Assembly: GCA_023259055.1 (NCBI GenBank)
Contig: JAHFQZ010000001.1
Coordinates: 248,001 to 312,000, forward strand
DNA length: 64,000 nucleotides
Reading direction: 5' to 3'
From: Nitrosomonadales bacterium
GTDB lineage: Bacteria > Pseudomonadota > Gammaproteobacteria > Burkholderiales > Gallionellaceae
Shown: positions 1 through 64,000 of the stretch, in pieces
Layout: each line of letters opens with the position of its first letter
Numbering within the stretch: position 1 is the stretch's first letter
The notes under the pieces: model-generated
Told to the model about the DNA's origin: nothing
The model's input: only the letters and a program-made list of their open reading frames with translations
Database searches by the model: none
Program-made: the position numbers and the translations under genes

Positions 1-1
1 G

Positions 2-619
2 CCACTGGTTATCAGCATGATTTATACCCACTGCCCAATTATCTGCACGGCTACTACGCGCAGCTTAAGCGCGCTGAAGTTGTCTCAAGATGCTTTGGGA
101 ACTGACAGCTTTGGTGTATTGACAGTCGGTTTTGATACTGAAAATGATACGCCGGAAGCGATGGGGGATTTTGCCAAACGAGTGGATGTAAATCTGCCCA
201 ACTGGAAATTCGTCAGCGCCGACCCGGATACGATTAAACATCTGAGCAAAGATTTAGGATTTGTTTTTTTTCCAACAGCCGAGGGTGGTTTCAATCACAT
301 CACGCAAACCACCTACATTGATGGACAGGGTAAGGTTTATCTCCATGTCTACGGGGATGAGCTTGATAACAAGACGCTGCTGCAGCCCTTGAAGGATATG
401 ATTTACAACATCAAGGTGGCAGAGCCGGGGCTTGCTGGCCTGTCAAATAAGGTGCGGCTCTTTTGTACCGTTTATGATGCAAAAACGGGAACATACAGGA
501 CAGATTATAGTTATTTTTATGGGATTGGCTTGGGCGTTCTTGTTTCATTGCTCATTACTTCATGGATTGTAATTGAATATCGCCGTAGCCCGAAACGTAA
601 CTACCCAAACCATGGTTAA
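2..619 (+). CDS. SCO1/SenC-family copper chaperone, 5' end cut by window
   Basis: The open frame runs in from the window edge, so the true start is outside; the first in-window ATG (17) lies inside the conserved core. The CPIIC motif just after it matches the CxxxC copper site of SCO proteins, and the distal His is in FNHITQTTYID. The fold is thioredoxin-like. The C-terminus adds a single membrane helix (GIGLGVLVSLLITSWIVIEY) and a basic tail, which is unusual since SCO proteins are usually anchored at the N-terminus. SCO/SenC proteins deliver copper to the CuA or CuB site of terminal oxidases. The next genes code for cytochrome b fusions and a heme-copper-oxidase-like subunit, so it probably serves that cluster. 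Confidence 0.88.
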   Translation, partial: PLVISMIYTHCPIICTATTRSLSALKLSQDALGTDSFGVLTVGFDTENDTPEAMGDFAKRVDVNLPNWKFVSADPDTIKHLSKDLGFVFFPTAEGGFNHITQTTYIDGQGKVYLHVYGDELDNKTLLQPLKDMIYNIKVAEPGLAGLSNKVRLFCTVYDAKTGTYRTDYSYFYGIGLGVLVSLLITSWIVIEYRRSPKRNYPNHG

Positions 620-682
620 GCAACGTATTACCCTACCGAATACATTTTTATTTTATCCAAAATTATTTTCCCTGTATCCCCA

Positions 683-2623
683 ATGATTAAACTCATGCAA
701 CGAATCGGGCAGAGTATTTTTTTGCGTCTTGAGAGCGCGCTCAATGGCATTTTTGGACCTGCATTGAATCCGTTTTATCAACTGGGCGCGATTGCCTATT
801 TGATGTTCTGGATCATCGTAGTAAGCGGTTTTTATATATATGCTTTTTACGATACCGGCGTGGAAGAAGCTTACAATTCGGTGGAGCGCCTAACCAACAA
901 TCAGTGGTATCTGGGCGGCATAATGCGCAGCCTGCATCGCTATGCTTCCGATGGAATGTTACTGGTTGGCGTTTTGCACATGCTGCGCAGCTTTGTCTTT
1001 GACCGCTTCCGAGACTTCCGGTGGTTTTCATGGTTTACGGGAGTCACATTACTGTGGCTGATTTATATTGCCGGTATAAACGGCTACTGGCTGGTTTGGG
1101 ATCGCCTGGCACAATTTCTTGCCGTTGCAAGCGCTGAATGGCTGGATTACCTGCCGATTTTTAGTGCTCCTTTGGCGCGCAATTTTTTGGAGCTGGGCAG
1201 CGTGAATGATCGCTTCTTTTCGCTACTTTCGTTAATTCATATTGGTGTTCCGCTGGGTGTTTTTGGGCTCATCTGGATTCACACCCAGCGCGTTCCGCAG
1301 GCCAAGACATCCACACCCAAACCGCTCACGATTGGATTGATCCTGTCGATGATCGCGCTTTCCTTGATTCATCCTGCATTGAGCCAGGGACATGGCGATC
1401 TGAATTCCGTGCCGTTTGTTCTGAACCTGGACTGGTTCTATTTGTGGGCATTCCCACTGCTTTATTCCTGGGGGGCGGCCAAGGTGTGGGCCTTGTCAGG
1501 GGGCTTTACCGTCCTGATCTTGTTGTTGCCATTCCTGGGACGATCCAAACGCGGCAGGGGTGAGTATGAGATTATCCCTTTCCCTTCAGGCCATGCGGTG
1601 ATTGCCCGAAGCGGCGAAACCATACTTGAGGCTGCGCTACGCCAAGGCATGGATATGCCTTATGTTTGCCGTGACGGAGCATGCGGCGTATGCAAGGGAA
1701 AAATATTGAAAGGCTCGGTCGACTATGGCATTTACCAGAAAGATGTGCTTACCGATGCAGAAAAAGCCGAGGGCAAGGCCCTGTTCTGCTGCGCCAAGCC
1801 GCTTTCTGATTTGGAAATAGAGAGCAATGAGGTCATCGGCCCAGGTCGATTCCCTGTAAGAACAATGAAGTTCAGGGTGAAGAAAATGGTACGGGCGGCG
1901 CCGGATGTGATGCTGCTTGAATTGCGCCCCGAAGGCGATGAACGGATGGATTTTGCTGCCGGCCAGTATATCGCCGTACATTTGGACGATGGCTCCAAAC
2001 GCAGTTATTCAATCGCCAACGCTCCGCATGAATTAGAACAATTGCAACTGCACATTCGCCTAGTGAAAGGTGGTAAATTCACCAGCCATGTTTTCACTGG
2101 AATGAGAGAAGGTGATACGCTGCAATTAGAAGGCCCTTTTGGCACATTTTCACTAGATGAAGAAAGCGACAAACCTATCATTTTCATGACGGGTGGATGT
2201 GGTTTCGGCTCCATCAAAAGCATGGTGGAGCATGCCTTTAAAATCGGTTTAAACCGCCCCATAATTTTATATTGGGGTGCCAGAACACCAGAGGATTTCT
2301 ATCTAGCGGATTTGCCGGAAAAATGGCAGCGGGAACATAATAATTTCAAATTCATACCGGTTCTTTCCGAACCAAAACCGGAACATCACTGGCTGGGCAG
2401 AACTGGCCTGGTTCATGAGGCCATACTGCAGGATTATCAACAACTGAATAACTATCAGGTGTATGCCTGCGGTTCACCCGAGATGGTCGAGGCAGGCCTC
2501 GCACCATTCATGGCAAAAGGATTGCCGGAAGACCAGTATTTTACTGACAAATTTTTGGTTGCTTGCCATATTGCGCCACAGGCAGAAGCGCGAGTATCCT
2601 CTAAAGAGGTGACACATGGTTAA
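683..2623 (+). CDS. Cytochrome b fused to [2Fe-2S] ferredoxin and FAD/NAD(P) reductase
   Basis: This 646-residue protein has three parts. Residues 1-285 are a cytochrome b with several membrane helices; the heme ligands appear as two His pairs, each spaced by 14 (HRYASDGMLLVGVLH, and a pair in the helix ending LIWIHTQR). Residues 295-385 are a plant-type ferredoxin with CRDGACGVC (C329, C334, C337) and a later Cys in the CCAKP region. Residues 390-640 are a ferredoxin-reductase module with the FAD motif RSYS (440-443) and nucleotide motif TGGCGFG (503-509). The arrangement suggests electron exchange between quinone and NAD(P)H across one chain, possibly as reverse electron flow; direction and pyridine nucleotide are inference. 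No cytochrome c1 or Rieske gene is adjacent. It overlaps the next gene by 8 bases and is paralogous to the gene at 4905. Confidence 0.88.
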   Translation: MIKLMQRIGQSIFLRLESALNGIFGPALNPFYQLGAIAYLMFWIIVVSGFYIYAFYDTGVEEAYNSVERLTNNQWYLGGIMRSLHRYASDGMLLVGVLHMLRSFVFDRFRDFRWFSWFTGVTLLWLIYIAGINGYWLVWDRLAQFLAVASAEWLDYLPIFSAPLARNFLELGSVNDRFFSLLSLIHIGVPLGVFGLIWIHTQRVPQAKTSTPKPLTIGLILSMIALSLIHPALSQGHGDLNSVPFVLNLDWFYLWAFPLLYSWGAAKVWALSGGFTVLILLLPFLGRSKRGRGEYEIIPFPSGHAVIARSGETILEAALRQGMDMPYVCRDGACGVCKGKILKGSVDYGIYQKDVLTDAEKAEGKALFCCAKPLSDLEIESNEVIGPGRFPVRTMKFRVKKMVRAAPDVMLLELRPEGDERMDFAAGQYIAVHLDDGSKRSYSIANAPHELEQLQLHIRLVKGGKFTSHVFTGMREGDTLQLEGPFGTFSLDEESDKPIIFMTGGCGFGSIKSMVEHAFKIGLNRPIILYWGARTPEDFYLADLPEKWQREHNNFKFIPVLSEPKPEHHWLGRTGLVHEAILQDYQQLNNYQVYACGSPEMVEAGLAPFMAKGLPEDQYFTDKFLVACHIAPQAEARVSSKEVTHG

Positions 2624-3143
2624 GCCATTACAATATATCGGCCAAGGCTTGTTTTACGCCCTGTTCATGGGTGTGATTGGCTATTACTCAACCTATCCGA
2701 AATATACTCACTTGCCGCCGGATGAAACATTGATCAAATTAAGCTTCAGGCATGCCGGACAGCACGTGGGCGAGTGTCGAGAGCGTTCTGCGGAAGAGTT
2801 GGCCGGACTGCCTGCATACCAGCGCAAAGGTGGAACTACGGTATGCCCGCGCGAGCGGGCAGATGTGGTGGTTGAGCTGGAAATGGACGGGAAGCAACTC
2901 TATCACGAGGTATTGAGGCCGACCGGATTGGCGCACAGCAGCAATTCAAATATTTACAGGCGCATCACGGTGAAGGCGGGGGTCCATACTTTGAAGGCTC
3001 GCCTGAAAGATCATCCAGGGGATGATTTCAACTATGTGCACGAGGAAACGATTACTCTTGCTCCAGGACGTATTATGGTAATTGATTTCAAGGCAGCGAC
3101 CGGCGGATTTATTTTCAAGAACAAAAATGCAACCCAAGGATAA
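2616..3143 (+). CDS. Membrane-anchored protein of unknown function in respiratory cluster
   Basis: I do not recognise a family for this 175-residue protein. One hydrophobic segment near residues 8-25 suggests an N-terminal anchor with the remainder outside the cytoplasm. The soluble part has two Cys (in GECRER and TVCPRE) that could form a disulfide, and ends in a beta-rich stretch. It starts inside the end of the cytochrome b-ferredoxin reductase gene (8-base overlap) and stops 4 bases before the GTG of the heme-copper-oxidase-like gene, so it is very likely co-translated with both. That suggests an accessory or assembly subunit of the same complex; this role is inferred from position only. 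Confidence 0.75.
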   Translation: MVKPLQYIGQGLFYALFMGVIGYYSTYPKYTHLPPDETLIKLSFRHAGQHVGECRERSAEELAGLPAYQRKGGTTVCPRERADVVVELEMDGKQLYHEVLRPTGLAHSSNSNIYRRITVKAGVHTLKARLKDHPGDDFNYVHEETITLAPGRIMVIDFKAATGGFIFKNKNATQG

Positions 3144-3147
3144 CAAA

Positions 3148-4560
3148 GTGAACTCAGCATATCAGCAGGCAAATGTCGAACAAGGCGCTGTGGTGACTGG
3201 CGTAGAAAAACGCGGGGGCGGATTCGCGCTTTCCATGCCGTCGGATGCCAACCGCAAACTGGCTTCCGGCTGGCTGAAACTTGGCATTGCATCACTGGTT
3301 GGCGCAGGGCTGTTCGCTATTCTCCTGGTTCTTTCGCGCACTCCTTATGTCCAGGATATTTTTCCCTGGGTTGATTTTTTCCACTCCGCCCTGGTGGTGC
3401 ACGTGGACTTGTCAGTGCTGTTATGGTTCATGGCTTTCGCCGGAGTACTGTGGAGCCTGAATTCAACGTCCAGACTCATCGGTGTCGGCTGGCTGGCTCT
3501 GGTGCTGGCTGCCGCGGGGGCTGCGATAATTGTGCTATCTCCATTTATCGCTGTCGGCAAACCCTTGATGAGCAATTATGTGCCGGTCATTCAAAGCACC
3601 TTCTTTTTTACTGGGTTGATTGTATTTGCCATTGGGGTTGCCCTGCTAGTGTTGCGCAGCCTTATAGCTGTGCCCCCAGCCGCATTGTGGCTGGGCGGTG
3701 AGGGTTCGATACGCATCGGTTTCTATGCCGCATCCATCTCTACGGTATTTGCCCTGATAGCTTTCGGCTGGTCATATGGCATTATTCCAGGCGACTTTGA
3801 AAGCACGCAGTACTTCGACCTCCTGTTCTGGGGCGGCGGCCATGTGCTTCAGTTTACCTATTCGCTGTTAATGCTGGCTGGCTGGCTGTGGCTGGCAGAT
3901 GCTTGTGGAGCGAAAATCCCGCTAAGCCCTCGAGTAGCGTCAATTTTACTAATACTGGGGCTAATACCAGTATTCTATGTCCCGGTCATTTACCTGTCAT
4001 ATGGCAACCTGTTGGGTGATTATATGGTGCAGTTCACCCAATTGATGAAAGTTGGAGGTGCCTTCGCGCCAGTTCCGCTCGGTTTGGCGGTGCTTTACGG
4101 GCTCGGCGCGGCAGGGAGCACACCGGCAACAAAACCGCAGCGTGCCGCACTGCTTTCTTCAATCATATTGTTTGCTGTCGGGGGAGGAATAAGCCTGGCG
4201 ATTGGAGAAAGCAACACAATCATCACCGCGCACTATCACGGAACCGGCGGTGCAATCAGCTTGGCCTTCATGGGATTGGCATTACATCTGCTGCCGCTCC
4301 TGGGCTACCGCGAGCCTGATTTGAAGTTGGCAACATTGATGCCATATATATACGGCGCGGGACAACTGCTCCACATTATCGGTTTGCTGTGGTCCGGCGG
4401 TTATGGCGTGCAACGCAAAGTCGCGGGGGCTGCGCAAGGACTGCATGGCTTTGCGCAGACGGCAGGCATGGGGTTGATGGGATTGGGCGGGCTGATAGCC
4501 GTTGTCGGCGGCATCATGTTCCTGCTAGTGGTTTATAAAGCCATGCGCCGGACAACGTAA
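3148..4560 (+). CDS. Heme-copper-oxidase-like subunit I lacking the helix VII His pair
   Basis: This 470-residue protein has about 12 hydrophobic helices and resembles subunit I of heme-copper oxidases and NO reductases. H85 in helix II and the HYH motif of helix X (H362, H364) fit the heme ligands, and H232 (GGGHVLQF, helix VI) fits one CuB ligand. No His occurs between H232 and H362, so the helix VII His-His pair of CuB is absent. It may bind hemes but not a classical CuB. The GTG at 3148 is chosen because AAGGA (3136-3140) sits 7 bases upstream; an in-frame ATG at 3127 lies inside the upstream gene and has a weaker site. No subunit II gene is visible in the window, though it could lie before position 1. 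The partial SCO gene fits a copper-oxidase setting. Confidence 0.8.
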   Translation: MNSAYQQANVEQGAVVTGVEKRGGGFALSMPSDANRKLASGWLKLGIASLVGAGLFAILLVLSRTPYVQDIFPWVDFFHSALVVHVDLSVLLWFMAFAGVLWSLNSTSRLIGVGWLALVLAAAGAAIIVLSPFIAVGKPLMSNYVPVIQSTFFFTGLIVFAIGVALLVLRSLIAVPPAALWLGGEGSIRIGFYAASISTVFALIAFGWSYGIIPGDFESTQYFDLLFWGGGHVLQFTYSLLMLAGWLWLADACGAKIPLSPRVASILLILGLIPVFYVPVIYLSYGNLLGDYMVQFTQLMKVGGAFAPVPLGLAVLYGLGAAGSTPATKPQRAALLSSIILFAVGGGISLAIGESNTIITAHYHGTGGAISLAFMGLALHLLPLLGYREPDLKLATLMPYIYGAGQLLHIIGLLWSGGYGVQRKVAGAAQGLHGFAQTAGMGLMGLGGLIAVVGGIMFLLVVYKAMRRTT

Positions 4561-4585
4561 GCCATCTTCTTAAAAATCCTTCTGT

Positions 4586-4789
4586 TTATTCAGGGGCAAG
4601 CACAAGAAACTTGATAAAGCCAAATGTTAGAAATGCCAGTACCAGAATAATCATAAAGAAAACCAGGCTGCGGACGCCGCGGTTTTGAAACCGTTCTCCG
4701 CGAGCAATCTCTATGCGATCAAGCAACCAGTCTGACATGAAGTAGAGGCCAGCAGCCACCAGAGTGTAATAAATAACTTCCAAGTTCAT
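4586..4789 (-). CDS. Small two-helix membrane protein
   Basis: This predicted 67-residue protein has two hydrophobic segments (VIYYTLVAAGLYFMSDWLL and SLVFFMIILVLAFLTFGFI) separated by a basic loop, suggesting a helical hairpin in the inner membrane. It lies on the opposite strand between the oxidase-like gene and the second cytochrome b gene. A GGAGA sequence directly abuts the ATG, which is too close for an ideal ribosome site; a TTG two codons later would have better spacing. Function is unknown. Its placement inside the respiratory cluster suggests a link but it is transcribed separately. Confidence 0.6.
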   Translation of the reverse strand: MNLEVIYYTLVAAGLYFMSDWLLDRIEIARGERFQNRGVRSLVFFMIILVLAFLTFGFIKFLVLAPE

Positions 4790-4904
4790 TCTCCATTAAT
4801 ATTTTACAACCTGCCCATTGTATTACGCTGCCGCGCTTTGAGCAGATGAATTTAACCGCATATTTTCAATATATATTGCGGACGGCATTGATGTAAGGAC
4901 TCCC

Positions 4905-6482
4905 TTGACTGCTTCCAATCACACAGATTCTGTTGCACGCAAAATTCTGCTCCGGTTTGAGGGCGTCTTGAATATTATCTTCGGCAATAAACTCAATCCT
5001 TTTTATTATCTGGGCGCGCTGGGGTTTTATTTTTTCTGGGTAGTTGCCGTTAGCGGAGCTTATCTTTATGCCTTTTATAAGACTGGCATAAAACTATCCT
5101 ATCCGTCCGTTGAATATATCACCAACGAACAATGGTATCTCGGCGGCATCATGCGCAGCGTGCACCGTTACGCTTCCGATGCGCTGGTGGTGGTATTGGC
5201 GCTGCACCTGTTGAGAGAGTTTATCCTGGGGCGCTATCGGGGGGCACGCTGGTTCGCATGGTTCACGGGTGTGCCGCTAATCTGGCTGATATTTGCCGCA
5301 GGTACCAATGGGTACTGGATGGTGTGGGATACGCTGGCCCAATATTCCACTGTGGCTTCCATGGAATGGCTCGACTGGTTACCGATATTCGGTGAACCAA
5401 TGTCGCAAAGTTTCATTTCCCAGGAAGTGCTCAATGACCGTTTCTTTTCGCTGATATCGTTTGCCCATGTGACCATCCCGCTGATAATTTTATTCCTTCT
5501 CTGGGTACACATCATGCGCATCAGCTACCCCGTGGTTAACCCAAGGCGTGGTCTTGCGCTGGGGATGCTGCTGGCAATGCTGGTTCTGGCACTGGTAAAG
5601 CCTGCATTGAGCCAAGGGCCAGCGGATATGGGGGTTGAGCCACACAACATCGGTATAGACTGGTTCTATTTGTTTATTCTGCCGTTGCTGGATAAATGGT
5701 CGGCAGGCCAAGTATGGGCTTTGGTCATCGGATTCAGCGTGCTGCTCAGTGTATTGCCATGGCTGCCGACCAGATTCAAGCAGATACCCATTGCCGAAGT
5801 AAGTCTCAAGGATTGCAGCGGATGTTGGCGTTGCGTTGCCGATTGCCCTTATGAAGCGGTGGTGATGCGGCCACGCAGCGACGGGATGCATTTCCCGGAA
5901 GAGGCCGTGGTCGTGCCGGATCGTTGTGTGAGTTGCGGTATTTGTACCGGGGCATGCCCCTCATCAACCCCTTTCAGGAGCGATTCCGGTTATGTAAGCG
6001 GAATCGAAATGCCATCCTTGCCGATATCCGGCCTTCGCGCTGCAATGATGAATGATCTGTCAACGCTCGAGGGCGATGCACGGGTCATCGTGATCGGCTG
6101 CGATAACGCGGCGGATATCAATAGATTGCGCTGCGATGACGTAGCAATAATGAGCCTGCCATGTGTAGCCATGTTGCCGCCATCTTTTATCGAGTATGCA
6201 CTTCGAGAGCGTCGGGCAGACGGAGTATTTATTACCGGCTGCCGTGAGGGCGACTGTTACCACCGTCTGGGCGGGTTATGGATGGAGCAACGCTTGGCTG
6301 GTGAACGGGAACCGCACCTGCGCATCAGCGTCAAGCGCAAGCGAATCCGGCTGTCTTGGGCATCTTCCGCAGACACCAAAGAATTAGTATTGGAATTAGA
6401 GGCATTTCGCTCCGATCTGCGTAGCTTGGACAAGAGTGAATATGTATCAAGAAGCGGGCTCAGTGATGAAGCGTCATTTTGA
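4905..6482 (+). CDS. Cytochrome b fused to two [4Fe-4S] sites and MvhD-like domain
   Basis: This 525-residue protein starts at TTG 4905, with AAGGA (4895-4899) 5 bases upstream. Residues 1-290 are a cytochrome b closely related to the one at 683, again with two His pairs spaced by 14 (HRYASDALVVVLALH, and a pair in the helix ending LLWVHIMRI). Two ferredoxin motifs follow: C304/C307/C310/C314 and C341/C344/C347/C351. Residues 393-485 resemble MvhD/FlpD, the iron-sulfur subunit of methanogen hydrogenase-heterodisulfide reductase complexes, with C399, C420, C446 and C451 (TGCREGDCYHRLGG). MvhD passes electrons to HdrA-type proteins, and no HdrA gene is seen here. The protein probably moves electrons between quinone and a cytoplasmic iron-sulfur partner; the partner is unknown. 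The fusion is unusual. Confidence 0.86.
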   Translation: MTASNHTDSVARKILLRFEGVLNIIFGNKLNPFYYLGALGFYFFWVVAVSGAYLYAFYKTGIKLSYPSVEYITNEQWYLGGIMRSVHRYASDALVVVLALHLLREFILGRYRGARWFAWFTGVPLIWLIFAAGTNGYWMVWDTLAQYSTVASMEWLDWLPIFGEPMSQSFISQEVLNDRFFSLISFAHVTIPLIILFLLWVHIMRISYPVVNPRRGLALGMLLAMLVLALVKPALSQGPADMGVEPHNIGIDWFYLFILPLLDKWSAGQVWALVIGFSVLLSVLPWLPTRFKQIPIAEVSLKDCSGCWRCVADCPYEAVVMRPRSDGMHFPEEAVVVPDRCVSCGICTGACPSSTPFRSDSGYVSGIEMPSLPISGLRAAMMNDLSTLEGDARVIVIGCDNAADINRLRCDDVAIMSLPCVAMLPPSFIEYALRERRADGVFITGCREGDCYHRLGGLWMEQRLAGEREPHLRISVKRKRIRLSWASSADTKELVLELEAFRSDLRSLDKSEYVSRSGLSDEASF

Positions 6483-6559
6483 GTAGCACTGGTTGGGAAG
6501 ACGAGATGCGGTAGCATCCGTGCCTGTTTGACCTGCATCAGTAATTTTTATGGGGCCTT

Positions 6560-7045
6560 TTAGTGGAGGTGACCACCCTCATCATGCACATGCCCGTGCT
6601 CCAACTCCTCTGCGGTAGCCTTGCGAACGCCCGTCACCGTGCAGTTGAAAGTTAGTGTCTTGCCGGCCAGCGGGTGATTGCCGTCCACCGTCACTTCATC
6701 GTCGGTCACATCCACAACGGTGAAAAGCAGGTAGTCGTCATCTTCTGCATCTTGCGGGCCGCCCTCGAATTGCATCCCGACTGTAACTTCCTCTGGAAAT
6801 GAGCTGCGCGCCTCGACTTCCACGAGATTGTGGTCATATTCGCCAAAAGCATCATCTGGCTGCATCGTGACACTGCATTGGTCGCCAATGCTTTTGCCGT
6901 GCAGTGCTTCTTCAACCAAAGGGAAGATGCCATCGTAACCACCATGCAAGTAACTGATCTGCTCATCTACTTTTTCCAGCAAATCGCCAGTCGAGTCGAA
7001 CAATTCATAGCGTAGCGAAACAACGGAGTCTTTGGTGACTTTCAT
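6560..7045 (-). CDS. slyD: SlyD-like FKBP peptidyl-prolyl isomerase
   Basis: The 161-residue product matches SlyD: an FKBP core interrupted by an insert-in-flap domain (about residues 65-125), followed by a His-rich tail (HGHVHDEGGHLH) able to bind nickel and other metals. SlyD isomerises prolyl bonds, acts as a chaperone in the cytoplasm, and helps supply nickel for metalloenzyme maturation in some bacteria. The tail is shorter than in the E. coli protein. Its ATG overlaps the stop of the peroxiredoxin gene by 4 bases, so the two are probably one operon. Confidence 0.92.
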   Translation of the reverse strand: MKVTKDSVVSLRYELFDSTGDLLEKVDEQISYLHGGYDGIFPLVEEALHGKSIGDQCSVTMQPDDAFGEYDHNLVEVEARSSFPEEVTVGMQFEGGPQDAEDDDYLLFTVVDVTDDEVTVDGNHPLAGKTLTFNCTVTGVRKATAEELEHGHVHDEGGHLH

Positions 7046-7521
7046 TTCATATCCCTTATCAAATTAATAATTTCCTGCGCATGACCGTGTGCGTGTACAC
7101 CATACATGACATGAAGCAACTTGCCCTGTTTGTCGATCACGAACGTGGAGCGTTGAATAACGTGTTTTTTGTGCCCATCCACTTCTTTTTCACACATCAC
7201 ACCATATCGTTTACAAACACGCGCATCATGATCGGAAAGCAGCAATACCGACAGCCCGTACTTGTCGCGAAACGACGCATGGCTCAAACAATCATCTCGG
7301 CTGATTCCTATCACGACGGTGTCAAATTTGGCGAAATCATCTTCGAGTTCGCTAAACTCATTGGCCTCCATCGTGCAACCTGGCGTGTCATCCTTGGGAT
7401 AAAAATACAACACCACGTTCTTTGTGCCCTGCAACGACGTGAGCGCAAAAGTCTCCATATCGGCATCCGGCAACTCGAAGTGCGGCGCTTCCATTCCCTT
7501 GGTGAGCTGTACAGATTGCAT
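7042..7521 (-). CDS. bcp: Thiol peroxidase, Bcp/PrxQ peroxiredoxin
   Basis: The 159-residue product is a Bcp/PrxQ-type peroxiredoxin that reduces peroxides with thioredoxin as electron donor. The peroxidatic Cys is C49 in the motif DDTPGCT. The Cys found five residues later in E. coli Bcp is absent; C78 (SRDDC) or C87 onward could act in resolution, or the enzyme may work as a 1-Cys type. It is the upstream gene of a two-gene unit with slyD and overlaps it by ATGA. Confidence 0.92.
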   Translation of the reverse strand: MQSVQLTKGMEAPHFELPDADMETFALTSLQGTKNVVLYFYPKDDTPGCTMEANEFSELEDDFAKFDTVVIGISRDDCLSHASFRDKYGLSVLLLSDHDARVCKRYGVMCEKEVDGHKKHVIQRSTFVIDKQGKLLHVMYGVHAHGHAQEIINLIRDMK

Positions 7522-7809
7522 TAATGATTCCCCTTGCGGTGTATTTTAAACACTTTTCTGCTGTAGTGAATATTTTCGCTATCCCCATATTTCACATGGG
7601 GCGGCTATAATCTGCTACGTATTAGTCAGACAGTTATTGTATGGCGGATTTGTTGCCATTGAATTCCCGCACGACTGCCGGAAAAAAGAGCTGCCGCAGA
7701 TGAACACAAATTGTAACCTTGATATATTATCCTACCCGGCCAGGCAAACTGCGCTACCCATGGTTTCTGGACGGTTATGTTACTCCGATCCAAACTTCAG
7801 GAGCGAATA

Positions 7810-8301
7810 ATGAATGATGGCACTATACAACACACCAAGCTGGACGGCATCACGGATTATATCGCTGCACTGGATACTCTGTGCAAGCTGGCCCGGCACG
7901 ATTTGTATATTTTTGAGAAAAATTATGATGGATTGGGGTTCAACACCGAAGCACGGTATACAACACTGCACAATTTTTTACTAACCAACCCAGCCCACCG
8001 GCTATTCGTGCTGGCGCATGACACCCATTATTTATCTACACTTTGCCCGCGCATGATGATGCTGCTTCGCCAGTTTGGCACCAGCATGTTCATCTACCAG
8101 ACACCAAAAAGTCTGCAATACATATCTGAGCCGTTTTCCGTCGCGGATGAAGCAAACTATGTGCGCCGTTTTCACTTTGACGATCCGCGCGGCATCCTTG
8201 GGCAGAAGGATCCGGAAAATGCGCGTGTCTTGAAAGCGCGCTTTATGGAAATGTGGACTGTCTCCCATCCTGCTGTATCCTCCACAAAACTTGGGCTGTA
8301 A
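7810..8301 (+). CDS. Conserved protein, DUF7931-like
   Basis: The 163-residue product resembles a family of short betaproteobacterial proteins of unknown function (DUF7931 from memory). It has no signal peptide or membrane helix. Features include an acidic-aromatic region (LYIFEKNYDG) and a segment reminiscent of phospholipase-D-like folds (HRLFVLAHDTHYL), but the HKD motif is missing. I chose ATG 7810 because AGGAG (7799-7803) is 6 bases upstream; an earlier in-frame ATG at 7777 lacks a site. The 255-base spacer before it holds an AT-rich stretch but no clear promoter. Confidence 0.75.
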   Translation: MNDGTIQHTKLDGITDYIAALDTLCKLARHDLYIFEKNYDGLGFNTEARYTTLHNFLLTNPAHRLFVLAHDTHYLSTLCPRMMMLLRQFGTSMFIYQTPKSLQYISEPFSVADEANYVRRFHFDDPRGILGQKDPENARVLKARFMEMWTVSHPAVSSTKLGL

Positions 8302-8319
8302 ATATCATTAAGAAGTCGC

Positions 8320-8347
8320 TGGATTTTATAAATGCAAATGCTAGAAT
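8320..8347 (+). promoter_or_regulatory. Possible extended -10 promoter for the Ala/Pro-rich lipoprotein gene
   Basis: TGCTAGAAT (8339-8347) is a good extended -10 element. The -35 region (TGGATT near 8320) is poor. Transcription would start near 8354 and leave a leader of about 74 bases before the ATG at 8428. This is a visual match only. Confidence 0.35.
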
Positions 8348-8427
8348 GCGCCCCCCTTGGTTTTGGTTTCATTCAAAACCGGGTAAAAACACTCCAAATA
8401 TCTACTTTAACTCCCAAGGAAATCTTA

Positions 8428-8625
8428 ATGAAACTCTCTGCTCTTGTAGCTGCTCTGTTGGCTCTTGCTTTAACCGCTTGTGGCGAAAAACATGCTGAAA
8501 CTCCCGCCGTTGCACCGGCTCCTGCTGCTACCGCCCCTGCTGCTACCCCAGAAGCCACTGCTCCTGCCGCTGCCGCTCCTGCTGCCGCTCCTGCTGCTGC
8601 TCCAGAAGCCGCTGCCAAGAAGTAA
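8428..8625 (+). CDS. Small Ala/Pro-rich lipoprotein
   Basis: The ATG at 8428 has AAGGA (8416-8420) 7 bases upstream. The 65-residue product has a lipoprotein signal with lipobox LTAC and acylation at C18. The mature part is almost only Ala, Pro, Thr and Glu, with low-complexity runs such as APAAAPAAAPEAAAKK, ending in Lys. Such sequences are probably extended and could act as a periplasmic spacer or cell-wall-facing linker. No enzymatic domain is present and the function is unknown. A strong hairpin terminator follows at once, so the gene is monocistronic and probably well expressed. Confidence 0.8.
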   Translation: MKLSALVAALLALALTACGEKHAETPAVAPAPAATAPAATPEATAPAAAAPAAAPAAAPEAAAKK

Positions 8626-8639
8626 GCATTTGCAATAAT

Positions 8640-8679
8640 GCAAACAGAAAAGCCGGCGCAAGCCGGCTTTTCTGTTTGC
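8640..8679. terminator. Strong bidirectional hairpin terminator
   Basis: An 18-base perfect inverted repeat (8640-8657 with 8662-8679) with a GCAA loop. The stem has a GC core (AAGCCGGC) flanked by A and T runs, so it can terminate the lipoprotein gene on the plus strand and also the MBL hydrolase gene on the minus strand. Confidence 0.85.
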
Positions 8680-8692
8680 ACTACCCATATCT

Positions 8693-9460
8693 TCAGATTA
8701 TTTCACGCCAGGCAAACCCCTCCTCCTGCGTTGCCACCCCCACCCAGCTCGCTTCGCAATTCATCACACAACTCAATGCCTGTACTGCAAGCTTCGCCGT
8801 GTTATTCTTTTTACTTAAATGAGCGGCAACCAGGTGTTGCAAACTACTCACATTCACCCGGCTCAAAATACCGGCGGCATCCTGATTGTTCAGATGCCCG
8901 AGACGTCCGCCCACTCGCTGCTTCAGGCTGTATGGGTAATCGCCATTCATCAGCATATCGCTGTCGTGATTACACTCTAATACCAGCGCATGACAGCCAC
9001 TCAGCATCTGTTCGATATGCGCCGTGCTGCATCCGGTATCGGTCAAAACCCCCAGTCGCCGCGCACCATCGCTGAACACGTATTGCACTGGCTCAGCAGC
9101 ATCATGTGGAACAGGAAAGGGTGAAATTTCAATGCCGCCAATTGCAAATGACCGGCTTGGATCGATTTCATGGAGATGAGCCACATCGGCAAATGCTTTG
9201 TGTTGACTGCGCAATGTGCCGTGAGTAAGCCAAACCGGCAGGCTGAATTTGCGTGCCAATCGCGCCACACCGCTGATGTGATCACCGTGCTCATGCGTAA
9301 TAACAATACCGCTCAACTGTTCGGGAGAGACGCCCAGACGTTCCACCCGCAGAATGGCATCATGCAATCCAAAGCCACAGTCCATCAGTACTTGCGTTTG
9401 GCCGGATGCAACCAACAGCGCGTTACCTTCGCTGCCACTTCCAAGTGATGCAAACCGCAT
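8693..9460 (-). CDS. MBL-fold metallo-hydrolase, YycJ/WalJ-like
   Basis: The 255-residue product is a metallo-beta-lactamase-fold hydrolase. The metal-binding motif THEHGDH is at about residues 55-61, with further His and Asp ligands in PVPHDAAE, VLTDTG and ECNHDSDML. The N-terminal MRFASLGSGSEGNALLV is typical of the YycJ/WalJ group, which includes putative nucleases. The specific substrate cannot be read from sequence. It lies 20 bases downstream of bamC on the same strand and probably shares its transcript, ending at the 8640 terminator. Confidence 0.85.
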   Translation of the reverse strand: MRFASLGSGSEGNALLVASGQTQVLMDCGFGLHDAILRVERLGVSPEQLSGIVITHEHGDHISGVARLARKFSLPVWLTHGTLRSQHKAFADVAHLHEIDPSRSFAIGGIEISPFPVPHDAAEPVQYVFSDGARRLGVLTDTGCSTAHIEQMLSGCHALVLECNHDSDMLMNGDYPYSLKQRVGGRLGHLNNQDAAGILSRVNVSSLQHLVAAHLSKKNNTAKLAVQALSCVMNCEASWVGVATQEEGFAWREII

Positions 9461-9480
9461 GGTTATTTAAGGAAGAACTA

Positions 9481-10614
9481 CTATTTATTAATGTTTTTGT
9501 AAATCGCCTCAACCATCTGCTTGGTTGTAATATTGCTTGCACCGTTCTGGTTTGTGATAGACACCTCGCATATTGCACCGCCATCCTTAACATTCACTTG
9601 GTAATGATTTTCGGTATCCACTTTGCTTTTCCAGAACTTCAGTGCATCCAGCCAGCTACTCTCGACTTTTATCGGGCGCAAGAAGTAAATGCCCTTCTCA
9701 CGATTTTTATCTTCTACCGCCAAGCCGGCACTCTCGATAGCAAGCCCTACTTTGCGCCAGGACCTGTCGAATGCATCATTCATAACGATGATGACACCAC
9801 CTTCGGAAACCTCCCGCAGACTCGCAGTACCTGCCGGCTCGGAAACGCTGGTCGCTGGCATAGCACTGGCCACAGCAACCGTGCCTGTCTGCGCCACCGC
9901 GCTGGCTGCCTGTGTTTCGCTAACGCCTAAACGCACCATCAGACGCTGCAACATGATCGCCTCCAGCTCCGGGTCATTGGCGCGCAATTGCCATTTAAAA
10001 GTGCTACTGTCTGCAGAAAGCATTTCTGCCATGCCGCGATGCGTGATATACACCTCGGTGCTTACTCCGCCCTTGCCACGCTCCAGTCTCACGAGATACT
10101 GGTCGCGCTCACCGGCCAAAAATGCCTTTTTGAGCTCTTTACCGCTCAGATCACGAACCGTACTCTGCGAAATCTTTGCGCGATTTTCTGCCCAATCGGT
10201 TTCAATTACACCAGCAACTTTTTCTTCGCTCTTGATGGTCAAGCCAAGCCCCAGCAAGAAGCCCCTGACAACGGGCCAAACATTTTCTGGCGAATCCTTC
10301 ACCACCAGCCAGCGCTGCGTGCCATTACGTTCCAGACTTACTCCCTGCACCTCCGGTAACACTGTGCTGGCCACACGGCCTTGAGCAATACCGCCCTTGT
10401 TATAATCGGAAAAAGTGGCGACAGTTCCACCCTCGCCCTGCGGCAACTTATATCGCGGATCACTATCTGTGACAGTCAGGTCAGGCGGAACTTCCAGATT
10501 TGGTACTTGCTTCGCTCCCGCCCCGTAATCGATTCGCCTGTCCGATCCAATCGAACTGCAACTTACCATGGAAACCAGCATCATGCTGGAAATACCGATT
10601 TGCAAAACTTTCAT
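9481..10614 (-). CDS. bamC: Outer membrane assembly lipoprotein BamC
   Basis: The 377-residue product is a BamC/NlpB/DapX homologue, an accessory lipoprotein of the BAM complex that inserts beta-barrel proteins in the outer membrane. The lipobox ends at C19 (VSMVSC). The unstructured N-terminal region contains the VPNLEVPPDLT motif, by which BamC contacts BamD, and two helix-grip domains follow (about residues 90-215 and 260-377), separated by an Ala/Thr/Val-rich linker. It is 24 bases downstream of dapA, the conserved dapA-bamC pairing. Confidence 0.92.
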   Translation of the reverse strand: MKVLQIGISSMMLVSMVSCSSIGSDRRIDYGAGAKQVPNLEVPPDLTVTDSDPRYKLPQGEGGTVATFSDYNKGGIAQGRVASTVLPEVQGVSLERNGTQRWLVVKDSPENVWPVVRGFLLGLGLTIKSEEKVAGVIETDWAENRAKISQSTVRDLSGKELKKAFLAGERDQYLVRLERGKGGVSTEVYITHRGMAEMLSADSSTFKWQLRANDPELEAIMLQRLMVRLGVSETQAASAVAQTGTVAVASAMPATSVSEPAGTASLREVSEGGVIIVMNDAFDRSWRKVGLAIESAGLAVEDKNREKGIYFLRPIKVESSWLDALKFWKSKVDTENHYQVNVKDGGAICEVSITNQNGASNITTKQMVEAIYKNINK

Positions 10615-10638
10615 TAGTTTCTCTCTTCAACAATACTA

Positions 10639-11520
10639 TTAGCTTGTGAGCACACCGGCCTGAAGCAGCGCCGCCTCAACCACCGCGTGTGCGGTTTGTG
10701 ACAATGGCGTAAGCGGCAAGCGCAGATTGTTTTTTATCTTGCCCATGCGCGCAACGGCCCACTTTACCGGGATCGGATTGGCTTCGACAAACAGGTTGCG
10801 ATGCAAACCAAGCAGGCGGAAATTGATTTCGCGCGCCTTGGCAACCTCCCCGTTCAGCGCCGCCGTGCACATCTCATGCATCAATTTGGGCGCGACGTTC
10901 GCCGTAACGGAAATCGTACCGTGCGCGCCGAGCAGCATCAGTGCTAGCGTGCTGGCATCGTCGCCGCTGTAGATCGAGAAGCCCTTGGGCGCGCGCTGCA
11001 ACAGGTCGCTGCCGCGTTCAATGTTTCCGGTCGCATCCTTGATGCCGACGATGTTGGAAATCTGCGCCAGCCGCAGCACGGTATCGTTGCTCATGTCGGC
11101 AACGGTACGGCCAGGCACGTTATACAGAATGTGCGGCATATCCACCGCTTCGGCGATGGCCTTGAAGTGCTGATACATCCCTTCCTGGGTAGGCTTGTTG
11201 TAATAGGGAACGACGGTCAGCGAAGCATCCGCGCCGGCATTTTTCGCGAACGCCGCCAGCTCGATGGCTTCCCTTGTGGAATTCGCGCCAGTCCCGGCAA
11301 TGACGGGAATTCGCTTTGCGGCGTGCTTCACCGCCTCGGCGATCAACAGCTCGTGCTCTTCCACATTGACGGTAGGCGATTCGCCGGTCGTGCCAACCAC
11401 CACGATACCATCCGTGCCCTGCCCGATATGAAAATCGATCAACGCGCGGAACGCCGCCAAGTCGAGGCTACCATCCTCGTGCATCGGTGTAACGATTGCA
11501 ACAATGCTGCCCTTAATCAT
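10639..11520 (-). CDS. dapA: 4-hydroxy-tetrahydrodipicolinate synthase
   Basis: The 293-residue enzyme condenses pyruvate with aspartate semialdehyde, the first step committed to lysine and meso-diaminopimelate. The Schiff-base Lys is K161 ([10 protein letters not shown]), the proton-relay Tyr is Y133 (ILYNVPGRT), and the GTTGES motif is at residues 43-48. Length is normal. It heads a unit with bamC and the MBL hydrolase gene. The start region is repeated three times (see 11513-11552), so the start at 11520 is supported by homology rather than by the ribosome site alone. Confidence 0.96.
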
Positions 11521-11552
11521 ATTTCCCCTTAATCATTTCTCCCCCTAATCAT
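11513..11552 (-). promoter_or_regulatory. dapA: Triplicated start codon and ribosome site before dapA
   Basis: On the minus strand the block ATGATTARGGGG recurs at 11552, 11536 and 11520, exactly 16 bases apart; the last copy is the dapA start. Each purine run can serve as ribosome site for the next ATG. The two upstream ATGs open 7-codon frames (MIRGRND and MIKGKYD), each closing with a TAA that overlaps the following copy. This could be a leader for translational coupling or just a slippage product. Confidence 0.55.
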
Positions 11553-11649
11553 TTCTCAGGGTACTCTGAAAAAATTAAAGGTCGCATTCTACCGTAATAA
11601 GCCCCCACTCCAAAGGGCAGCGCGACAAATACAGGGTGGCTGTGGAATA

Positions 11650-11937
11650 ATGGCATCACTGTCCAATTTATACATCGTTATGCCCTCGACCACCCTTGCC
11701 ACCTTGCATCCCGGTGAAACCGCCACCATCGTCTCAATACACGCCGAGGAAGCGTTGCATCAGCGACTGCTCGCGCTGGGTTTCCGCAGCGGCAAGCAAA
11801 TCGAGCTGATTCGCAAGGCCAGCTTTTCCGGCCCATTGCAAGTGCGCATCGGCACCACCGACATCATGCTGCGGCGCAGTGAAGCCGCCAAAATTTCGGT
11901 ATGCAAAGGAGCTGCCCAAGGGGCCAACAAGACATGA
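11650..11937 (+). CDS. feoA: Ferrous iron transport protein A
   Basis: The 95-residue product is a FeoA SH3-like protein that binds or regulates the FeoB iron channel in the cytoplasm. The hallmark pattern includes ALGFRSGKQIELI and PLQVRIGTTDIMLRRSEAAKI. A start at 11680 (MPSTTL) is equally possible, since neither ATG has a strong ribosome site. Its stop overlaps the feoB start (ATGA). I did not see a convincing Fur box upstream in the short spacer shared with dapA. Confidence 0.93.
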   Translation: MASLSNLYIVMPSTTLATLHPGETATIVSIHAEEALHQRLLALGFRSGKQIELIRKASFSGPLQVRIGTTDIMLRRSEAAKISVCKGAAQGANKT

Positions 11938-13721
11938 AACGTATCGCCCTGCTCGGAATGCCCAACACCGGCAAATCCACGCTGTTCAACCGCATGACCG
12001 GCGGCGCGGCGCGCGTCGGCAACTGGCCGGGCATCACCGTCGAACTGCTCAGCGGCAAGATATTGCTGGGCGGCGACATGGTGGAAATCATCGACCTGCC
12101 CGGCATCTATGACCTCCACGGTTTTTCCGACGACGAACAGGTGGTGCGCCACTTCCTGCACGACAACGTGCCGGATCTCGCGCTGGTTATCCTCAACACC
12201 ACGCAGATCGAACGCCAGATGAGCCTGCTGCTGCAACTCAGGCAGCTCAACATGAACGTCGTCGTGGTACTCAACATGGCGGACGAAGCAAAGAAATTCG
12301 GCATCAGCGTCGATGTGGCAAAAATGTCCGCGCTGCTGGCAATGCCGATATTCCTGCTCAGCGCAAAATATGGCACTGGCTATCCTGAAGCCATGCAAGC
12401 CATCACCAAAGCCCTGCGCTACCCTACGCCCGGCATGGCGGAGCAGCTGCGAGACCAGTTGGAAAAGGACGAGCATATCGAAACGGAAATGGCGCGAGTG
12501 TTGAAGCACGCCGTGCAAATCCCCGTGCAGATGTCGGACAGCCTCACCGAAAAACTGGATCGCGTAATGCTGCACCCGTGGCTGGGGCTGCCGATTTTTT
12601 TCGCCGTCATGTACCTGCTGTTCCAGGGCATTTTCATATTCGGGCAACCGCTGCAAACCGGCATCGCCTCACTGTTCACCTGGTTGCGCGAGGCCGCGCT
12701 TGCGCCGCTGCTGGGCGGACTGCCGCAGGTCGTGCAAGGCCTGCTGCTGGACGGTATCTACAACGGCGTGGCCACCGTCGCGGCGTTCATCCCGATCATC
12801 ATATTGTTCTTTCTGTTCATGGCGCTGGTGGAAGACAGCGGCTACCTGTCACGCGCCGCATTCCTGATGGATGCGCTGATGGCGCGCCTGGGACTGGACG
12901 GGCGGGGCTTCGTCATGCTGCTGATGGGTTTCGGCTGCAACGTTCCCGCGCTAATGGGCACGCGCGTGATGCGCTCACGCGCCATGCGCCTGCTCACGAT
13001 GCTGGTGATACCCTTCTCGCTATGCTCGGCGCGCCTGCAGGTATTCATCTTTTTCACCGCCGCGCTGTTCACGCCGAAAGCCGCGCCATTAGTGGTATTC
13101 AGCCTGTATTTGTTCAGCTTCGCCGCCGCGATACTCACCGCGCTGATATTCAAGAACCAATTCAAAAACAACGAGCCGTTCGTGCTGGAGCTGCCGCCAT
13201 ACCGCTTCCCCACCGCCCGCCAGATGGCGTTGCGCGGCTGGCTGGAAGTGCGTCACTTCCTGCGCCGCGCCACCAAATTCATCGTCGCCGGCGTGGTGCT
13301 GGTCTGGCTGCTCACCCACCTGCCGCTGTCCGCCGTCCCCGCCAGCGCCGACACCCTGGCAGGCATGATAGGCGGCTTCTTTCAACCCGTCTTCGCCCCT
13401 GTCGGCATCAACGAACAACTCACCATCGCACTGATCTTCGGCTTCGTCGCCAAGGAAATCGTCATCGGCGCGCTCGCCGTGATCTACAGCCTGAGCGGCG
13501 ACGCGCTCAGCGGCGCGATCGGACAACAACTGGACTGGGTACAGGCCTACAGCTTCATGCTGTTCACGCTGCTCTACACCCCCTGCCTCGCCACCGTCGC
13601 CACGCTGCAAAGCGAATCCAAACAACTCAAATTCACCGCGCTGTCGCTTGCTTGGTCGCTGGCGCTGGCGTGGCTGGTGAGCTTTGCGTTCTATCAGGGC
13701 GCAAGGGCGTTGGGATACTAA
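11934..13721 (+). CDS. feoB: Ferrous iron transporter B
   Basis: The 595-residue inner-membrane protein takes up Fe(II). The N-terminal G domain has G1 GMPNTGKST (residues 8-16), G3 DLPG, G4 NMAD and a G5-like SAKYGTG. The membrane part follows with two Gate regions (for example CNVPALMGTRVM and PFSLCSARLQV). It is shorter than the 770-residue E. coli form and lacks the long tail, as is common in other groups. The start at 11934 is set by the 4-base overlap with feoA and by the G1 motif. No FeoC gene is seen next to it. Confidence 0.95.
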   Translation: MKRIALLGMPNTGKSTLFNRMTGGAARVGNWPGITVELLSGKILLGGDMVEIIDLPGIYDLHGFSDDEQVVRHFLHDNVPDLALVILNTTQIERQMSLLLQLRQLNMNVVVVLNMADEAKKFGISVDVAKMSALLAMPIFLLSAKYGTGYPEAMQAITKALRYPTPGMAEQLRDQLEKDEHIETEMARVLKHAVQIPVQMSDSLTEKLDRVMLHPWLGLPIFFAVMYLLFQGIFIFGQPLQTGIASLFTWLREAALAPLLGGLPQVVQGLLLDGIYNGVATVAAFIPIIILFFLFMALVEDSGYLSRAAFLMDALMARLGLDGRGFVMLLMGFGCNVPALMGTRVMRSRAMRLLTMLVIPFSLCSARLQVFIFFTAALFTPKAAPLVVFSLYLFSFAAAILTALIFKNQFKNNEPFVLELPPYRFPTARQMALRGWLEVRHFLRRATKFIVAGVVLVWLLTHLPLSAVPASADTLAGMIGGFFQPVFAPVGINEQLTIALIFGFVAKEIVIGALAVIYSLSGDALSGAIGQQLDWVQAYSFMLFTLLYTPCLATVATLQSESKQLKFTALSLAWSLALAWLVSFAFYQGARALGY

Positions 13722-13957
13722 GTCAGGCAGGGCAGAAGAGCCCTGCAGAGGCGTTCCGCCCTACGCTGGCTGCCAGATTAACGCGCCCCAGTGCAACATG
13801 CCTGGTGGCAAGCGGCATGGAATTTATTCCGCTCGGCATCAAAAGCAATTTCTTGATATTTCCTTGTATTCACGGCACGATACGAACGTATGCCCGTACC
13901 TTGGCATATCATGCGTTGCCTCCATTGGTGTGCCGCATAAAATTAAGGAGAGCTTGT

Positions 13958-14275
13958 ATGAATAAAATCTCATTGCTACTCACCCTAACGCTGCTTTTGG
14001 CGAGCTCATTAGCATGGGCAGAAGCCGACAGTTCAGCCGATCTCAGATACTGCCTGGATTTGAAATCCAATGATGAAATTGCAAAATGTGCAGGAGAGAT
14101 TTCACCAGATAAAAAAGCCAAGCCCTTTTCCAAAGAAGAAGTTGAAAAGATTTTAGATAAGGAAAAATCAAGTGCGCCTGTCAGCACAAACGAATCATCA
14201 GGCACGCCTGCCACTGCTAGTGACAAACCCATCAAGGACTTGTTGCTGGAAAAAACTGAAAACAACAGCAAATAG
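13958..14275 (+). CDS. Small secreted protein of unknown function
   Basis: The ATG at 13958 has AAGGAG (13945-13950) 7 bases upstream. The 105-residue product has a signal peptide, probably cleaved after LAWA near residue 21. The mature protein is charged, has two Cys (RYCLDL and AKCAGE) that could form a disulfide, and then a Lys/Ser/Thr-rich low-complexity tail ending in DKPIKDLLLEKTENNSK. I do not recognise the family. The 236-base spacer after feoB has a short GC hairpin (13727-13746) without a T run. Confidence 0.72.
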   Translation: MNKISLLLTLTLLLASSLAWAEADSSADLRYCLDLKSNDEIAKCAGEISPDKKAKPFSKEEVEKILDKEKSSAPVSTNESSGTPATASDKPIKDLLLEKTENNSK

Positions 14276-14387
14276 CAAGTATGCAGGATGAGTACCGCTC
14301 TCTTCACCATCCGGCAACAATTTCCCCGCAACTGTGAGTGCATGACCAAAGGGAGCGCACCGATCCAGATACTGAAAATTTCCGCGC

Positions 14388-15152
14388 TTATTCATTGTGG
14401 CTGACGGCAGGGTCACTCTGGCGGGTGAGGGTGTCGAGGTGGCGCAGGAAAATCTCCTTGAAGGTGGCGATATTGTGGTTGCCGGGGACTGTAAAAACCC
14501 TCTTGGCGGGGAGGACGGTGGCGAGAAGCGGCGGGCCGTCGGCGGTGATCTTATCGCTTTCACCGTAGCCGAGCCAAATAGGCGGGGTGGCGGCGGGGTC
14601 GTGGTTTTTGATCCAGCTCCAGATCATCCGTTCCCAGTCCTGCGGGTCATCGGATGTCTTCTGCCAAGCGGCGACCCCGCCGGCACGGCGGATTTCACGG
14701 TGGATTGACGACCCGCCGAGAAATGGGCTGATAAGCAGCACCCCGTCGACATCGCCTGGATAGCTGCGCAGGTATAAGAGTGAGCCGAGCCCACCCATGG
14801 AGAAGCCCGCCAGCCAGATATGCTCGTACCCTTGGCGGCGTGCAGGGTCGATGATATCCTTTTTGAGTCGAATTTCGAAGGTATTCGACCTGAAATAGCC
14901 AACATGAGAATCAGGGGCAATGACATCAAAGGGGAGGTGACGGCCGCGAATCTCGTCAATGAGCCCTTCTTTGGCAAAAATGGTATTGCCAGCACCAAGG
15001 CCGCGCAGCAGCACCAACAGGTTGCGCTGCCTCACGGTGTCGTTGCTCCGGTAACTGATGGAAGGAAGCGGCACCGTGGGCGTAGCGACGCAGCCCGCCA
15101 GGAGCAGTGAGAGTAATAACAGACAAAGGGTGAATGCGGCCGAGCGGTTCAT
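14388..15152 (-). CDS. Alpha/beta-hydrolase lipoprotein
   Basis: The 254-residue product has a lipobox LAGC with C21, so it is probably a lipoprotein. The alpha/beta-hydrolase fold is indicated by the nucleophile elbow GFSMGG, a candidate acid in YGESDK and the catalytic His in VPGNHN. The substrate is unknown. The gene stands alone and its 3' end faces the small secreted protein gene. Confidence 0.82.
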   Translation of the reverse strand: MNRSAAFTLCLLLLSLLLAGCVATPTVPLPSISYRSNDTVRQRNLLVLLRGLGAGNTIFAKEGLIDEIRGRHLPFDVIAPDSHVGYFRSNTFEIRLKKDIIDPARRQGYEHIWLAGFSMGGLGSLLYLRSYPGDVDGVLLISPFLGGSSIHREIRRAGGVAAWQKTSDDPQDWERMIWSWIKNHDPAATPPIWLGYGESDKITADGPPLLATVLPAKRVFTVPGNHNIATFKEIFLRHLDTLTRQSDPAVSHNE

Positions 15153-15401
15153 TGGTACCTTCCAAAGGAAGATGACGCGATCCTGAAAAATTTCCGGCTA
15201 ATGTGTGTCACTGCTAATCACACAACGCGACGTTAATCTGTATGGCACCGATCAGCTCTTCGAAAATACCGTCTTCCATAGCAATGCCAATATATTGATC
15301 CGTGCGGCTCGCAGTATCCTTGCACACATTTCCACGGTCAATGCCGTTTTTTTCTGCACCCCACGTGGAATGATCCAGGGACGGAGACCCATAAATTAAG
15401 A

Positions 15402-15423
15402 AAAGCCCGGCATGCCGGGCTTT
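15402..15423 (-). terminator. Terminator of clpB
   Basis: A perfect 22-base palindrome with a GCCCGGC core lies 18 bases past the clpB stop. On the minus strand it continues into a T-rich stretch, as expected for rho-independent termination. The rest of the 288-base spacer to the hydrolase gene holds no gene I trust. Confidence 0.8.
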
Positions 15424-15440
15424 CTCTTTGGTGTTGGTGC

Positions 15441-18020
<2,580 letters not shown>

Positions 18021-18050
18021 CTTGTACCCTTTCAAATATATCTGAACAAG

Positions 18051-18078
18051 AAATGGAGGGAGTTGCGGCCGATTTCAA
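18051..18078 (-). promoter_or_regulatory. RpoH (sigma32)-type heat-shock promoter of clpB
   Basis: On the minus strand TTGAAA (18078-18073) and CTCCATTT (18058-18051) are 14 bases apart. The sigma32 consensus is CTTGAAA, 11-16 bases, CCCCATNT. The -35 is complete and the -10 differs at one position. It lies 31 bases before the clpB start, which fits clpB being a classic RpoH target. Confidence 0.75.
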
Positions 18079-18153
18079 GTAGCCTATTGAAATTCATTTG
18101 ATTTACGCAACTATCTGGCAATACACATCATTTTGACTTACAATTAAACCGTT

Positions 18154-18930
18154 ATGAAAAATAATATATTTATATTTCTGGTTGCGGTTAATCTTTGCTG
18201 TACGACAGCAATCGCAGCTCCGGGCGTCTGGACTGACGATGGTCAATTCAGCCTGACCGCCGGATTCGACTACAGCTCCGGCAAGTACTTCCTGGCCAGC
18301 TCCACCGATAGGCAAACCAATCCGACCACCGGCGAATATGAAAATGGTCAATGGATGTTAAAAGTGGCTGTCCCTTTTTCCAGGATTTCAAGCGCGGGTG
18401 TCGCAATTCCGGGGATTAGGAATTTCAGGTCAGATAGCGCTGCGAATGACACGCAAGTCGGCTTGGGTGACACTGTTGCGGCGGCTTCCTATAATATTTA
18501 TTCGGGCAAGGCATCTACATTTGGTATCGATTTGACCGGCAAGGTAAAACTCAATACAGCAGATGCCGGGCTAGGCATCGGCCAAAACGACTATGCTGCT
18601 CAGGCAGATGCATACCAGAGTTTCAATAAATTTACCGCACTTGGTTCGCTGGGCTACAAGGTTCTAGGCAGCCCTGCCGGGATTAGCATGAACAAGGTGA
18701 TCTACGGTTCATTTGGTGGCTCTTATCAACTGGATGACAACATGAATGGCGGAGTCGATATAAAATTGTCGCAAAATCCTTATTCAATGGGCGAAGGGCA
18801 CCGAGAACTTTCCGCTTATGTAAGCCACAAGATCAATAAAAATTTAAAGGCCAAAGGTTACGTTCTTAAAGGTTTTTCCAATGGCAGCCCGGACAGCAGT
18901 CTCGGTGCACAGGTTTATTACGGATTTTGA
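18154..18930 (+). CDS. Putative outer-membrane beta-barrel protein (paralogue 1)
   Basis: The 258-residue product has a signal peptide ending near AIAAP (about residue 22) and then alternating hydrophobic and polar strands, ending in aromatic Phe (QVYYGF), the C-terminal signature of BAM substrates. It shares strings such as TAGFDYSSGKY and KGFSNGSPD with the protein at 52249-53001, so the two are paralogues. The ligand is unknown; barrels of this size can be small porins or channels. No clear ribosome site precedes the ATG. A terminator at 19011 follows. Confidence 0.72.
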   Translation: MKNNIFIFLVAVNLCCTTAIAAPGVWTDDGQFSLTAGFDYSSGKYFLASSTDRQTNPTTGEYENGQWMLKVAVPFSRISSAGVAIPGIRNFRSDSAANDTQVGLGDTVAAASYNIYSGKASTFGIDLTGKVKLNTADAGLGIGQNDYAAQADAYQSFNKFTALGSLGYKVLGSPAGISMNKVIYGSFGGSYQLDDNMNGGVDIKLSQNPYSMGEGHRELSAYVSHKINKNLKAKGYVLKGFSNGSPDSSLGAQVYYGF

Positions 18931-19010
18931 TGGGACTGTCAGCCATCTGACTAAGCTGTCCAAAAACGACAGCCAAGTCATTGGTTTTGACGACGCAATA
19001 CCAATCATTT

Positions 19011-19039
19011 AGCCGGGTTGCTTTACTCCCGGCTTTTTT
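19011..19039 (+). terminator. Terminator after the outer-membrane protein gene
   Basis: Inverted repeat AGCCGGG (19011-19017) and CCCGGCT (19028-19034) with a 10-base loop, followed by a run of T residues. Confidence 0.75.
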
Positions 19040-19159
19040 CTTGCCTGCTTTTTTCTGGATAATATTTACCTGGACGAACATCTCAATGTTGCACATTTCC
19101 CAAGGTAGTCCCGCCTGGGTTAATCTGCGCTTTCAATATAATTCGTTGGAGTAGCACCC

Positions 19160-20002
19160 ATGCTTGATTCCGAGCTCGCCTCACACATCCGCATCAACGT
19201 CGCCAACTCGCTCAATGAAGATGTATTCACCGGTGACTTAACAGCACAGCTATTGCCGCCTGAACTAATCTCTAGCGCACAGGTCATCACGCGGCAGCAC
19301 GGCGTTCTTTGCGGGACGCAATGGTTCGACGAATGTTTTCGCGCACAAAGCGCAAACTGTGCAATCAACTGGATGGCGAAAGACGGCGATTTGATCGCGC
19401 CGGGGCAATTGCTGTGCGAAATTCGCGGTAAAGCGCGATCTTTGCTAACTGCTGAACGTAGCGCGTTGAACCTGCTGCAAACCCTGTCCGGCACCGCCAC
19501 ACGCACTAAATGCTATGTGGATACAGTTGTCGGAATCAACGTAAAAATCATGGATACGCGCAAGACTTTGCCCGGGCTGCGCCATGCGCAGAAATACGCG
19601 GTACGGATGGGTGGCGGGCATAACCAGCGCGCCGGTTTATTTGACGGCATCCTGATCAAGGAAAACCATATCGTTGCGGCAGGCGGTATCCGGCCTGTAC
19701 TGGAACAGGCGTTCCTGCTGGCCAAACCGGGCATCAATATTCAGATTGAGGTAGAGAGCCTGTCTCAACTGGATGAAGCCTTGGGTGCAGGCGCAAAACT
19801 TATTTTGCTCGACAACTTTGATCTGGATGAGATGCGAACCGCTGTACAGCATACCGCCAGGCGCGCAGAGCTGGAAGCCTCGGGCGGCATAACGCTGGAC
19901 AAACTGCGCGAGGTCGCACTGACCGGGGTGGATCGCATCTCAATCGGCGCCCTGACCAAGGATGTCGAGGCTCTCGATCTGTCGATGCGTTTCACCAGCT
20001 GA
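19160..20002 (+). CDS. nadC: Nicotinate-nucleotide pyrophosphorylase (carboxylating)
   Basis: The 280-residue enzyme converts quinolinate and PRPP to nicotinate mononucleotide in de novo NAD synthesis. Signature strings are LNLLQTLSGTAT, DTRKTLPGLRHAQKYAV with basic PRPP/quinolinate-binding residues, LIKENHI, and IEVESL followed by ASGGI. Length is normal. It is followed 59 bases later by trxC, on the same strand, with no clear terminator between. Confidence 0.96.
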   Translation: MLDSELASHIRINVANSLNEDVFTGDLTAQLLPPELISSAQVITRQHGVLCGTQWFDECFRAQSANCAINWMAKDGDLIAPGQLLCEIRGKARSLLTAERSALNLLQTLSGTATRTKCYVDTVVGINVKIMDTRKTLPGLRHAQKYAVRMGGGHNQRAGLFDGILIKENHIVAAGGIRPVLEQAFLLAKPGINIQIEVESLSQLDEALGAGAKLILLDNFDLDEMRTAVQHTARRAELEASGGITLDKLREVALTGVDRISIGALTKDVEALDLSMRFTS

Positions 20003-20061
20003 CCCTTGAAATTTGCATCTTCAGCTCAATCTTGCATGAGACCCATACATTGGAGTCTGTC

Positions 20062-20496
20062 ATGTCTGATTCACAGCATATCGTTTGCCCGCATTGCGAC
20101 GGCATCAACCGCCTGCCCGCCTTCAGGTTGCGCGACAAACCCGCTTGCGGCAAGTGCAAACGACCCTTGTTCGATGCGCACCCTGTGGAACTGAATAGCA
20201 GTAATTTCGCACTGCACATCAGCCGCAATGACATTCCTGTGCTGGTAGATTTCTGGGCTCCGTGGTGCGGCCCTTGTCGCACGATGGCACCCGCGTTTGT
20301 GCAAGCCGCTGCTCAACTTGAGCCTGAAATGCGCCTTGCAAAGCTAAACACAGAGGATGCGAAGGAGCTGGGAACACATTACAACATCCGCAGCATCCCT
20401 ACCCTCGCGCTATTCAGGTGTGGGCGTGAAATTGCGCGGCAAGCGGGTGCGATGAATGCCGGCGGCATCGTTCAGTGGGCGCGCAGCAAAAATTAG
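20062..20496 (+). CDS. trxC: Thioredoxin 2 with N-terminal zinc ribbon
   Basis: The 144-residue protein has a zinc-binding N-terminus with C9, C12, C29 and C32 (CPHC and CGKC), then a thioredoxin domain with active site WCGPC (W68, C69, C72). This is the TrxC type, a cytosolic disulfide reductase often tied to oxidative stress. GGAG 7 bases before ATG 20062 fixes the start; an in-frame ATG ten codons earlier is not supported. Confidence 0.95.
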   Translation: MSDSQHIVCPHCDGINRLPAFRLRDKPACGKCKRPLFDAHPVELNSSNFALHISRNDIPVLVDFWAPWCGPCRTMAPAFVQAAAQLEPEMRLAKLNTEDAKELGTHYNIRSIPTLALFRCGREIARQAGAMNAGGIVQWARSKN

Positions 20497-20537
20497 TACG
20501 CGGCATTCACCTCAATAAATAGGGACCGACACATTGC

Positions 20538-21767
20538 TCAACTTCGATAGCTGGCATTTATTTTGACATAATCGTAGGAAAAGTCACAGGTCCACAGCTG
20601 CGCTTTGGCTGCGCCGCGATTCAACACCACGCGGATGGTAATGTCGCTTTGCTGCATCACGCGCTGTCCGTTTTCCTCACGGTAGCTGGCGGCGCGCCCA
20701 CCGTTTTCGGCGACCAGCACATCATCCAGATACAGTTTGAGCGCGGCGACATCCAGATCGTCGACGCCGGCATAGCCGATCGCGGCGAGAATGCGTCCGA
20801 GGTTGGGGTCGGAGGCGAAGAACGCGGTCTTGACCAGCGGCGAGCGGGCGATGGCGTAGCCGATTTGTTTGCATTCGGCTTCACTCTTGCCGCCTTCGAT
20901 CTTCACGGTAATGAATTTAGTCGCGCCTTCGCCGTCTCGCACAATGGCTTGTGCCAGATAAATCGCTACCTCTGTAACAGCAGCCTGTAGTATGGCGAAA
21001 TCCCCGCCTGCTGAATCGCGGACTTCCGGTAGGGCGGTTTGTCCTGTGGCGATCAGCATCAGCGCATCGTTGGTGGAGGTGTCGCCGTCCACGGTAATGC
21101 AGTTGAACGAACGATTGGCAGCTTCGCTAACTATCTGCTGCAACAATGGTTGCGCAATTCCCGCATCGGTTGCGATGTAGCCGAGCATGGTCGCCATGTT
21201 CGGATGGATCATGCCGGAGCCTTTAGCGATGCCGGTGACGGTGATATTTACTCCGCCTATCATGACCTGCTTGGAAACCGCCTTGGCGACGATGTCAGTG
21301 GTCATGATCGCATGCGCTGCGTCAAACCAGTTGTCCACGCGCATGTTCGTCACGCAGCCGGGCAAGCCTGCGGCAATCTTGCCCACCGGTAGCGGCTCCA
21401 TGATCACGCCGGTGGAGAATGGCAAAATTTGCGCTGCCCTGCAATCCAGCAAGCCTGCAAGCGCCGCGCAGGTTGTACGCGCATCCTGCAAGCCTTGCTC
21501 GCCGGTTCCGGCGTTGGCATTACCGGTGTTAACCACCAGTGCACGTATGCCAACCGCTTTCGAAAGATGTTCGCGCGCGACGATCACTGGGGCAGCGCAA
21601 AAACGGTTCTGGGTGAATACGCCTGCGACCCTCGCACCCTCGCACAATTGCATCACCAGCAAGTCCTTGCGGTTTTCGCGCTTAATATTTGCTTCGGTAA
21701 TGCCCAAAAAAACGCCCGCAACGGGCAGCAGTTGTGCCGCGAGGGGCGGTGTCAGATTGACCGGCAT
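20538..21767 (-). CDS. argJ: Bifunctional ornithine acetyltransferase/N-acetylglutamate synthase
   Basis: The 409-residue protein belongs to the ArgJ family, which transfers the acetyl group from N-acetylornithine to glutamate in the cyclic arginine pathway. It is made as one chain that cleaves itself before a Thr, here T193 in [14 protein letters not shown]. Other conserved strings are [12 protein letters not shown] and DGDTSTNDA. It lies 9 bases downstream of the cyclic-nucleotide-binding gene and may be co-transcribed with it and secA. Confidence 0.95.
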
Positions 21768-21776
21768 AACTGTATC

Positions 21777-22262
21777 TTAGTAGCGGCCGTGAATACGATA
21801 AATGTAATTGCTCAGCTCTGCTGATTGGGCATTCATGCGGCGCACAATACCATGCACATCGCGCACTACACCGCGCATTACTTTGTAAACAATCATCGGA
21901 TGGGTATTGATCAGTGTCTCGAACTTTGCTCTCGGCATGCTCAGCACCTTGGTATCTCCGACCGCGCTTAGTGTCGCACTAATATGAGCAGAGGTACCGC
22001 CTGCAAACGTAATGATGCCAGCCAAATCGCCAGGTTTAAGCACGTGAATCGCAGCATCCCCTTCGTGGCTTTGAATCATCACCTGTATTTCGCCATGCGC
22101 AAGAATATACAGATTATCCGCCTGGTCGACTCCGGGACGAACGATTGCCTGGCCTGCCTTGTAGTCCAGAATCTCAAACAATCCTGCGATAATGTCAACC
22201 TCGGCTTCGTTCAATTCCTCTGTAATCGTTGAGGTATGTAGCGTATCTTTTATTAATGACAT
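21777..22262 (-). CDS. Cyclic-nucleotide-binding-domain protein without HTH
   Basis: The 161-residue protein has one CRP-like effector domain (about residues 25-130) including the phosphate-binding-cassette region (LKPGDLAGIITFAGGTSAHISAT). There is no DNA-binding helix-turn-helix, so it is not a usual CRP/FNR regulator. The Arg that normally binds the cyclic phosphate is not obvious, so ligand binding is uncertain. The start at 22262 has AAGGAG a few bases upstream. It sits between secA and argJ on the same strand; its function is unknown. Confidence 0.82.
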   Translation of the reverse strand: MSLIKDTLHTSTITEELNEAEVDIIAGLFEILDYKAGQAIVRPGVDQADNLYILAHGEIQVMIQSHEGDAAIHVLKPGDLAGIITFAGGTSAHISATLSAVGDTKVLSMPRAKFETLINTHPMIVYKVMRGVVRDVHGIVRRMNAQSAELSNYIYRIHGRY

Positions 22263-22280
22263 CACATTCTCCTTGGTCAA

Positions 22281-25004
22281 TTAGCTCAATTTTCCATGAC
22301 ATTGCTTATATTTCCTGCCAGACCCGCATGGGCACGGGTCATTACGCCCCACTTTTTGCACATCTCGCACAAACGGTTTATGGACATCACCGGTTGAGCT
22401 GGCATCGGCTGGCCGCCCCAATGCCTCGTCATAATCGGAGTGATGATACTGCACATTTTCCGGTGCGGGTGGAGCTTCTACCGCCTCGACCTCCTCCTCG
22501 TTGCGCACTTGCACGGTCATCAATACCTGCGTTACTTCGCGCTTGATCGCGTCCAGCATGGTGGAAAACAATTCAAACGCTTCACGTTTGTATTCTTGCT
22601 TGGGGTTCTTCTGCGCATAACCGCGCAAATGAATACCTTGGCGCAAATGATCCAGCGCGGCAAGATGTTCGCGCCAGTGCACGTCCAGGTTTTGCAGCAT
22701 GATTGCTCGCTCGTAGTGGTGCATGATCTCCGCGCCCACTGCGTCGACCTTGGTTTGATATTGCTGTTGTGCATGTTCGATGACGCGTGCACGCAAACCC
22801 ACTTCATTTAGCTGCTTGTCTTCCTCCAGCCACCGCACTAAGGGCAATTCCAGGCGAAATTCGGCAGCCAGGATTTTTTCCAGGGAGTGCGCATCCCATT
22901 GTTCTTCCATGCTGTGCTGTGGAATATACTGATAGATAGTATCTTCCAGAACACTTTCCCGCATCGCCTGGATGGTTTCGGAAATGTCCATGCTTTCCAG
23001 CAATTCGCTTCGCTGCTGGTAAATCACTTTTCGCTGATCATTGGCCACGTCGTCATATTCAAGGATCTGCTTACGCATATCGAAATTGCGTGCCTCGACT
23101 TTTCGTTGCGCATTTTCAATGGCCCGCGTTACCCAGATGTGTTCAATTGCTTCACCCTCTGGCAACTTGAATTTATTCATGATTGCTGCGACCCGGTCGG
23201 AGGCGAAGATACGCAACAAAGGATCTTCCAGAGACATATAAAAGCGACTGGAACCGGGGTCGCCTTGCCGGCCAGAACGTCCGCGTAACTGGTTATCCAC
23301 CCGGCGAGACTCATGCCGTTCGGTTCCGATGATGTGTAACCCGCCGCTGTCCAACACCTGCTGGTGCAATTGCTGCCATTCTGATTTCAACTGAACAATG
23401 CGCTGTTCTTTGGTGATCTCATCCATGCTTTCGTCAGCGCGAATGTGGTCGATCTGCTTCTCGGCATTACCGCCCAGCACGATGTCTGTGCCTCGGCCAG
23501 CCATGTTGGTGGCGATGGTGACCATCTTGGGACGCCCGGCCTGCGCAACAATTTCCGCCTCACGCGCATGTTGCTTCGCGTTCAGCACCTGATGCGGCAG
23601 TGTTATTTTTTCCAACAGATGCGACAGCAATTCTGAATTCTCGATTGAGGTTGTACCCACCAGTACTGGCTGGCCGCGCTCATGGCAATCCTTTATATCT
23701 TCGATCACCGCCTGATATTTTTCCTTGGCAGTAAGATATACCTTGTCCATCATATCCTTGCGGATAGTTGGGCGATGTGGAGGAATAATCACGGTTTCCA
23801 GATCATAGATTTGCTGAAATTCATACGCCTCGGTATCCGCCGTGCCGGTCATGCCCGCCAGCTTGTGGTACATGCGGAAATAATTCTGGAAGGTGATCGA
23901 GGCCAGCGTCTGGTTTTCCTTCTGAATCGCTACGCCCTCTTTCGCTTCCACCGCCTGGTGCAGACCGTCCGACCAGCGACGCCCGGACATCAAACGCCCG
24001 GTGAATTCGTCCACGATGGTGACTTCGCCGTCCTGCACAACATAGTGCTGGTCGCGGTGATACAAGTTATGAGCGCGCAACGCCGCGTACAGATGGTGGA
24101 TCAAGGTAATATTGGCTGGATCATACAGACTGCCCCCGACAGGCAGCAAACCTGCCTGGGTGAGGATGTTTTCCGCATGTTCGTGACCGGATTCGGTAAG
24201 CAGAATCTGATGGTTTTTCTCATCCACACTGAAATCGCCCGGCCCTTCTTCCACGGCTTGGCGCTTCAACTGGGGAACCAGTTTATCTATGCGCACATAG
24301 ATATCGACATTATCCTCGGCCTGCCCGGAAATAATCAGAGGCGTGCGCGCTTCGTCGATCAGGATCGAGTCGACTTCGTCCACGATGGCGTAGTTGAGCG
24401 GGCGCTGATATCGTTCTTCGGCGCGCGTCGCCATGTTGTCGCGCAGGTAATCAAAACCGAATTCGTTGTTGGTGCCGTATGTAACGTCGGCAGCGTAAGC
24501 GGCCTGTTTTTCGCCCGACGGCATTTGCGACAGAATCACGCCAACAGACAAACCCAGGAAACGATACAGCTTGCCCATCCACTCGGCATCGCGGCTGGCC
24601 AGATAATCGTTCACCGTAACGACATGCACACCCTTGCCGGAGATCGCATTCAGGTAAACCGGCAGCGTGGCCATGAGCGTCTTTCCTTCGCCGGTGCGCA
24701 TTTCGGCAATCTTGCCATGATGCAATACCATCCCGCCGATCAGCTGCACATCGTAATGGCGCAGCCCCAATGTGCGGATGCTTGCCTCGCGCACCACTGC
24801 AAAGGCCTCAGGCAGCAGAGCATCAAGCGTTTCGCCCCGCGCAAAACGCTGCCTGAAACTATCGGTTTTTTGACGCAATTCATCATCACTCAACTTGGAG
24901 ATATCCGCTTCTTGCTTGTTGATGGATAGCACTGAGGCGCGATACTGTTTGAGCAGGCGGTCATTGCGACTGCCAAAAATACTTTTCAAAATACTGGAAA
25001 TCAT
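22281..25004 (-). CDS. secA: Preprotein translocase ATPase SecA
   Basis: The 907-residue motor drives proteins through SecYEG. Walker A is MRTGEGKT (102-109), the DEAD-type box is [12 protein letters not shown], and the C-terminus has the zinc-binding tail [14 protein letters not shown] for SecB and lipids. The preceding linker is acidic and Pro-rich. It is 231 bases downstream of the M23 peptidase gene, with a hairpin at 25037-25062 between them, so it may have its own promoter. Confidence 0.97.
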
Positions 25005-25036
25005 AAATTTTCGTTTTCTCGGCTACAAATAATAAA

Positions 25037-25062
25037 GGGTGAGGCTATTCAACACCTCACCC
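25037..25062 (-). terminator. Hairpin between the M23 peptidase gene and secA
   Basis: GGGTGAGG (25037-25044) pairs perfectly with CCTCACCC (25055-25062). On the minus strand it is followed by a T-rich stretch (TTTATTATTTG). It could terminate the peptidase transcript or act as an attenuator before secA. The rest of the 231-base spacer shows no gene. Confidence 0.5.
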
Positions 25063-25235
25063 TCACCAATATCCATGACCATTAACAGGATGTTGAAAAC
25101 TATTGCGGAGCAATGATGCTGTTTCGGAAGCTGGCTCAAAATGCGGGCCGCGTAGCGATAGACTAAATATAAACTGCGCTTTTCGCTGGTTTCCGCCTTG
25201 CCTGATCGCCCCTCGCGGCGTTTTTTAACTCCCTG

Positions 25236-26162
25236 TCAACTGGCGGTTTTTTTCAGGAATTTCACGGGATTCTGTGCAACACCTTGATAGCGAACTTCAA
25301 AGTGCAAGTGGTTGCCGGTGGAACGCCCGGTGCTTCCCACCTCGGCAATCTTATCACCGCGCCTCACCACTTGGCCAACCTTCACAAACAATCGCGAAGC
25401 ATGCGCGTAGCGTGTGATGATGCCTTTACCGTGGTCAATCTCAACCATATTACCATATTGGGGATGGATGTCCGCATACGCCACCACGCCACCTGCCGAA
25501 GCATGAATTGGCGTTCCTTGGCTCGCCATAAAATCCACTCCTTCATGCATGGCGCCTGAACCGGTAAAGGGATCTATTCGCCAGCCAAAATTTGAGGAAT
25601 ACGCACCCTCATTGACTGGTGGAATAGAGGGCAGCAATTTACGGCTCAACTGGTTCTGCAGCATCATAGTTTCCAGAGCCTGCAACTTGTCGCTGCGGTC
25701 ATTGACCACTTGGGTCAATCTGCCCAGTTGTTGATCCAAACTGTTTACCGACATTTCCTGCATGGGCAAAACTACTAGTGGCCCACCCTGAGCGAGCGGC
25801 TGAGCAAACTGAAATTCCTCGGGCTTCATGCCGGACAACTTGGCTAAACGCGTGCCCAACGCATCTAGGCGCTGCAATTGCGCTTGCATCTGTCCAACCC
25901 GTGCCGCCATGGCATCCAAACTGCTATGTAAATAGGACTCCTGTTTTTGCTGCTCTGCGCTTCGCACCTCGGATAGCAGGATGCGCATCTCATCAACCAG
26001 ACCTTCAGGGGCAAAGCGTATCAGCACGTATTGCAAAGAGAACGCGGCAATCAACAGCAACCCAAACAGCAACGGCATCAAAAACAGCAAATGCCTACCT
26101 CCCAGTGTAATACTGCGGGTACGAGCTTTTGCCAAACGATTGGAAACTATAATAATATTCAT
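25236..26162 (-). CDS. M23-family peptidase (LytM domain), membrane anchored
   Basis: The 308-residue product has an N-terminal membrane helix (about residues 28-50), a coiled coil (about 60-180) and a C-terminal LytM peptidase domain. Zinc ligands appear in HEGVDF (H and D) and HLHFEV, so this could be an active murein endopeptidase facing the periplasm. It lies between the DciA-like gene (divergent) and secA, the conserved betaproteobacterial order. Confidence 0.9.
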   Translation of the reverse strand: MNIIIVSNRLAKARTRSITLGGRHLLFLMPLLFGLLLIAAFSLQYVLIRFAPEGLVDEMRILLSEVRSAEQQKQESYLHSSLDAMAARVGQMQAQLQRLDALGTRLAKLSGMKPEEFQFAQPLAQGGPLVVLPMQEMSVNSLDQQLGRLTQVVNDRSDKLQALETMMLQNQLSRKLLPSIPPVNEGAYSSNFGWRIDPFTGSGAMHEGVDFMASQGTPIHASAGGVVAYADIHPQYGNMVEIDHGKGIITRYAHASRLFVKVGQVVRRGDKIAEVGSTGRSTGNHLHFEVRYQGVAQNPVKFLKKTAS

Positions 26163-26193
26163 AATCTTCCTTTATTCGTATTCGCAATTCCTT

Positions 26194-26619
26194 ATGGCAC
26201 ATCAACTCAAATCATTGCTAAGCGGCAATCAGGAACTCCGACCACTGCTGACAAAAGCGCACGAATTGAAGATATTGCAAGACCATTTTATTGGTGTTGC
26301 CCCTCCATACCTTGCTCAATCCAGCCAAGTGCTGAGCCTGCAACTGGGGACGCTTAACATCGCAGTTGCCAACGCCACTATGGCAGCAAAATTGCGCCAA
26401 CTTGCACCAGAACTGGCTACCCTGCTACAAGGCAGGGGGTGTGAGATTAGCGGAATCCGCGTCAAGGTGCAAGTTTCCTACAATCGCAGCCAACCCAAAC
26501 CTGCACCCCGCATACTCGGTAAAATGGCACAAAATGCAATTAATGAACTTAGCCAAAGCCTGCCGGGCGACTCAACACTCAAACTCGCACTGGAAAAAAT
26601 GATTAAACAGAAAGACTAA
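26194..26619 (+). CDS. DUF721/DciA-like protein
   Basis: The 141-residue protein resembles the DUF721 family, whose member DciA is the ancestral loader of the DnaB helicase. The family core is seen in LSLQLGTLNIAVANATMAAKLRQLAPELATLL. The match is by pattern and by position: in betaproteobacteria this gene is found between lpxC and the M23/secA pair, as here. The ATG at 26194 lacks a strong ribosome site. The tail (residues 100-141) is basic and probably flexible. Confidence 0.7.
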   Translation: MAHQLKSLLSGNQELRPLLTKAHELKILQDHFIGVAPPYLAQSSQVLSLQLGTLNIAVANATMAAKLRQLAPELATLLQGRGCEISGIRVKVQVSYNRSQPKPAPRILGKMAQNAINELSQSLPGDSTLKLALEKMIKQKD

Positions 26620-26664
26620 AAATCCCTGCTCAATGCAACAAACGCAGTAGTTGCATGCAAATCT

Positions 26665-26865
26665 TCACAAGAGAACTTTCCAGCCGACCAACACATAGCG
26701 CTCCAATATGAACAGCAATGCAAAAACCGACAGTAGCAGCAAAGCGAATCTCAGCGTCTGCCATGCGAATTTCAGGTAGCGGTGATCACGCGTGAAGATA
26801 TACATCCCACTGCTTATCACCAGCAGCAATGTAACCAGAACTATAAACAATCGCAAAATTATCAT
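26665..26865 (-). CDS. Small two-helix membrane protein downstream of lpxC
   Basis: The 66-residue product has two hydrophobic segments (MIILRLFIVLVTLLLVISSG and LRFALLLLSVFALLFILERY). It starts 27 bases after the lpxC stop on the same strand, so it is probably in the same transcript. A small hypothetical membrane gene is common at this place. Function unknown. Confidence 0.65.
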   Translation of the reverse strand: MIILRLFIVLVTLLLVISSGMYIFTRDHRYLKFAWQTLRFALLLLSVFALLFILERYVLVGWKVLL

Positions 26866-26891
26866 GGCGTTGTGATGGTCATGTTAAATCA

Positions 26892-27803
26892 TCAAGCAGC
26901 TTGCAATTGCAGTCGCAGGAATGCAGGCGCTTCTTCCACGCTATCAAAAGTAACAAATTCCCATGCGTCTTCATCGGATAACAGCTCTCTCAACAAAGCA
27001 TTATTCAAAGCATGGCCGGATTTGTATCCTGAGAACGCGCCAATCAGCGGATGCCCCAACAAGTAAAGATCGCCAATCGCGTCCAGCACCTTATGCTTGA
27101 CGAACTCATCCTCGAAGCGCAGTCCGTCCGCATTTAGCACACGATAGTCATCCATTACAACGGCGTTATCCAGACTACCGCCCAAGGCCAAGCCTTGTGC
27201 TCGCATATTTTCGACATCCTGCATGAAACCGAAGGTGCGCGCACGGCTGATATCGCGCACGTAAGATTCTTCGCCCAGATCGACTACCACATGCTGCTTG
27301 GCATCGGCAAATACCGGATGTGCGAAATTGATCGTAAAAGTCAATCTATAGCCGTGGTATGGTTCAAAGCGCACCCATTTGTCGCCCTGTTTCACCTCGA
27401 CGGTTTTTTTCACCCGGATAAATTTCTTGGCAGTGGATTGCTCGACGATACCCGCTGATTGAAGCAGAAAGACAAAGGTGCCGGCACTGCCGTCCATAAT
27501 CGGCACTTCCGCATTATTCAGTTCAACATAGGCGTTGTCCACACCCAATCCGGCCAGCGCCGACATCAGGTGTTCAATAGTTGCGACACGCACGCCATTC
27601 TGTTCCATACAGGTGGACAGGCGTGTGTCATGAACCAACTCTGCTCGTGCGCAAATTTCCTCGACTGGCTTCACGTCCACACGACGAAATACGATACCGG
27701 TGTTAACAGGTGCCGGGCGTAAACCGAGCGTGACTTTCTCACCGCTGTGCAAGCCGACTCCTGTCACGGTCACGGAATTTTTTAAGGTACGTTGCTTAAC
27801 CAT
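26892..27803 (-). CDS. lpxC: UDP-3-O-acyl-N-acetylglucosamine deacetylase
   Basis: The 303-residue zinc enzyme performs the committed step of lipid A synthesis. Conserved motifs include VGLHSGEKV at the N-terminus, the [10 protein letters not shown] motif, MDGSAG, and the zinc region [20 protein letters not shown]. The start at 27803 (MVKQRTLKN) matches the family; an ATG eight codons earlier would add a non-conserved leader. It closes the dcw cluster after ftsZ. Confidence 0.96.
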
Positions 27804-27887
27804 AGGTGTCTTACAGCTCAAAAACATGAGGCAATTTTATCACAGCCAGATGTTTCGGCTACTTCGCTTTACCTCAAACAACCCCTC

Positions 27888-29060
27888 CTAGTCTGCTTGT
27901 TTGCGCAAAAAAGAAGGGATATCGTATGTATCCACGCCAGATTTTTCCATCGCATCTACTGCTGCCCTTCGCCCGCTTCTCATGATGGTCGGCGTATCAA
28001 GCTCTCCGTAATTCACGTTGGAGATCGGCTCATTATCAGTACCGGTGCGCTGATAAGCTTCTTCACCCCGATACACCACCTCCGGCTTGGGTTGCTTTCG
28101 CGCTAGCGGTGCGCCGAGGCCGGTTGCCACAACCGTCACACGCATTTCATCTCCCATGGTTTCATCGAACACCGAGCCCACGATCACTGTCGCTTCTTCT
28201 GCGGCAAATTTGACGCACTCCATTACTTCGTCGATTTCTTTCAGCTTCAACTGGCTCGAAGAAGTGATATTTACCAACACTCCACGCGCACCCGTCATAT
28301 CCACATCCTCAAGTAACGGGCTGGCAATCGCACGTTCAGCAGCAACACGCGCGCGATCAGGGCCTGCGGCAATCGCCGAGCCCATCATTGCCATGCCGTT
28401 TTCCGACATCACGGTACGCACATCAGCAAAGTCAACGTTAATCAAACCTGGCACATTAATTACTTCTGCGATTCCTGCTACTGCGCCTTGCAATACACCA
28501 TTGGCGGCCTTGAAGGCTTCCGGCACGGTAATATCATTGCCCAGCACCTCCATCAACTTGGAATTCGGCACGATGATCAGAGAATCGACATACTCGTGCA
28601 AAGCCTCGATACCAGCCTTGGCGAAGCGCATCCGGTTTCCTTCATAGGCAAACGGCTTGGTGACCACCGCCACGGTAAGGATATCCATTTCCTTGGCAAT
28701 TTGCGCGATGATAGGCGCAGCGCCCGTTCCTGTACCTCCACCCATGCCGGCGGTGATAAACACCATGTGAGCGCCGCTAAGTATCTCTTTGATGCGCTCA
28801 CGATCTTCTTCTGCCGCTGCTTGCCCGACCGAGGGCTTGGCTCCCGCGCCCAAGCCCTTGGTGATAGCCGCACCTATCTGCAACTGCGTGCGCGCCTTGC
28901 TTCGATTAAGAGCCTGTACATCGGTGTTGATGACGATGAACTCGACTCCCTGCACTCCCTGCTCGATCATATGATCCACGGCGTTGCCACCGCAACCACC
29001 CACACCGATCACCTTGATGACCGCGTCCTGTGTTTCTGCTTCCATTAGTTCAAACGGCAT
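27888..29060 (-). CDS. ftsZ: Cell division protein FtsZ
   Basis: The 390-residue tubulin homologue forms the cytokinetic ring. The GTP-binding signature GGGTGTG is at residues 107-113 and the synergy-loop residues are in [11 protein letters not shown]. The linker is short, and the C-terminal peptide [14 protein letters not shown] contains the conserved site that binds FtsA and ZipA. It is 72 bases downstream of ftsA. Confidence 0.97.
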
Positions 29061-29132
29061 CGTTTTCTCCTTTTTTGTAGTTACAAATCAACCCTGAACA
29101 CACCCATAAACCAACCTGAAACCAAAAATGAA

Positions 29133-30368
29133 TTAAAAATTCCCCTGCAACCACGTTTTCATCCTGGACAACACATCGCTAAACGAATTTGATTGCATTC
29201 GAGTTTCTTCTTTGCGTTGATGGTGCTCCAAGCCATACAACAGCAGACCCACTCCGGTCGCCATGCGCGGTGTTTTCACCACATCGGATAAGCCGCCCAC
29301 ATATTTCGGAGTGCCCAAACGAACCGGAAGATGGAAAATTTCTTCACCCAGCTCGACCATACCTTGCATTGCACTGCTACCACCCGTAATCACGATGCCC
29401 GATGACAACAAATCCTCGAAGCCACTACGGCGCAGCTCCTGCTGAACCAGCGAATACAATTCTTCGACGCGCGGCTCGATCACTTCCGCCAGCGTCTGGC
29501 GTGACAACATACGCGGCCCGCGTTCCCCCACGCCGGGCACTTCGATAGCACCGCTATCTGCCAGTTGGCGTAGTGCGCAGCCATGCTTGATCTTGATGTC
29601 TTCGGCATCCTGAGTCGGGGTGCGCAAGGCCATGGCAATGTCATTGGTAATCTGATCTCCGGCAATCGGTATCACCGCGGTATGCCTGATCGCTCCCCCG
29701 GTAAACACCGCAATATCGGTGGTGCCGCCACCTATATCCACAAGACATACGCCGAGCTCCTTTTCATCGTCGGCCAGCACCGCCTTGCTGGATGCCAATG
29801 GCTGCAGAATCAATTCGTTGACTTCCAGGCCGCATCGATGAATGCACTTCATGATGTTCTGAACCGCCGCTACTGCACCGCTGACAATATGCACCTCGAC
29901 ATCCAGCCGCATTCCACTCATGCCGAGTGGCTTTTTGATTCCGTCCTGTCCATCGATGCTGAATTCCTGTTCAAGAATGTGTAAAATTTGCTGGTCGCTC
30001 GGCAGACTGATCGAGCTGGCAGTTTCAATCACGCGTTCGATATCGGCCGTAGCGACTTCCTTTTCCTTGATCTTCACCATGCCGCGCGAATTGATACTGC
30101 GTATATGACTGCCGGCGATGCCCGTATAGACCTCATGGATTTTGCAATCAGCCATCAGCTCAGCCTCTTCCAGCGCGCGCTGGATCGCCCCCACCGTGGC
30201 TTCGATGTTGACCACCATCCCTTTTTTCATGCCGTCAGATTCGTGCATTCCCATGCCGATCACCTCCAGCATCCCATCCGGCTTAACCTCACTGACGATG
30301 ACAACGATCTTGGACGTGCCAATGTCCAATCCGACCACCAGGTTTTTGGTTTCCTTGCTTCTAATCAT
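29133..30368 (-). CDS. ftsA: Cell division protein FtsA
   Basis: The 411-residue actin-like protein tethers FtsZ to the membrane. Phosphate-binding motifs are GLDIGTSK (phosphate 1) and VDIGGGTTDIA (phosphate 2). The C-terminal amphipathic helix is within residues 395-411 (SRMKTWLQGNF). The start at 30368 is chosen because AGGAGG lies 7 bases upstream. Confidence 0.97.
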   Translation of the reverse strand: MIRSKETKNLVVGLDIGTSKIVVIVSEVKPDGMLEVIGMGMHESDGMKKGMVVNIEATVGAIQRALEEAELMADCKIHEVYTGIAGSHIRSINSRGMVKIKEKEVATADIERVIETASSISLPSDQQILHILEQEFSIDGQDGIKKPLGMSGMRLDVEVHIVSGAVAAVQNIMKCIHRCGLEVNELILQPLASSKAVLADDEKELGVCLVDIGGGTTDIAVFTGGAIRHTAVIPIAGDQITNDIAMALRTPTQDAEDIKIKHGCALRQLADSGAIEVPGVGERGPRMLSRQTLAEVIEPRVEELYSLVQQELRRSGFEDLLSSGIVITGGSSAMQGMVELGEEIFHLPVRLGTPKYVGGLSDVVKTPRMATGVGLLLYGLEHHQRKEETRMQSNSFSDVLSRMKTWLQGNF

Positions 30369-30432
30369 CGCTTGTCCTCCTGACAGAAGACTAATATCTG
30401 AAGGTAAAGGACAGAAAACCTGTCTTTGCACA

Positions 30433-31185
30433 TCAACTCGCTGTCCATCGATTCATCCCCCGTTCTCCACCTTTCAACACCTGTCTTGCTGCAAACCCGT
30501 TGCGGTAGCGCAAATCCACATATTTTGCCGCGCCACTGCCCTCTGCCTTCTGTATTCTGTTCTCTGTATACGGGTATACCGTTACAAACCTCGCTAAACG
30601 CTGCTGCATATCTTCGCGCCCCAGCTCCAACACCAAGCCGTTATTTAATCGCGCTTGCCAGGCATGTCGCGGCGACAGTGTTATTTGCGTCACCGACAAA
30701 CCAAGCGCTGCAACCTGTTGATTGAATATGGCATAGAGCTGTGCAATCTCGATTGATGTGCCGTCCTGCCCGATAAAACTTGGTAATACCTGCTCGCTAT
30801 TCGCAACAAAAATTTCACCCTGCCGATTCACCAGCGAGCTGTTGTTCCAGCGCGCAACCGCCTGATGCTCTTCCAACTGCACCGCCAAGCGATTGGGAAA
30901 TTCACGGCGAATACTAACGTTGCGCACCCACGGCAACTTCTCCAATGACAGCCTTAGATGCTCGATATCCACGGTAAATAAATTGCCGCGAACTTCACTA
31001 CGCATCACTTTCAACAGATCCACTGCGGAAACCCGTTGCGGAACCACACTCAGGCGCACACTTTGCAATGGAAGCAAACCCGGCAATCTCATCACGTAAC
31101 TGGCGATGCCATATAGCATCGCGAACACACTGAAAAGGATCAGCGCGTTGGCGGTATTGCGTAACAATATTGCGTTATCCCACAT
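30433..31185 (-). CDS. ftsQ: Cell division protein FtsQ
   Basis: The 250-residue bitopic protein has a short cytoplasmic tail, one membrane helix (about residues 14-35), a POTRA domain (about 43-112; [22 protein letters not shown]) and the C-terminal FtsQ domain. It scaffolds FtsB, FtsL and later divisome members. It overlaps ddlB by 11 bases. Confidence 0.95.
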
Positions 31186-32122
31186 GCGCCAGCTCCAGAA
31201 TGCGAAGCACCAGTTGCTCGAAACTCATCCCTGCCTGGCGTGCCGCCATCGGCACCAGGCTATGATCGGTCATGCCCGGCGAAGTATTAACTTCCAGCAG
31301 GTATGGCTGGCCTGTTTCACTCATCAGAAAGTCCACTCGCCCCCAACCTTGACCGCCGATCAACGCGAAAGCCTGTTTAGCCAGCCGTTGCATTTCGGCT
31401 TCCTGCGCCATGCCCAAACCGCATGGGCACAAGTAACGAGTGTCGTCGCGCAGGTATTTGGCCTCATAGTCGTAGAACTCATTGGCCGGTTCGATCTTGA
31501 TCACCGGCAACGCCTGATCACCCAGAATTGCTGCGGTATATTCGCCGCCGCCGATAAAACTTTCTGCAATCACCAGTTTGTCGTGCTTGGCGGCTGCCTG
31601 ATAAGCACTGCGCAATTCGCCGGTCGCTTTCACCTTGCTGATTCCAACACTGGAACCCTCATTGGCCGGTTTGACGAACAGCGGCAGCCCCAGTTGCTGC
31701 GTCACCGCGTTCCAATCGCTGTGCTCTTCCAGCAGAACGTAATTCGGGATGGGTAATTGCGCCGCGTGCCACACCAGCTTGGTGCGCCACTTGTCCATAC
31801 CCAGCGCCGAGGCCAGCACACCGCTGCCGGTGTAAGGAATGCCCAGCAATTCCAACGCGCCCTGCACCGTGCCGTCTTCGCCGAAACGCCCGTGCAGCGC
31901 AATAAAGGTGCGTTCAAAACCCTCGTCCGCAAGCGCTTGCAAGCTGCGCGTTGCCGGATCGAACGCATGCGCGTCCACTCCGCAGCGCTGCAACGCCGCC
32001 AGCACCGCTGCACCGCTTTTCAGCGATACCTCGCGCTCGGCGGATTTGCCGCCGAACAACACCGCCACTTTGCCGAAACGGGAAGGGCGAAGAGAGGAGG
32101 GAGAAGGGTTGCTCTTATTCAT
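31175..32122 (-). CDS. ddlB: D-alanine-D-alanine ligase
   Basis: The enzyme makes the D-Ala-D-Ala dipeptide for the peptidoglycan stem. ATP-grasp signatures include [14 protein letters not shown] and [25 protein letters not shown]. The N-terminus is unusual: about 16 Ser/Pro/Arg-rich residues before the normal [17 protein letters not shown], coded by a purine-rich tract (see 32080-32110). The start is taken at 32122 (MNKSN); 32131 is an alternative. It overlaps murB by 8 bases. Confidence 0.94.
32080..32110. repeat. Polypurine tract encoding the DdlB N-terminal extension
   Basis: On the plus strand a run of GGGAAGGG/GAGAGGAGGGAGAAGGG-type sequence lies inside the first codons of ddlB. It resembles one arm of the palindromic element in murB (32508-32592). 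It probably marks a truncated copy of the same repeat family. Confidence 0.45.
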
Positions 32123-33131
32123 GATTCGCATACTCACCAATAACTTTTACTTCCGGATGCAGGTCGATGCCGGTCTGTTGCCGCACCACCGCTCGTATTT
32201 CGTTGACCAAATTTTCGATGTCCGCCGCCGTCGCCCCGCCCGTGTTTACGATGAAATTGGCATGTTTCTCCGACACCTGCGCGCCACCAATGCGCTTACC
32301 TTTCAGCCCGCATTGCTGGATCAGCCGCGCCGCATGATCGCCAAGCGGGTTCCGGAATACCGAGCCCGCATTCGGCAAATTCAGCGGCTGGCTTTCGATG
32401 CGCTTGCCCAACAGTTCCTTGATTTTCTGCCGTGCAATGTCTCCATCGCCCGCCTCGAACTTCAGCCATGCGGCGACGAAGAATTCATCTTGGGGAAGGT
32501 ATTCTTTGGGAAGGGAGAAGGAAGAAGAGGGAAAGGAGGCTTCGCCGCGCTCCGAGATTTTACCCTTCCCTCTCACCTCTTCCCCCTTCTCCAGCAACGC
32601 GACGTGCCGATAGCCAATTTCATAATCCGCCGTTGTGCGAATGTGCGTTTCGCCACTTATGTTTGCCGTCTGCACGCGCAGCACCTTCTCCCAAATCTCG
32701 CTGCCATAGCAGCCGGCATTCATCGCCAGCATGCCGCCGACCGTGCCGGGGATGCCGGCGAAAAATTCCGCACCGCACAGGTTGTGCAAGGCAGCAAAGC
32801 GCGCCAATTTTGCGCCCGGAACTCCGGCTTCGGCATAGATGCTGCCGTCAGCTTCGAGACTCAGTCCGTTCAACGCGCCATGCAGCAGCAACACCGTGCC
32901 GTGCAATCCGCCGTCACGCACCAATAGATTACTGCCGAGTCCTACCGCATACAGCGGCTCTTCAACCGGCAAGCCGCGCAGGAACACCAGCAGATCATCC
33001 AGATCGGCGGGTTGATACATGCGCTCCGCCATACCGCCAGCGCGCCAGCTGGTGTGTTTGCTCATGGGCACGTTGTGGCTCAACGTGCCTCGCAATTCCA
33101 AATTAAAAAGATTCGGCTCGGTCATTTTCAT
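32115..33131 (-). CDS. murB: UDP-N-acetylenolpyruvoylglucosamine reductase
   Basis: The 338-residue flavoenzyme reduces enolpyruvyl-UDP-GlcNAc to UDP-MurNAc with NADPH. FAD motifs are [13 protein letters not shown] and [18 protein letters not shown]; the proton-donor Ser is in NAGSVFRNP. About 28 residues (180-208) between YRHVALL and FFVAAWLKF are a Lys/Glu/Ser-rich loop encoded by a palindromic purine-rich insert, absent from usual members. Its ATG overlaps the stop of murC by 4 bases. Confidence 0.95.
32508..32592. repeat. Palindromic purine-rich insertion inside murB
   Basis: A purine-rich left arm (32508-32536) and a pyrimidine-rich right arm (32563-32592) form an imperfect inverted repeat separated by 26 bases. 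The frame is kept, so MurB gains a loop of about 28 residues. A REP-like or MITE-like element is likely. Confidence 0.6.
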
Positions 33132-34579
33132 AACTCACCCAAGCGCTGCATTTGAAATGCCGGCACTGCCCCTGATGCATCACCGTCACCTCTTCCCAGC
33201 AATTTATTCGGTATCCCGCCTATCGAACCCGCTCCCATCGTGATGACCACATCACCATCTCGCGCCATCTGCATGATGGCCTGTGGCATATCCTGAATAT
33301 TTTCGACAAACACCGCTTCGCTTTGCCCGGCCACCCGCAAGGCATGCATCAACGCGCGCCCATTTGCCGCAACTATCGGGGGCTCACCTGCTGCATACAC
33401 TTCGGCAAGCACCAGCGCGTCCACGCTGCATAACACTTTCACGAAATCCTCAAATAAATCTCGAGTGCGCGTGAAACGGTGGGGTTGAAATGCCAGCACT
33501 AAACGCTTGCCGGGAAACGCCCCGCGCACAGCAGCCAATGTGGCCAGCATTTCCACCGGGTGATGCCCGTAATCATCAATTAAAGTAAAACTTCCGCCGT
33601 CAGGCAGCGCAACCTCCCCGTATCGTTGGAAGCGCCTGCCCACACCCTGAAATTCCGCCAGTGCCGCAACAATCGCGTTATCTGCAACACCTATTTCCAG
33701 AGCGATCGCAATCGCAGCCAGCGCATTTAACACATTGTGCATACCGGCCAGATTCAACGTGATATCCAGATCTTTTGGTGTGCCGTTCTGTCGGCATTGA
33801 GCGGTGAAACGCATCTGCCCTTCCTGATGGCGGACATTCACTGCACGTATCTGCGCTTCTTCGCTGAGTCCGTACGTGGTCACCGGCTTGCTGATGCGCG
33901 GCAGAATCTCGCGCACATTGGCATCGTCTATGCACAGCATGGCCATACCATAGAACGGCAGATGCTCGACAAAATCCACGAACGCCTGCTTGAGCCGCCC
34001 GAAATCGTGCCCGTAGGTTTCCATGTGGTCGGCATCAATATTGGTGATCACTGCAAGGATCGGATGCAAATACAAAAACGAGGCATCTGATTCATCGGCT
34101 TCTGCCACGATGAATTCACCGGTACCGAGCTTCGCATTGGTTCCACTGCTATTCAGCTTGCCGCCGATCACAAAAGTCGGATCAAAGCCGCCCTTGGCCA
34201 ATATACTTGCTGTCAACGAGGTAGTAGTGGTCTTGCCATGCGTTCCGGCCACTGCGATACCCTGGCGCAGTCGCATCAACTCAGCCAGCATCATGGCACG
34301 CGGCACCACCGGGATTCGTCGCGCGCGCGCTGCAGTCACCTCAGGATTGTCTTGCTTTACAGCAGTCGAAACCACGACGGCATCCGCATTGGTCAGGTGC
34401 TGCTCGTCATGGCCAAGATACACGGTAGCGCCGAGTTTCTTGAGGCGCTTGGTTGCGCTATTGGCACTCAAATCCGAGCCGCTCACCTGAAAGCCGAGGT
34501 TGAGCAATACCTCGGCAATACCGTTCATGCCGGAGCCGCCGATGCCGACGAAATGGATGTGTTTGACTTTATGCTTCAT
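33128..34579 (-). CDS. murC: UDP-N-acetylmuramate-L-alanine ligase
   Basis: The 483-residue ligase adds L-Ala to UDP-MurNAc. The nucleotide-binding start is [17 protein letters not shown] and the ATP loop is [12 protein letters not shown]; the DDYGHHPVE motif is also present. Length is normal. It is preceded by a 100-base spacer holding a palindromic repeat (34595-34662). Confidence 0.97.
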
Positions 34580-34594
34580 CTCTTAACCCCCATT

Positions 34595-34662
34595 TGTCCA
34601 CGAAAGACACGAACAAGACAGACCACGGTTTTATTTCGCGCCTTTCGTGTTTTTCGTGGACA
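34595..34662. repeat. Palindromic repeat, TTTCGTGGACA family, copy 1
   Basis: TGTCCACGAAAGACACGAA (34595-34613) is an inverted match, one mismatch in 19, to 34644-34662. Similar palindromes occur at 35771-35853 and 57330-57462. It fills the murG-murC spacer and would form a long hairpin in the dcw transcript. Confidence 0.8.
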
Positions 34663-34679
34663 GAATTGGTTTTTCAGTT

Positions 34680-35744
34680 TCATATACCGGCAAGTTCTGT
34701 GCATATCTGCGCGACCTGTTGTGCCGCATCGGCTTTCGCCACGTTTCGCGCCTGCTGCGCCATCATCAGTAATTTTTCGCGCGTCAATTCGCGCAACAAT
34801 TGAGCCAGCTTTTCCGCACTCAATTCGCCCTGCGGCAAAAGCACGGCTGCACCCTGCCCGCTCAGAAATCGCGCGTTATGCGTCTGATGATCGTCCACCG
34901 CGAAAGGATACGGGATCAATATGCTCGCCACGCCCGCCGCCGCGAGCTCCGCAATGGTCAACGCACCGGCGCGGCAAATCACCACGTCGGCATTTGCGTA
35001 ACTGCCCGCCATGTCGTCAAGAAAGGGGCGGATGTCCACCTGTACTCCGGCCTGCCGATACAACTGCTGCACTTCATCAAAATGTTGCTTGCCGGTCTGA
35101 TGCAACACATCAGGGCGCGTCTCCTCGGGAAACGTTGCGAGCGCCTGCGGCATGAGCTCATTGAGCGCCTTCGCACCAAGGCTGCCACCCACGACCAGCA
35201 CATTCAGCTTGCCTCTTCTCGTTGCATAGCGTTGCTTGGGCTCCGGCAACTTTGCGATGCTGCTGCGCACCGGATTGCCGCACCACACAGCTTTTGGCAA
35301 AACATCCGGAAAGCCGCTCAGCACCTTTTGTGCGATGTGCGCCAGCATCCTGTTGCTTAAGCCGGCGATGGAATTTTGCTCATGTATCACCAGCGGCCGG
35401 CGCAGCAATGCCGCCATCAGCCCGCCCGGAACGGTGATGTAACCGCCCATGCCCAGCACTACGTCAGGACGATGGCGTAGTATCGCAGCTGCGCTCTGCC
35501 ACAGCGCAGTCAGAAGATTGACCGGCAGGGCCAATTTGCGCAAAATTCCTTTGCCGCGCACGCCGGAAAAACGGACCAACGCCATGCCGTAACCGTGTTT
35601 CGGCACAAGTTCCGCCTCCATGCTGTTGGGCGCACCCAGCCAAGTAACCCGCCAATCCTGTGAGCGCAAAATATCAGCAACAGCCAGTGCCGGGAAAATG
35701 TGGCCTCCGGTTCCGCCTGCCATGATCAGGATCGAGCGGCTCAT
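34680..35744 (-). CDS. murG: Lipid II synthase, MurG glycosyltransferase
   Basis: The 354-residue enzyme adds GlcNAc from UDP-GlcNAc to lipid I on the cytoplasmic face. The N-terminal IMAGGTGGHIFPAL and the VVGGSLGAKALNE loop are typical, as is the PYPFAVDDHQTHNA motif. The start at 35744 has GGAG 7 bases upstream; an in-frame ATG six codons earlier lacks one. It is bracketed by two palindromic repeats. Confidence 0.96.
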   Translation of the reverse strand: MSRSILIMAGGTGGHIFPALAVADILRSQDWRVTWLGAPNSMEAELVPKHGYGMALVRFSGVRGKGILRKLALPVNLLTALWQSAAAILRHRPDVVLGMGGYITVPGGLMAALLRRPLVIHEQNSIAGLSNRMLAHIAQKVLSGFPDVLPKAVWCGNPVRSSIAKLPEPKQRYATRRGKLNVLVVGGSLGAKALNELMPQALATFPEETRPDVLHQTGKQHFDEVQQLYRQAGVQVDIRPFLDDMAGSYANADVVICRAGALTIAELAAAGVASILIPYPFAVDDHQTHNARFLSGQGAAVLLPQGELSAEKLAQLLRELTREKLLMMAQQARNVAKADAAQQVAQICTELAGI

Positions 35745-35770
35745 ACTTTTACTCCAAACCAAGCCTCATT

Positions 35771-35853
35771 TGTCCACGAAAAACACGAAAGTACACGAAC
35801 AAAATCCTGACAACCGAACAATTCCTTTCGTGTTGTTCGTGTCTTTCGTGGAC
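35771..35853. repeat. Palindromic repeat, TTTCGTGGACA family, copy 2
   Basis: Left arm TGTCCACGAAAAACACGAA (35771-35789) is inverted at the right end (near 35834-35853), with one or two mismatches. It lies in the ftsW-murG spacer. Same family as copies at 34595 and 57330. Confidence 0.8.
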
Positions 35854-35871
35854 TGAATTGATTTTCCATAT

Positions 35872-37035
35872 TCATACCGGCAGCCCTCTTGCGACACGCC
35901 TATTCTCATAATCCACCCGCAGCAGCACTGCCGCCGCAACGCAGTTCACCACCAGGCCGCTGCCGCCAAAACTGAGAAACGGCAAGGTCAAACCTTTGGT
36001 CGGCAACACTCCCATGTTCACGCCGATATTGATCAGCGCCTGCACTCCGATCCAAACGCCGATACCCTGGGCAACCAGCGCGGAGAAGTTGCGTTCGAGA
36101 AACGCGGCATGGCGTCCAATCTGTAGAGCGCGCAACACCAGCAGCGCAAATAACACGATTACTGCTGCCACCCCGATTAACCCCAACTCTTCCGCGATCA
36201 CTGCCATCAGGAAGTCGGTATGCGCTTCCGGCAGATAGAACAGTTTTTCCACACTTCCCCCCAGCCCCACGCCAAACCATTCGCCGCGCCCGAAGGCGAT
36301 CAGCGCATGGCTAAGTTGATAGCCCTTGCCGTAAGGGTCAGCCCACGGGTCCATAAAGCCGATGACGCGCTGCATCCGATATGGCGAAAGGATTGTCAAT
36401 GCCGCAAACGCCAGCGGCAGGGCAACAATCAGCCCGACGAACACCCTGAAGTTAAAGCCACCAAGCCACAGTGTGGACAATGCGATGACGCAAATCACCA
36501 CGATCGCGCCCATGTCCGGTTCAAGCAGCAACAGCGAGCCGATCAGCGACATCACCGCAAACATCGGCAAAAAAGCCTTGCTGAACAAATGGCCGACCTT
36601 ACCCTTGCGAACCGTATAGTCAGCGGCATACAGTACCGCTACCAGCTTCATCAATTCGGAAGGTTGCAGATTGATGACAAACAGCGACAGCCATCGGCGG
36701 CTGCCATTCACTTCGCGCCCGATGCCGGGAACCAGCACCAGCAGCAGCAAGGCTGCTCCGAGCAAGAACAAATAGGGCGCGTAGCTCTGCCACATCTGCA
36801 CAGGCACCTGAAAAGCAAACAATCCGGCAATTAAACCGGCACAGATGAACACGCCATGTCTCAGCAGATAATACGTCGGTTGATAGGCGGTAAATTTGTT
36901 GGCCTCCGCCGTGGCAATCGAGGATGAATACACCATCACAAAACCGAGTGCTATCAAACCTGCCAATACCCAGATCAGCAACTCGTCGAATTGTGCTTGT
37001 GGCGTGCGTGAGCGCGTTTTGACTACCGAGACCAT
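35872..37035 (-). CDS. ftsW: Lipid II polymerase FtsW
   Basis: The 387-residue SEDS protein polymerises glycan strands at the septum with FtsI. About ten membrane helices are seen; the catalytic Asp region is in [18 protein letters not shown], and the C-terminal motif [11 protein letters not shown] is diagnostic. It overlaps murD by 13 bases. Confidence 0.96.
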
Positions 37036-38432
37036 GCGCCCTCCCTTTTCTGCTCATGCACTGCGCCCAGCTCATGTACCGCCTGCACAAATACTTCAGC
37101 GCGATGCGCGTAATTGCGGAACATGTCGAAACTGGCGCAGGCCGGTGACAACAGCACCGCATCACCGCTTAGTGCAAGTCGCGAAGCCAGATTCACGGCA
37201 TCGCTCATGTCTTTGGCTTGCACCACATTCACACCGCAACCATTCAGGACAGCCCCGATTAATGGCGCGTCACGTCCGATCAGCACCACCGCACGGGCGT
37301 GTTTGGCCACTGCAGGATTGAGTGGCGCGAAATTCTGTCCTTTGCCCTCGCCGCCCGCAATCAACACCGCCTTGCGTCCCAGACCCTGCAGTGCAGCGAT
37401 GGTCGCGCCGACATTAGTGCCCTTGGAATCGTCGAAATATGTGATATTGTCGATCTCTGCCACACGTTCCACCCTGTGCGGCAACCCCTTGAAATTGCGT
37501 AGAGCTTCAAGCAATACCGGCAGCGGCAAATCTATCGCGGTGCATAGCGCCAGCGCGGACAACGCATTGGCGACATTGTGCAATCCGGTAACTTGCAGCT
37601 CGCCTGCCTCCAGCAAGCGTTTGCCGCCCTGCACCAGCCAAATGCCATCAGACGCATGCTCGACACCCCAATCATCCTTACCGCTTGGCATATCCAATCC
37701 AAATGTCACTATCTCTCGCCCAGGTAACGCCATGCCCAAGCTGTGCGCATCATCGCGATTCAATACCTGCACACCGTCACCATGAAAAATGCGTGCCTTG
37801 GCCGCCGCGTATTCATCCATGCTGGCGTAGCGGTCCAGATGGTCCTCGCTTACATTCAGCACCGTCGCCGCATTCGCATTCAGATTGAACGTGGTTTCCA
37901 ACTGGAAACTGGACAGCTCCAGCACCCATATTTCAGGCTGCTTTGCACCGCGCGCCATCACAACATCCAGCACCGCCGGGGAAATGTTGCCTGCCGCCAC
38001 CGCATCCTTGCTCGCAGCCTTGCACAAATGCTCCACCATGCTGGTAACGGTAGTCTTGCCATTCGCACCGGTAATTGCGAGAACCCTGGTTTTTTGTCGC
38101 AAGCCGTTAACTGATAGTTGCTGCGCGAACAGTTCGATGTCGCCTGCCACGGGAATGCCCTTCGCCACCGCTTTTGCCACAACCGGGTCGCGTAGCGGTA
38201 CTCCCGGACTGATGGCGATCAGCTCAATACCCTCAAGCAATGTGTCGCTGAATGCCCCGCAAAAAATCTGCCCGGCTGAAACATGTTTGCTGGCCTCAGC
38301 CAATCCGGGTGGTTCGCTACGGCTGTCCGCAACTCGCAGGCGCGCGCCCTGCGCGCTCAGCCAGCGCACCATCGACAACCCGGTCTCACCAAGACCGAAC
38401 ACCAGCACGAATTTGTTTTTCAGATGTGTCAT
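37023..38432 (-). CDS. murD: UDP-N-acetylmuramoyl-L-alanine-D-glutamate ligase
   Basis: The 469-residue enzyme adds D-Glu to UDP-MurNAc-L-Ala. The N-terminal [15 protein letters not shown] and the ATP loop [12 protein letters not shown] are present, as is [11 protein letters not shown]. It overlaps mraY by 4 bases (ATGA) and ftsW by 13 bases, so translational coupling is likely. Confidence 0.97.
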
Positions 38433-39514
38433 CTCAGTTTCAGCGTCGCCAAACCCAGCAGCACCAGCAGCATGGTAATAATCCAGAACCTGACTACTAC
38501 CTGGGTCTCTTTCCAGCCCTTCAATTCATAGTGATGGTGCAGCGGAGCCATGCGGAACACGCGCTTGCCGGTAAGCTTGAACGAGGCCACCTGGATCATC
38601 ACCGACACCGCCTCAACCACGAACACGCCGCCCATGATGAACAGCACCAGCTCCTGGCGCACAATCACTGCGACGGTACCGAGCGCCGCGCCGAGCGCCA
38701 GCGCGCCGACGTCGCCCATGAACACTTCTGCGGGATAGGCGTTGAACCACAGAAAGGCCAATCCAGCGCCGGCGATGGCGCCGCAAAATATCGCCAGCTC
38801 GCCCGCACCGGGAATGTATGGGATGCCGAGATATTTCGAGAACACCGCATTGCCCGCCACATAGGCGAATATCGCCAGCGCACTACTTACCAAAGCGGTG
38901 GGCATGATGGCCAACCCATCCAGCCCGTCGGTCAAATTGACCGCGTTACTGGTGCCGACAATGACGAAATATGCGAGCACAATGAACAGGAATGCGGGAA
39001 GCGGGAACACCAGCAGCTTCAGGAAGGGAACGATCAGCTCGGTGTGCGCAGGCAGAGTGGCGGCATTCCACAAATAGATGCCAACGGCCAGCGCGATAAC
39101 GGATTGCCAGCCCATTTTGGCCCTGGCCGACAGGCCCTTCGGATTGCGGTGCACCACCTTGCGGTAGTCATCCACCCAGCCGATCACACCGAACCCCAGC
39201 GTAGTGAGCAGCACCACCCACACATAATGATTGTGCAAATCGCCCCACAGCAACGTGGTTATCGCGATTGAAGAAAGAATCAGCGCCCCGCCCATAGTCG
39301 GCGTGCCCGCTTTGACCAGATGAGTTTGCGGCCCGTCATTGCGCACCGATTGTCCGATCTTGTAGGCGGTCAGCTTGCGGATCATCAGCGGACCGATCAT
39401 GAATGAAATCAGCAAGGCGGTCATTGCGGACAGCACGGTGCGCAACGTGATGTAATTGAACACGCTGAAGAACCTTACGTCCTGTGCCAGCCACTGGGTT
39501 AATGCGAGCAGCAT
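38429..39514 (-). CDS. mraY: Phospho-MurNAc-pentapeptide translocase
   Basis: The 361-residue integral membrane enzyme makes lipid I from undecaprenyl phosphate. Family motifs include [23 protein letters not shown] and the HHHYELKGW signature. The start at 39514 is supported by AGGAGG 4 bases upstream; an earlier in-frame ATG at 39538 is inside murF. It overlaps murF by 16 bases. Confidence 0.97.
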
Positions 39515-40893
39515 TGCGCCTCCTGTGTTATTGCGCAAAATTCAACCACGCGCTCCATTTTCATGAAACGCGAACCTTTCACCAGCACGGTAGTGCCTGC
39601 GGCCAATTCCTTTTCCAAAGCATTCAGCAAATCTTCTATCCGTTCAAAGTGCTGTGCGCCGCTGCCGAATTCGCGTACCGCGTTACTGCTCAATGCGCCC
39701 AGCGCATATAGTTTTTCAATCCCGGCACGGCGCGCTTCACTGCCGATTTCAGCGTGGAAAGCGGCAGCGTTATCGCCCAATTCGCCCATGTCGCCCACCA
39801 CCAGCACGCGCTTGCCCCCAGCCTGTGCCAATACGCTGATCGCGGCGCGCATCGATGCAGGATTGGCGTTGTAGGTGTCGTCAACCAGTGTGGCGCCATT
39901 CCTCGCGGCCTTTCGCTGCATCCGCCCGGCGACCCCGCTGAATTTCTCCAGACCCCTGGCGATCTTTTCCAGCGGCACATTCAGCACGCTGGCTGCTGCA
40001 GAAGCGGCCAACGCGTTGCGCGCGTTGTGCACACCGGGCACCTGCAAATCGACAGCAAACATTCCCTGTGGCGCAGTCACATCAAGCTGCAGGCCATATC
40101 CGTACGAATGCCAGGTTCCGCTCACGTCGGCGTGGACATCCAGTCCGAATTCAAGCAAACGATGAGCTCCAACGATGGTCCGCCACAGCGGCGCGTATGC
40201 ATCGTCAGCATTGATTACTGCCGTGCTATTGTGCTTGAGCCCTGCAAATATCTCCCCCTTGGCACGCGCCACAGCCTCCACTGAGCCCAGCCCTTCGAGA
40301 TGCGCGCCGCTGGCATTGGTGATCAGCGCGACATCGGGTTCTGCAATGCGCGTCAAATAATCGATTTCACCGGGGTGGTTCATGCCCATCTCGATCACGG
40401 CATAGCTGTGCTGCGCGTTCATTTGCAGCAAAGTCAGCGGCAAGCCGATATCGTTATTGAGATTACCCCTGGTCGCCAATACCCCTTCATCTCTTCCTGC
40501 CGCTTCGCGCAGGATGCTGGCAAGCATTTCCTTGACCGTGGTCTTGCCGTTGCTGCCGGTGATTGCCACCAGCGGGATATCGAACTGCCTGCGCCAATAC
40601 GCAGCCAATTGACCCAATGCCAGGCGTGTGTCCTCCACAATCAAAATTGAGTGTCCATGAACGGGAACCAGGCTTCGCTTCTCATAGCTGTCTGCATTGA
40701 CCATCGAAGCCGCAGCTCCGGCTTGTGCGGCTGTCGAAACAAACTCGTAACCATCAAAATATTCACCTCGCAGCGCGATGAACAAATCGCCTTGCGCCAG
40801 CTTGCGGCTGTCGCTGGACACGCCGGTGAAACGCACGTCTTCGCCGATCAAACGGCCATTCAGCACCTGCGCAGCCTGTGAGAGCAGCATCAT
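39499..40893 (-). CDS. murF: UDP-MurNAc-tripeptide D-alanyl-D-alanine ligase
   Basis: The 464-residue ligase completes the UDP-MurNAc pentapeptide. The ATP loop is [15 protein letters not shown], and [10 protein letters not shown] is the diagnostic MurF motif. The first of two ATGs overlaps the murE stop (ATGA), so coupling is likely; the second, one codon on, is equally plausible. Confidence 0.96.
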
Positions 40894-42560
40894 GTTTGCC
40901 CCCGTGGTTTAACCTGGGCTGATTGCAGCGTCTGCCATATATGTAATGCCTGTTTCACAACGTCCGCATCGCTGAACGGATACTTTACCCCGTTGACCTC
41001 TTGATAATCTTCATGGCCCTTGCCCGCTACCAGCACGGTGTCGTGTTGCCGGGCAAGTCCGATCGCGCGTTCGATGGCAACGGCGCGATTGACAATGATT
41101 TCGTGATTTTTCGCGGCCATGCCGCTGACCACTTCGTCGATGATGTGCTGCGGATTTTCGCTACGCGGATTGTCGCTGGTGATGATGCAGTGATCGGAAA
41201 ACCTTTCCGCGACTACACCCATCATGGCGCGCTTGCCGCGGTCGCGATCTCCGCCACAGCCGAATACGCAGATCAATTTGCCGCCCATCGTCGCCCCAGC
41301 CTCTCGCAACGCCAGCAACACTTTTTCCAGCGCATCCGGCGTGTGCGCGTAATCCACAATCACCGTCGGCTGCCCTGCGCCGCCCAGCCGCTGCATCCGC
41401 CCGGCAACTGGCTGCACCCTGCTCAATGACTGCACGGCATCGATCAGGCCGATATCACTCACCAGCAGCACCGCCAAAGCACCCAGCAAATTTGCCGCAT
41501 TAAATCGTCCGACCAGCGCACTGTTTATTTGCGCCCCACCCCAACTCGTGTGTACATCCAGGCGCAATCCCTGCCCGCTCATCTCGGCCAGATTGCCAAA
41601 CACCATGCGCAGGCCAAGACGTTCGGCCAGCAGCAATGCGGTATCGGTCATGCCGTAGCCGATAATCTCGGGGGTTGAATGTCCGCGCAGCGCCTCGTTT
41701 GCTCCCTCGCCCGCTTGCGGGATAACCAGCGACTTGGCTGCGGTATTTTGCAGCTTAGTCGAATGGCTAGTTGTTTTATCCAGAGGGTTGGAGAGAGGGG
41801 TGCCGTCGCATATTTGCCCGGCAAGCTCTGCCCCGAATGCGTCGTCAAGGTTCAACACGGCAAATTTCAGTTGCTGCCAATCGAACAGCTTGCGCTTGCT
41901 TGCCGCATAGCTTTCCATATCTCCGTGGTAATCGAGATGATCGCGGCTCAGATTGGTGAGCAATGCCACATCGAAGCGCACTCCATTCACCCGGCCTTGC
42001 GCCAGCGCGTGCGAGGACACTTCCATCGCCACAGCGCGTGCACCGTCATGCAAATAATTTGCAAGCAGACTATGCACGCTAATCGCGTCTGGAGTTGTAT
42101 TGGCGCTTGATTGCAACGCGCCGACAAATCCGTTGCCCAGCGTGCCAATCACTGTGCATGTTTTTCCGGCATCGCTTAAAGCTTGTGCAATCCAGTGGCA
42201 GGTCGAAGTCTTGCCGTTGGTCCCGGTTATGCCCACCATCCACAATTTTTCGGCAGGCGCGCCATATACCGCCTCTGCCAGCCATCCCGCCCTGTGGCGC
42301 AGGTCGCTCACAGCGATGTTGGGTACTTTCCAGTCATCGTTCCAGGCAAAATGTTGAGCTTCCCAGATCACCGCATTCGCACCCCGCTCAATCGCCTGGG
42401 CGATAAACTGTCGGCCATCTGCTTTTTCTCCGGGGTAGGCGACAAAGGTGTCACCGCGCTGCACAGCGCGGCTGTCGGTCGCCAGGCGTGCAATCGTCAC
42501 GTTCAACTTGGCCAACTGTTCGAGAGGAAAGCCTGTCCTGAGCATGGTCGAAGGGGTCAT
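40890..42560 (-). CDS. murE: UDP-MurNAc-L-Ala-D-Glu meso-diaminopimelate ligase
   Basis: The 556-residue ligase adds meso-diaminopimelate to the stem peptide; typical proteins are about 495. The ATP loop is GITGTNGKTSTCHW, and the DNPR motif (TSDNPRSENP), which selects diaminopimelate, is present. Two odd parts seem to be repeat-derived: residues about 253-287 and the extreme N-terminus MTPSTMLRTGF. Overlaps with ftsI and murF are 4 bases each. Confidence 0.95.
   Translation of the reverse strand: MTPSTMLRTGFPLEQLAKLNVTIARLATDSRAVQRGDTFVAYPGEKADGRQFIAQAIERGANAVIWEAQHFAWNDDWKVPNIAVSDLRHRAGWLAEAVYGAPAEKLWMVGITGTNGKTSTCHWIAQALSDAGKTCTVIGTLGNGFVGALQSSANTTPDAISVHSLLANYLHDGARAVAMEVSSHALAQGRVNGVRFDVALLTNLSRDHLDYHGDMESYAASKRKLFDWQQLKFAVLNLDDAFGAELAGQICDGTPLSNPLDKTTSHSTKLQNTAAKSLVIPQAGEGANEALRGHSTPEIIGYGMTDTALLLAERLGLRMVFGNLAEMSGQGLRLDVHTSWGGAQINSALVGRFNAANLLGALAVLLVSDIGLIDAVQSLSRVQPVAGRMQRLGGAGQPTVIVDYAHTPDALEKVLLALREAGATMGGKLICVFGCGGDRDRGKRAMMGVVAERFSDHCIITSDNPRSENPQHIIDEVVSGMAAKNHEIIVNRAVAIERAIGLARQHDTVLVAGKGHEDYQEVNGVKYPFSDADVVKQALHIWQTLQSAQVKPRGQT
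41701..41803. repeat. Repeat-derived in-frame insertion within murE
   Basis: On the murE strand it reads CCCCTCTCTCCAACCCTC at one end and TCCCGCAAGCGGGCGAGGG at the other, with about 50 unrelated bases between. These ends resemble a repeat seen in the spacers of many proteobacteria (from memory). The frame stays open and adds about 35 residues. Confidence 0.6.
42531..42556. repeat. REP-like sequence coding the MurE N-terminus
   Basis: The minus strand reads CCTTCGACCATGCTCAGGAC and then AGGC, close to a repeat common in betaproteobacterial spacers (CCTTCGACAAGCTCAGGAC, recalled). It encodes PSTMLRTG at the start of MurE. A later start is possible, since the conserved core begins after it. 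Confidence 0.5.
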
Positions 42561-44287
42561 ACTTCCTCCTTGACGATATCTACAGGAGCCGCGATAACGT
42601 TATCCAGCGGCGCATCGTTCGGCACATTGAGCGCATGCAGCGCAGCGCCCGTCACTTTGCTGAACAACGGCGCCGCGACCAGACCTCCGTAATACTGGCC
42701 GTTTCCGGGTTCATCGATCATCACAGCCACCACCAGTCGCGGATTCGAAACCGGTGCGAACCCGACAAACGAGGCAACATAACGGTCTACGTAAATACCT
42801 CCTTCCAGCTTGTGCGCGGTGCCGGTCTTGCCGGCTACCCGGTACCCGGGCACTTGAGCCAACGGAGCCGTACCGCCCGGCTGCACCACCGATTCCAGCA
42901 TGGCTCGCATTGCATTGGCGGTGCGGCCGGAAAACACTTTATTCCCTGTCGCGAGTGTATCCAGTTTTGTCAGCGAAATCGGCTTCAACTCGCCATCGTT
43001 CGCGAAGATGGTATAGGCGCGCGCCAATTGCAGCAGATTCACCGAAATACCATGTCCATAGGACATCGTGGCTTTTTCTATCGGCAACCATGTTTTGGGA
43101 TCTCGCAACTTTCCCGGCGCTTCTCCTGGGAAGTTGCTGCCGGTCTGCGCACCGAATCCGCTATCAGCCAGGCTTTGCCACATCTCGCTGGACTTCAGCG
43201 ACAAGGCTATTTTGGCTGCGCCGATATTGCTGGATTTCTGGATGATCTGAGCCACAGTCAACATCGATTCTGGATGAGCATCGTGGATTTTTTTGTTATT
43301 CACCGTAAATACCCCGCGCTCGGTATTGATGACGGTATTGGGGCTAACCTTGCCTATCTCGAGCGCAGTCGCTACGGTGAATGGTTTCATCGTCGAACCT
43401 GGTTCAAACAGATCGGTGATTGCGCGGTTGCGCATCGCTTTGATGCTGGTGTTGTTTCGATTGTTCGGGTTATAGGCGGGATAGTTGGCGAGTGCTAACA
43501 CTTCACCGCTACGCGCATCGAGAACCACAACCGCACCCGCCTTGGCGCGATGTTGTTTAACAGCGCTCTCCAGTTCACGAAAAGCGAGATGCTGTAAATT
43601 CCTGTCAAGGCTCAGCGCGATGTTTCCACCCGGCCTGGATGCGTTAAGACTTCCTGCATCCTCCACGATGTGACCACGCCTGTCCTTGATAACACGCTGA
43701 CTTCCGGGCTTGCCGGCCAGCTGATCTTGAAAGGCCAGCTCCAGCCCCTCCTGCCCATTGTCGTCCAGCCCGGTAAAGCCTAGCGTCTGCGCAGACTCCT
43801 CTCCCGCCGGATAAAAACGACGATATTCGCGCTGCAACGAAATACCCGGAAGATTCAGGCTTACCACTTTCTCTGCTTGATCGGGAGGAAGATGTCGTTT
43901 GAGATAAACGAAATCACGTGTGGTATCGAACAGACGGCTTTTAACCTCACCCATCTCCATGCCGAGAATCTGCGCCAATTTCCTTATTTGCCGGCTATCT
44001 GCTTCAACATCCGAAGGACTTGCCCACACTGATTCCACAGGCGTGCTGACGGCAAGCGGCTCGCCGTTACGGTCGGTAATCATGCCGCGATGTGCGCTGA
44101 CTTCAATCACGCGGCTGTAACGCGCATCGCCTTTTTGCTGAAGAAAGTCGTTGTGTATCCCTTGCAGAAACACTCCGCGCCCAAGCAATCCTGCAAACCC
44201 GGCCAGCAGCCCCACAAACAAAACGGTGGCGCGCCATCCGGGCAAATTCGCCGGAATGTCTGTATGTGCGCTGACCGCATAATTCAT
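42557..44287 (-). CDS. ftsI: Septal transpeptidase FtsI (PBP3)
   Basis: The 576-residue class B penicillin-binding protein cross-links septal peptidoglycan. One membrane anchor lies near residues 20-42. The catalytic motifs are STMK (S298, K301), SSN (352-354) and KTGT (487-490). It overlaps ftsL and murE by 4 bases each. Confidence 0.97.
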   Translation of the reverse strand: MNYAVSAHTDIPANLPGWRATVLFVGLLAGFAGLLGRGVFLQGIHNDFLQQKGDARYSRVIEVSAHRGMITDRNGEPLAVSTPVESVWASPSDVEADSRQIRKLAQILGMEMGEVKSRLFDTTRDFVYLKRHLPPDQAEKVVSLNLPGISLQREYRRFYPAGEESAQTLGFTGLDDNGQEGLELAFQDQLAGKPGSQRVIKDRRGHIVEDAGSLNASRPGGNIALSLDRNLQHLAFRELESAVKQHRAKAGAVVVLDARSGEVLALANYPAYNPNNRNNTSIKAMRNRAITDLFEPGSTMKPFTVATALEIGKVSPNTVINTERGVFTVNNKKIHDAHPESMLTVAQIIQKSSNIGAAKIALSLKSSEMWQSLADSGFGAQTGSNFPGEAPGKLRDPKTWLPIEKATMSYGHGISVNLLQLARAYTIFANDGELKPISLTKLDTLATGNKVFSGRTANAMRAMLESVVQPGGTAPLAQVPGYRVAGKTGTAHKLEGGIYVDRYVASFVGFAPVSNPRLVVAVMIDEPGNGQYYGGLVAAPLFSKVTGAALHALNVPNDAPLDNVIAAPVDIVKEEV

Positions 44288-44586
44288 GGTTGTTTATCTA
44301 TATGGCCGCTAGGCTCTACTCGTATAAACTGAACTTCCCCGTTTTTGGGCAAATGCATCTGCAACTGTTGCGCCGAAATTTTTTCTACCCGCGCAGGTGT
44401 AGCCCAAGTGCTTTGTTCCAATTGCAGCTGCCCCCATTCCACATCCATCTGCTGTGCGTGTTCTTTTTCCTTTTGCAACTCGATGTACAGCTTGCGTGCC
44501 TTGTGCTGTGATGTGACCACACTCAGCGCACACATCACCACCGCCAGCAGCAGAATTACATTCAATACGTTCCTGCTACGCAACAT
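44284..44586 (-). CDS. ftsL: Cell division protein FtsL
   Basis: The 100-residue bitopic protein has one membrane helix (residues 8-26) and a coiled coil ([20 protein letters not shown]) in the periplasm, by which it pairs with FtsB and then FtsQ. The family varies greatly, so the call rests on length, helix and position between rsmH and ftsI. It overlaps rsmH by 11 bases. Confidence 0.93.
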
Positions 44587-45511
44587 TGCTGCGCTCCGCC
44601 ACCCGCATCACCGCGCTACGTGCGCGCGGATTAGCTTGTAATTCTGACTCACCGGCTCGCACTGCCTTGCCGATCAGATTCAACCTGCCTTGCAGCGCCT
44701 CGCTGGCACGTATCGGCACATTGCGCGGCAATTTATCTCCCTCGGCCATGTCACGCATAAAGTGCTTCACGATGCGGTCTTCCAGCGAATGAAAACTGAT
44801 TACCACCAGGCGGCCTCCGGTTTGCATATACGTCACACACTCTGGCAGCACCCGCGCAAGCTCTTCGAGCTCCCCGTTGAGATAAATCCGTATAGCCTGA
44901 AAGGTCCGTGTCGCCGGATTCTGCCCTGGCTCACGAGTGCGCACCGCTTTACCAACCAGCTCGACGAGTTGCCGCGTGGTGTGGATAGGTTCGATTGTGC
45001 GCGCCGCAACAACCGCCCTTGCAATCTGCTTAGCAAACCGTTCTTCGCCGTAATCACGTATCACCTCCGCCAATAAATTTTCATCCACCGTCGCCAGCCA
45101 TTGCGCCGCGGTCATCCCGCTGCTGGTATCCATACGCATATCCAGCGGCGCATCGAAACGAAAACTGAAACCGCGCGCCGCATCGTCCAGTTGCGGCGAT
45201 GACACGCCCAAGTCCAGCAGGATGCCATCCACCTTCGTTACACCCAGTTCGCTCAACACCTCCGCCAACTTCGCGAAACCGCGATGCACCATGTGAAAGC
45301 GCGCATCACGCCAAGTCTTGCCTATCGCCACCGCTGCCGGATCCTTGTCCAGTGCGATCAACCTGCCGTTGCTGCCGAGCCGCTCCAGCATTTGCGCACT
45401 GTGCCCGCCGCGCCCGAACGTGCCGTCTACATAAACGCCATCCGGCTTGATGGCTAGCGCTTCAACAGCTTCATTCAATAAAACGGTGGTGTGGGCCAAG
45501 CCCCCACTCAC
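44576..45511 (-). CDS. rsmH: 16S rRNA m4C1402 methyltransferase
   Basis: The 311-residue enzyme (MraW) methylates N4 of C1402 in 16S rRNA. Family motifs are [24 protein letters not shown] (SAM binding), [19 protein letters not shown] and [14 protein letters not shown]. It overlaps mraZ by 4 bases. Confidence 0.97.
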
Positions 45512-45954
45512 AAAGAGAAACCTTCAAGTTCCGGCGGCAACTCACCTTCCGTAAAAGACAGCGCCTTTTCCTGCTGCGCCTGCCATTTCGCCCCATCCCA
45601 CAATTCGAATTTATTCCCTTGCCCGACCAGCATCGCGCGCTTGTCCAGCGCGGCATAGCTGCGCAATGCCGGGGAGATCAGCACACGCCCGGCACCATCC
45701 ATCACCACATCTTCGGCATAACCGATCAGGCGGCGTTGCAATGCGCGGATTTTCGGATTGAGTGCGGAAAGCTTGAGCAGCTTGTCGCGGATCGGTTGCC
45801 ACTCGGGTTGCGGATAGACCAACAGGCAACCATCGGCATCGGCGGTCAGCACCAGGTTGCCCGCGCAATGCGCGAGCAGCATGTCGCGATGCCGAGCCGG
45901 TATCGCAAGCCGCCCCTTGCTATCCAGATTGAGTTGTGCCGCCCCTTGAAACAT
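45508..45954 (-). CDS. mraZ: Transcriptional regulator MraZ
   Basis: The 148-residue protein has two AbrB-like MraZ repeats with the signatures [13 protein letters not shown] and [13 protein letters not shown]. In E. coli MraZ represses the dcw operon by binding TGGG repeats. The start is the ATG at 45954, with GGAGG seven bases upstream. The operator seen at 45965-46000 overlaps the promoter. Confidence 0.96.
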
Positions 45955-45964
45955 CCTCTTACCT

Positions 45965-46000
45965 CCCACTTTTACCCACTTTTTACCACTTAAGCCCACT
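45965..46000 (-). promoter_or_regulatory. MraZ operator, four direct boxes
   Basis: On the minus strand the hexamer AGTGGG repeats four times with a 10-base period (45995-46000, 45985-45990 with one change to AGTGGT, 45975-45980, 45965-45970). This matches known MraZ boxes (GTGGG with 5-base spacers). The first box overlaps the promoter -10, so binding should repress. Confidence 0.85.
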
Positions 46001-46026
46001 ATATTTAAAAAAAACCAAATAGTCAA
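45998..46026 (-). promoter_or_regulatory. Sigma70 promoter of the dcw cluster
   Basis: The -35 is TTGACT (46026-46021), the spacer is 17 bases with a T run, and the -10 is TATAGT (46003-45998). It is the strongest sigma70-like match seen in the window, 44 bases before the mraZ start. Confidence 0.85.
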
Positions 46027-46242
46027 GCTAAAAACGGGGATTTTCTTTATGGGACAAGGGGTTAGCGCAGAAAGTTAAAGCAGAACAAATACACTTAAAA
46101 AGCAATGAATTGCATAAACAAGCTAAAGTTGTTTGTAATGAACAGCAGGTATTTCGGAGGAAAGAAGAATTACAGCCAAATAGAAGTGCGGGGCAGAGCG
46201 GTATAAAAACGTAGCCCCTTATTGTTTCCAGTTGTTATCGCG

Positions 46243-47340
46243 TTAGCGGCTTTCCGGCTTGAACAAATTGGCCGATGAACTGCGCCAGTATTGAGGAGGG
46301 GCGGACACTTGCGCGCCCAGCTCGGCGGCGGCGTGCCACGGCCAGCGCGGATCGTAGAGCATGCCGCGCGCCAGTGCCACCAGGTCGGCACTGTCCTCTG
46401 CCACGATGGCTTCGGCGTGTTTCGCTTCGGTGACCAGGCCAACCGCAATCGTAGTCAAGCCGGTTTCCTGTTTGATGCGCCGGGCAAACGGCACCTGGAA
46501 TCCCGGCGCGGCGGCCATTTGCTGCTTGGGCGACAGTCCGCCGCTGGAGACGTGGATAAAGTCGCAGCCCCTGGCTTTCAGTTCCGCCGCCAACGCCACG
46601 GTTTGTTCCAAATCCCATCCGCCCTCCACCCAATCGGTGGCGGAGATGCGTATGCCCATCGGCTTGTTTTCCGGCCAGACAGCGCGGACAGCCGCAAATA
46701 TTTCCAGCGGGAAGCGCATACGGTTTTCCAGGATGCCGCCATAGCCGTCGGTGCGCTCATTGGTGAGCGGCGAAAGGAACTGGTGCAACAAATAACCGTG
46801 CGCGGCATGAAGCTCAATCGCATCGATTCCAAGTCGATTTGCACGACGCGCAGCCTGCACAAAAGCATCGCGTATCCGCTGCATGCCCGTCTTTTCCAGC
46901 GCATGCGGCGCGGCATCTGACTCATTGAACGGGATCGCGGAAGGTGCGACCGTCGTCCAGCCACCATCCTGCTCCGGTAATTGCCTGCCGCCCTGCCACG
47001 GCACCGCGCAGGAAGCCTTGCGTCCCGCATGAGCCAACTGGATCGCGACGGGCATCGCCGAATATTGCCGGACTGCTTTCAGCACGCGCGCGAAAGCGGC
47101 CTCGTTGGCATCGCTCCACAGACCGGGACAATTCGGTGTAATGCGCCCTTCCGGCGCAACCCCGGTCGCTTCGATAATCAGCAGTGCTGCGCCGCTGTGC
47201 GACAAATTCCCCAGATGCATCACGTGCCAGTCGCCCACATTGCCATCCTGTGCGGAATACTGGCACATCGGCGCGATCACGATGCGGTTGGTCAAAGCGA
47301 GCTGGCGTAAATGGAGCGGAGAAAAAAGCGGGCTGGTCAT
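46243..47340 (-). CDS. Old Yellow Enzyme-type NADH:flavin oxidoreductase
   Basis: The 365-residue protein is an OYE/NamA(YqjM)-like FMN enzyme, which reduces activated C=C bonds with NAD(P)H. Motifs are IAPMCQYSAQDG, QLAHAGRKAS, ELHAAHGYLLHQFLSP and RMRFPLEIFAAVR. The natural substrate is unknown. It has its own upstream region, which contains repeat block A (47354-47430). Confidence 0.92.
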   Translation of the reverse strand: MTSPLFSPLHLRQLALTNRIVIAPMCQYSAQDGNVGDWHVMHLGNLSHSGAALLIIEATGVAPEGRITPNCPGLWSDANEAAFARVLKAVRQYSAMPVAIQLAHAGRKASCAVPWQGGRQLPEQDGGWTTVAPSAIPFNESDAAPHALEKTGMQRIRDAFVQAARRANRLGIDAIELHAAHGYLLHQFLSPLTNERTDGYGGILENRMRFPLEIFAAVRAVWPENKPMGIRISATDWVEGGWDLEQTVALAAELKARGCDFIHVSSGGLSPKQQMAAAPGFQVPFARRIKQETGLTTIAVGLVTEAKHAEAIVAEDSADLVALARGMLYDPRWPWHAAAELGAQVSAPPQYWRSSSANLFKPESR

Positions 47341-47683
47341 GGCAGTTCAGGTTGGCTGAAAAGATGGCGAATTTTAGCAGGTCAGCGCAACGGGTGATTT
47401 GCCAGAATTAGCAGGTTGAAAACAAACTATCCCTGACATCTTCTTTCGCTGACCCCCTGATATATTCGGATTTGGCGAAGGGACAGTGGTTAAGGCCAAT
47501 GACGGTATTTTCCATTCTGGGTTGGTTGCAGCGATGCTGCTTTCGGTTGCCATAACTTATTGGGTTTCAGATTGATGTTCCATATCGGATAAAATATCGA
47601 ACTTGGCGCCTTTTATCCTGTCTTATCTCAACTGCTTGAAAATCAAATGTGCTCTGCCCCATACCTTTCTTACGGATATACAA
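47341..47683. other. 343-base spacer between the OYE gene and prc
   Basis: It contains repeat block A (47354-47430), which carries a TGCTAAAAT element directed at the OYE gene. A GTG-started 29-codon frame (47486-47575) could code a small hydrophobic peptide, with AAGGG very close upstream, but I do not trust it. No RNA gene is evident. Confidence 0.6.
47354..47430 (-). repeat. Duplicated promoter-like block, copy A
   Basis: A block of about 75 bases resembles 52130-52203 along most of its length. Both lie 13-14 bases upstream of a minus-strand gene start (OYE, HicB). On the minus strand both have TGCTAAAAT, an extended -10, followed by TCGCC/GCGCC. Confidence 0.7.
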
Positions 47684-49813
47684 ATGAAAAATAAGTTACT
47701 GTGGATATTGCTGGCGTTTACTTTAGCCGCACTCAATACAACGCAAGCTGCCCCACAGCTTATGCCGCTGGAACAACAGCCGCAAGCAGCCCTTTTGTCC
47801 GCTAAAATTTTAAGCCGGTATCATTACAAACACTTAACGCTTGACGACAGTTTATCTTCGCAAATATTCGACAACTATCTGAAGATGCTGGATAGCGAAA
47901 AGGTATTTTTCTTACAGGCTGACATTGACCATTTCGCCGATGCGCGAACCAAGCTTGATGATGCGATACTCGACGAAGACTTGAGCATCCCTTTCGCCAT
48001 ATTTAATCTTTATCAGCAGCGAATGACTGAACGCCTTAGCTATGCTCACTCCTTGCTAGCCAAAGGCTTTGATTTCAGGAAAAAGGAAAGCTATCAATAC
48101 ACCCGCAAGAATGCGTCATGGCCAAAATCTGAAGACGAGTTGAATGACTTGTGGCGCAAGCGTGTCAAAAACGACTGGCTGCGCCTCAAGCTGGCCGGCA
48201 AGGATAATCAAAGCATCGTCGAAACACTGGGGAAACGCTATGACAATTCCCTGAACAGCCTATCCAAGATCAAAAGTGAAGACGCATTTCAAACCTTTAT
48301 GAACGCCTATGCGACGGCCATAGACCCGCATACCAATTATTTCGGGGTGCGCGCTTCTGAAGAGTTTGATATATCGATGAGGCTATCTCTTGTTGGCATC
48401 GGCGCCGTGCTTAATGACAAGGATGAATACACTACGATCAGGGAGCTATTGGCAGGCGGCCCCGCAGCTCTATCTGGCAAGTTGAAAGCCGGAGACCGTA
48501 TCGTGGGTGTCGGGCAAGGCGAAGATGGCCCAATCACTGAAATCATGGGCTGGCGCATTGACGATGCAGTGGCCTTGATACGCGGCGCAGAGGATTCTGT
48601 AGTGCGTCTTGATGTACTGCCCGCAGAAGCGGGCGCTGACGGCAAACACAAGCTCATCTCACTGGTTCGAAAAAAGATCAGCCTGGATAAACAGGCCGCC
48701 AGGAAATCAATCATCGAGGTTAAAGAAGGGGCGGTAACGCGCCACATCGGCGTGATCTCCCTGCCCGGCTTTTATCAGGATTTTGCTGCCCGCCTGAAAG
48801 GCGACAAGAATTTCAAAAGTGCGACCAGAGATGTATCGCTCCTGCTGGATGAGCTAAAAAAAGACAAGGTGGATGGCGTGCTGGTGGACCTGCGTAACAA
48901 TGGTGGCGGGTCATTGAATGAAGCCATCGAACTGACCGGCCTGTTCATAGACAAAGGCCCCGTGGTACAGCAACGCGACTCCGACGGCAATGTATCCGTC
49001 GAGAGCGACACGAATGCCGGCCTTGTCTGGGATGGTCCGGTGGGAGTACTCATCAATCGTGCCTCGGCATCGGCATCGGAAATTTTCGCGGCGGCGATAC
49101 AGGATTACGGACGAGGCGTAGTGATCGGTGAACCCAGCTTTGGAAAAGGCTCCGTACAGACCGTGGCAGATCTTGATCAAATTGCGAATAATGACAAACC
49201 GAAATTCGGTGAACTCAAAATGACCATCGCCCAATTTTTCCGCATCAATGGCGGCACCACCCAATTGCGCGGCGTGACCCCGGATATCAACCTTCCGACG
49301 ATGACTGACTCGGAGGAATTTGGTGAATCCAGCTTCGACAATGCCTTGCCATGGACACAGATAAAGGCGGCTGACTATACGCCAGCGGGTGATCTGACAG
49401 GTGTCATGCCCACGTTGATCGCAAACCACAACAAGCGCGTAAGCCATGACAAAGACTTCCAGTATTTGCAGGAAGATATTGCCGAGTTCAACAAACTGCG
49501 CCGGGAAAACCTGATCTCGCTCAATGAAGCTGACCGCCGCAAAGAGCACGCAACGCAGGAAGCACGCGAAAAGGCTCGTGAGAAAAACAGAGGAAACAAT
49601 AAAACAGGCAAGGCATCTGCTAAGCCCGTGAGCCATGCACTTCAGGACGACGGCATGTTATCCAGCGAACGTAACCTCAGCGCTGACCTGGCCATCGAGA
49701 ACGCGAGCAAAAACGTCAAGGATATATTGTTGAACGAAGCCGCTCATGTGCTCAGCGATGAGGTTGGGCTACTGAAAACCAATTCTAGGCTCGCGGACAG
49801 CCGCTTGCCATAG
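47684..49813 (+). CDS. prc: Tail-specific periplasmic protease Prc
   Basis: The 709-residue C-terminal processing protease has a signal peptide (about 1-22), a PDZ domain (about 230-320) and an S41 peptidase domain. The catalytic dyad is S463 (SASASEIF) and K488 (GEPSFGKGSVQ). A basic C-terminal region follows. Prc degrades or trims periplasmic and envelope proteins with nonpolar C-termini. The start at 47684 is chosen for the signal peptide; the 27 upstream codons are unlikely. Confidence 0.95.
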   Translation: MKNKLLWILLAFTLAALNTTQAAPQLMPLEQQPQAALLSAKILSRYHYKHLTLDDSLSSQIFDNYLKMLDSEKVFFLQADIDHFADARTKLDDAILDEDLSIPFAIFNLYQQRMTERLSYAHSLLAKGFDFRKKESYQYTRKNASWPKSEDELNDLWRKRVKNDWLRLKLAGKDNQSIVETLGKRYDNSLNSLSKIKSEDAFQTFMNAYATAIDPHTNYFGVRASEEFDISMRLSLVGIGAVLNDKDEYTTIRELLAGGPAALSGKLKAGDRIVGVGQGEDGPITEIMGWRIDDAVALIRGAEDSVVRLDVLPAEAGADGKHKLISLVRKKISLDKQAARKSIIEVKEGAVTRHIGVISLPGFYQDFAARLKGDKNFKSATRDVSLLLDELKKDKVDGVLVDLRNNGGGSLNEAIELTGLFIDKGPVVQQRDSDGNVSVESDTNAGLVWDGPVGVLINRASASASEIFAAAIQDYGRGVVIGEPSFGKGSVQTVADLDQIANNDKPKFGELKMTIAQFFRINGGTTQLRGVTPDINLPTMTDSEEFGESSFDNALPWTQIKAADYTPAGDLTGVMPTLIANHNKRVSHDKDFQYLQEDIAEFNKLRRENLISLNEADRRKEHATQEAREKAREKNRGNNKTGKASAKPVSHALQDDGMLSSERNLSADLAIENASKNVKDILLNEAAHVLSDEVGLLKTNSRLADSRLP

Positions 49814-49873
49814 GTGGATGTTCGCTCACGCAATTGCGACTGACCACATTAGCTGTGTGTGCACACAGGCAGA

Positions 49874-51694
49874 TTATTGAAGAGTTGGGTTGCTTTCTAG
49901 GAAGCTCTTAATAAAGGTTGCTGCACGGGTTGCTGCAATTATTCTAAATTCATTTGAATAATCTTCTAATTCTTCTTTACCGAATCCAAAATCGCTAATA
50001 CCACGAATGGCCAAAAATTCTATAGAAGATTTCCTGTTTGCTAATGACATCGCAACACCAGCGGCTTCCATTTCACCACTTAAATGGTTTTCATTCCCGG
50101 AATCAAAAATTGACCTTTTCTTAATTTCATCAATAGATGCAATTACTACGTCATCAGAAACCATAGTTTTGCCAAGCTCTACATTTGGTTGCTCATTAAA
50201 TATGTGAGTTGGCACCCCGCATTTTATGACACAATTAATCTCTTCGAGAACTTTCCGCACTTTATCTTCTGAAACTTTGGGTTGTACACATTTAGCTAAT
50301 TTTTTCTTCCATTCAACAAATGGCGTCTTACCACCCCTTAGACCATCTTTATATTTTCTCACTTCATCAAATAGATGATTAGATTTTACGCGTGTATAAA
50401 TAGCCCTCTCTTTTCTGCCTGCCTTTCCATATTCCTTGGATGTCATTCCCCAATATACAATTGAATTAGTAATATGCAAATCACATAACTGTAACTTATT
50501 AGGATTTAATGTATACCCAATACCTGCCGAAATCACTGCCTTTGGATTAAGGTCTTCAATTGCAGCATTTGTAATTTGCGATGAATAAAAATTACCCATA
50601 TCTTCTCCGAAGGTCAATGCAATAGAAAATTCCTTATTGTCAGCCCGTACCGATGCAAAATAATACTCAGCAGTATATTTTTCTGAAAACCATCGATTCT
50701 TAACTTGAAGAACCTCACAAAATATCCTCAACTCAATCGGCAAGCCTGTAATTATTAAAATATCTATTGGTCTATTTTGGAATGGATTTATTTCGAGCAA
50801 TGGTATATTTGAAACACTTACTTGTACTTGTTCGGCTCGTTCAATACTGATTATTTCCTGTTTTGCCTTCTCAAATGCCTCAGGATCGTTAGACTCAATT
50901 GCTTTTTCTAGGGTTGTAATAGGTAGTACGCCAATGCGCGGTTCAATTTTAATTAATTCATCTTGTATGCTTTTTGCTTCTGCAAAAATCGGTGATTTGA
51001 TTATGTCCTGACGATTTAAATTGTCAGTTTTCCTTTCAATTCTTTGCAACTCTGATAAGTAAATCTTGCTTATTGGCGATAACGAAGTAACTGAAGATAC
51101 ATATGACTTAGTTGCTGGAGATAAACAGGAAATATCAATATTCTTAATAACTGAGGCGAATGATGATGCGTCAAGAGCTTTAGCTGCAGTAGTAAAAACA
51201 GAGGTATCAAATGCCTTGGCTGCAGTAGTTAGCGCAGAGGTATCGAAAGCTTTGGTAAGGGTAGTAAATACAGAGGTATCAAATGCCTTGGCTGCAGTAG
51301 TTAACGCAGAGGTATCAAACGCCTTGGCTGCAGTAGTAAACGCAGAGATATCAAGAGCCTTGGCTGCAGTAGTTAACGCAGAGGTGTCAAATGCCTTGGT
51401 TGCAGTTGTTAACGAAGAGGTATCAAGAGTTTTGGTTGTAGAAAGGAATATCGGAGTATCAAAGTTTGTTCGTTCTATTGCCACTCTCAAATTATTAAAA
51501 TATGGATCTTCGATAATTGAAATTAATTTTCTATTTCTGTCTTCAATCTCCTTTAGAGCGCTATTTGATAGATCAATGTCGTTTACTTTATTTGCGCCAT
51601 CAAGCACATCTACCAACTTTGCACTACTCCCAATAATCTCCTCTCTATTACGTTCTTTCTCCAGATAATCATTTAAGGTCAAATCTTTTTTCAT
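49874..51694 (-). CDS. 12-residue-repeat protein with nucleoside phosphorylase-like domain
   Basis: The 606-residue protein starts at 51694, with GGGAG five bases upstream. An N-terminal charged region (1-80) is followed by 9-10 tandem 12-residue units of the type TTAAKAFDTSAL (84-204), a helical linker, and a PNP/MTA-nucleosidase-like domain (about 309-604) with IITGLPIELR, SAGIGY, GEMEAAGVAMSLANR and AIRGISDFG. The conserved Glu and Asp of the active site appear intact. The gene is strikingly AT-rich and its codon use differs from its neighbours, which suggests transfer. PNP-fold domains serve as nucleotide-depleting effectors in several antiphage systems; a defence role is inference only. 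Confidence 0.8.
   Translation of the reverse strand: MKKDLTLNDYLEKERNREEIIGSSAKLVDVLDGANKVNDIDLSNSALKEIEDRNRKLISIIEDPYFNNLRVAIERTNFDTPIFLSTTKTLDTSSLTTATKAFDTSALTTAAKALDISAFTTAAKAFDTSALTTAAKAFDTSVFTTLTKAFDTSALTTAAKAFDTSVFTTAAKALDASSFASVIKNIDISCLSPATKSYVSSVTSLSPISKIYLSELQRIERKTDNLNRQDIIKSPIFAEAKSIQDELIKIEPRIGVLPITTLEKAIESNDPEAFEKAKQEIISIERAEQVQVSVSNIPLLEINPFQNRPIDILIITGLPIELRIFCEVLQVKNRWFSEKYTAEYYFASVRADNKEFSIALTFGEDMGNFYSSQITNAAIEDLNPKAVISAGIGYTLNPNKLQLCDLHITNSIVYWGMTSKEYGKAGRKERAIYTRVKSNHLFDEVRKYKDGLRGGKTPFVEWKKKLAKCVQPKVSEDKVRKVLEEINCVIKCGVPTHIFNEQPNVELGKTMVSDDVVIASIDEIKKRSIFDSGNENHLSGEMEAAGVAMSLANRKSSIEFLAIRGISDFGFGKEELEDYSNEFRIIAATRAATFIKSFLESNPTLQ
51158..51445. repeat. Tandem 36-base coding repeats
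   Basis: The region encodes eight well-kept 12-residue units with 36-base period within the gene 49874-51694; more degenerate units flank it. Short stretches such as GCCTTGGCTGCAGTAGT recur almost exactly. Recombination could change copy number in frame. Confidence 0.85.
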
Positions 51695-51885
51695 TTTCAC
51701 TCCCAGATTCAGTTGTCCCGATAAACGAGTTGGCATTATCAAATTTTATAGGGTATTCCCTTTTGGTTCTTCTTGCTTTAGCGTGAAGAAATCTCCCGTT
51801 CAAGTAATACGGAGCCTATAAATGCTTAAACCCGCAATCTAGCAGTAAAACAATTAAACGAGTCAAAGGGGTTCGAGCCAAAGGG

Positions 51886-51933
51886 ATCAGCATCGATTTT
51901 GAGTTTGACCAGACCAAACGTCAATCACGCTAG
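51886..51933 (+). pseudogene. Possible BrnT toxin N-terminal remnant
   Basis: The frame reads ISIDFEFDQTKRQSR and then stops; DFEFDxxKR is the usual start of BrnT RNase toxins. No start codon or rest of the gene is seen. The stop overlaps that of the antisense HicB-like gene. The similarity is short and may be chance. Confidence 0.25.
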
Positions 51934-52115
51934 CCGTCGGCAGGCCCGGGCAAGTCTTCGAAGTAAAGAGCCAGCGCCTCTTCCAGATTCGTTATAGCTT
52001 CTTGTTCGGTCGCACCGCTACACGCCAACCCAAGATCGGGACAGCGCGCGACGAAAACACCGTTTTCCTTGGCGACCACATAGTTCGAGTACTTCTTGCG
52101 TTTCCTGGTATTCAT
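51930..52115 (-). CDS. HicB-like antitoxin, orphan
   Basis: The 61-residue protein fits the small HicB/UPF0150 fold: YVVAKENGVFVARCPDLGLACSGATEQEAITNLEEAL. No HicA toxin gene (dsRBD-like, with a conserved His) is visible on either side, and no DNA-binding domain is fused. It could be a solitary regulator or leftover antitoxin. Repeat block B (52130-52203) serves as its upstream region. Confidence 0.8.
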   Translation of the reverse strand: MNTRKRKKYSNYVVAKENGVFVARCPDLGLACSGATEQEAITNLEEALALYFEDLPGPADG

Positions 52116-52129
52116 GACGATAAGTGTTT

Positions 52130-52203
52130 GCTGAAAAGCTGGCGCATTTTAGCAGGCCAACACAACTGTGCGATCTGACAAAATTAGCGGGCTGAAAACA
52201 AAT
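52130..52203 (-). repeat. Duplicated promoter-like block, copy B
   Basis: Near-copy of 47354-47430, in the same orientation and at the same distance from the next start codon. It contains the extended -10 TGCTAAAAT. Confidence 0.7.
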
Positions 52204-52248
52204 CGCTCTGGCCGCATCTGGCCCCAGGAAAGCCAAGAGACCGTCGGT

Positions 52249-53001
52249 TCAGAAGTAACCGGTAATCATGACTCCACCACCGAAATCGGGGCTGCCGTTG
52301 GAGAGGCCATTCAAAATATTAACCTGTATCTTGAGGCTGGGAGTTAGTTTATGGGAGACGAAGACCGTTACTTCCTGTTGGTCTGAGCCGGCAGCGCTTG
52401 GGCTTTTCGCCATGTACACCATCACTCCGGCACTGGTCTCGTCGCCCAGTTTTTGGCTGGCGCCGACTGAGCCATAGGGAACACTGCTCATTTTGACGCC
52501 AGCGGGCGCGCCATAAATTTTATAGCCTGCTGTCGCAAAGAGCGTTGTCTTGTCGCGCGTGTAGTAGCCGTCGATTTGGGCGGAATAATCATTCTTTCCG
52601 GTGCCCAATCCCTTATTGGCGTCTGCCGTGCCAAACTTGACGTTGCCGACGACATCAAACGCAAGGGAATCGACAGAATAAACATTGTAGCCCGCCGATG
52701 CGGTGATATCGCCCAAGCCGGAATTGGTCGTTTTTGTAGCTGCAGTAGTCGCGCGAACCCGCCCTATTCCCTGGACGACCCCACCGGGGCCCGTGATGCT
52801 GATGTAAGGCACGGTGAGCTTCAAGGTCAGCTTGTCGGATTCAAACTTGCCTGTAACTGGTATGTACAGGATGTCGGTTGATGTCGTATTGCCGTATTTA
52901 CCTGAACTGTAGTCGAATCCCGTGCTCAGGCTCAATTGGTCATCGGCAACCGCTGGTACCGAGAAGGCAAGCATTGTTAATGCGATGAGTCGCTTTTTCA
53001 A
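52249..53001 (-). CDS. Putative outer-membrane beta-barrel protein (paralogue 2)
   Basis: The 250-residue product has a signal peptide ending near SVPAVADD (about residue 19), a strand-rich body and a terminal Phe (MITGYF). It is clearly related to the protein at 18154-18930 (TGFDYSSGKY, GLGDITASAGYN, NGLSNGSPD). The two sit far apart, so duplication is not recent or was followed by moving. Ligand unknown. It may be co-transcribed with the gene upstream (53071), with a hairpin between. Confidence 0.75.
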   Translation of the reverse strand: MKKRLIALTMLAFSVPAVADDQLSLSTGFDYSSGKYGNTTSTDILYIPVTGKFESDKLTLKLTVPYISITGPGGVVQGIGRVRATTAATKTTNSGLGDITASAGYNVYSVDSLAFDVVGNVKFGTADANKGLGTGKNDYSAQIDGYYTRDKTTLFATAGYKIYGAPAGVKMSSVPYGSVGASQKLGDETSAGVMVYMAKSPSAAGSDQQEVTVFVSHKLTPSLKIQVNILNGLSNGSPDFGGGVMITGYF

Positions 53002-53026
53002 TTATTGATCCTTTCAATAACAGGAA

Positions 53027-53051
53027 ATCCCGGCGGGCTGCCCGCCGGGAT
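53027..53051 (-). terminator. Hairpin between the His-rich gene and the barrel gene
   Basis: Perfect 11-base stem (ATCCCGGCGGG, inverse copy at 53041-53051) with a 3-base loop. The T run on the minus strand is weak, so it may be an attenuator or mRNA stabiliser rather than a full stop. Confidence 0.65.
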
Positions 53052-53070
53052 GGTAGTGCGAGAGCAGCAA

Positions 53071-53463
53071 TTACTTGCCTGGGTGGCTTGGATGGTCAGG
53101 ACGGTCGGGATGACTTGGGTGATCTGGATGGTCCGGATGGTCCGGATGGTCAGGATGATCCGACTTGTCTTTCTTGTCATCCTTGTCCTTCTTATCTTTC
53201 TTATCCTTCTTGCCGTGCTTGTCTTTCTTGTGTTTGGCGTCATCGGCTGTTTTATCTGCTTCGGCGCGCTTTTCTGCGACCTTCGCTTCATTGGCTTCCA
53301 GACGCTGGTCTGCTGTATTCAGTCCCTTGTTGGTGGGATCTTTGCTCAGGTTTTTTTCAACGCTGGCTTTGCCTTGGGAAACTGGCTGATTCGCTGTCTC
53401 CGCGTGGGCAACTGAAATGGAAGCAACAAGCAGGGCGGATGCAATATAGCTCATCTTGATCAT
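53071..53463 (-). CDS. Secreted Lys/Asp- and His-Pro-rich repeat protein
   Basis: The 130-residue product has a signal peptide cleaved near VAHA (about residue 21). The middle is a Lys/Asp-rich low-complexity segment (KKDKKDKKDKDDKKDK), and the tail has repeats of D/S-H-P (DHPDHPDHPDHPDHP). Such His- and Asp-rich tails could bind metals in the periplasm or outside the cell, but this is inference. AAGGAG seven bases before ATG 53463 supports the start. The family is unknown to me. Confidence 0.75.
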   Translation of the reverse strand: MIKMSYIASALLVASISVAHAETANQPVSQGKASVEKNLSKDPTNKGLNTADQRLEANEAKVAEKRAEADKTADDAKHKKDKHGKKDKKDKKDKDDKKDKSDHPDHPDHPDHPDHPSHPDRPDHPSHPGK

Positions 53464-53741
53464 GTGAAGACTCCTTCTGTATGGTTAGATTGATAAACGT
53501 CCATAACACTACTGCTGAACTATTACAACAAAACTACGGTATTGCTTGTACAGATTGCACTAACGCATCGTGCCAGCTCAACGATGACAAGGAGAGAGGG
53601 AAGTCGATGAACGGTAAATGGCGGGCAAACAATGATTACGGACAGGCCCAGATTTGCCTCTTCGGACGCAACGAAATTTTTCTCGTGCCTTGGGGTGAAC
53701 TCCGATTTTTTAGAGGCACCCTCAAGTCCCGCAGTAAATTA

Positions 53742-54160
53742 GGTGAAGCTGGCCGGTAAGCCGGGTTCTGTCGTGGACAGTCATTCCTCTAGGCGTTTCG
53801 TTACCTTACGCTCAAGCAATCTACCCGCTGACGACGCGAGCCACGTCATAGTCAGCCTATTTGATCTTGCTCCGGATGGGGTTTACCCTGCCGCTGATGT
53901 CGCCACCAGCGCGGTGAGCTCTTACCTCGCCATTTCAACCTTACCTGATCCCTTCTCAATATTCACAGGAGCTTTCGCCCCTGTTCTTCTTGGGAAGACT
54001 TTGCCGCTCTTGCGAGCGGCAAAGTCGGGCCATCGGCGGTGTATTTTCTGTGGCACTTTCCATCGCCTCACGGCGTCCGGTCGTTAACCGGCATCCTGCT
54101 CTGCGGAGCCCGGACTTTCCTCCCCGCACTTGCGTGCGCGGCGACTGTCTAGCCAGCTTC
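53742..54160 (-). ncRNA. rnpB: RNase P RNA
   Basis: The minus strand has the conserved bacterial RNase P features: P1 strands GAAGCTGGC at the 5' end and GGCCAGCTTCAC at the 3' end, the block GAGGAAAGTCCGGGCTCC, and the CAGGGTAAACCCCATCCGG and GACTGTCCACGACAGAACCC regions. About 419 nucleotides, type A, with an extended hairpin (GACTTTGCCGCTC inverted) near the middle. It is the catalytic RNA that trims tRNA 5' leaders. Confidence 0.93.
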
Positions 54161-54327
54161 GGTGTGGAGTTTAACACGCTGACACCATGCGCATTGGGTA
54201 CTGTAAGGACAGCCTGCTTTTCTATTCGCCCCAAGCGGGCTCATTGAACCATGGACTTTTTGTCGAATAGGTTAAACTTGCGTGACTGCCTGCCATTCAA
54301 CTGACATTAAGCATGCCGATATAAAGC

Positions 54328-55398
54328 ATGAAAGAAATCCCGATTATCAAAACCCGCGCGCGGCTGCGCACCTGGCTGACAATCGGCTATGTGCTGTTCA
54401 TCGTGTACGCCAGCCTGTCACCCTTTACCGGCTGGCGCGATCAGGGGCTGGATTTCGCCGAGGTGCTCGACATGCCCTTGCACATCACCTATACCGCATT
54501 CGATACGACGGCCAACTTGCTGGCCTATCTGCCGTTTGGTTTGCTGGTTTGCATGGCGTTGCGTGCGCGTTTTGGTGCGGTAACCAGCGTGATATCCGGT
54601 TTGTGCCTGGGCGTGTTGCTATCGGTTTGCATGGAATATCTGCAAATGTATTTGCCCACGCGTGTCAGCTCGAATATGGACTTGCTGTCCAATAGCGCAG
54701 GTACCCTTATAGGTGTGCTGCTGGCGGTGAGAATAACTTCGTGGGCTTGGCTTGTCGCAAAGCTGGCACATTGGCGCAGCGGCTTGTTTCATCATGGCAA
54801 GGAGATGGATTTCGGCCTGGCCTTGCTCGCGATGTGGATGTTCGGTCAGGTCAACCCGTCAATGCCGATGCTGGGCAACATATTTATCAGCGAAGTGGCG
54901 CATCAACCTTTTGTGAAGCTGTCGCCCTCTCCGTTTAATTGGTGGGCCAGCGCTGCCGTGACGCTGAATTTATTGATGCTGGGCACGCTGATGTTGACCT
55001 TGCTGCGAGTTCATCGAAATATCGCTACGGCATTGCTGGGGGTGTTGAGCGCAGTGGCGGTGGCGAAGTTCTTCGCTGCCGCATTGTTACTCAAGTCGTG
55101 GGCGTTGCTGTTATGGATCAATACTGAGGCAATGTTGGGTATGCTGGTAGGGACGCTGCTTTTACTCACCGTAATGAGGTTACCGCGCGCCGCAGCGATA
55201 TTCTTCGGCGCAACGGCAGCAATATGCTATTTTGCCATCGTGAATTTCGTATTGGACAGCAGCGCGCCCTCCTCTGCGGGATCCGTCTATCACTGGCATT
55301 ACGGCCATTTGCTTACCTATAATGGCCTTGCTCAGACCATCACGCTAACTTTCCCGATACTGCTGTTGTTCCACCTGTGGCTCATCCGGAAAGTATAA
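54328..55398 (+). CDS. VanZ-family membrane protein
   Basis: The 356-residue product has a VanZ-like core in the first 130 residues (AYLPFGLLVCMALR, MEYLQMYLPTRVSSNMDLLSNSAG) followed by several more membrane helices. VanZ proteins are linked to teicoplanin resistance in enterococci, but most Gram-negative members have no known role. Its location near the ferredoxin and hydrolase genes gives no further clue. RBS is weak. Confidence 0.85.
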   Translation: MKEIPIIKTRARLRTWLTIGYVLFIVYASLSPFTGWRDQGLDFAEVLDMPLHITYTAFDTTANLLAYLPFGLLVCMALRARFGAVTSVISGLCLGVLLSVCMEYLQMYLPTRVSSNMDLLSNSAGTLIGVLLAVRITSWAWLVAKLAHWRSGLFHHGKEMDFGLALLAMWMFGQVNPSMPMLGNIFISEVAHQPFVKLSPSPFNWWASAAVTLNLLMLGTLMLTLLRVHRNIATALLGVLSAVAVAKFFAAALLLKSWALLLWINTEAMLGMLVGTLLLLTVMRLPRAAAIFFGATAAICYFAIVNFVLDSSAPSSAGSVYHWHYGHLLTYNGLAQTITLTFPILLLFHLWLIRKV

Positions 55399-55441
55399 TT
55401 CAGCATTATTTAATCAATGCATCCCCCACAAGGAGTCTGCC

Positions 55442-55753
55442 ATGAGTTATTTTGATAAGCATGTTTTTTTCTGCACCAACCAGCGTAAGGGTGGCGAAGC
55501 TTGCTGCAACAATCACGGCGCAGAAAAGGCGCGCGACTACATGAAGAAAAAGGTCAAGGAACTCGACATTTCCACCCGCAAGAACAAAATCCGCATCAAC
55601 TCTGCCGGTTGCATGGATCGCTGCGACGATGGCCCGGTCATCGTGATATATCCCGAAAGCACCTGGTACACCTATGTGGACAATGACGATCTCGATGAGA
55701 TCATCGAGGAGCATCTCAAGCATGGCCGCATCGTCGAACGCCTGAAAATTTGA
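55442..55753 (+). CDS. Thioredoxin-like [2Fe-2S] ferredoxin
   Basis: The 103-residue protein fits the thioredoxin-fold ferredoxin family. Probable cluster ligands are C11 (FFCTNQ), one Cys of EACC, and the pair in GCMDRC. These proteins may pass electrons or serve as oxidoreductase subunits; the partner is unknown. A good ribosome site (AAGGAG) lies before ATG 55442. Its stop overlaps the next start (TGATG). Confidence 0.9.
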   Translation: MSYFDKHVFFCTNQRKGGEACCNNHGAEKARDYMKKKVKELDISTRKNKIRINSAGCMDRCDDGPVIVIYPESTWYTYVDNDDLDEIIEEHLKHGRIVERLKI

Positions 55754-56397
55754 TGGGATCGCAGCGAAAGGTAATTTTTTTAGGGCCAGCCGGTCAGCTT
55801 GAGGGAATGCTGCATCTGCCTGACGCGGCACCGCGCGCGATTGCCGTAGTCGCACATCCATTACCCACCATGGGCGGAACGATGGACAACAAGGTAGTCA
55901 CAACATTGACCAAGGCTTTTACGGAACTGGGTTTTGCCGCGTTGCGCTTTAATTTTCGCGGCGTGGGCGAAAGCGCAGGCGAATTCGACAGCGGCAACGG
56001 CGAGGTGGAGGACGTGCTGGCGGTGGTGCGCCATGCGCAAGAAGAGATCGGCCATCTGCCGCTGATCCTGTCCGGCTTCTCCTTCGGCGGCTATGTGCAG
56101 GCGCGCGCCGCGCAACACCTGCATCCCCAGCCGCACCGGCTGGTGCTGGTCGCGCCTGCAGTGGGTCGCTCCGTTCCTTCATTTGAGAATAGTACAAGCA
56201 TGCCGCACGTGCCGCACAACACCTTGCTGATCCACGGCGAACAGGATGAGGTGGTACTGCTCTCCGACGTGATGGATTGGGCACGCCCGCAAAACCTGCC
56301 CGTCGTAGTATTGCCGGGGGCGGAACATTTTTTTCACGGACGGCTTAACCAGATCAAGCAGCTGGTGCTGCACAGCTTTCACGGACAGCCGCTATGA
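55753..56397 (+). CDS. Alpha/beta-hydrolase
   Basis: The 214-residue protein has the alpha/beta-hydrolase core with nucleophile elbow GFSFGG, acid in HGEQDEVV and catalytic His in AEHFFHG. The group (N-terminal [23 protein letters not shown]) is common in proteobacteria and has no proven substrate. It starts one base inside the ferredoxin stop, and overlaps the ABC ATPase gene by 4 bases. Confidence 0.88.
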
Positions 56398-57308
56398 GCA
56401 CCGTCCTGTCCGCGCAGAACCTGCGCAAATCCTACGCCGGGCAAGTAGTGGTGGATGGTGTCAGCATCGCTCTCAACAAGGGCGAATGCTACGGCCTGCT
56501 CGGACCGAACGGCGCGGGCAAGACCACCACGTTGCGTTTGATGCTCGGCCTGATCGAGCCGGATAGCGGGCATCTCAGCCTGCTCGGGCATGCTGTGCCT
56601 CAGCATGCGCGCGAGGCAAGGCTGCGCGTGGGCGTGGTGCCGCAGGTGGACAACCTCGACCCGGATTTCACCGTGGCAGAAAACCTGTTGGTGTATGGGC
56701 GCTACTTCGGCATGAAGGACAGCGAAATCGAGGCGCGCATCCCTGCGCTGCTGGAGTTCGCCAGCCTCGCGCACAAGAAAGACGTGAAAATCCCCACGCT
56801 GTCCGGAGGCATGAAGCGCCGCCTTACGCTGGCGCGCGCGCTGGTAAACGACCCGGAAGTCCTGTTCCTCGATGAACCCACCACCGGCCTCGATCCGCAG
56901 GCGCGCCACCTGATCTGGCAGCGCCTGCACGAGCTCACCGTGCAAGGCAAAACGCTGCTGCTCACGACGCATTTCATGGACGAGGCCGAGCGCCTGTGCC
57001 ACCGCCTCGCTATCATGGACAACGGGCGTCTGATCAGCGAAGGCTCACCGCGCTACCTGATCGAACGAAACATCGAGCCGCAAGTGGTGGAAGTGTTTGG
57101 CGAACGTGCGTCACAATGGGCGAAAAGCCATGCAACCCGACACGCGCAACGCTTTGAGATAAGCGGCGAGTCGGTGTTTTGCTATGTGCACGATGCGCAG
57201 CCGCTGTTGAAGGAATTGCAGCGACATCCTGACCTGCGCTACCTGCATCGCCCGGCGAATCTGGAAGATGTGTTTCTGAAGCTGACCGGGCGGGAGATGA
57301 GGGAATGA
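56394..57308 (+). CDS. ABC transporter ATPase, NodI/CcmA-like
   Basis: The 304-residue ATPase has Walker [11 protein letters not shown], signature LSGGMKRR, Walker [13 protein letters not shown] and the H-loop TTHFMDEAE. It pairs with the NodJ-type permease at 57483. NodI/NodJ proteins export Nod factors in rhizobia, but similar pairs in other bacteria have unknown cargo. The C-terminal domain (about 220-300) is typical. Confidence 0.93.
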
Positions 57309-57329
57309 CCAAAAACCTTAAACCATTCA

Positions 57330-57462
57330 TCCACGAAAAACACGAAAGGCACGAAATAAAGCGGCAGGCTGCCCAAGAGCCCCCCTGCATCTCCCATTGT
57401 GCGCCGTTTTACTGTAAGGTTTTTTCTGGTTTTTGTTCGTGCTTTTCGTGTTTTTCGTGGAC
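57330..57462. repeat. Palindromic repeat, TTTCGTGGACA family, copy 3
   Basis: The left arm (57330-57360, with CCACGAAAAACACGAAAGG) and right arm (57431-57462) are inverted near-copies. The two are 70 bases apart, so the hairpin would have a large loop. The 174-base spacer between the ABC ATPase and permease genes is otherwise empty. Confidence 0.8.
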
Positions 57463-57482
57463 ATACTCTTTTTCAAACTGCG

Positions 57483-58268
57483 ATGAGTAGCCACCACTTC
57501 GCCCCGCCGCGCCTGAGCTTGCGCTTCTTCCCGATCTGGCAACGCCACCTGCTGGTGTGGAAAAAGCTGGCGGCCTCCTCCATCATCGGCCACATTGCCG
57601 ACCCGATGATCTACCTGCTCGGCTTGGGCTACGGCCTCGGCAGCCTGCTGCCGCAGATGGGCGGCACGTCCTACCTGGTGTTCCTCGCTGCAGGCACGAT
57701 CTGCTACAGCACGATGAACAGCGCCAGCTTCGAGGCGCTTTATTCCGGCTTCTCGCGCATGAAGGAGCAGCGCACGTGGGAAGCGATCATGAACACCCCG
57801 GTCACGCTGGACGACATCGTGCTCGCGGAAGTACTGTGGGCGGCAAGCAAGAGCCTGCTGTCCGGCGTCACTGTGTTGGTGGCGGTCTGGCTGCTCGGCC
57901 TGTCGAACTCCCCGATGTTGCTGTGGCTCGCCCCGCTGGCGCTGCTGGTCGGCCTGTGTTTTGCCTCAATGGGACTCATCATGACCGCACTGGCGCCAAG
58001 CTACGATTTCTTCATGTACTATTTCACGCTGGTGATCACGCCCATGATGCTGCTCTGTGGCGTATTCTTTCCGGTCGAGCAACTGCCTCCGTTGTGGCAG
58101 AATGTATCCTCCGCACTGCCTTTGACACACGCGGTGAATATCGCCCGCCCGCTGATGAGCGGCAATGCGCCGCCCCATGCACTACTGCATGTCGCGGTGT
58201 TGCTGGGTTATGCGTTAACTGCTTTTTATGTGTCGCTGGTGTTGTTCCGGCGGCGTTTGTCGCAATGA
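57483..58268 (+). CDS. ABC transporter permease, NodJ-like
   Basis: The 261-residue ABC-2 type permease has six hydrophobic helices and the NodJ-like LLCGVFFPVEQLP segment. The start at 57483 is chosen because the upstream frame is inside the palindromic repeat. It probably forms an exporter with the preceding ATPase; the cargo cannot be inferred. Confidence 0.9.
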   Translation: MSSHHFAPPRLSLRFFPIWQRHLLVWKKLAASSIIGHIADPMIYLLGLGYGLGSLLPQMGGTSYLVFLAAGTICYSTMNSASFEALYSGFSRMKEQRTWEAIMNTPVTLDDIVLAEVLWAASKSLLSGVTVLVAVWLLGLSNSPMLLWLAPLALLVGLCFASMGLIMTALAPSYDFFMYYFTLVITPMMLLCGVFFPVEQLPPLWQNVSSALPLTHAVNIARPLMSGNAPPHALLHVAVLLGYALTAFYVSLVLFRRRLSQ

Positions 58269-58282
58269 GATGAGGATTTTGT

Positions 58283-58693
58283 ATGCTTTGGGTTAAGTCG
58301 TTTCACATTATTTTTGTAGTGAGCTGGTTCGCCGGTTTGTTTTATTTGCCGCGCATTTTCGTCAACCACGCGATGGCGACTGAGCCTGCCGAAATCGCGC
58401 GGCTAAAGCTGATGGAAGGCAAGCTCTACCGTTTCGTCACGCCGATTGCCTGGCTGGCCGTTGGTTTCGGCCTGTGGCTATGGCTGGGCTACGGCTTCGG
58501 CGGCGGCTGGCTGCACGCCAAACTGTTTCTGGTTTTGCTGCTGCTGGGCTACCACTACTATTGCGGCAGGCTGCTGAAGCAATTTGCCGCCGACAGTAAC
58601 ACGCGCAGTCATGTGTTCTATCGCTGGTTCAACGAAGCGCCCGTTTTGCTGCTGACAGCCATCGTCATTCTCGTCACCGTCAAACCGTTCTAA
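58283..58693 (+). CDS. hemJ: Protoporphyrinogen IX oxidase HemJ-like
   Basis: The 136-residue membrane protein (WVKSFHIIFVVSWFAGLFYLPRIFV) is typical of the HemJ/UPF0093 family, which oxidises protoporphyrinogen IX for heme synthesis. Four hydrophobic helices; conserved His and Arg residues are present (H8 and the LPRIFV region). It starts 14 bases after the permease gene. Confidence 0.88.
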   Translation: MLWVKSFHIIFVVSWFAGLFYLPRIFVNHAMATEPAEIARLKLMEGKLYRFVTPIAWLAVGFGLWLWLGYGFGGGWLHAKLFLVLLLLGYHYYCGRLLKQFAADSNTRSHVFYRWFNEAPVLLLTAIVILVTVKPF

Positions 58694-58696
58694 TTC

Positions 58697-59836
58697 ATGC
58701 CTGATTTTTTCGCCCCCTGCCCGCGCGGCCTTGAAGCCGTCTTATGCGGCGACCTTGAAGCATTCGGCGCCAAAAACGTGCGCGGCACAGAAGGCGGCGT
58801 GCATTTCTCCGGCGACTGGACGCTGTGTTATCGCGCTAATCTGGAAAGCCGCATCGCCAGCCGCATCCTGTGGCGCATCGCAGAAACGCAATATCGCAGC
58901 GAACAGGACATTTATAAAGCAGTGTTCGACCTGCAATGGCAACGCTGGTTCGACGTAACCAATACCATACGCGTAAATACCACTGCGATTCGCTGTCCGC
59001 TGAAAAGCCTGGAATTCATCACGCTGCTGGTCAAGGATGCAGTGTGCGACCGCTTCCGCACCCACTGCAACGAACGCCCGAGTGTAGACACGCTGCAACC
59101 GGATGTGCGCATCCATGTGTTCATCGAAGACAGCAAGCTGATGCTGTATCTGGACACTTCAGGTGACGCGCTGTTCAAACGCGGCGTGCGCCAGCACACC
59201 AACATCGCGCCCATCCGGGAAAATCTGGCAGCGGGCATACTGCGGCTGGCCAATTGGCAGCCCGGTACGCCGCTGCTCGACCCTATGTGCGGCAGCGGAA
59301 CATTCCTGATTGAGGCTGCGCAGATGTCGCTTAATATCCAGCCCGGGATAGCGCGGAATTTTGCTTTCGAAAAACTGCTGAATTTCGATGCCGCAAAGTG
59401 GCAGGCAATGCGCGAACAGGCGATTGCTGCGCAGTTGCCCCCCAAGCCTCTGGAAATTTACGGCAGCGATTTATACGGTGACGCGCTGAAAGCTGCATCA
59501 CGTAACCTGGAAGAGGCGGGTCTGTCTGAATGTGTAGAGCTTAAGCAGGCCAATATTCTGGAAATATCTGCGCCCGCTGAACAGGGAATATTAGTGGCCA
59601 ACCTGCCCTATGGCGAACGGATGGGTGAATTGGACGAACTGGCGGAGCTGTACCCGAAACTGGGAGATGCGCTGAAGAAAAAATTCGGCGGCTGGACGGC
59701 TTATCTGTTCACTGCGGACAAGGCGATTTTGAAGCTGATGCGCCTGTCCCCATCCAGGCGCACCCCGTTATTCAACGGCGCGATCGAATGCCGTTTGCTG
59801 GAATACAAGATCGTCTCGGGCAGTAACCGCCGTTAG
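58697..59836 (+). CDS. THUMP-domain rRNA methyltransferase, RlmL N-half/YpsC type
   Basis: The 379-residue protein has an N-terminal ferredoxin-like and THUMP region (1-160) and a class I SAM methyltransferase domain (LLDPMCGSGTFLIEAAQM as SAM site; NLPYGERMG as the NPPY-like catalytic motif). Relatives modify guanosine N2 in 23S rRNA. It lacks the second half of the double-function E. coli RlmKL. It ends in a 4-base convergent overlap with pilU. Confidence 0.9.
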   Translation: MPDFFAPCPRGLEAVLCGDLEAFGAKNVRGTEGGVHFSGDWTLCYRANLESRIASRILWRIAETQYRSEQDIYKAVFDLQWQRWFDVTNTIRVNTTAIRCPLKSLEFITLLVKDAVCDRFRTHCNERPSVDTLQPDVRIHVFIEDSKLMLYLDTSGDALFKRGVRQHTNIAPIRENLAAGILRLANWQPGTPLLDPMCGSGTFLIEAAQMSLNIQPGIARNFAFEKLLNFDAAKWQAMREQAIAAQLPPKPLEIYGSDLYGDALKAASRNLEEAGLSECVELKQANILEISAPAEQGILVANLPYGERMGELDELAELYPKLGDALKKKFGGWTAYLFTADKAILKLMRLSPSRRTPLFNGAIECRLLEYKIVSGSNRR

Positions 59837-60969
59837 TTCAGCTTCATCTTATCCGTTCCGCTCATCACATCCCGGTCTACCGACGTCTTGCTCTCCAGCT
59901 TGATGCGCAAACGCAGATCGTTGACCGAGTCGGCGTTCTTCAAGGCATCCTCATAGGAAATCTGGCCGTCTTCATAAAGCTTGAACAGCGCTCCATCAAA
60001 GGTTTCCATGCCCAATTCGCGCGACTTCGACATCACCTCCTTGATTGAATTCACCTCTCCCTTGAAAATCAGGTCGGCAATCAACGGGGAGTTGAGCATG
60101 ATTTCGATCGCAGCGGCACGCCCTGTGCCGTCCTTTTTCGGAATCAAGCGTTGCGAAATAAACGCTTTGACATTGAGCGACAAATCCATCAACAACTGAA
60201 TACGACGTTCTTCCGGAAAGAAGTTGATGATACGGTCAAGCGCCTGGTTGGCGCTGTTGGCGTGCAAAGTAGCCAGGCACAGATGGCCCGTCTCGGCAAA
60301 AGCCACGGCATGCTCCATGGTTTCGTGGTCGCGAATTTCGCCGATCAAAATCACATCGGGCGCCTGGCGCAGGGTGTTCTTCAGGGCATTATGCCAATTG
60401 TCGGTATCCACCCCAATCTCGCGGTGCGTGATCATGCAGTTGATGTGGTCATGAACATATTCCACCGGGTCTTCGATGGTAATGATATGGCCGTAGCTGT
60501 TCTTGTTACGATGGCCGATCATTGCAGCCAGTGTGGTGGATTTTCCGGAGCCGGTACCACCGACCAGAATCACCAGTCCGCGCTTGGTCATCACCACATC
60601 TTTCAGTATCGGCGGCAACCCCATCTCATCGAGATCCGGAATTTTGGTGGTAATCGTACGCAGCACCATGCCCACGCGCTGCTGCTGCATGAACACGTTG
60701 ACGCGAAACCGCCCGATGCCGTGGGGACTGATCGCAAAATTGCATTCATGGGTAGCCTCGAACTCGGCCGCCTGCTTGTCATTCATGATACTTCGCGCCA
60801 ACTCCTGGGTATGCACCGGGGTAAGAGCCTGGTTGGATACCGGTGTCAATTTGCCGTCCATCTTGAATGCCGGAGGAAACCCGGCAGTGACAAACAAGTC
60901 GGAGGCTTTCTTGCTGATCATACCCCGCAACAAGTTGTGTATCAGCTCGGTGGCCTGTTCTCTTTCCAT
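59833..60969 (-). CDS. pilU: Type IV pilus ATPase PilU
   Basis: The 378-residue ATPase is a PilT-like retraction motor. Walker A GGTGSGKST (residues 137-145), Asp box IITIEDPVEYVHD, and Walker B VILIGEIRDHETM are present. The longer C-terminus (DLRLRIKLESKTSVDRD) distinguishes PilU from PilT. It works with PilT to retract pili and twitch. It is 109 bases downstream of pilT. Confidence 0.93.
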   Translation of the reverse strand: MEREQATELIHNLLRGMISKKASDLFVTAGFPPAFKMDGKLTPVSNQALTPVHTQELARSIMNDKQAAEFEATHECNFAISPHGIGRFRVNVFMQQQRVGMVLRTITTKIPDLDEMGLPPILKDVVMTKRGLVILVGGTGSGKSTTLAAMIGHRNKNSYGHIITIEDPVEYVHDHINCMITHREIGVDTDNWHNALKNTLRQAPDVILIGEIRDHETMEHAVAFAETGHLCLATLHANSANQALDRIINFFPEERRIQLLMDLSLNVKAFISQRLIPKKDGTGRAAAIEIMLNSPLIADLIFKGEVNSIKEVMSKSRELGMETFDGALFKLYEDGQISYEDALKNADSVNDLRLRIKLESKTSVDRDVMSGTDKMKLN

Positions 60970-61057
60970 AACGAAAAACTCCTAACCTTAAATATTGTGG
61001 CTTCAGCCACTCGCTCTACTCGTTTAACGTTCTCTTCGCTCACGCTAGCCTACGCCG

Positions 61058-61094
61058 CAACTTCCGAGGCTGACTCGGTCAGCCCGGGAAGTTG
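61058..61094 (-). promoter_or_regulatory. Two-step hairpin spanning the pilT stop codon
   Basis: CAACTTCC (61058-61065) pairs with GGAAGTTG (61087-61094), and GGCTGA (61068-61073) pairs with TCAGCC (61079-61084), giving a stem of 14 pairs with one internal loop. The pilT stop (61081-61079) is in the stem. No T run follows, so it may tune expression of pilU rather than stop transcription. Confidence 0.5.
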
Positions 61095-62122
61095 TCCTTG
61101 TTTGCAGCCTTGGAACGCGCTTCCGCAGGGGTGATTTTATTTTCCTTGATAAGGGTTGCCAGACATTGATCCAGTGTCTGCATACCCATTGCCTGGCCGG
61201 TTTGTATCGCCGAATACATTTGCGGCACCTTGGCTTCGCGAATCAGGTTGCGGATCGCAGGTGTGCAAATCATGATTTCGTGCGCAGCAACCCGGCCCGT
61301 TCCGTCCTTGGTTTTGAGCAGGGCTTGCGAAATCACCGCACGCAGCGATTCGGACAACATCGCGCGCACCATTTCCTTTTCGTCGGCAGGAAACACGTCG
61401 ATGATACGGTCAATGGTTTTGGCAGCCGAGCTGGTGTGAAGCGTCCCGAATACCAGGTGACCTGTTTCCGCTGCGGACATCGCAAGGCGTATGGTTTCCA
61501 GATCGCGCATTTCGCCGACCAGAATGATATCCGGATCCTCACGCAGAGCCGATCGCAGGGCATTTTGGAAAGACAGCGTATCCCGCCCGACTTCACGCTG
61601 ATTAATCAGACATTTCTTGCTTTCATGGACAAACTCGATCGGGTCTTCCACCGTCAGGATGTGCCCCAATTCATGCTCGTTGCGATGGTTAACCATCGCA
61701 GCCAGCGTGGTGGATTTGCCTGAGCCGGTTGGTCCGGTGACCAGCACCATGCCACGCGGGAAATCGGAGATAGTTTCAAAACTCTTTGGCGCCTTGAGGT
61801 CTTCCAGCGACAAAATCTTGGAGGGAATGGTACGCATGACCGCACCCGCGCCCCGATTCTGTATAAATGCATTCACGCGGAAACGCGCCAGCCCCGGAAC
61901 CTCGAAGGAGAAGTCGACCTCCTTGTTCTCCTCGTAGAACTTGCGCTGCTGGTCGTTCATGATGTCATACACCAGAGCATGCACTTCCTTGTGATCCATC
62001 GAAGGCAGGTTGATTCTGCGCATGTCGCCATGCACGCGAATCATCGGCGGCAGACCGGCGGAGAGATGCAAGTCGGAGGCTTTGTTCTTGACGCCAAAGG
62101 CAAGCAGTTCAGTGATATCCAT
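61079..62122 (-). CDS. pilT: Type IV pilus retraction ATPase PilT
   Basis: The 347-residue hexameric ATPase drives pilus retraction. Walker A GPTGSGKST is at 130-138, followed by the Asp box VEDPIEFVH, Walker B IILVGEMRDLET and the AIRNLIREAKVPQMYSAIQ helix. It is divergently oriented to yggS, the usual arrangement in betaproteobacteria. Confidence 0.96.
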   Translation of the reverse strand: MDITELLAFGVKNKASDLHLSAGLPPMIRVHGDMRRINLPSMDHKEVHALVYDIMNDQQRKFYEENKEVDFSFEVPGLARFRVNAFIQNRGAGAVMRTIPSKILSLEDLKAPKSFETISDFPRGMVLVTGPTGSGKSTTLAAMVNHRNEHELGHILTVEDPIEFVHESKKCLINQREVGRDTLSFQNALRSALREDPDIILVGEMRDLETIRLAMSAAETGHLVFGTLHTSSAAKTIDRIIDVFPADEKEMVRAMLSESLRAVISQALLKTKDGTGRVAAHEIMICTPAIRNLIREAKVPQMYSAIQTGQAMGMQTLDQCLATLIKENKITPAEARSKAANKDNFPG

Positions 62123-62191
62123 TATAATCGTCCCAGTTTTTATGATGCGGCTTTAAACCGCGCTAATCAGGAATATGTGGCGCATGTGATT

Positions 62192-62893
62192 ATGACAACA
62201 ATCGCTTCCAACTTGCAAGCCGTGCGCACAGCAATAATAGATGCTGCAGTCGGGGCTGGCCGGCGCACAGATGAAGTCAGCTTGCTGGCGGTCAGCAAAA
62301 CCTTCTCGCAAGGTGCGATACGCGATGCCTATCAGGCGGGGCAAACCCGCTTTGCCGAGAGCTATGTGCAAGAAGCCTTGGACAAAATTTCCGCACTGCA
62401 TGATTTGCCGATCGAGTGGCATTACATCGGGCCGGTCCAGAGCAACAAAACGCGCGCCATTGCTGAAAACTTTGCCTGGATACACAGCGTGAACAGGATT
62501 AATATCGCCGAACGGTTATCCGCACAACGCCCTGCGCATTTGCCGCCGATACAGGTGTGCATACAGGTCAACATCAGCGGCGAGGGCAGCAAAAGCGGCG
62601 TATCCCCGGATCAGTTGAGCATACTGGCCCACGCCATAGCGAAGCTGCCCAGACTGAAATTACGCGGGTTGATGGCGATTCCAGCACCAGTCGATAATGT
62701 TGCAGCACAGCATTTGCCTTTTGCGCAATTACGCGAGCTGTTTAACCAGCTCAATCAGCAAGGATTGAAACTGGACACACTGTCGATGGGTATGTCGCAT
62801 GATTTTGCCTCAGCCATTGCAGAAGGAGCAACAATAGTACGCATCGGCTCGGCGATTTTTGGAAACCGAATTTATCAAAAGGAATCGGTATGA
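62192..62893 (+). CDS. yggS: PLP homeostasis protein YggS
   Basis: The 233-residue protein (PROSC/YggS family) binds pyridoxal phosphate with a TIM-barrel fold resembling the N-terminal domain of alanine racemase; the PLP Lys is in LLAVSKT. Other conserved strings are HYIGPVQSNKT and LSMGMSHDF. The start is unsure: ATG 62192 lacks a site, and GTG 62177 has AGGA only 4 bases before it. It overlaps proC by ATGA. Confidence 0.93.
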   Translation: MTTIASNLQAVRTAIIDAAVGAGRRTDEVSLLAVSKTFSQGAIRDAYQAGQTRFAESYVQEALDKISALHDLPIEWHYIGPVQSNKTRAIAENFAWIHSVNRINIAERLSAQRPAHLPPIQVCIQVNISGEGSKSGVSPDQLSILAHAIAKLPRLKLRGLMAIPAPVDNVAAQHLPFAQLRELFNQLNQQGLKLDTLSMGMSHDFASAIAEGATIVRIGSAIFGNRIYQKESV

Positions 62894-63714
62894 ATATTTG
62901 CTTCATCGGCGGCGGCAACATGGCTACCGCGCTTATCGGAGGTTTGCTGGGCAAGGGCATTGCCGCACAGAAAATCAGCGTAGTGGAAATCAATGCCGAT
63001 AGCCGCGCGCGGCTGCAACACGATTTTGCGGTGCATGCCGTGGAGACAGTTACTGAGGGAATAGCGGGTAGCCAGATCATCATCCTCGCGGTCAAACCGC
63101 AGCAATTGCGCGATGTGGCCAAACAGCTTGCTTCCATGCTCAGCGGACAGTTGCTGATCTCTATCGCTGCCGGCATACGCGCAGTGGATTTGTCACGCTG
63201 GACAAACAGTCAGGCAATAGTCCGGGCCATGCCCAACACGCCGGCATTGATCCGAAGCGGCATGACCGGCATCTACGCCCTGCCTGCAGTGACCGGTTCT
63301 CAGCGCGAAGAAGCGCAAAATATTCTGGCTGCGGCAGGAAAAACTTTATGGGTGCAGGAAGAAGCAATGCTTGATGCGGTGACGGCAATTTCAGGCAGCG
63401 GCCCGGCTTATGTTTTTTATTTCATCGAGGCACTGCAGCGCGCAGCTCGCGAACTTGGATTAAATGCCGAAGAGGCGCGCCGTTTAAGCCTGGAGACTTT
63501 TCTTGGAGCCAGTAAATTAGCTGCTTGCAGCAATGAAGATGTCAGCGTGTTGCGCGCACGGGTCACTTCCAAAAATGGCACTACCGAACGCGCCTTATTA
63601 AGCATGGATGCCAATCATATAGCCGAACACATCGTGCAGGCAGCCAAAGCTGCTGAAGCGCGCGCGCACGAAATGGGCGATGAACTTGGCGATAATTCAA
63701 AGGGAAATCCATAA
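62890..63714 (+). CDS. proC: Pyrroline-5-carboxylate reductase
   Basis: The 274-residue enzyme reduces pyrroline-5-carboxylate to proline. The nucleotide fold starts with CFIGGGNMATALIGGL, and the C-terminal signature is SGSGPAYVFYFIEAL with MSV-like VTSKNGTTERAL. It lies between yggS and yggT, which is a conserved order. Confidence 0.96.
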   Translation: MNICFIGGGNMATALIGGLLGKGIAAQKISVVEINADSRARLQHDFAVHAVETVTEGIAGSQIIILAVKPQQLRDVAKQLASMLSGQLLISIAAGIRAVDLSRWTNSQAIVRAMPNTPALIRSGMTGIYALPAVTGSQREEAQNILAAAGKTLWVQEEAMLDAVTAISGSGPAYVFYFIEALQRAARELGLNAEEARRLSLETFLGASKLAACSNEDVSVLRARVTSKNGTTERALLSMDANHIAEHIVQAAKAAEARAHEMGDELGDNSKGNP

Positions 63715-64000
63715 TGCTCAACGAAGCCCTGCTGTTCCTGCTCGATGTCCTGCTGCAACCCTTTGCGGCGTTACTGTTGCTGCGCTTCCACTTGCAGTGG
63801 CTACGCGCGCCGCTGCGCAACCCCATCGGTGAATTCGTCATGGTACTCACCGATTTTCTGGTGTTGCGTGTGCGCCGTTTTGTTCCATCGGTATGGGGAT
63901 TTGACAGCTCAACGTTGCTGCTCGCCCTATTGCTTGAAATGCTTTACCAGACCGCGTTGTTGTGGGTACTGAATTATCCGACGCATGGATTCCTGTTGCC
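63714..64000 (+). CDS. yggT: YggT-family membrane protein, 3' end cut by window
   Basis: The first 95 residues are visible (MLNEALLFLLDVLLQPFAAL and onward), with membrane helices and the family phrase LRNPIGEFVMVLTDFLV. AAGGG upstream and a 1-base overlap with proC support the start. YggT proteins have poorly known roles in ion homeostasis or envelope integrity. Confidence 0.92.
   Translation, partial: MLNEALLFLLDVLLQPFAALLLLRFHLQWLRAPLRNPIGEFVMVLTDFLVLRVRRFVPSVWGFDSSTLLLALLLEMLYQTALLWVLNYPTHGFLL

What the first reader, a model, noticed from the sequence alone, without database searches (positions are those of the whole stretch)
683..6482. Twin cytochrome b cluster with two different iron-sulfur fusions
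Two paralogous cytochromes b with intact bis-His heme sites flank a membrane protein and an oxidase-like gene. One is fused to a ferredoxin and an NAD(P)H reductase, the other to two [4Fe-4S] sites and an MvhD-like domain. There is no Rieske or cytochrome c1 gene. The whole could link the quinone pool to NAD(P)H and to a low-potential partner, perhaps by confurcation or reverse electron flow in a chemolithotroph. bc complexes with NAD(P) oxidoreductase subunits are reported in anammox bacteria, but this two-fusion layout is new to me.
Basis: partly seen in the sequence, partly recalled or inferred. Interest (0 to 1): 0.85.

Follow-up and report, generated by a model that had tools for sequence, protein, structure and literature searches.

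The report
Cytochrome b partners of nitric-oxide reductase
Two unusual membrane proteins, each joining a haem-carrying cytochrome b to a different iron-sulfur tail inside the cell, turn out to go with a little-studied nitric-oxide reductase, and may tie nitric-oxide breathing to the cell's supply of reducing power.

Summary
Observation confirmed. Two intact cytochromes b lie at 683-2623 (fused to a plant-type [2Fe-2S] ferredoxin and an FAD/NAD reductase) and 4905-6482 (fused to two [4Fe-4S] sites and an MvhD domain). Heme and cluster ligands are invariant in aligned relatives; no Rieske or cytochrome c1 gene is present. In the window's family 33 of 33 eNOR genomes carry the FNR fusion and 32 of 33 a nitrite reductase; in 398 sampled Pseudomonadota 29 of 30 eNOR genomes carry the MvhD fusion, 12 of these on another contig. 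The 'oxidase-like' gene is an eNOR-subunit-I paralogue without two CuB histidines; the small membrane protein is an Ig-like subunit, fused to the cytochrome b in one relative. A tree derives the FNR form once from the MvhD form. Best reading: a Rieske-less, probably (hetero)dimeric cytochrome b complex serving eNOR, exchanging electrons between quinol and NAD(P)/low-potential carriers; NO-driven bifurcation and NADH-driven NO reduction both remain open. I found no description of it in the papers searched.

The parts
1..619 (+). SCO1/SenC-type copper assembly protein, 3' part; the gene starts about 350 bases before the window (L039:17654-18619)
   Evidence: Pfam SCO1-SenC E 2.1e-14 on the whole protein
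683..2623 (+). Cytochrome b fused to [2Fe-2S] ferredoxin and FAD/NAD reductase (646 aa; 'CBFNR')
   Evidence: full-length relatives 57-85% identical
683..1552 (+). cytochrome b domain of CBFNR: heme ligands H85/H99 and H186/H200, Qo-type motif LDWFY; helix count and cytoplasmic side of the tail are inferred by eye, not computed
1586..1801 (+). plant-type [2Fe-2S] domain, C329 C334 C337 C369 invariant
   Evidence: Fer2 E 1.8e-15; 12 of 12 rows aligned
1874..2494 (+). FAD- and NAD(P)-binding reductase domains; best NCBIfam relative BenC (below its cut-off); a 54% identical stand-alone homologue lies at G000:C4:605400-606374
2616..3143 (+). 175-aa protein: N-terminal helix plus Ig-like beta sandwich (periplasmic side inferred); H46 invariant, C54/C77 near-invariant; fused to the MvhD-type cytochrome b in L038
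3127..4560 (+). Paralogue of eNOR subunit I (heme-copper oxidase fold) keeping heme ligands H92, H369, H371 and one CuB-type His (H239) but lacking the helix-VII His-His pair (no His at all between residues 240 and 368)
4586..4789 (-). 67-aa membrane protein with relatives in 27 of 33 loci, here on the opposite strand
4905..6482 (+). Cytochrome b fused to two [4Fe-4S] sites and an MvhD domain (525 aa; 'CBMVHD')
4905..5774 (+). cytochrome b domain of CBMVHD: H87/H101 and H188/H202, Qo-type motif IDWFY
5811..5966 (+). two [4Fe-4S] sites (C304 C307 C310 C314; C341 C344 C347 C351)
   Evidence: 20 of 20 rows aligned
6108..6428 (+). MvhD/FlpD domain (C399 C420 C446 C451, presumably [2Fe-2S])
   Evidence: Pfam FlpD E 1e-14; 20 of 20 rows aligned

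Best explanation
The cluster is the electron-transfer half of an eNOR (nitric-oxide reductase) operon. SHOWN by sequence: the operon runs CuA-like subunit II, catalytic subunit I with the eNOR Gln, heme-O synthase, SCO1, CBFNR, Ig-like subunit, subunit-I paralogue, CBMVHD; the cytochromes b keep both heme pairs and an acidic Qo-type motif but have no Rieske or cytochrome c1 beside them; eNOR and these cytochromes b occur together even when unlinked. INFERRED: the two cytochromes b form one heterodimer (cytochromes b of bc complexes are dimers, recalled) with the Ig-like subunit beside eNOR. INFERRED mechanism, my first choice: quinol is oxidised at the periplasmic Qo-like site; one electron goes downhill to NO through the CuA domain of eNOR in place of a Rieske protein, the other goes through the two hemes to the cytosolic tails, where the FNR half reduces NAD(P)+ and the [4Fe-4S]/MvhD half reduces a lower-potential partner. 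NO reduction (about +1.2 V, recalled) would pay for reducing power. Odds: role as eNOR partner about 0.9; this direction rather than the reverse about 0.45.
For: eNOR identity: subunit I aligns with ba3 oxidases, metal His kept, cross-linked Tyr replaced by Gln (HPIVY to HSSQQ), in 18 of 18 rows aligned (17 of 26 held plus a plasmid row); Gln is the published eNOR signature and subunit II carries a cupredoxin (PMC8756737, passages). Partnership: in 158 genomes of the window's family 33 of 33 eNOR genomes have CBFNR (31 whole in one frame, G043 split, G086 partial with two stops); 4 more have CBFNR without a detected eNOR. In 398 Pseudomonadota 29 of 30 eNOR genomes have CBMVHD; the exception is an eNOR contig that ends just after SCO1. 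It holds without linkage: 12 of 29 on different contigs, three of these with no eNOR in the 19 kb fetched around the cytochrome b (L074, L075, L078); the genome of L019 carries eNOR on another contig. NO context: 32 of 33 eNOR genomes have nirS-like or nirK genes against 30 of 125 others; nirS-like genes lie in the same stretch in 15 of 85 loci, nosR in L024. Complex: Ig-like subunit fused to CBMVHD in L038. Twin cytochromes b arose at least twice. The invariant acid of the Qo-type motif and the tails make sense for quinol oxidation at the periplasmic side, which towards NAD+ is possible only with a downhill branch (inference). An analogous NAD(P)H-making proposal exists for anammox Rieske/cytochrome b complexes (PMC12954380, passages).
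Against: No biochemistry; direction is not readable from sequence. I know of no protein that replaces the Rieske protein as first acceptor at a Qo site; CuA in that role is a guess, and the Ig-like subunit shows no cofactor site. The FNR half is closest to BenC/MmoC-type reductases, which normally spend NADH (recalled). Subunit II's COX2 match is below the Pfam cut-off (16.9 vs 22 bits); CuA rests on the motif by eye. The MvhD partner is unknown: the HdrA of this genome is in only 16 of 33 eNOR genomes. A carrier such as the Defluviimonas plasmid may need NO-driven NADH less. G020 (71% complete) has the cytochrome b cluster without eNOR beside it or detected elsewhere; the genome of L010 (1.6 Mb) gave no eNOR; five of 34 CBMVHD genomes in the phylum sample gave none. 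Most loci show no nir gene nearby. Nothing shows that the two cytochromes b meet each other or eNOR.
Confidence: 0.45

Rival explanations
1. Reverse direction: NADH (through the FNR half) and a low-potential cytosolic donor (through MvhD) feed electrons into the hemes b and on to eNOR, giving NADH-linked nitric-oxide removal that bypasses quinone and cytochrome c.
For: FNR half resembles NADH-oxidising oxygenase reductases (BenC E 2e-54, MmoC 1.3e-50, both below cut-off) and has a 54% identical stand-alone homologue in the genome. Presence in different lineages suits NO detoxification. NO is toxic and these genomes can make it (nirS-like or nirK in 32 of 33).
Against: An autotrophic iron oxidiser pays dearly for NADH, while electrons for eNOR should be available as reduced cytochrome c through CuA (inference). 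A conserved acidic Qo-type motif is not needed for this route.
Confidence: 0.33
2. The cytochromes b are plain NAD(P)H:quinone and low-potential-donor:quinone oxidoreductases that merely share regulation with eNOR.
For: Both halves have the cofactor sites needed for cytosol-to-quinone transfer; eNOR has its own CuA entry point.
Against: Near-complete co-occurrence with eNOR, also unlinked, is stronger than shared regulation would ask for; NADH dehydrogenases already do this job (recalled).
Confidence: 0.13
3. One reading: confurcation or reverse electron flow specific to chemolithotrophic iron oxidation, not tied to nitric oxide.
For: Many carriers are titled Gallionella, Ferrigenium or Zetaproteobacteria MAGs.
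Against: Found in only 37 of 158 genomes of the same family, in all 33 with eNOR, and enriched with nitrite reductase; also in loci not named as iron oxidisers.
Confidence: 0.05
4. The two fusions are assembly or frameshift artefacts.
For: CBFNR is split in L019/G043 (apparently one genome, by the eNOR position) and has two stops in G086, as draft errors do.
Against: CBFNR is whole in 34 of the 37 family genomes that hold it and in 21 public loci.
Confidence: 0.01

Closest known systems
eNOR-type nitric-oxide reductase (PMC8756737; reported in Gallionellaceae PMC10734462 and Zetaproteobacteria PMC8114936; passages only)
   Same: The operon's subunits I and II carry the eNOR signature; lineages agree
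   Different: The passages seen describe subunits I and II only; cytochrome b, iron-sulfur, Ig-like and subunit-I-paralogue partners are not mentioned there
Kuenenia (anammox) Rieske/cytochrome b complexes with NAD(P) oxidoreductase, Kustd1480-1485 and Kuste4569-4574 (PMC12954380, passages)
   Same: b6-like cytochrome b, cytosolic NAD(P) oxidoreductase, proposed quinol bifurcation with an N-oxide as downhill acceptor
   Different: Here no Rieske and no multiheme cytochrome c; tails are fused to the cytochrome b; a second cytochrome b has [4Fe-4S]/MvhD; partner is a heme-copper NO reductase
Cytochrome bc1 / b6f cytochrome b (PDB 6rqf and 1vf5 among the best matches)
   Same: Heme b core with both His pairs
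   Different: Short C-terminal part, xDW[FY] instead of PEWY, no Rieske, no cytochrome c1/f
MvhD/HdrA heterodisulfide-reductase systems (PDB 5odc, 9sw2, 8rvu)
   Same: MvhD domain with four invariant Cys next to a dicluster ferredoxin, as at the C-terminus of HdrA2
   Different: No HdrA flavin domain; MvhD is attached to a membrane cytochrome b
B-type heme-copper oxidases and sNOR/CuA-NOR (1xme, 7deg; PMC3475470, PMC6967387, passages)
   Same: CoxA/CoxB-type subunits and gene set (short helix peptides, SCO/SenC)
   Different: Gln, not Tyr (oxidase) or Asn (sNOR, CuA-NOR), in the active site; no cytochrome b fusion is mentioned in the passages seen

Membership tests
eNOR nitric-oxide reductase (operon's CoxA/CoxB) | Heme-copper subunit I with all heme and CuB histidines | tested here: met
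   Alignment to ba3 oxidases; H71, H233, H282, H283, H387, H389 invariant in 18 rows
eNOR nitric-oxide reductase (operon's CoxA/CoxB) | Active-site Gln in place of the cross-linked Tyr | tested here: met
   HPIVY to HSSQQ; Q237 in 18 of 18 rows; criterion from PMC8756737 passages
eNOR nitric-oxide reductase (operon's CoxA/CoxB) | Adjacent cupredoxin (CuA) subunit II | tested here: inconclusive
   CGEYCGGVNQLGHHTM motif seen by eye in L039:14135-14692; COX2 16.9 bits under the 22-bit cut-off; NCBIfam CoxB E 8e-7 under cut-off
eNOR nitric-oxide reductase (operon's CoxA/CoxB) | Placement with reference eNORs in a tree | not tested
   No reference eNOR sequence was at hand
eNOR nitric-oxide reductase (operon's CoxA/CoxB) | NO reductase activity | not testable with these tools
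   -
Rieske/cytochrome b (bc1, b6f) complex | Two bis-His hemes b | tested here: met
   4 of 4 His in 20 and 12 rows
Rieske/cytochrome b (bc1, b6f) complex | PEWY-type Qo motif | tested here: inconclusive
   Variant xDW[FY] with invariant Asp
Rieske/cytochrome b (bc1, b6f) complex | Rieske protein and cytochrome c1/f in the cluster | tested here: not met
   No Rieske motif in cytochrome b loci (own bc1 Rieske found as control); no CXXCH in seven operon protein families
Anammox-type Rieske/b complex with NAD(P) oxidoreductase | NAD(P) oxidoreductase with the cytochrome b | tested here: met
   Fused FAD/NAD domains
Anammox-type Rieske/b complex with NAD(P) oxidoreductase | Rieske protein and multiheme cytochrome c subunits | tested here: not met
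HdrA/MvhD heterodisulfide-reductase system | HdrA flavin-containing subunit with MvhD | tested here: not met
   None in the operon; a separate HdrA-MvhD cluster (L040) has its HdrA in 16 of 33 eNOR genomes
Catalytic heme-copper oxidase/NOR (the 3127-4560 protein) | Three CuB/FeB histidines | tested here: not met
   Only the helix-VI His kept; no His between residues 240 and 368 in the window protein, none invariant there in 28 rows
Catalytic heme-copper oxidase/NOR (the 3127-4560 protein) | Heme-copper oxidase fold and heme ligands | tested here: met

The most novel reading that the evidence does not exclude
A Rieske-free, heterodimeric cytochrome b complex that uses nitric-oxide reduction by eNOR as the downhill branch of quinol bifurcation, and so makes NAD(P)H and lower-potential electrons for CO2 fixation: a second, independent solution to the problem for which the anammox NAD(P)-linked Rieske/cytochrome b complexes are proposed.
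Probability: 0.35. Interest if true: 0.92.

Novelty: new variant of a known kind. Interest (0 to 1): 0.72.

Why it matters
eNOR is described as a two-subunit enzyme (PMC8756737, passages); here it goes, in nearly every eNOR-carrying Pseudomonadota genome sampled, with a cytochrome b that reaches to NAD(P)H or lower-potential carriers. If the two work together, NO reduction to N2O is linked to reducing power, which would change energy budgets for nitrate-reducing iron oxidisers and other carriers. It also touches an open question: PMC12622760 (passages) says that 'Ca. Ferrigenium straubiae' lacks a canonical nor gene and likely leans on partners to remove NO, yet a MAG of that name (L008) carries this whole eNOR operon. 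That strain is deposited (DSM 118991, KCTC 25982, as given in that paper), so the idea is directly testable.

Tried and rejected

Counting notes. In one search the match list was cut, so weak or fragmentary CBFNR copies may be missed and 37 is a lower bound; the 37 include partial G029 and G086 and split G043. 'nirS-like' means a Cytochrom_D1 match (PF02239), which may include d1-heme relatives of NirS; nirK was counted in 19 genomes, 18 over the cut-off and G015 just under it. Fisher tests ignore kinship. The tree used 39 rows chosen by me; its outgroup rows are very long, so the root, and with it 'MvhD form first', is unsure.

Literature searches for a description of the cytochrome b/eNOR pairing: (open-licence PMC only); none of the listings or passages seen described it. 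The main eNOR paper (Murali et al., PNAS 2024, title and journal recalled; named as the source of a Nor database in PMC12569097) is not held and was not read, so it may mention these partners.
Full report
WHAT IS THERE. Both fusion proteins are intact. The FNR-type protein (683-2623) has a cytochrome b core, a plant-type [2Fe-2S] domain and FAD/NAD domains closest to oxygenase reductases such as BenC, below that model's cut-off. The MvhD-type protein (4905-6482) has a cytochrome b core, two [4Fe-4S] sites and an MvhD domain. The cores are 52% identical to each other. Between them lie a 175-aa protein whose reading frame overlaps the ends of both neighbours (seen directly), an oxidase-like gene, and a 67-aa membrane protein on the other strand.

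WHERE IT SITS. Subunit I matches Thermus and Aquifex ba3 oxidases (E about 1e-52) with the metal-binding His kept but the cross-linked Tyr replaced by Gln (HPIVY to HSSQQ). That is the published eNOR signature (Table A4 of PMC8756737, passages; PMC3475470, passages, gives the wider rule for NORs). In this genome the search with the COX1 family found one other protein, which by its CcoO- and CcoP-like neighbours (by eye) is a cbb3 oxidase, so eNOR is the only NO-reductase candidate of this superfamily found. It also has a nirS-like gene (C3:223189-224367), heme-A synthase and RuBisCO.

HOW CONSERVED. One scan of named genomes gave 33 loci. In 19 of 33 the whole order CoxB-CoxA-CtaB-SCO-CBFNR-Ig-like-paralogue-CBMVHD is kept; 24 of 33 hold both cytochrome b types, 2 of 33 (Zetaproteobacteria) hold two MvhD-type copies, 7 of 33 hold one MvhD-type copy only (several are cut by contig ends). 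In 158 genomes of the window's family, eNOR was found in 33, CBFNR in at least 37 (34 whole, G029 and G086 partial, G043 split), the paralogue at 57% identity or more in 37; no eNOR genome lacks CBFNR. Of the four with CBFNR but no eNOR found, G054, G029 and G079 are cut by contig ends; G020 (71% complete) has unrelated genes where eNOR would stand. In 398 Pseudomonadota genomes, CBMVHD was found in 34 and eNOR in 30, 29 shared. The single eNOR-only genome, G226, has a contig ending just after SCO1; the five CBMVHD-only genomes are 69 to 96% complete. In 12 of the 29 the two lie on different contigs, and in L074, L075 and L078 no eNOR lies in the 19 kb fetched around the cytochrome b. The genomes of L019 and L035, whose cytochrome b loci lack eNOR, carry it on other contigs (L035's genome appears to be G191, already counted); that of L010 (1.6 Mb) gave none.

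NITRIC-OXIDE CONTEXT. Among the 158 family genomes, 32 of 33 with eNOR have nirS-like or nirK genes, against 30 of 125 without (Fisher p 4e-15, uncorrected for kinship). nirS-like genes lie in the same fetched stretch as the cytochrome b or eNOR genes in 15 of 85 loci: L011, L016, L024, L035, L063, L074-L081, L084 and L085 (L078 holds the same stretch as L035, and L076/L077 are one genome; many of the others are too short to show it; six of these proteins were checked with Pfam Cytochrom_D1). L024 also has nosR-like and apbE-like genes (below cut-offs).

HISTORY. In a tree of 39 cytochrome b cores the 12 FNR-type rows are one clade (100/98) nested in the MvhD-type rows, which are not one clade; the two Zetaproteobacterial copies are a separate duplication (97/96). 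So the MvhD form with eNOR looks older, the FNR tail was swapped in once, and twinning happened at least twice. The two outgroup rows, L038 and L043 are long, and some inner branches are weak, so the root is unsure.

MECHANISM. Shown: cofactor sites, gene association, absence of Rieske and c1 beside it. Inferred: a (hetero)dimer with tails on the cytosolic side. Two directions are possible. Quinol oxidation at the Qo-like site with NO as downhill acceptor could push the second electron to NAD(P)+ or below; the invariant acid in the xDW[FY] motif and the tails favour it, and the anammox proposal is a precedent (PMC12954380, passages). The reverse, NADH feeding eNOR, fits the kinship of the FNR half with NADH-spending reductases. 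I lean slightly to the first.

COMPARISON WITH PRINT. eNOR in Gallionellaceae and Zetaproteobacteria is already reported (PMC10734462; PMC8114936; passages). Papers on iron- and manganese-oxidiser electron chains that I looked into (PMC4643136, PMC8788666, PMC9040806, passages) do not mention this cytochrome b module in the passages seen. The 2025 isolation paper for 'Ca. F. straubiae' (PMC12622760, passages) says a canonical nor gene is lacking; the MAG titled 'Ca. F. straubiae KS03' has the entire operon, its subunit I 91% identical to the window genome's. The word 'canonical' leaves room for eNOR, and the pangenome paper counts eNOR in 4 of 6 narGH genomes without naming them in the passage seen.

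VERDICT. Observation confirmed; interpretation partly supported and redirected. The pairing with eNOR is well supported; the electron-flow direction is not settled.

Noticed in passing
   Followed up: partly
L040 (G000:C9:306000-322000): By best NCBIfam matches (mostly below cut-offs): HdrBC, 2-oxoacid:ferredoxin oxidoreductase, HdrA2-like, MvhD and sulfhydrogenase-like beta/gamma genes in one cluster, in a genome that also has RuBisCO; a possible low-potential partner system.
   Followed up: partly
L008, L012: MAGs titled Ca. Ferrigenium straubiae KS03 and Ca. F. bremense BP06 carry the full eNOR operon. L012's accession prefix JAGRPI is cited in PMC12622760 for strain KS.
   Followed up: partly
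L038:7738-9801: Deltaproteobacterial fusion of the MvhD-type cytochrome b with the Ig-like subunit.
   Followed up: yes
L043 (NZ_CP156080.1): A Defluviimonas plasmid carries CoxB-CoxA-cyoE-SCO-CBMVHD-Ig-like and a bacteriohemerythrin gene: the module is on a plasmid in Rhodobacterales.
   Followed up: partly
L039:13437-13520: Two near-identical copies of about 38 bases in tandem upstream of the operon (seen by eye).
   Followed up: no
L006: A MAG labelled Polaromonas carries a Gallionellaceae-type copy of the whole operon; mislabelled bin or transfer.
   Followed up: no
window:49874-51736: A 620-aa gene with a C-terminal phosphorylase-superfamily domain (PF01048) in the window's lowest-GC stretch (37.7%, 50001-52000).
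   Followed up: no
L086:5433-6419: Heme-A synthase in a genome whose only heme-copper enzymes found are cbb3-like and eNOR, suggesting heme A or O in eNOR.
   Followed up: no
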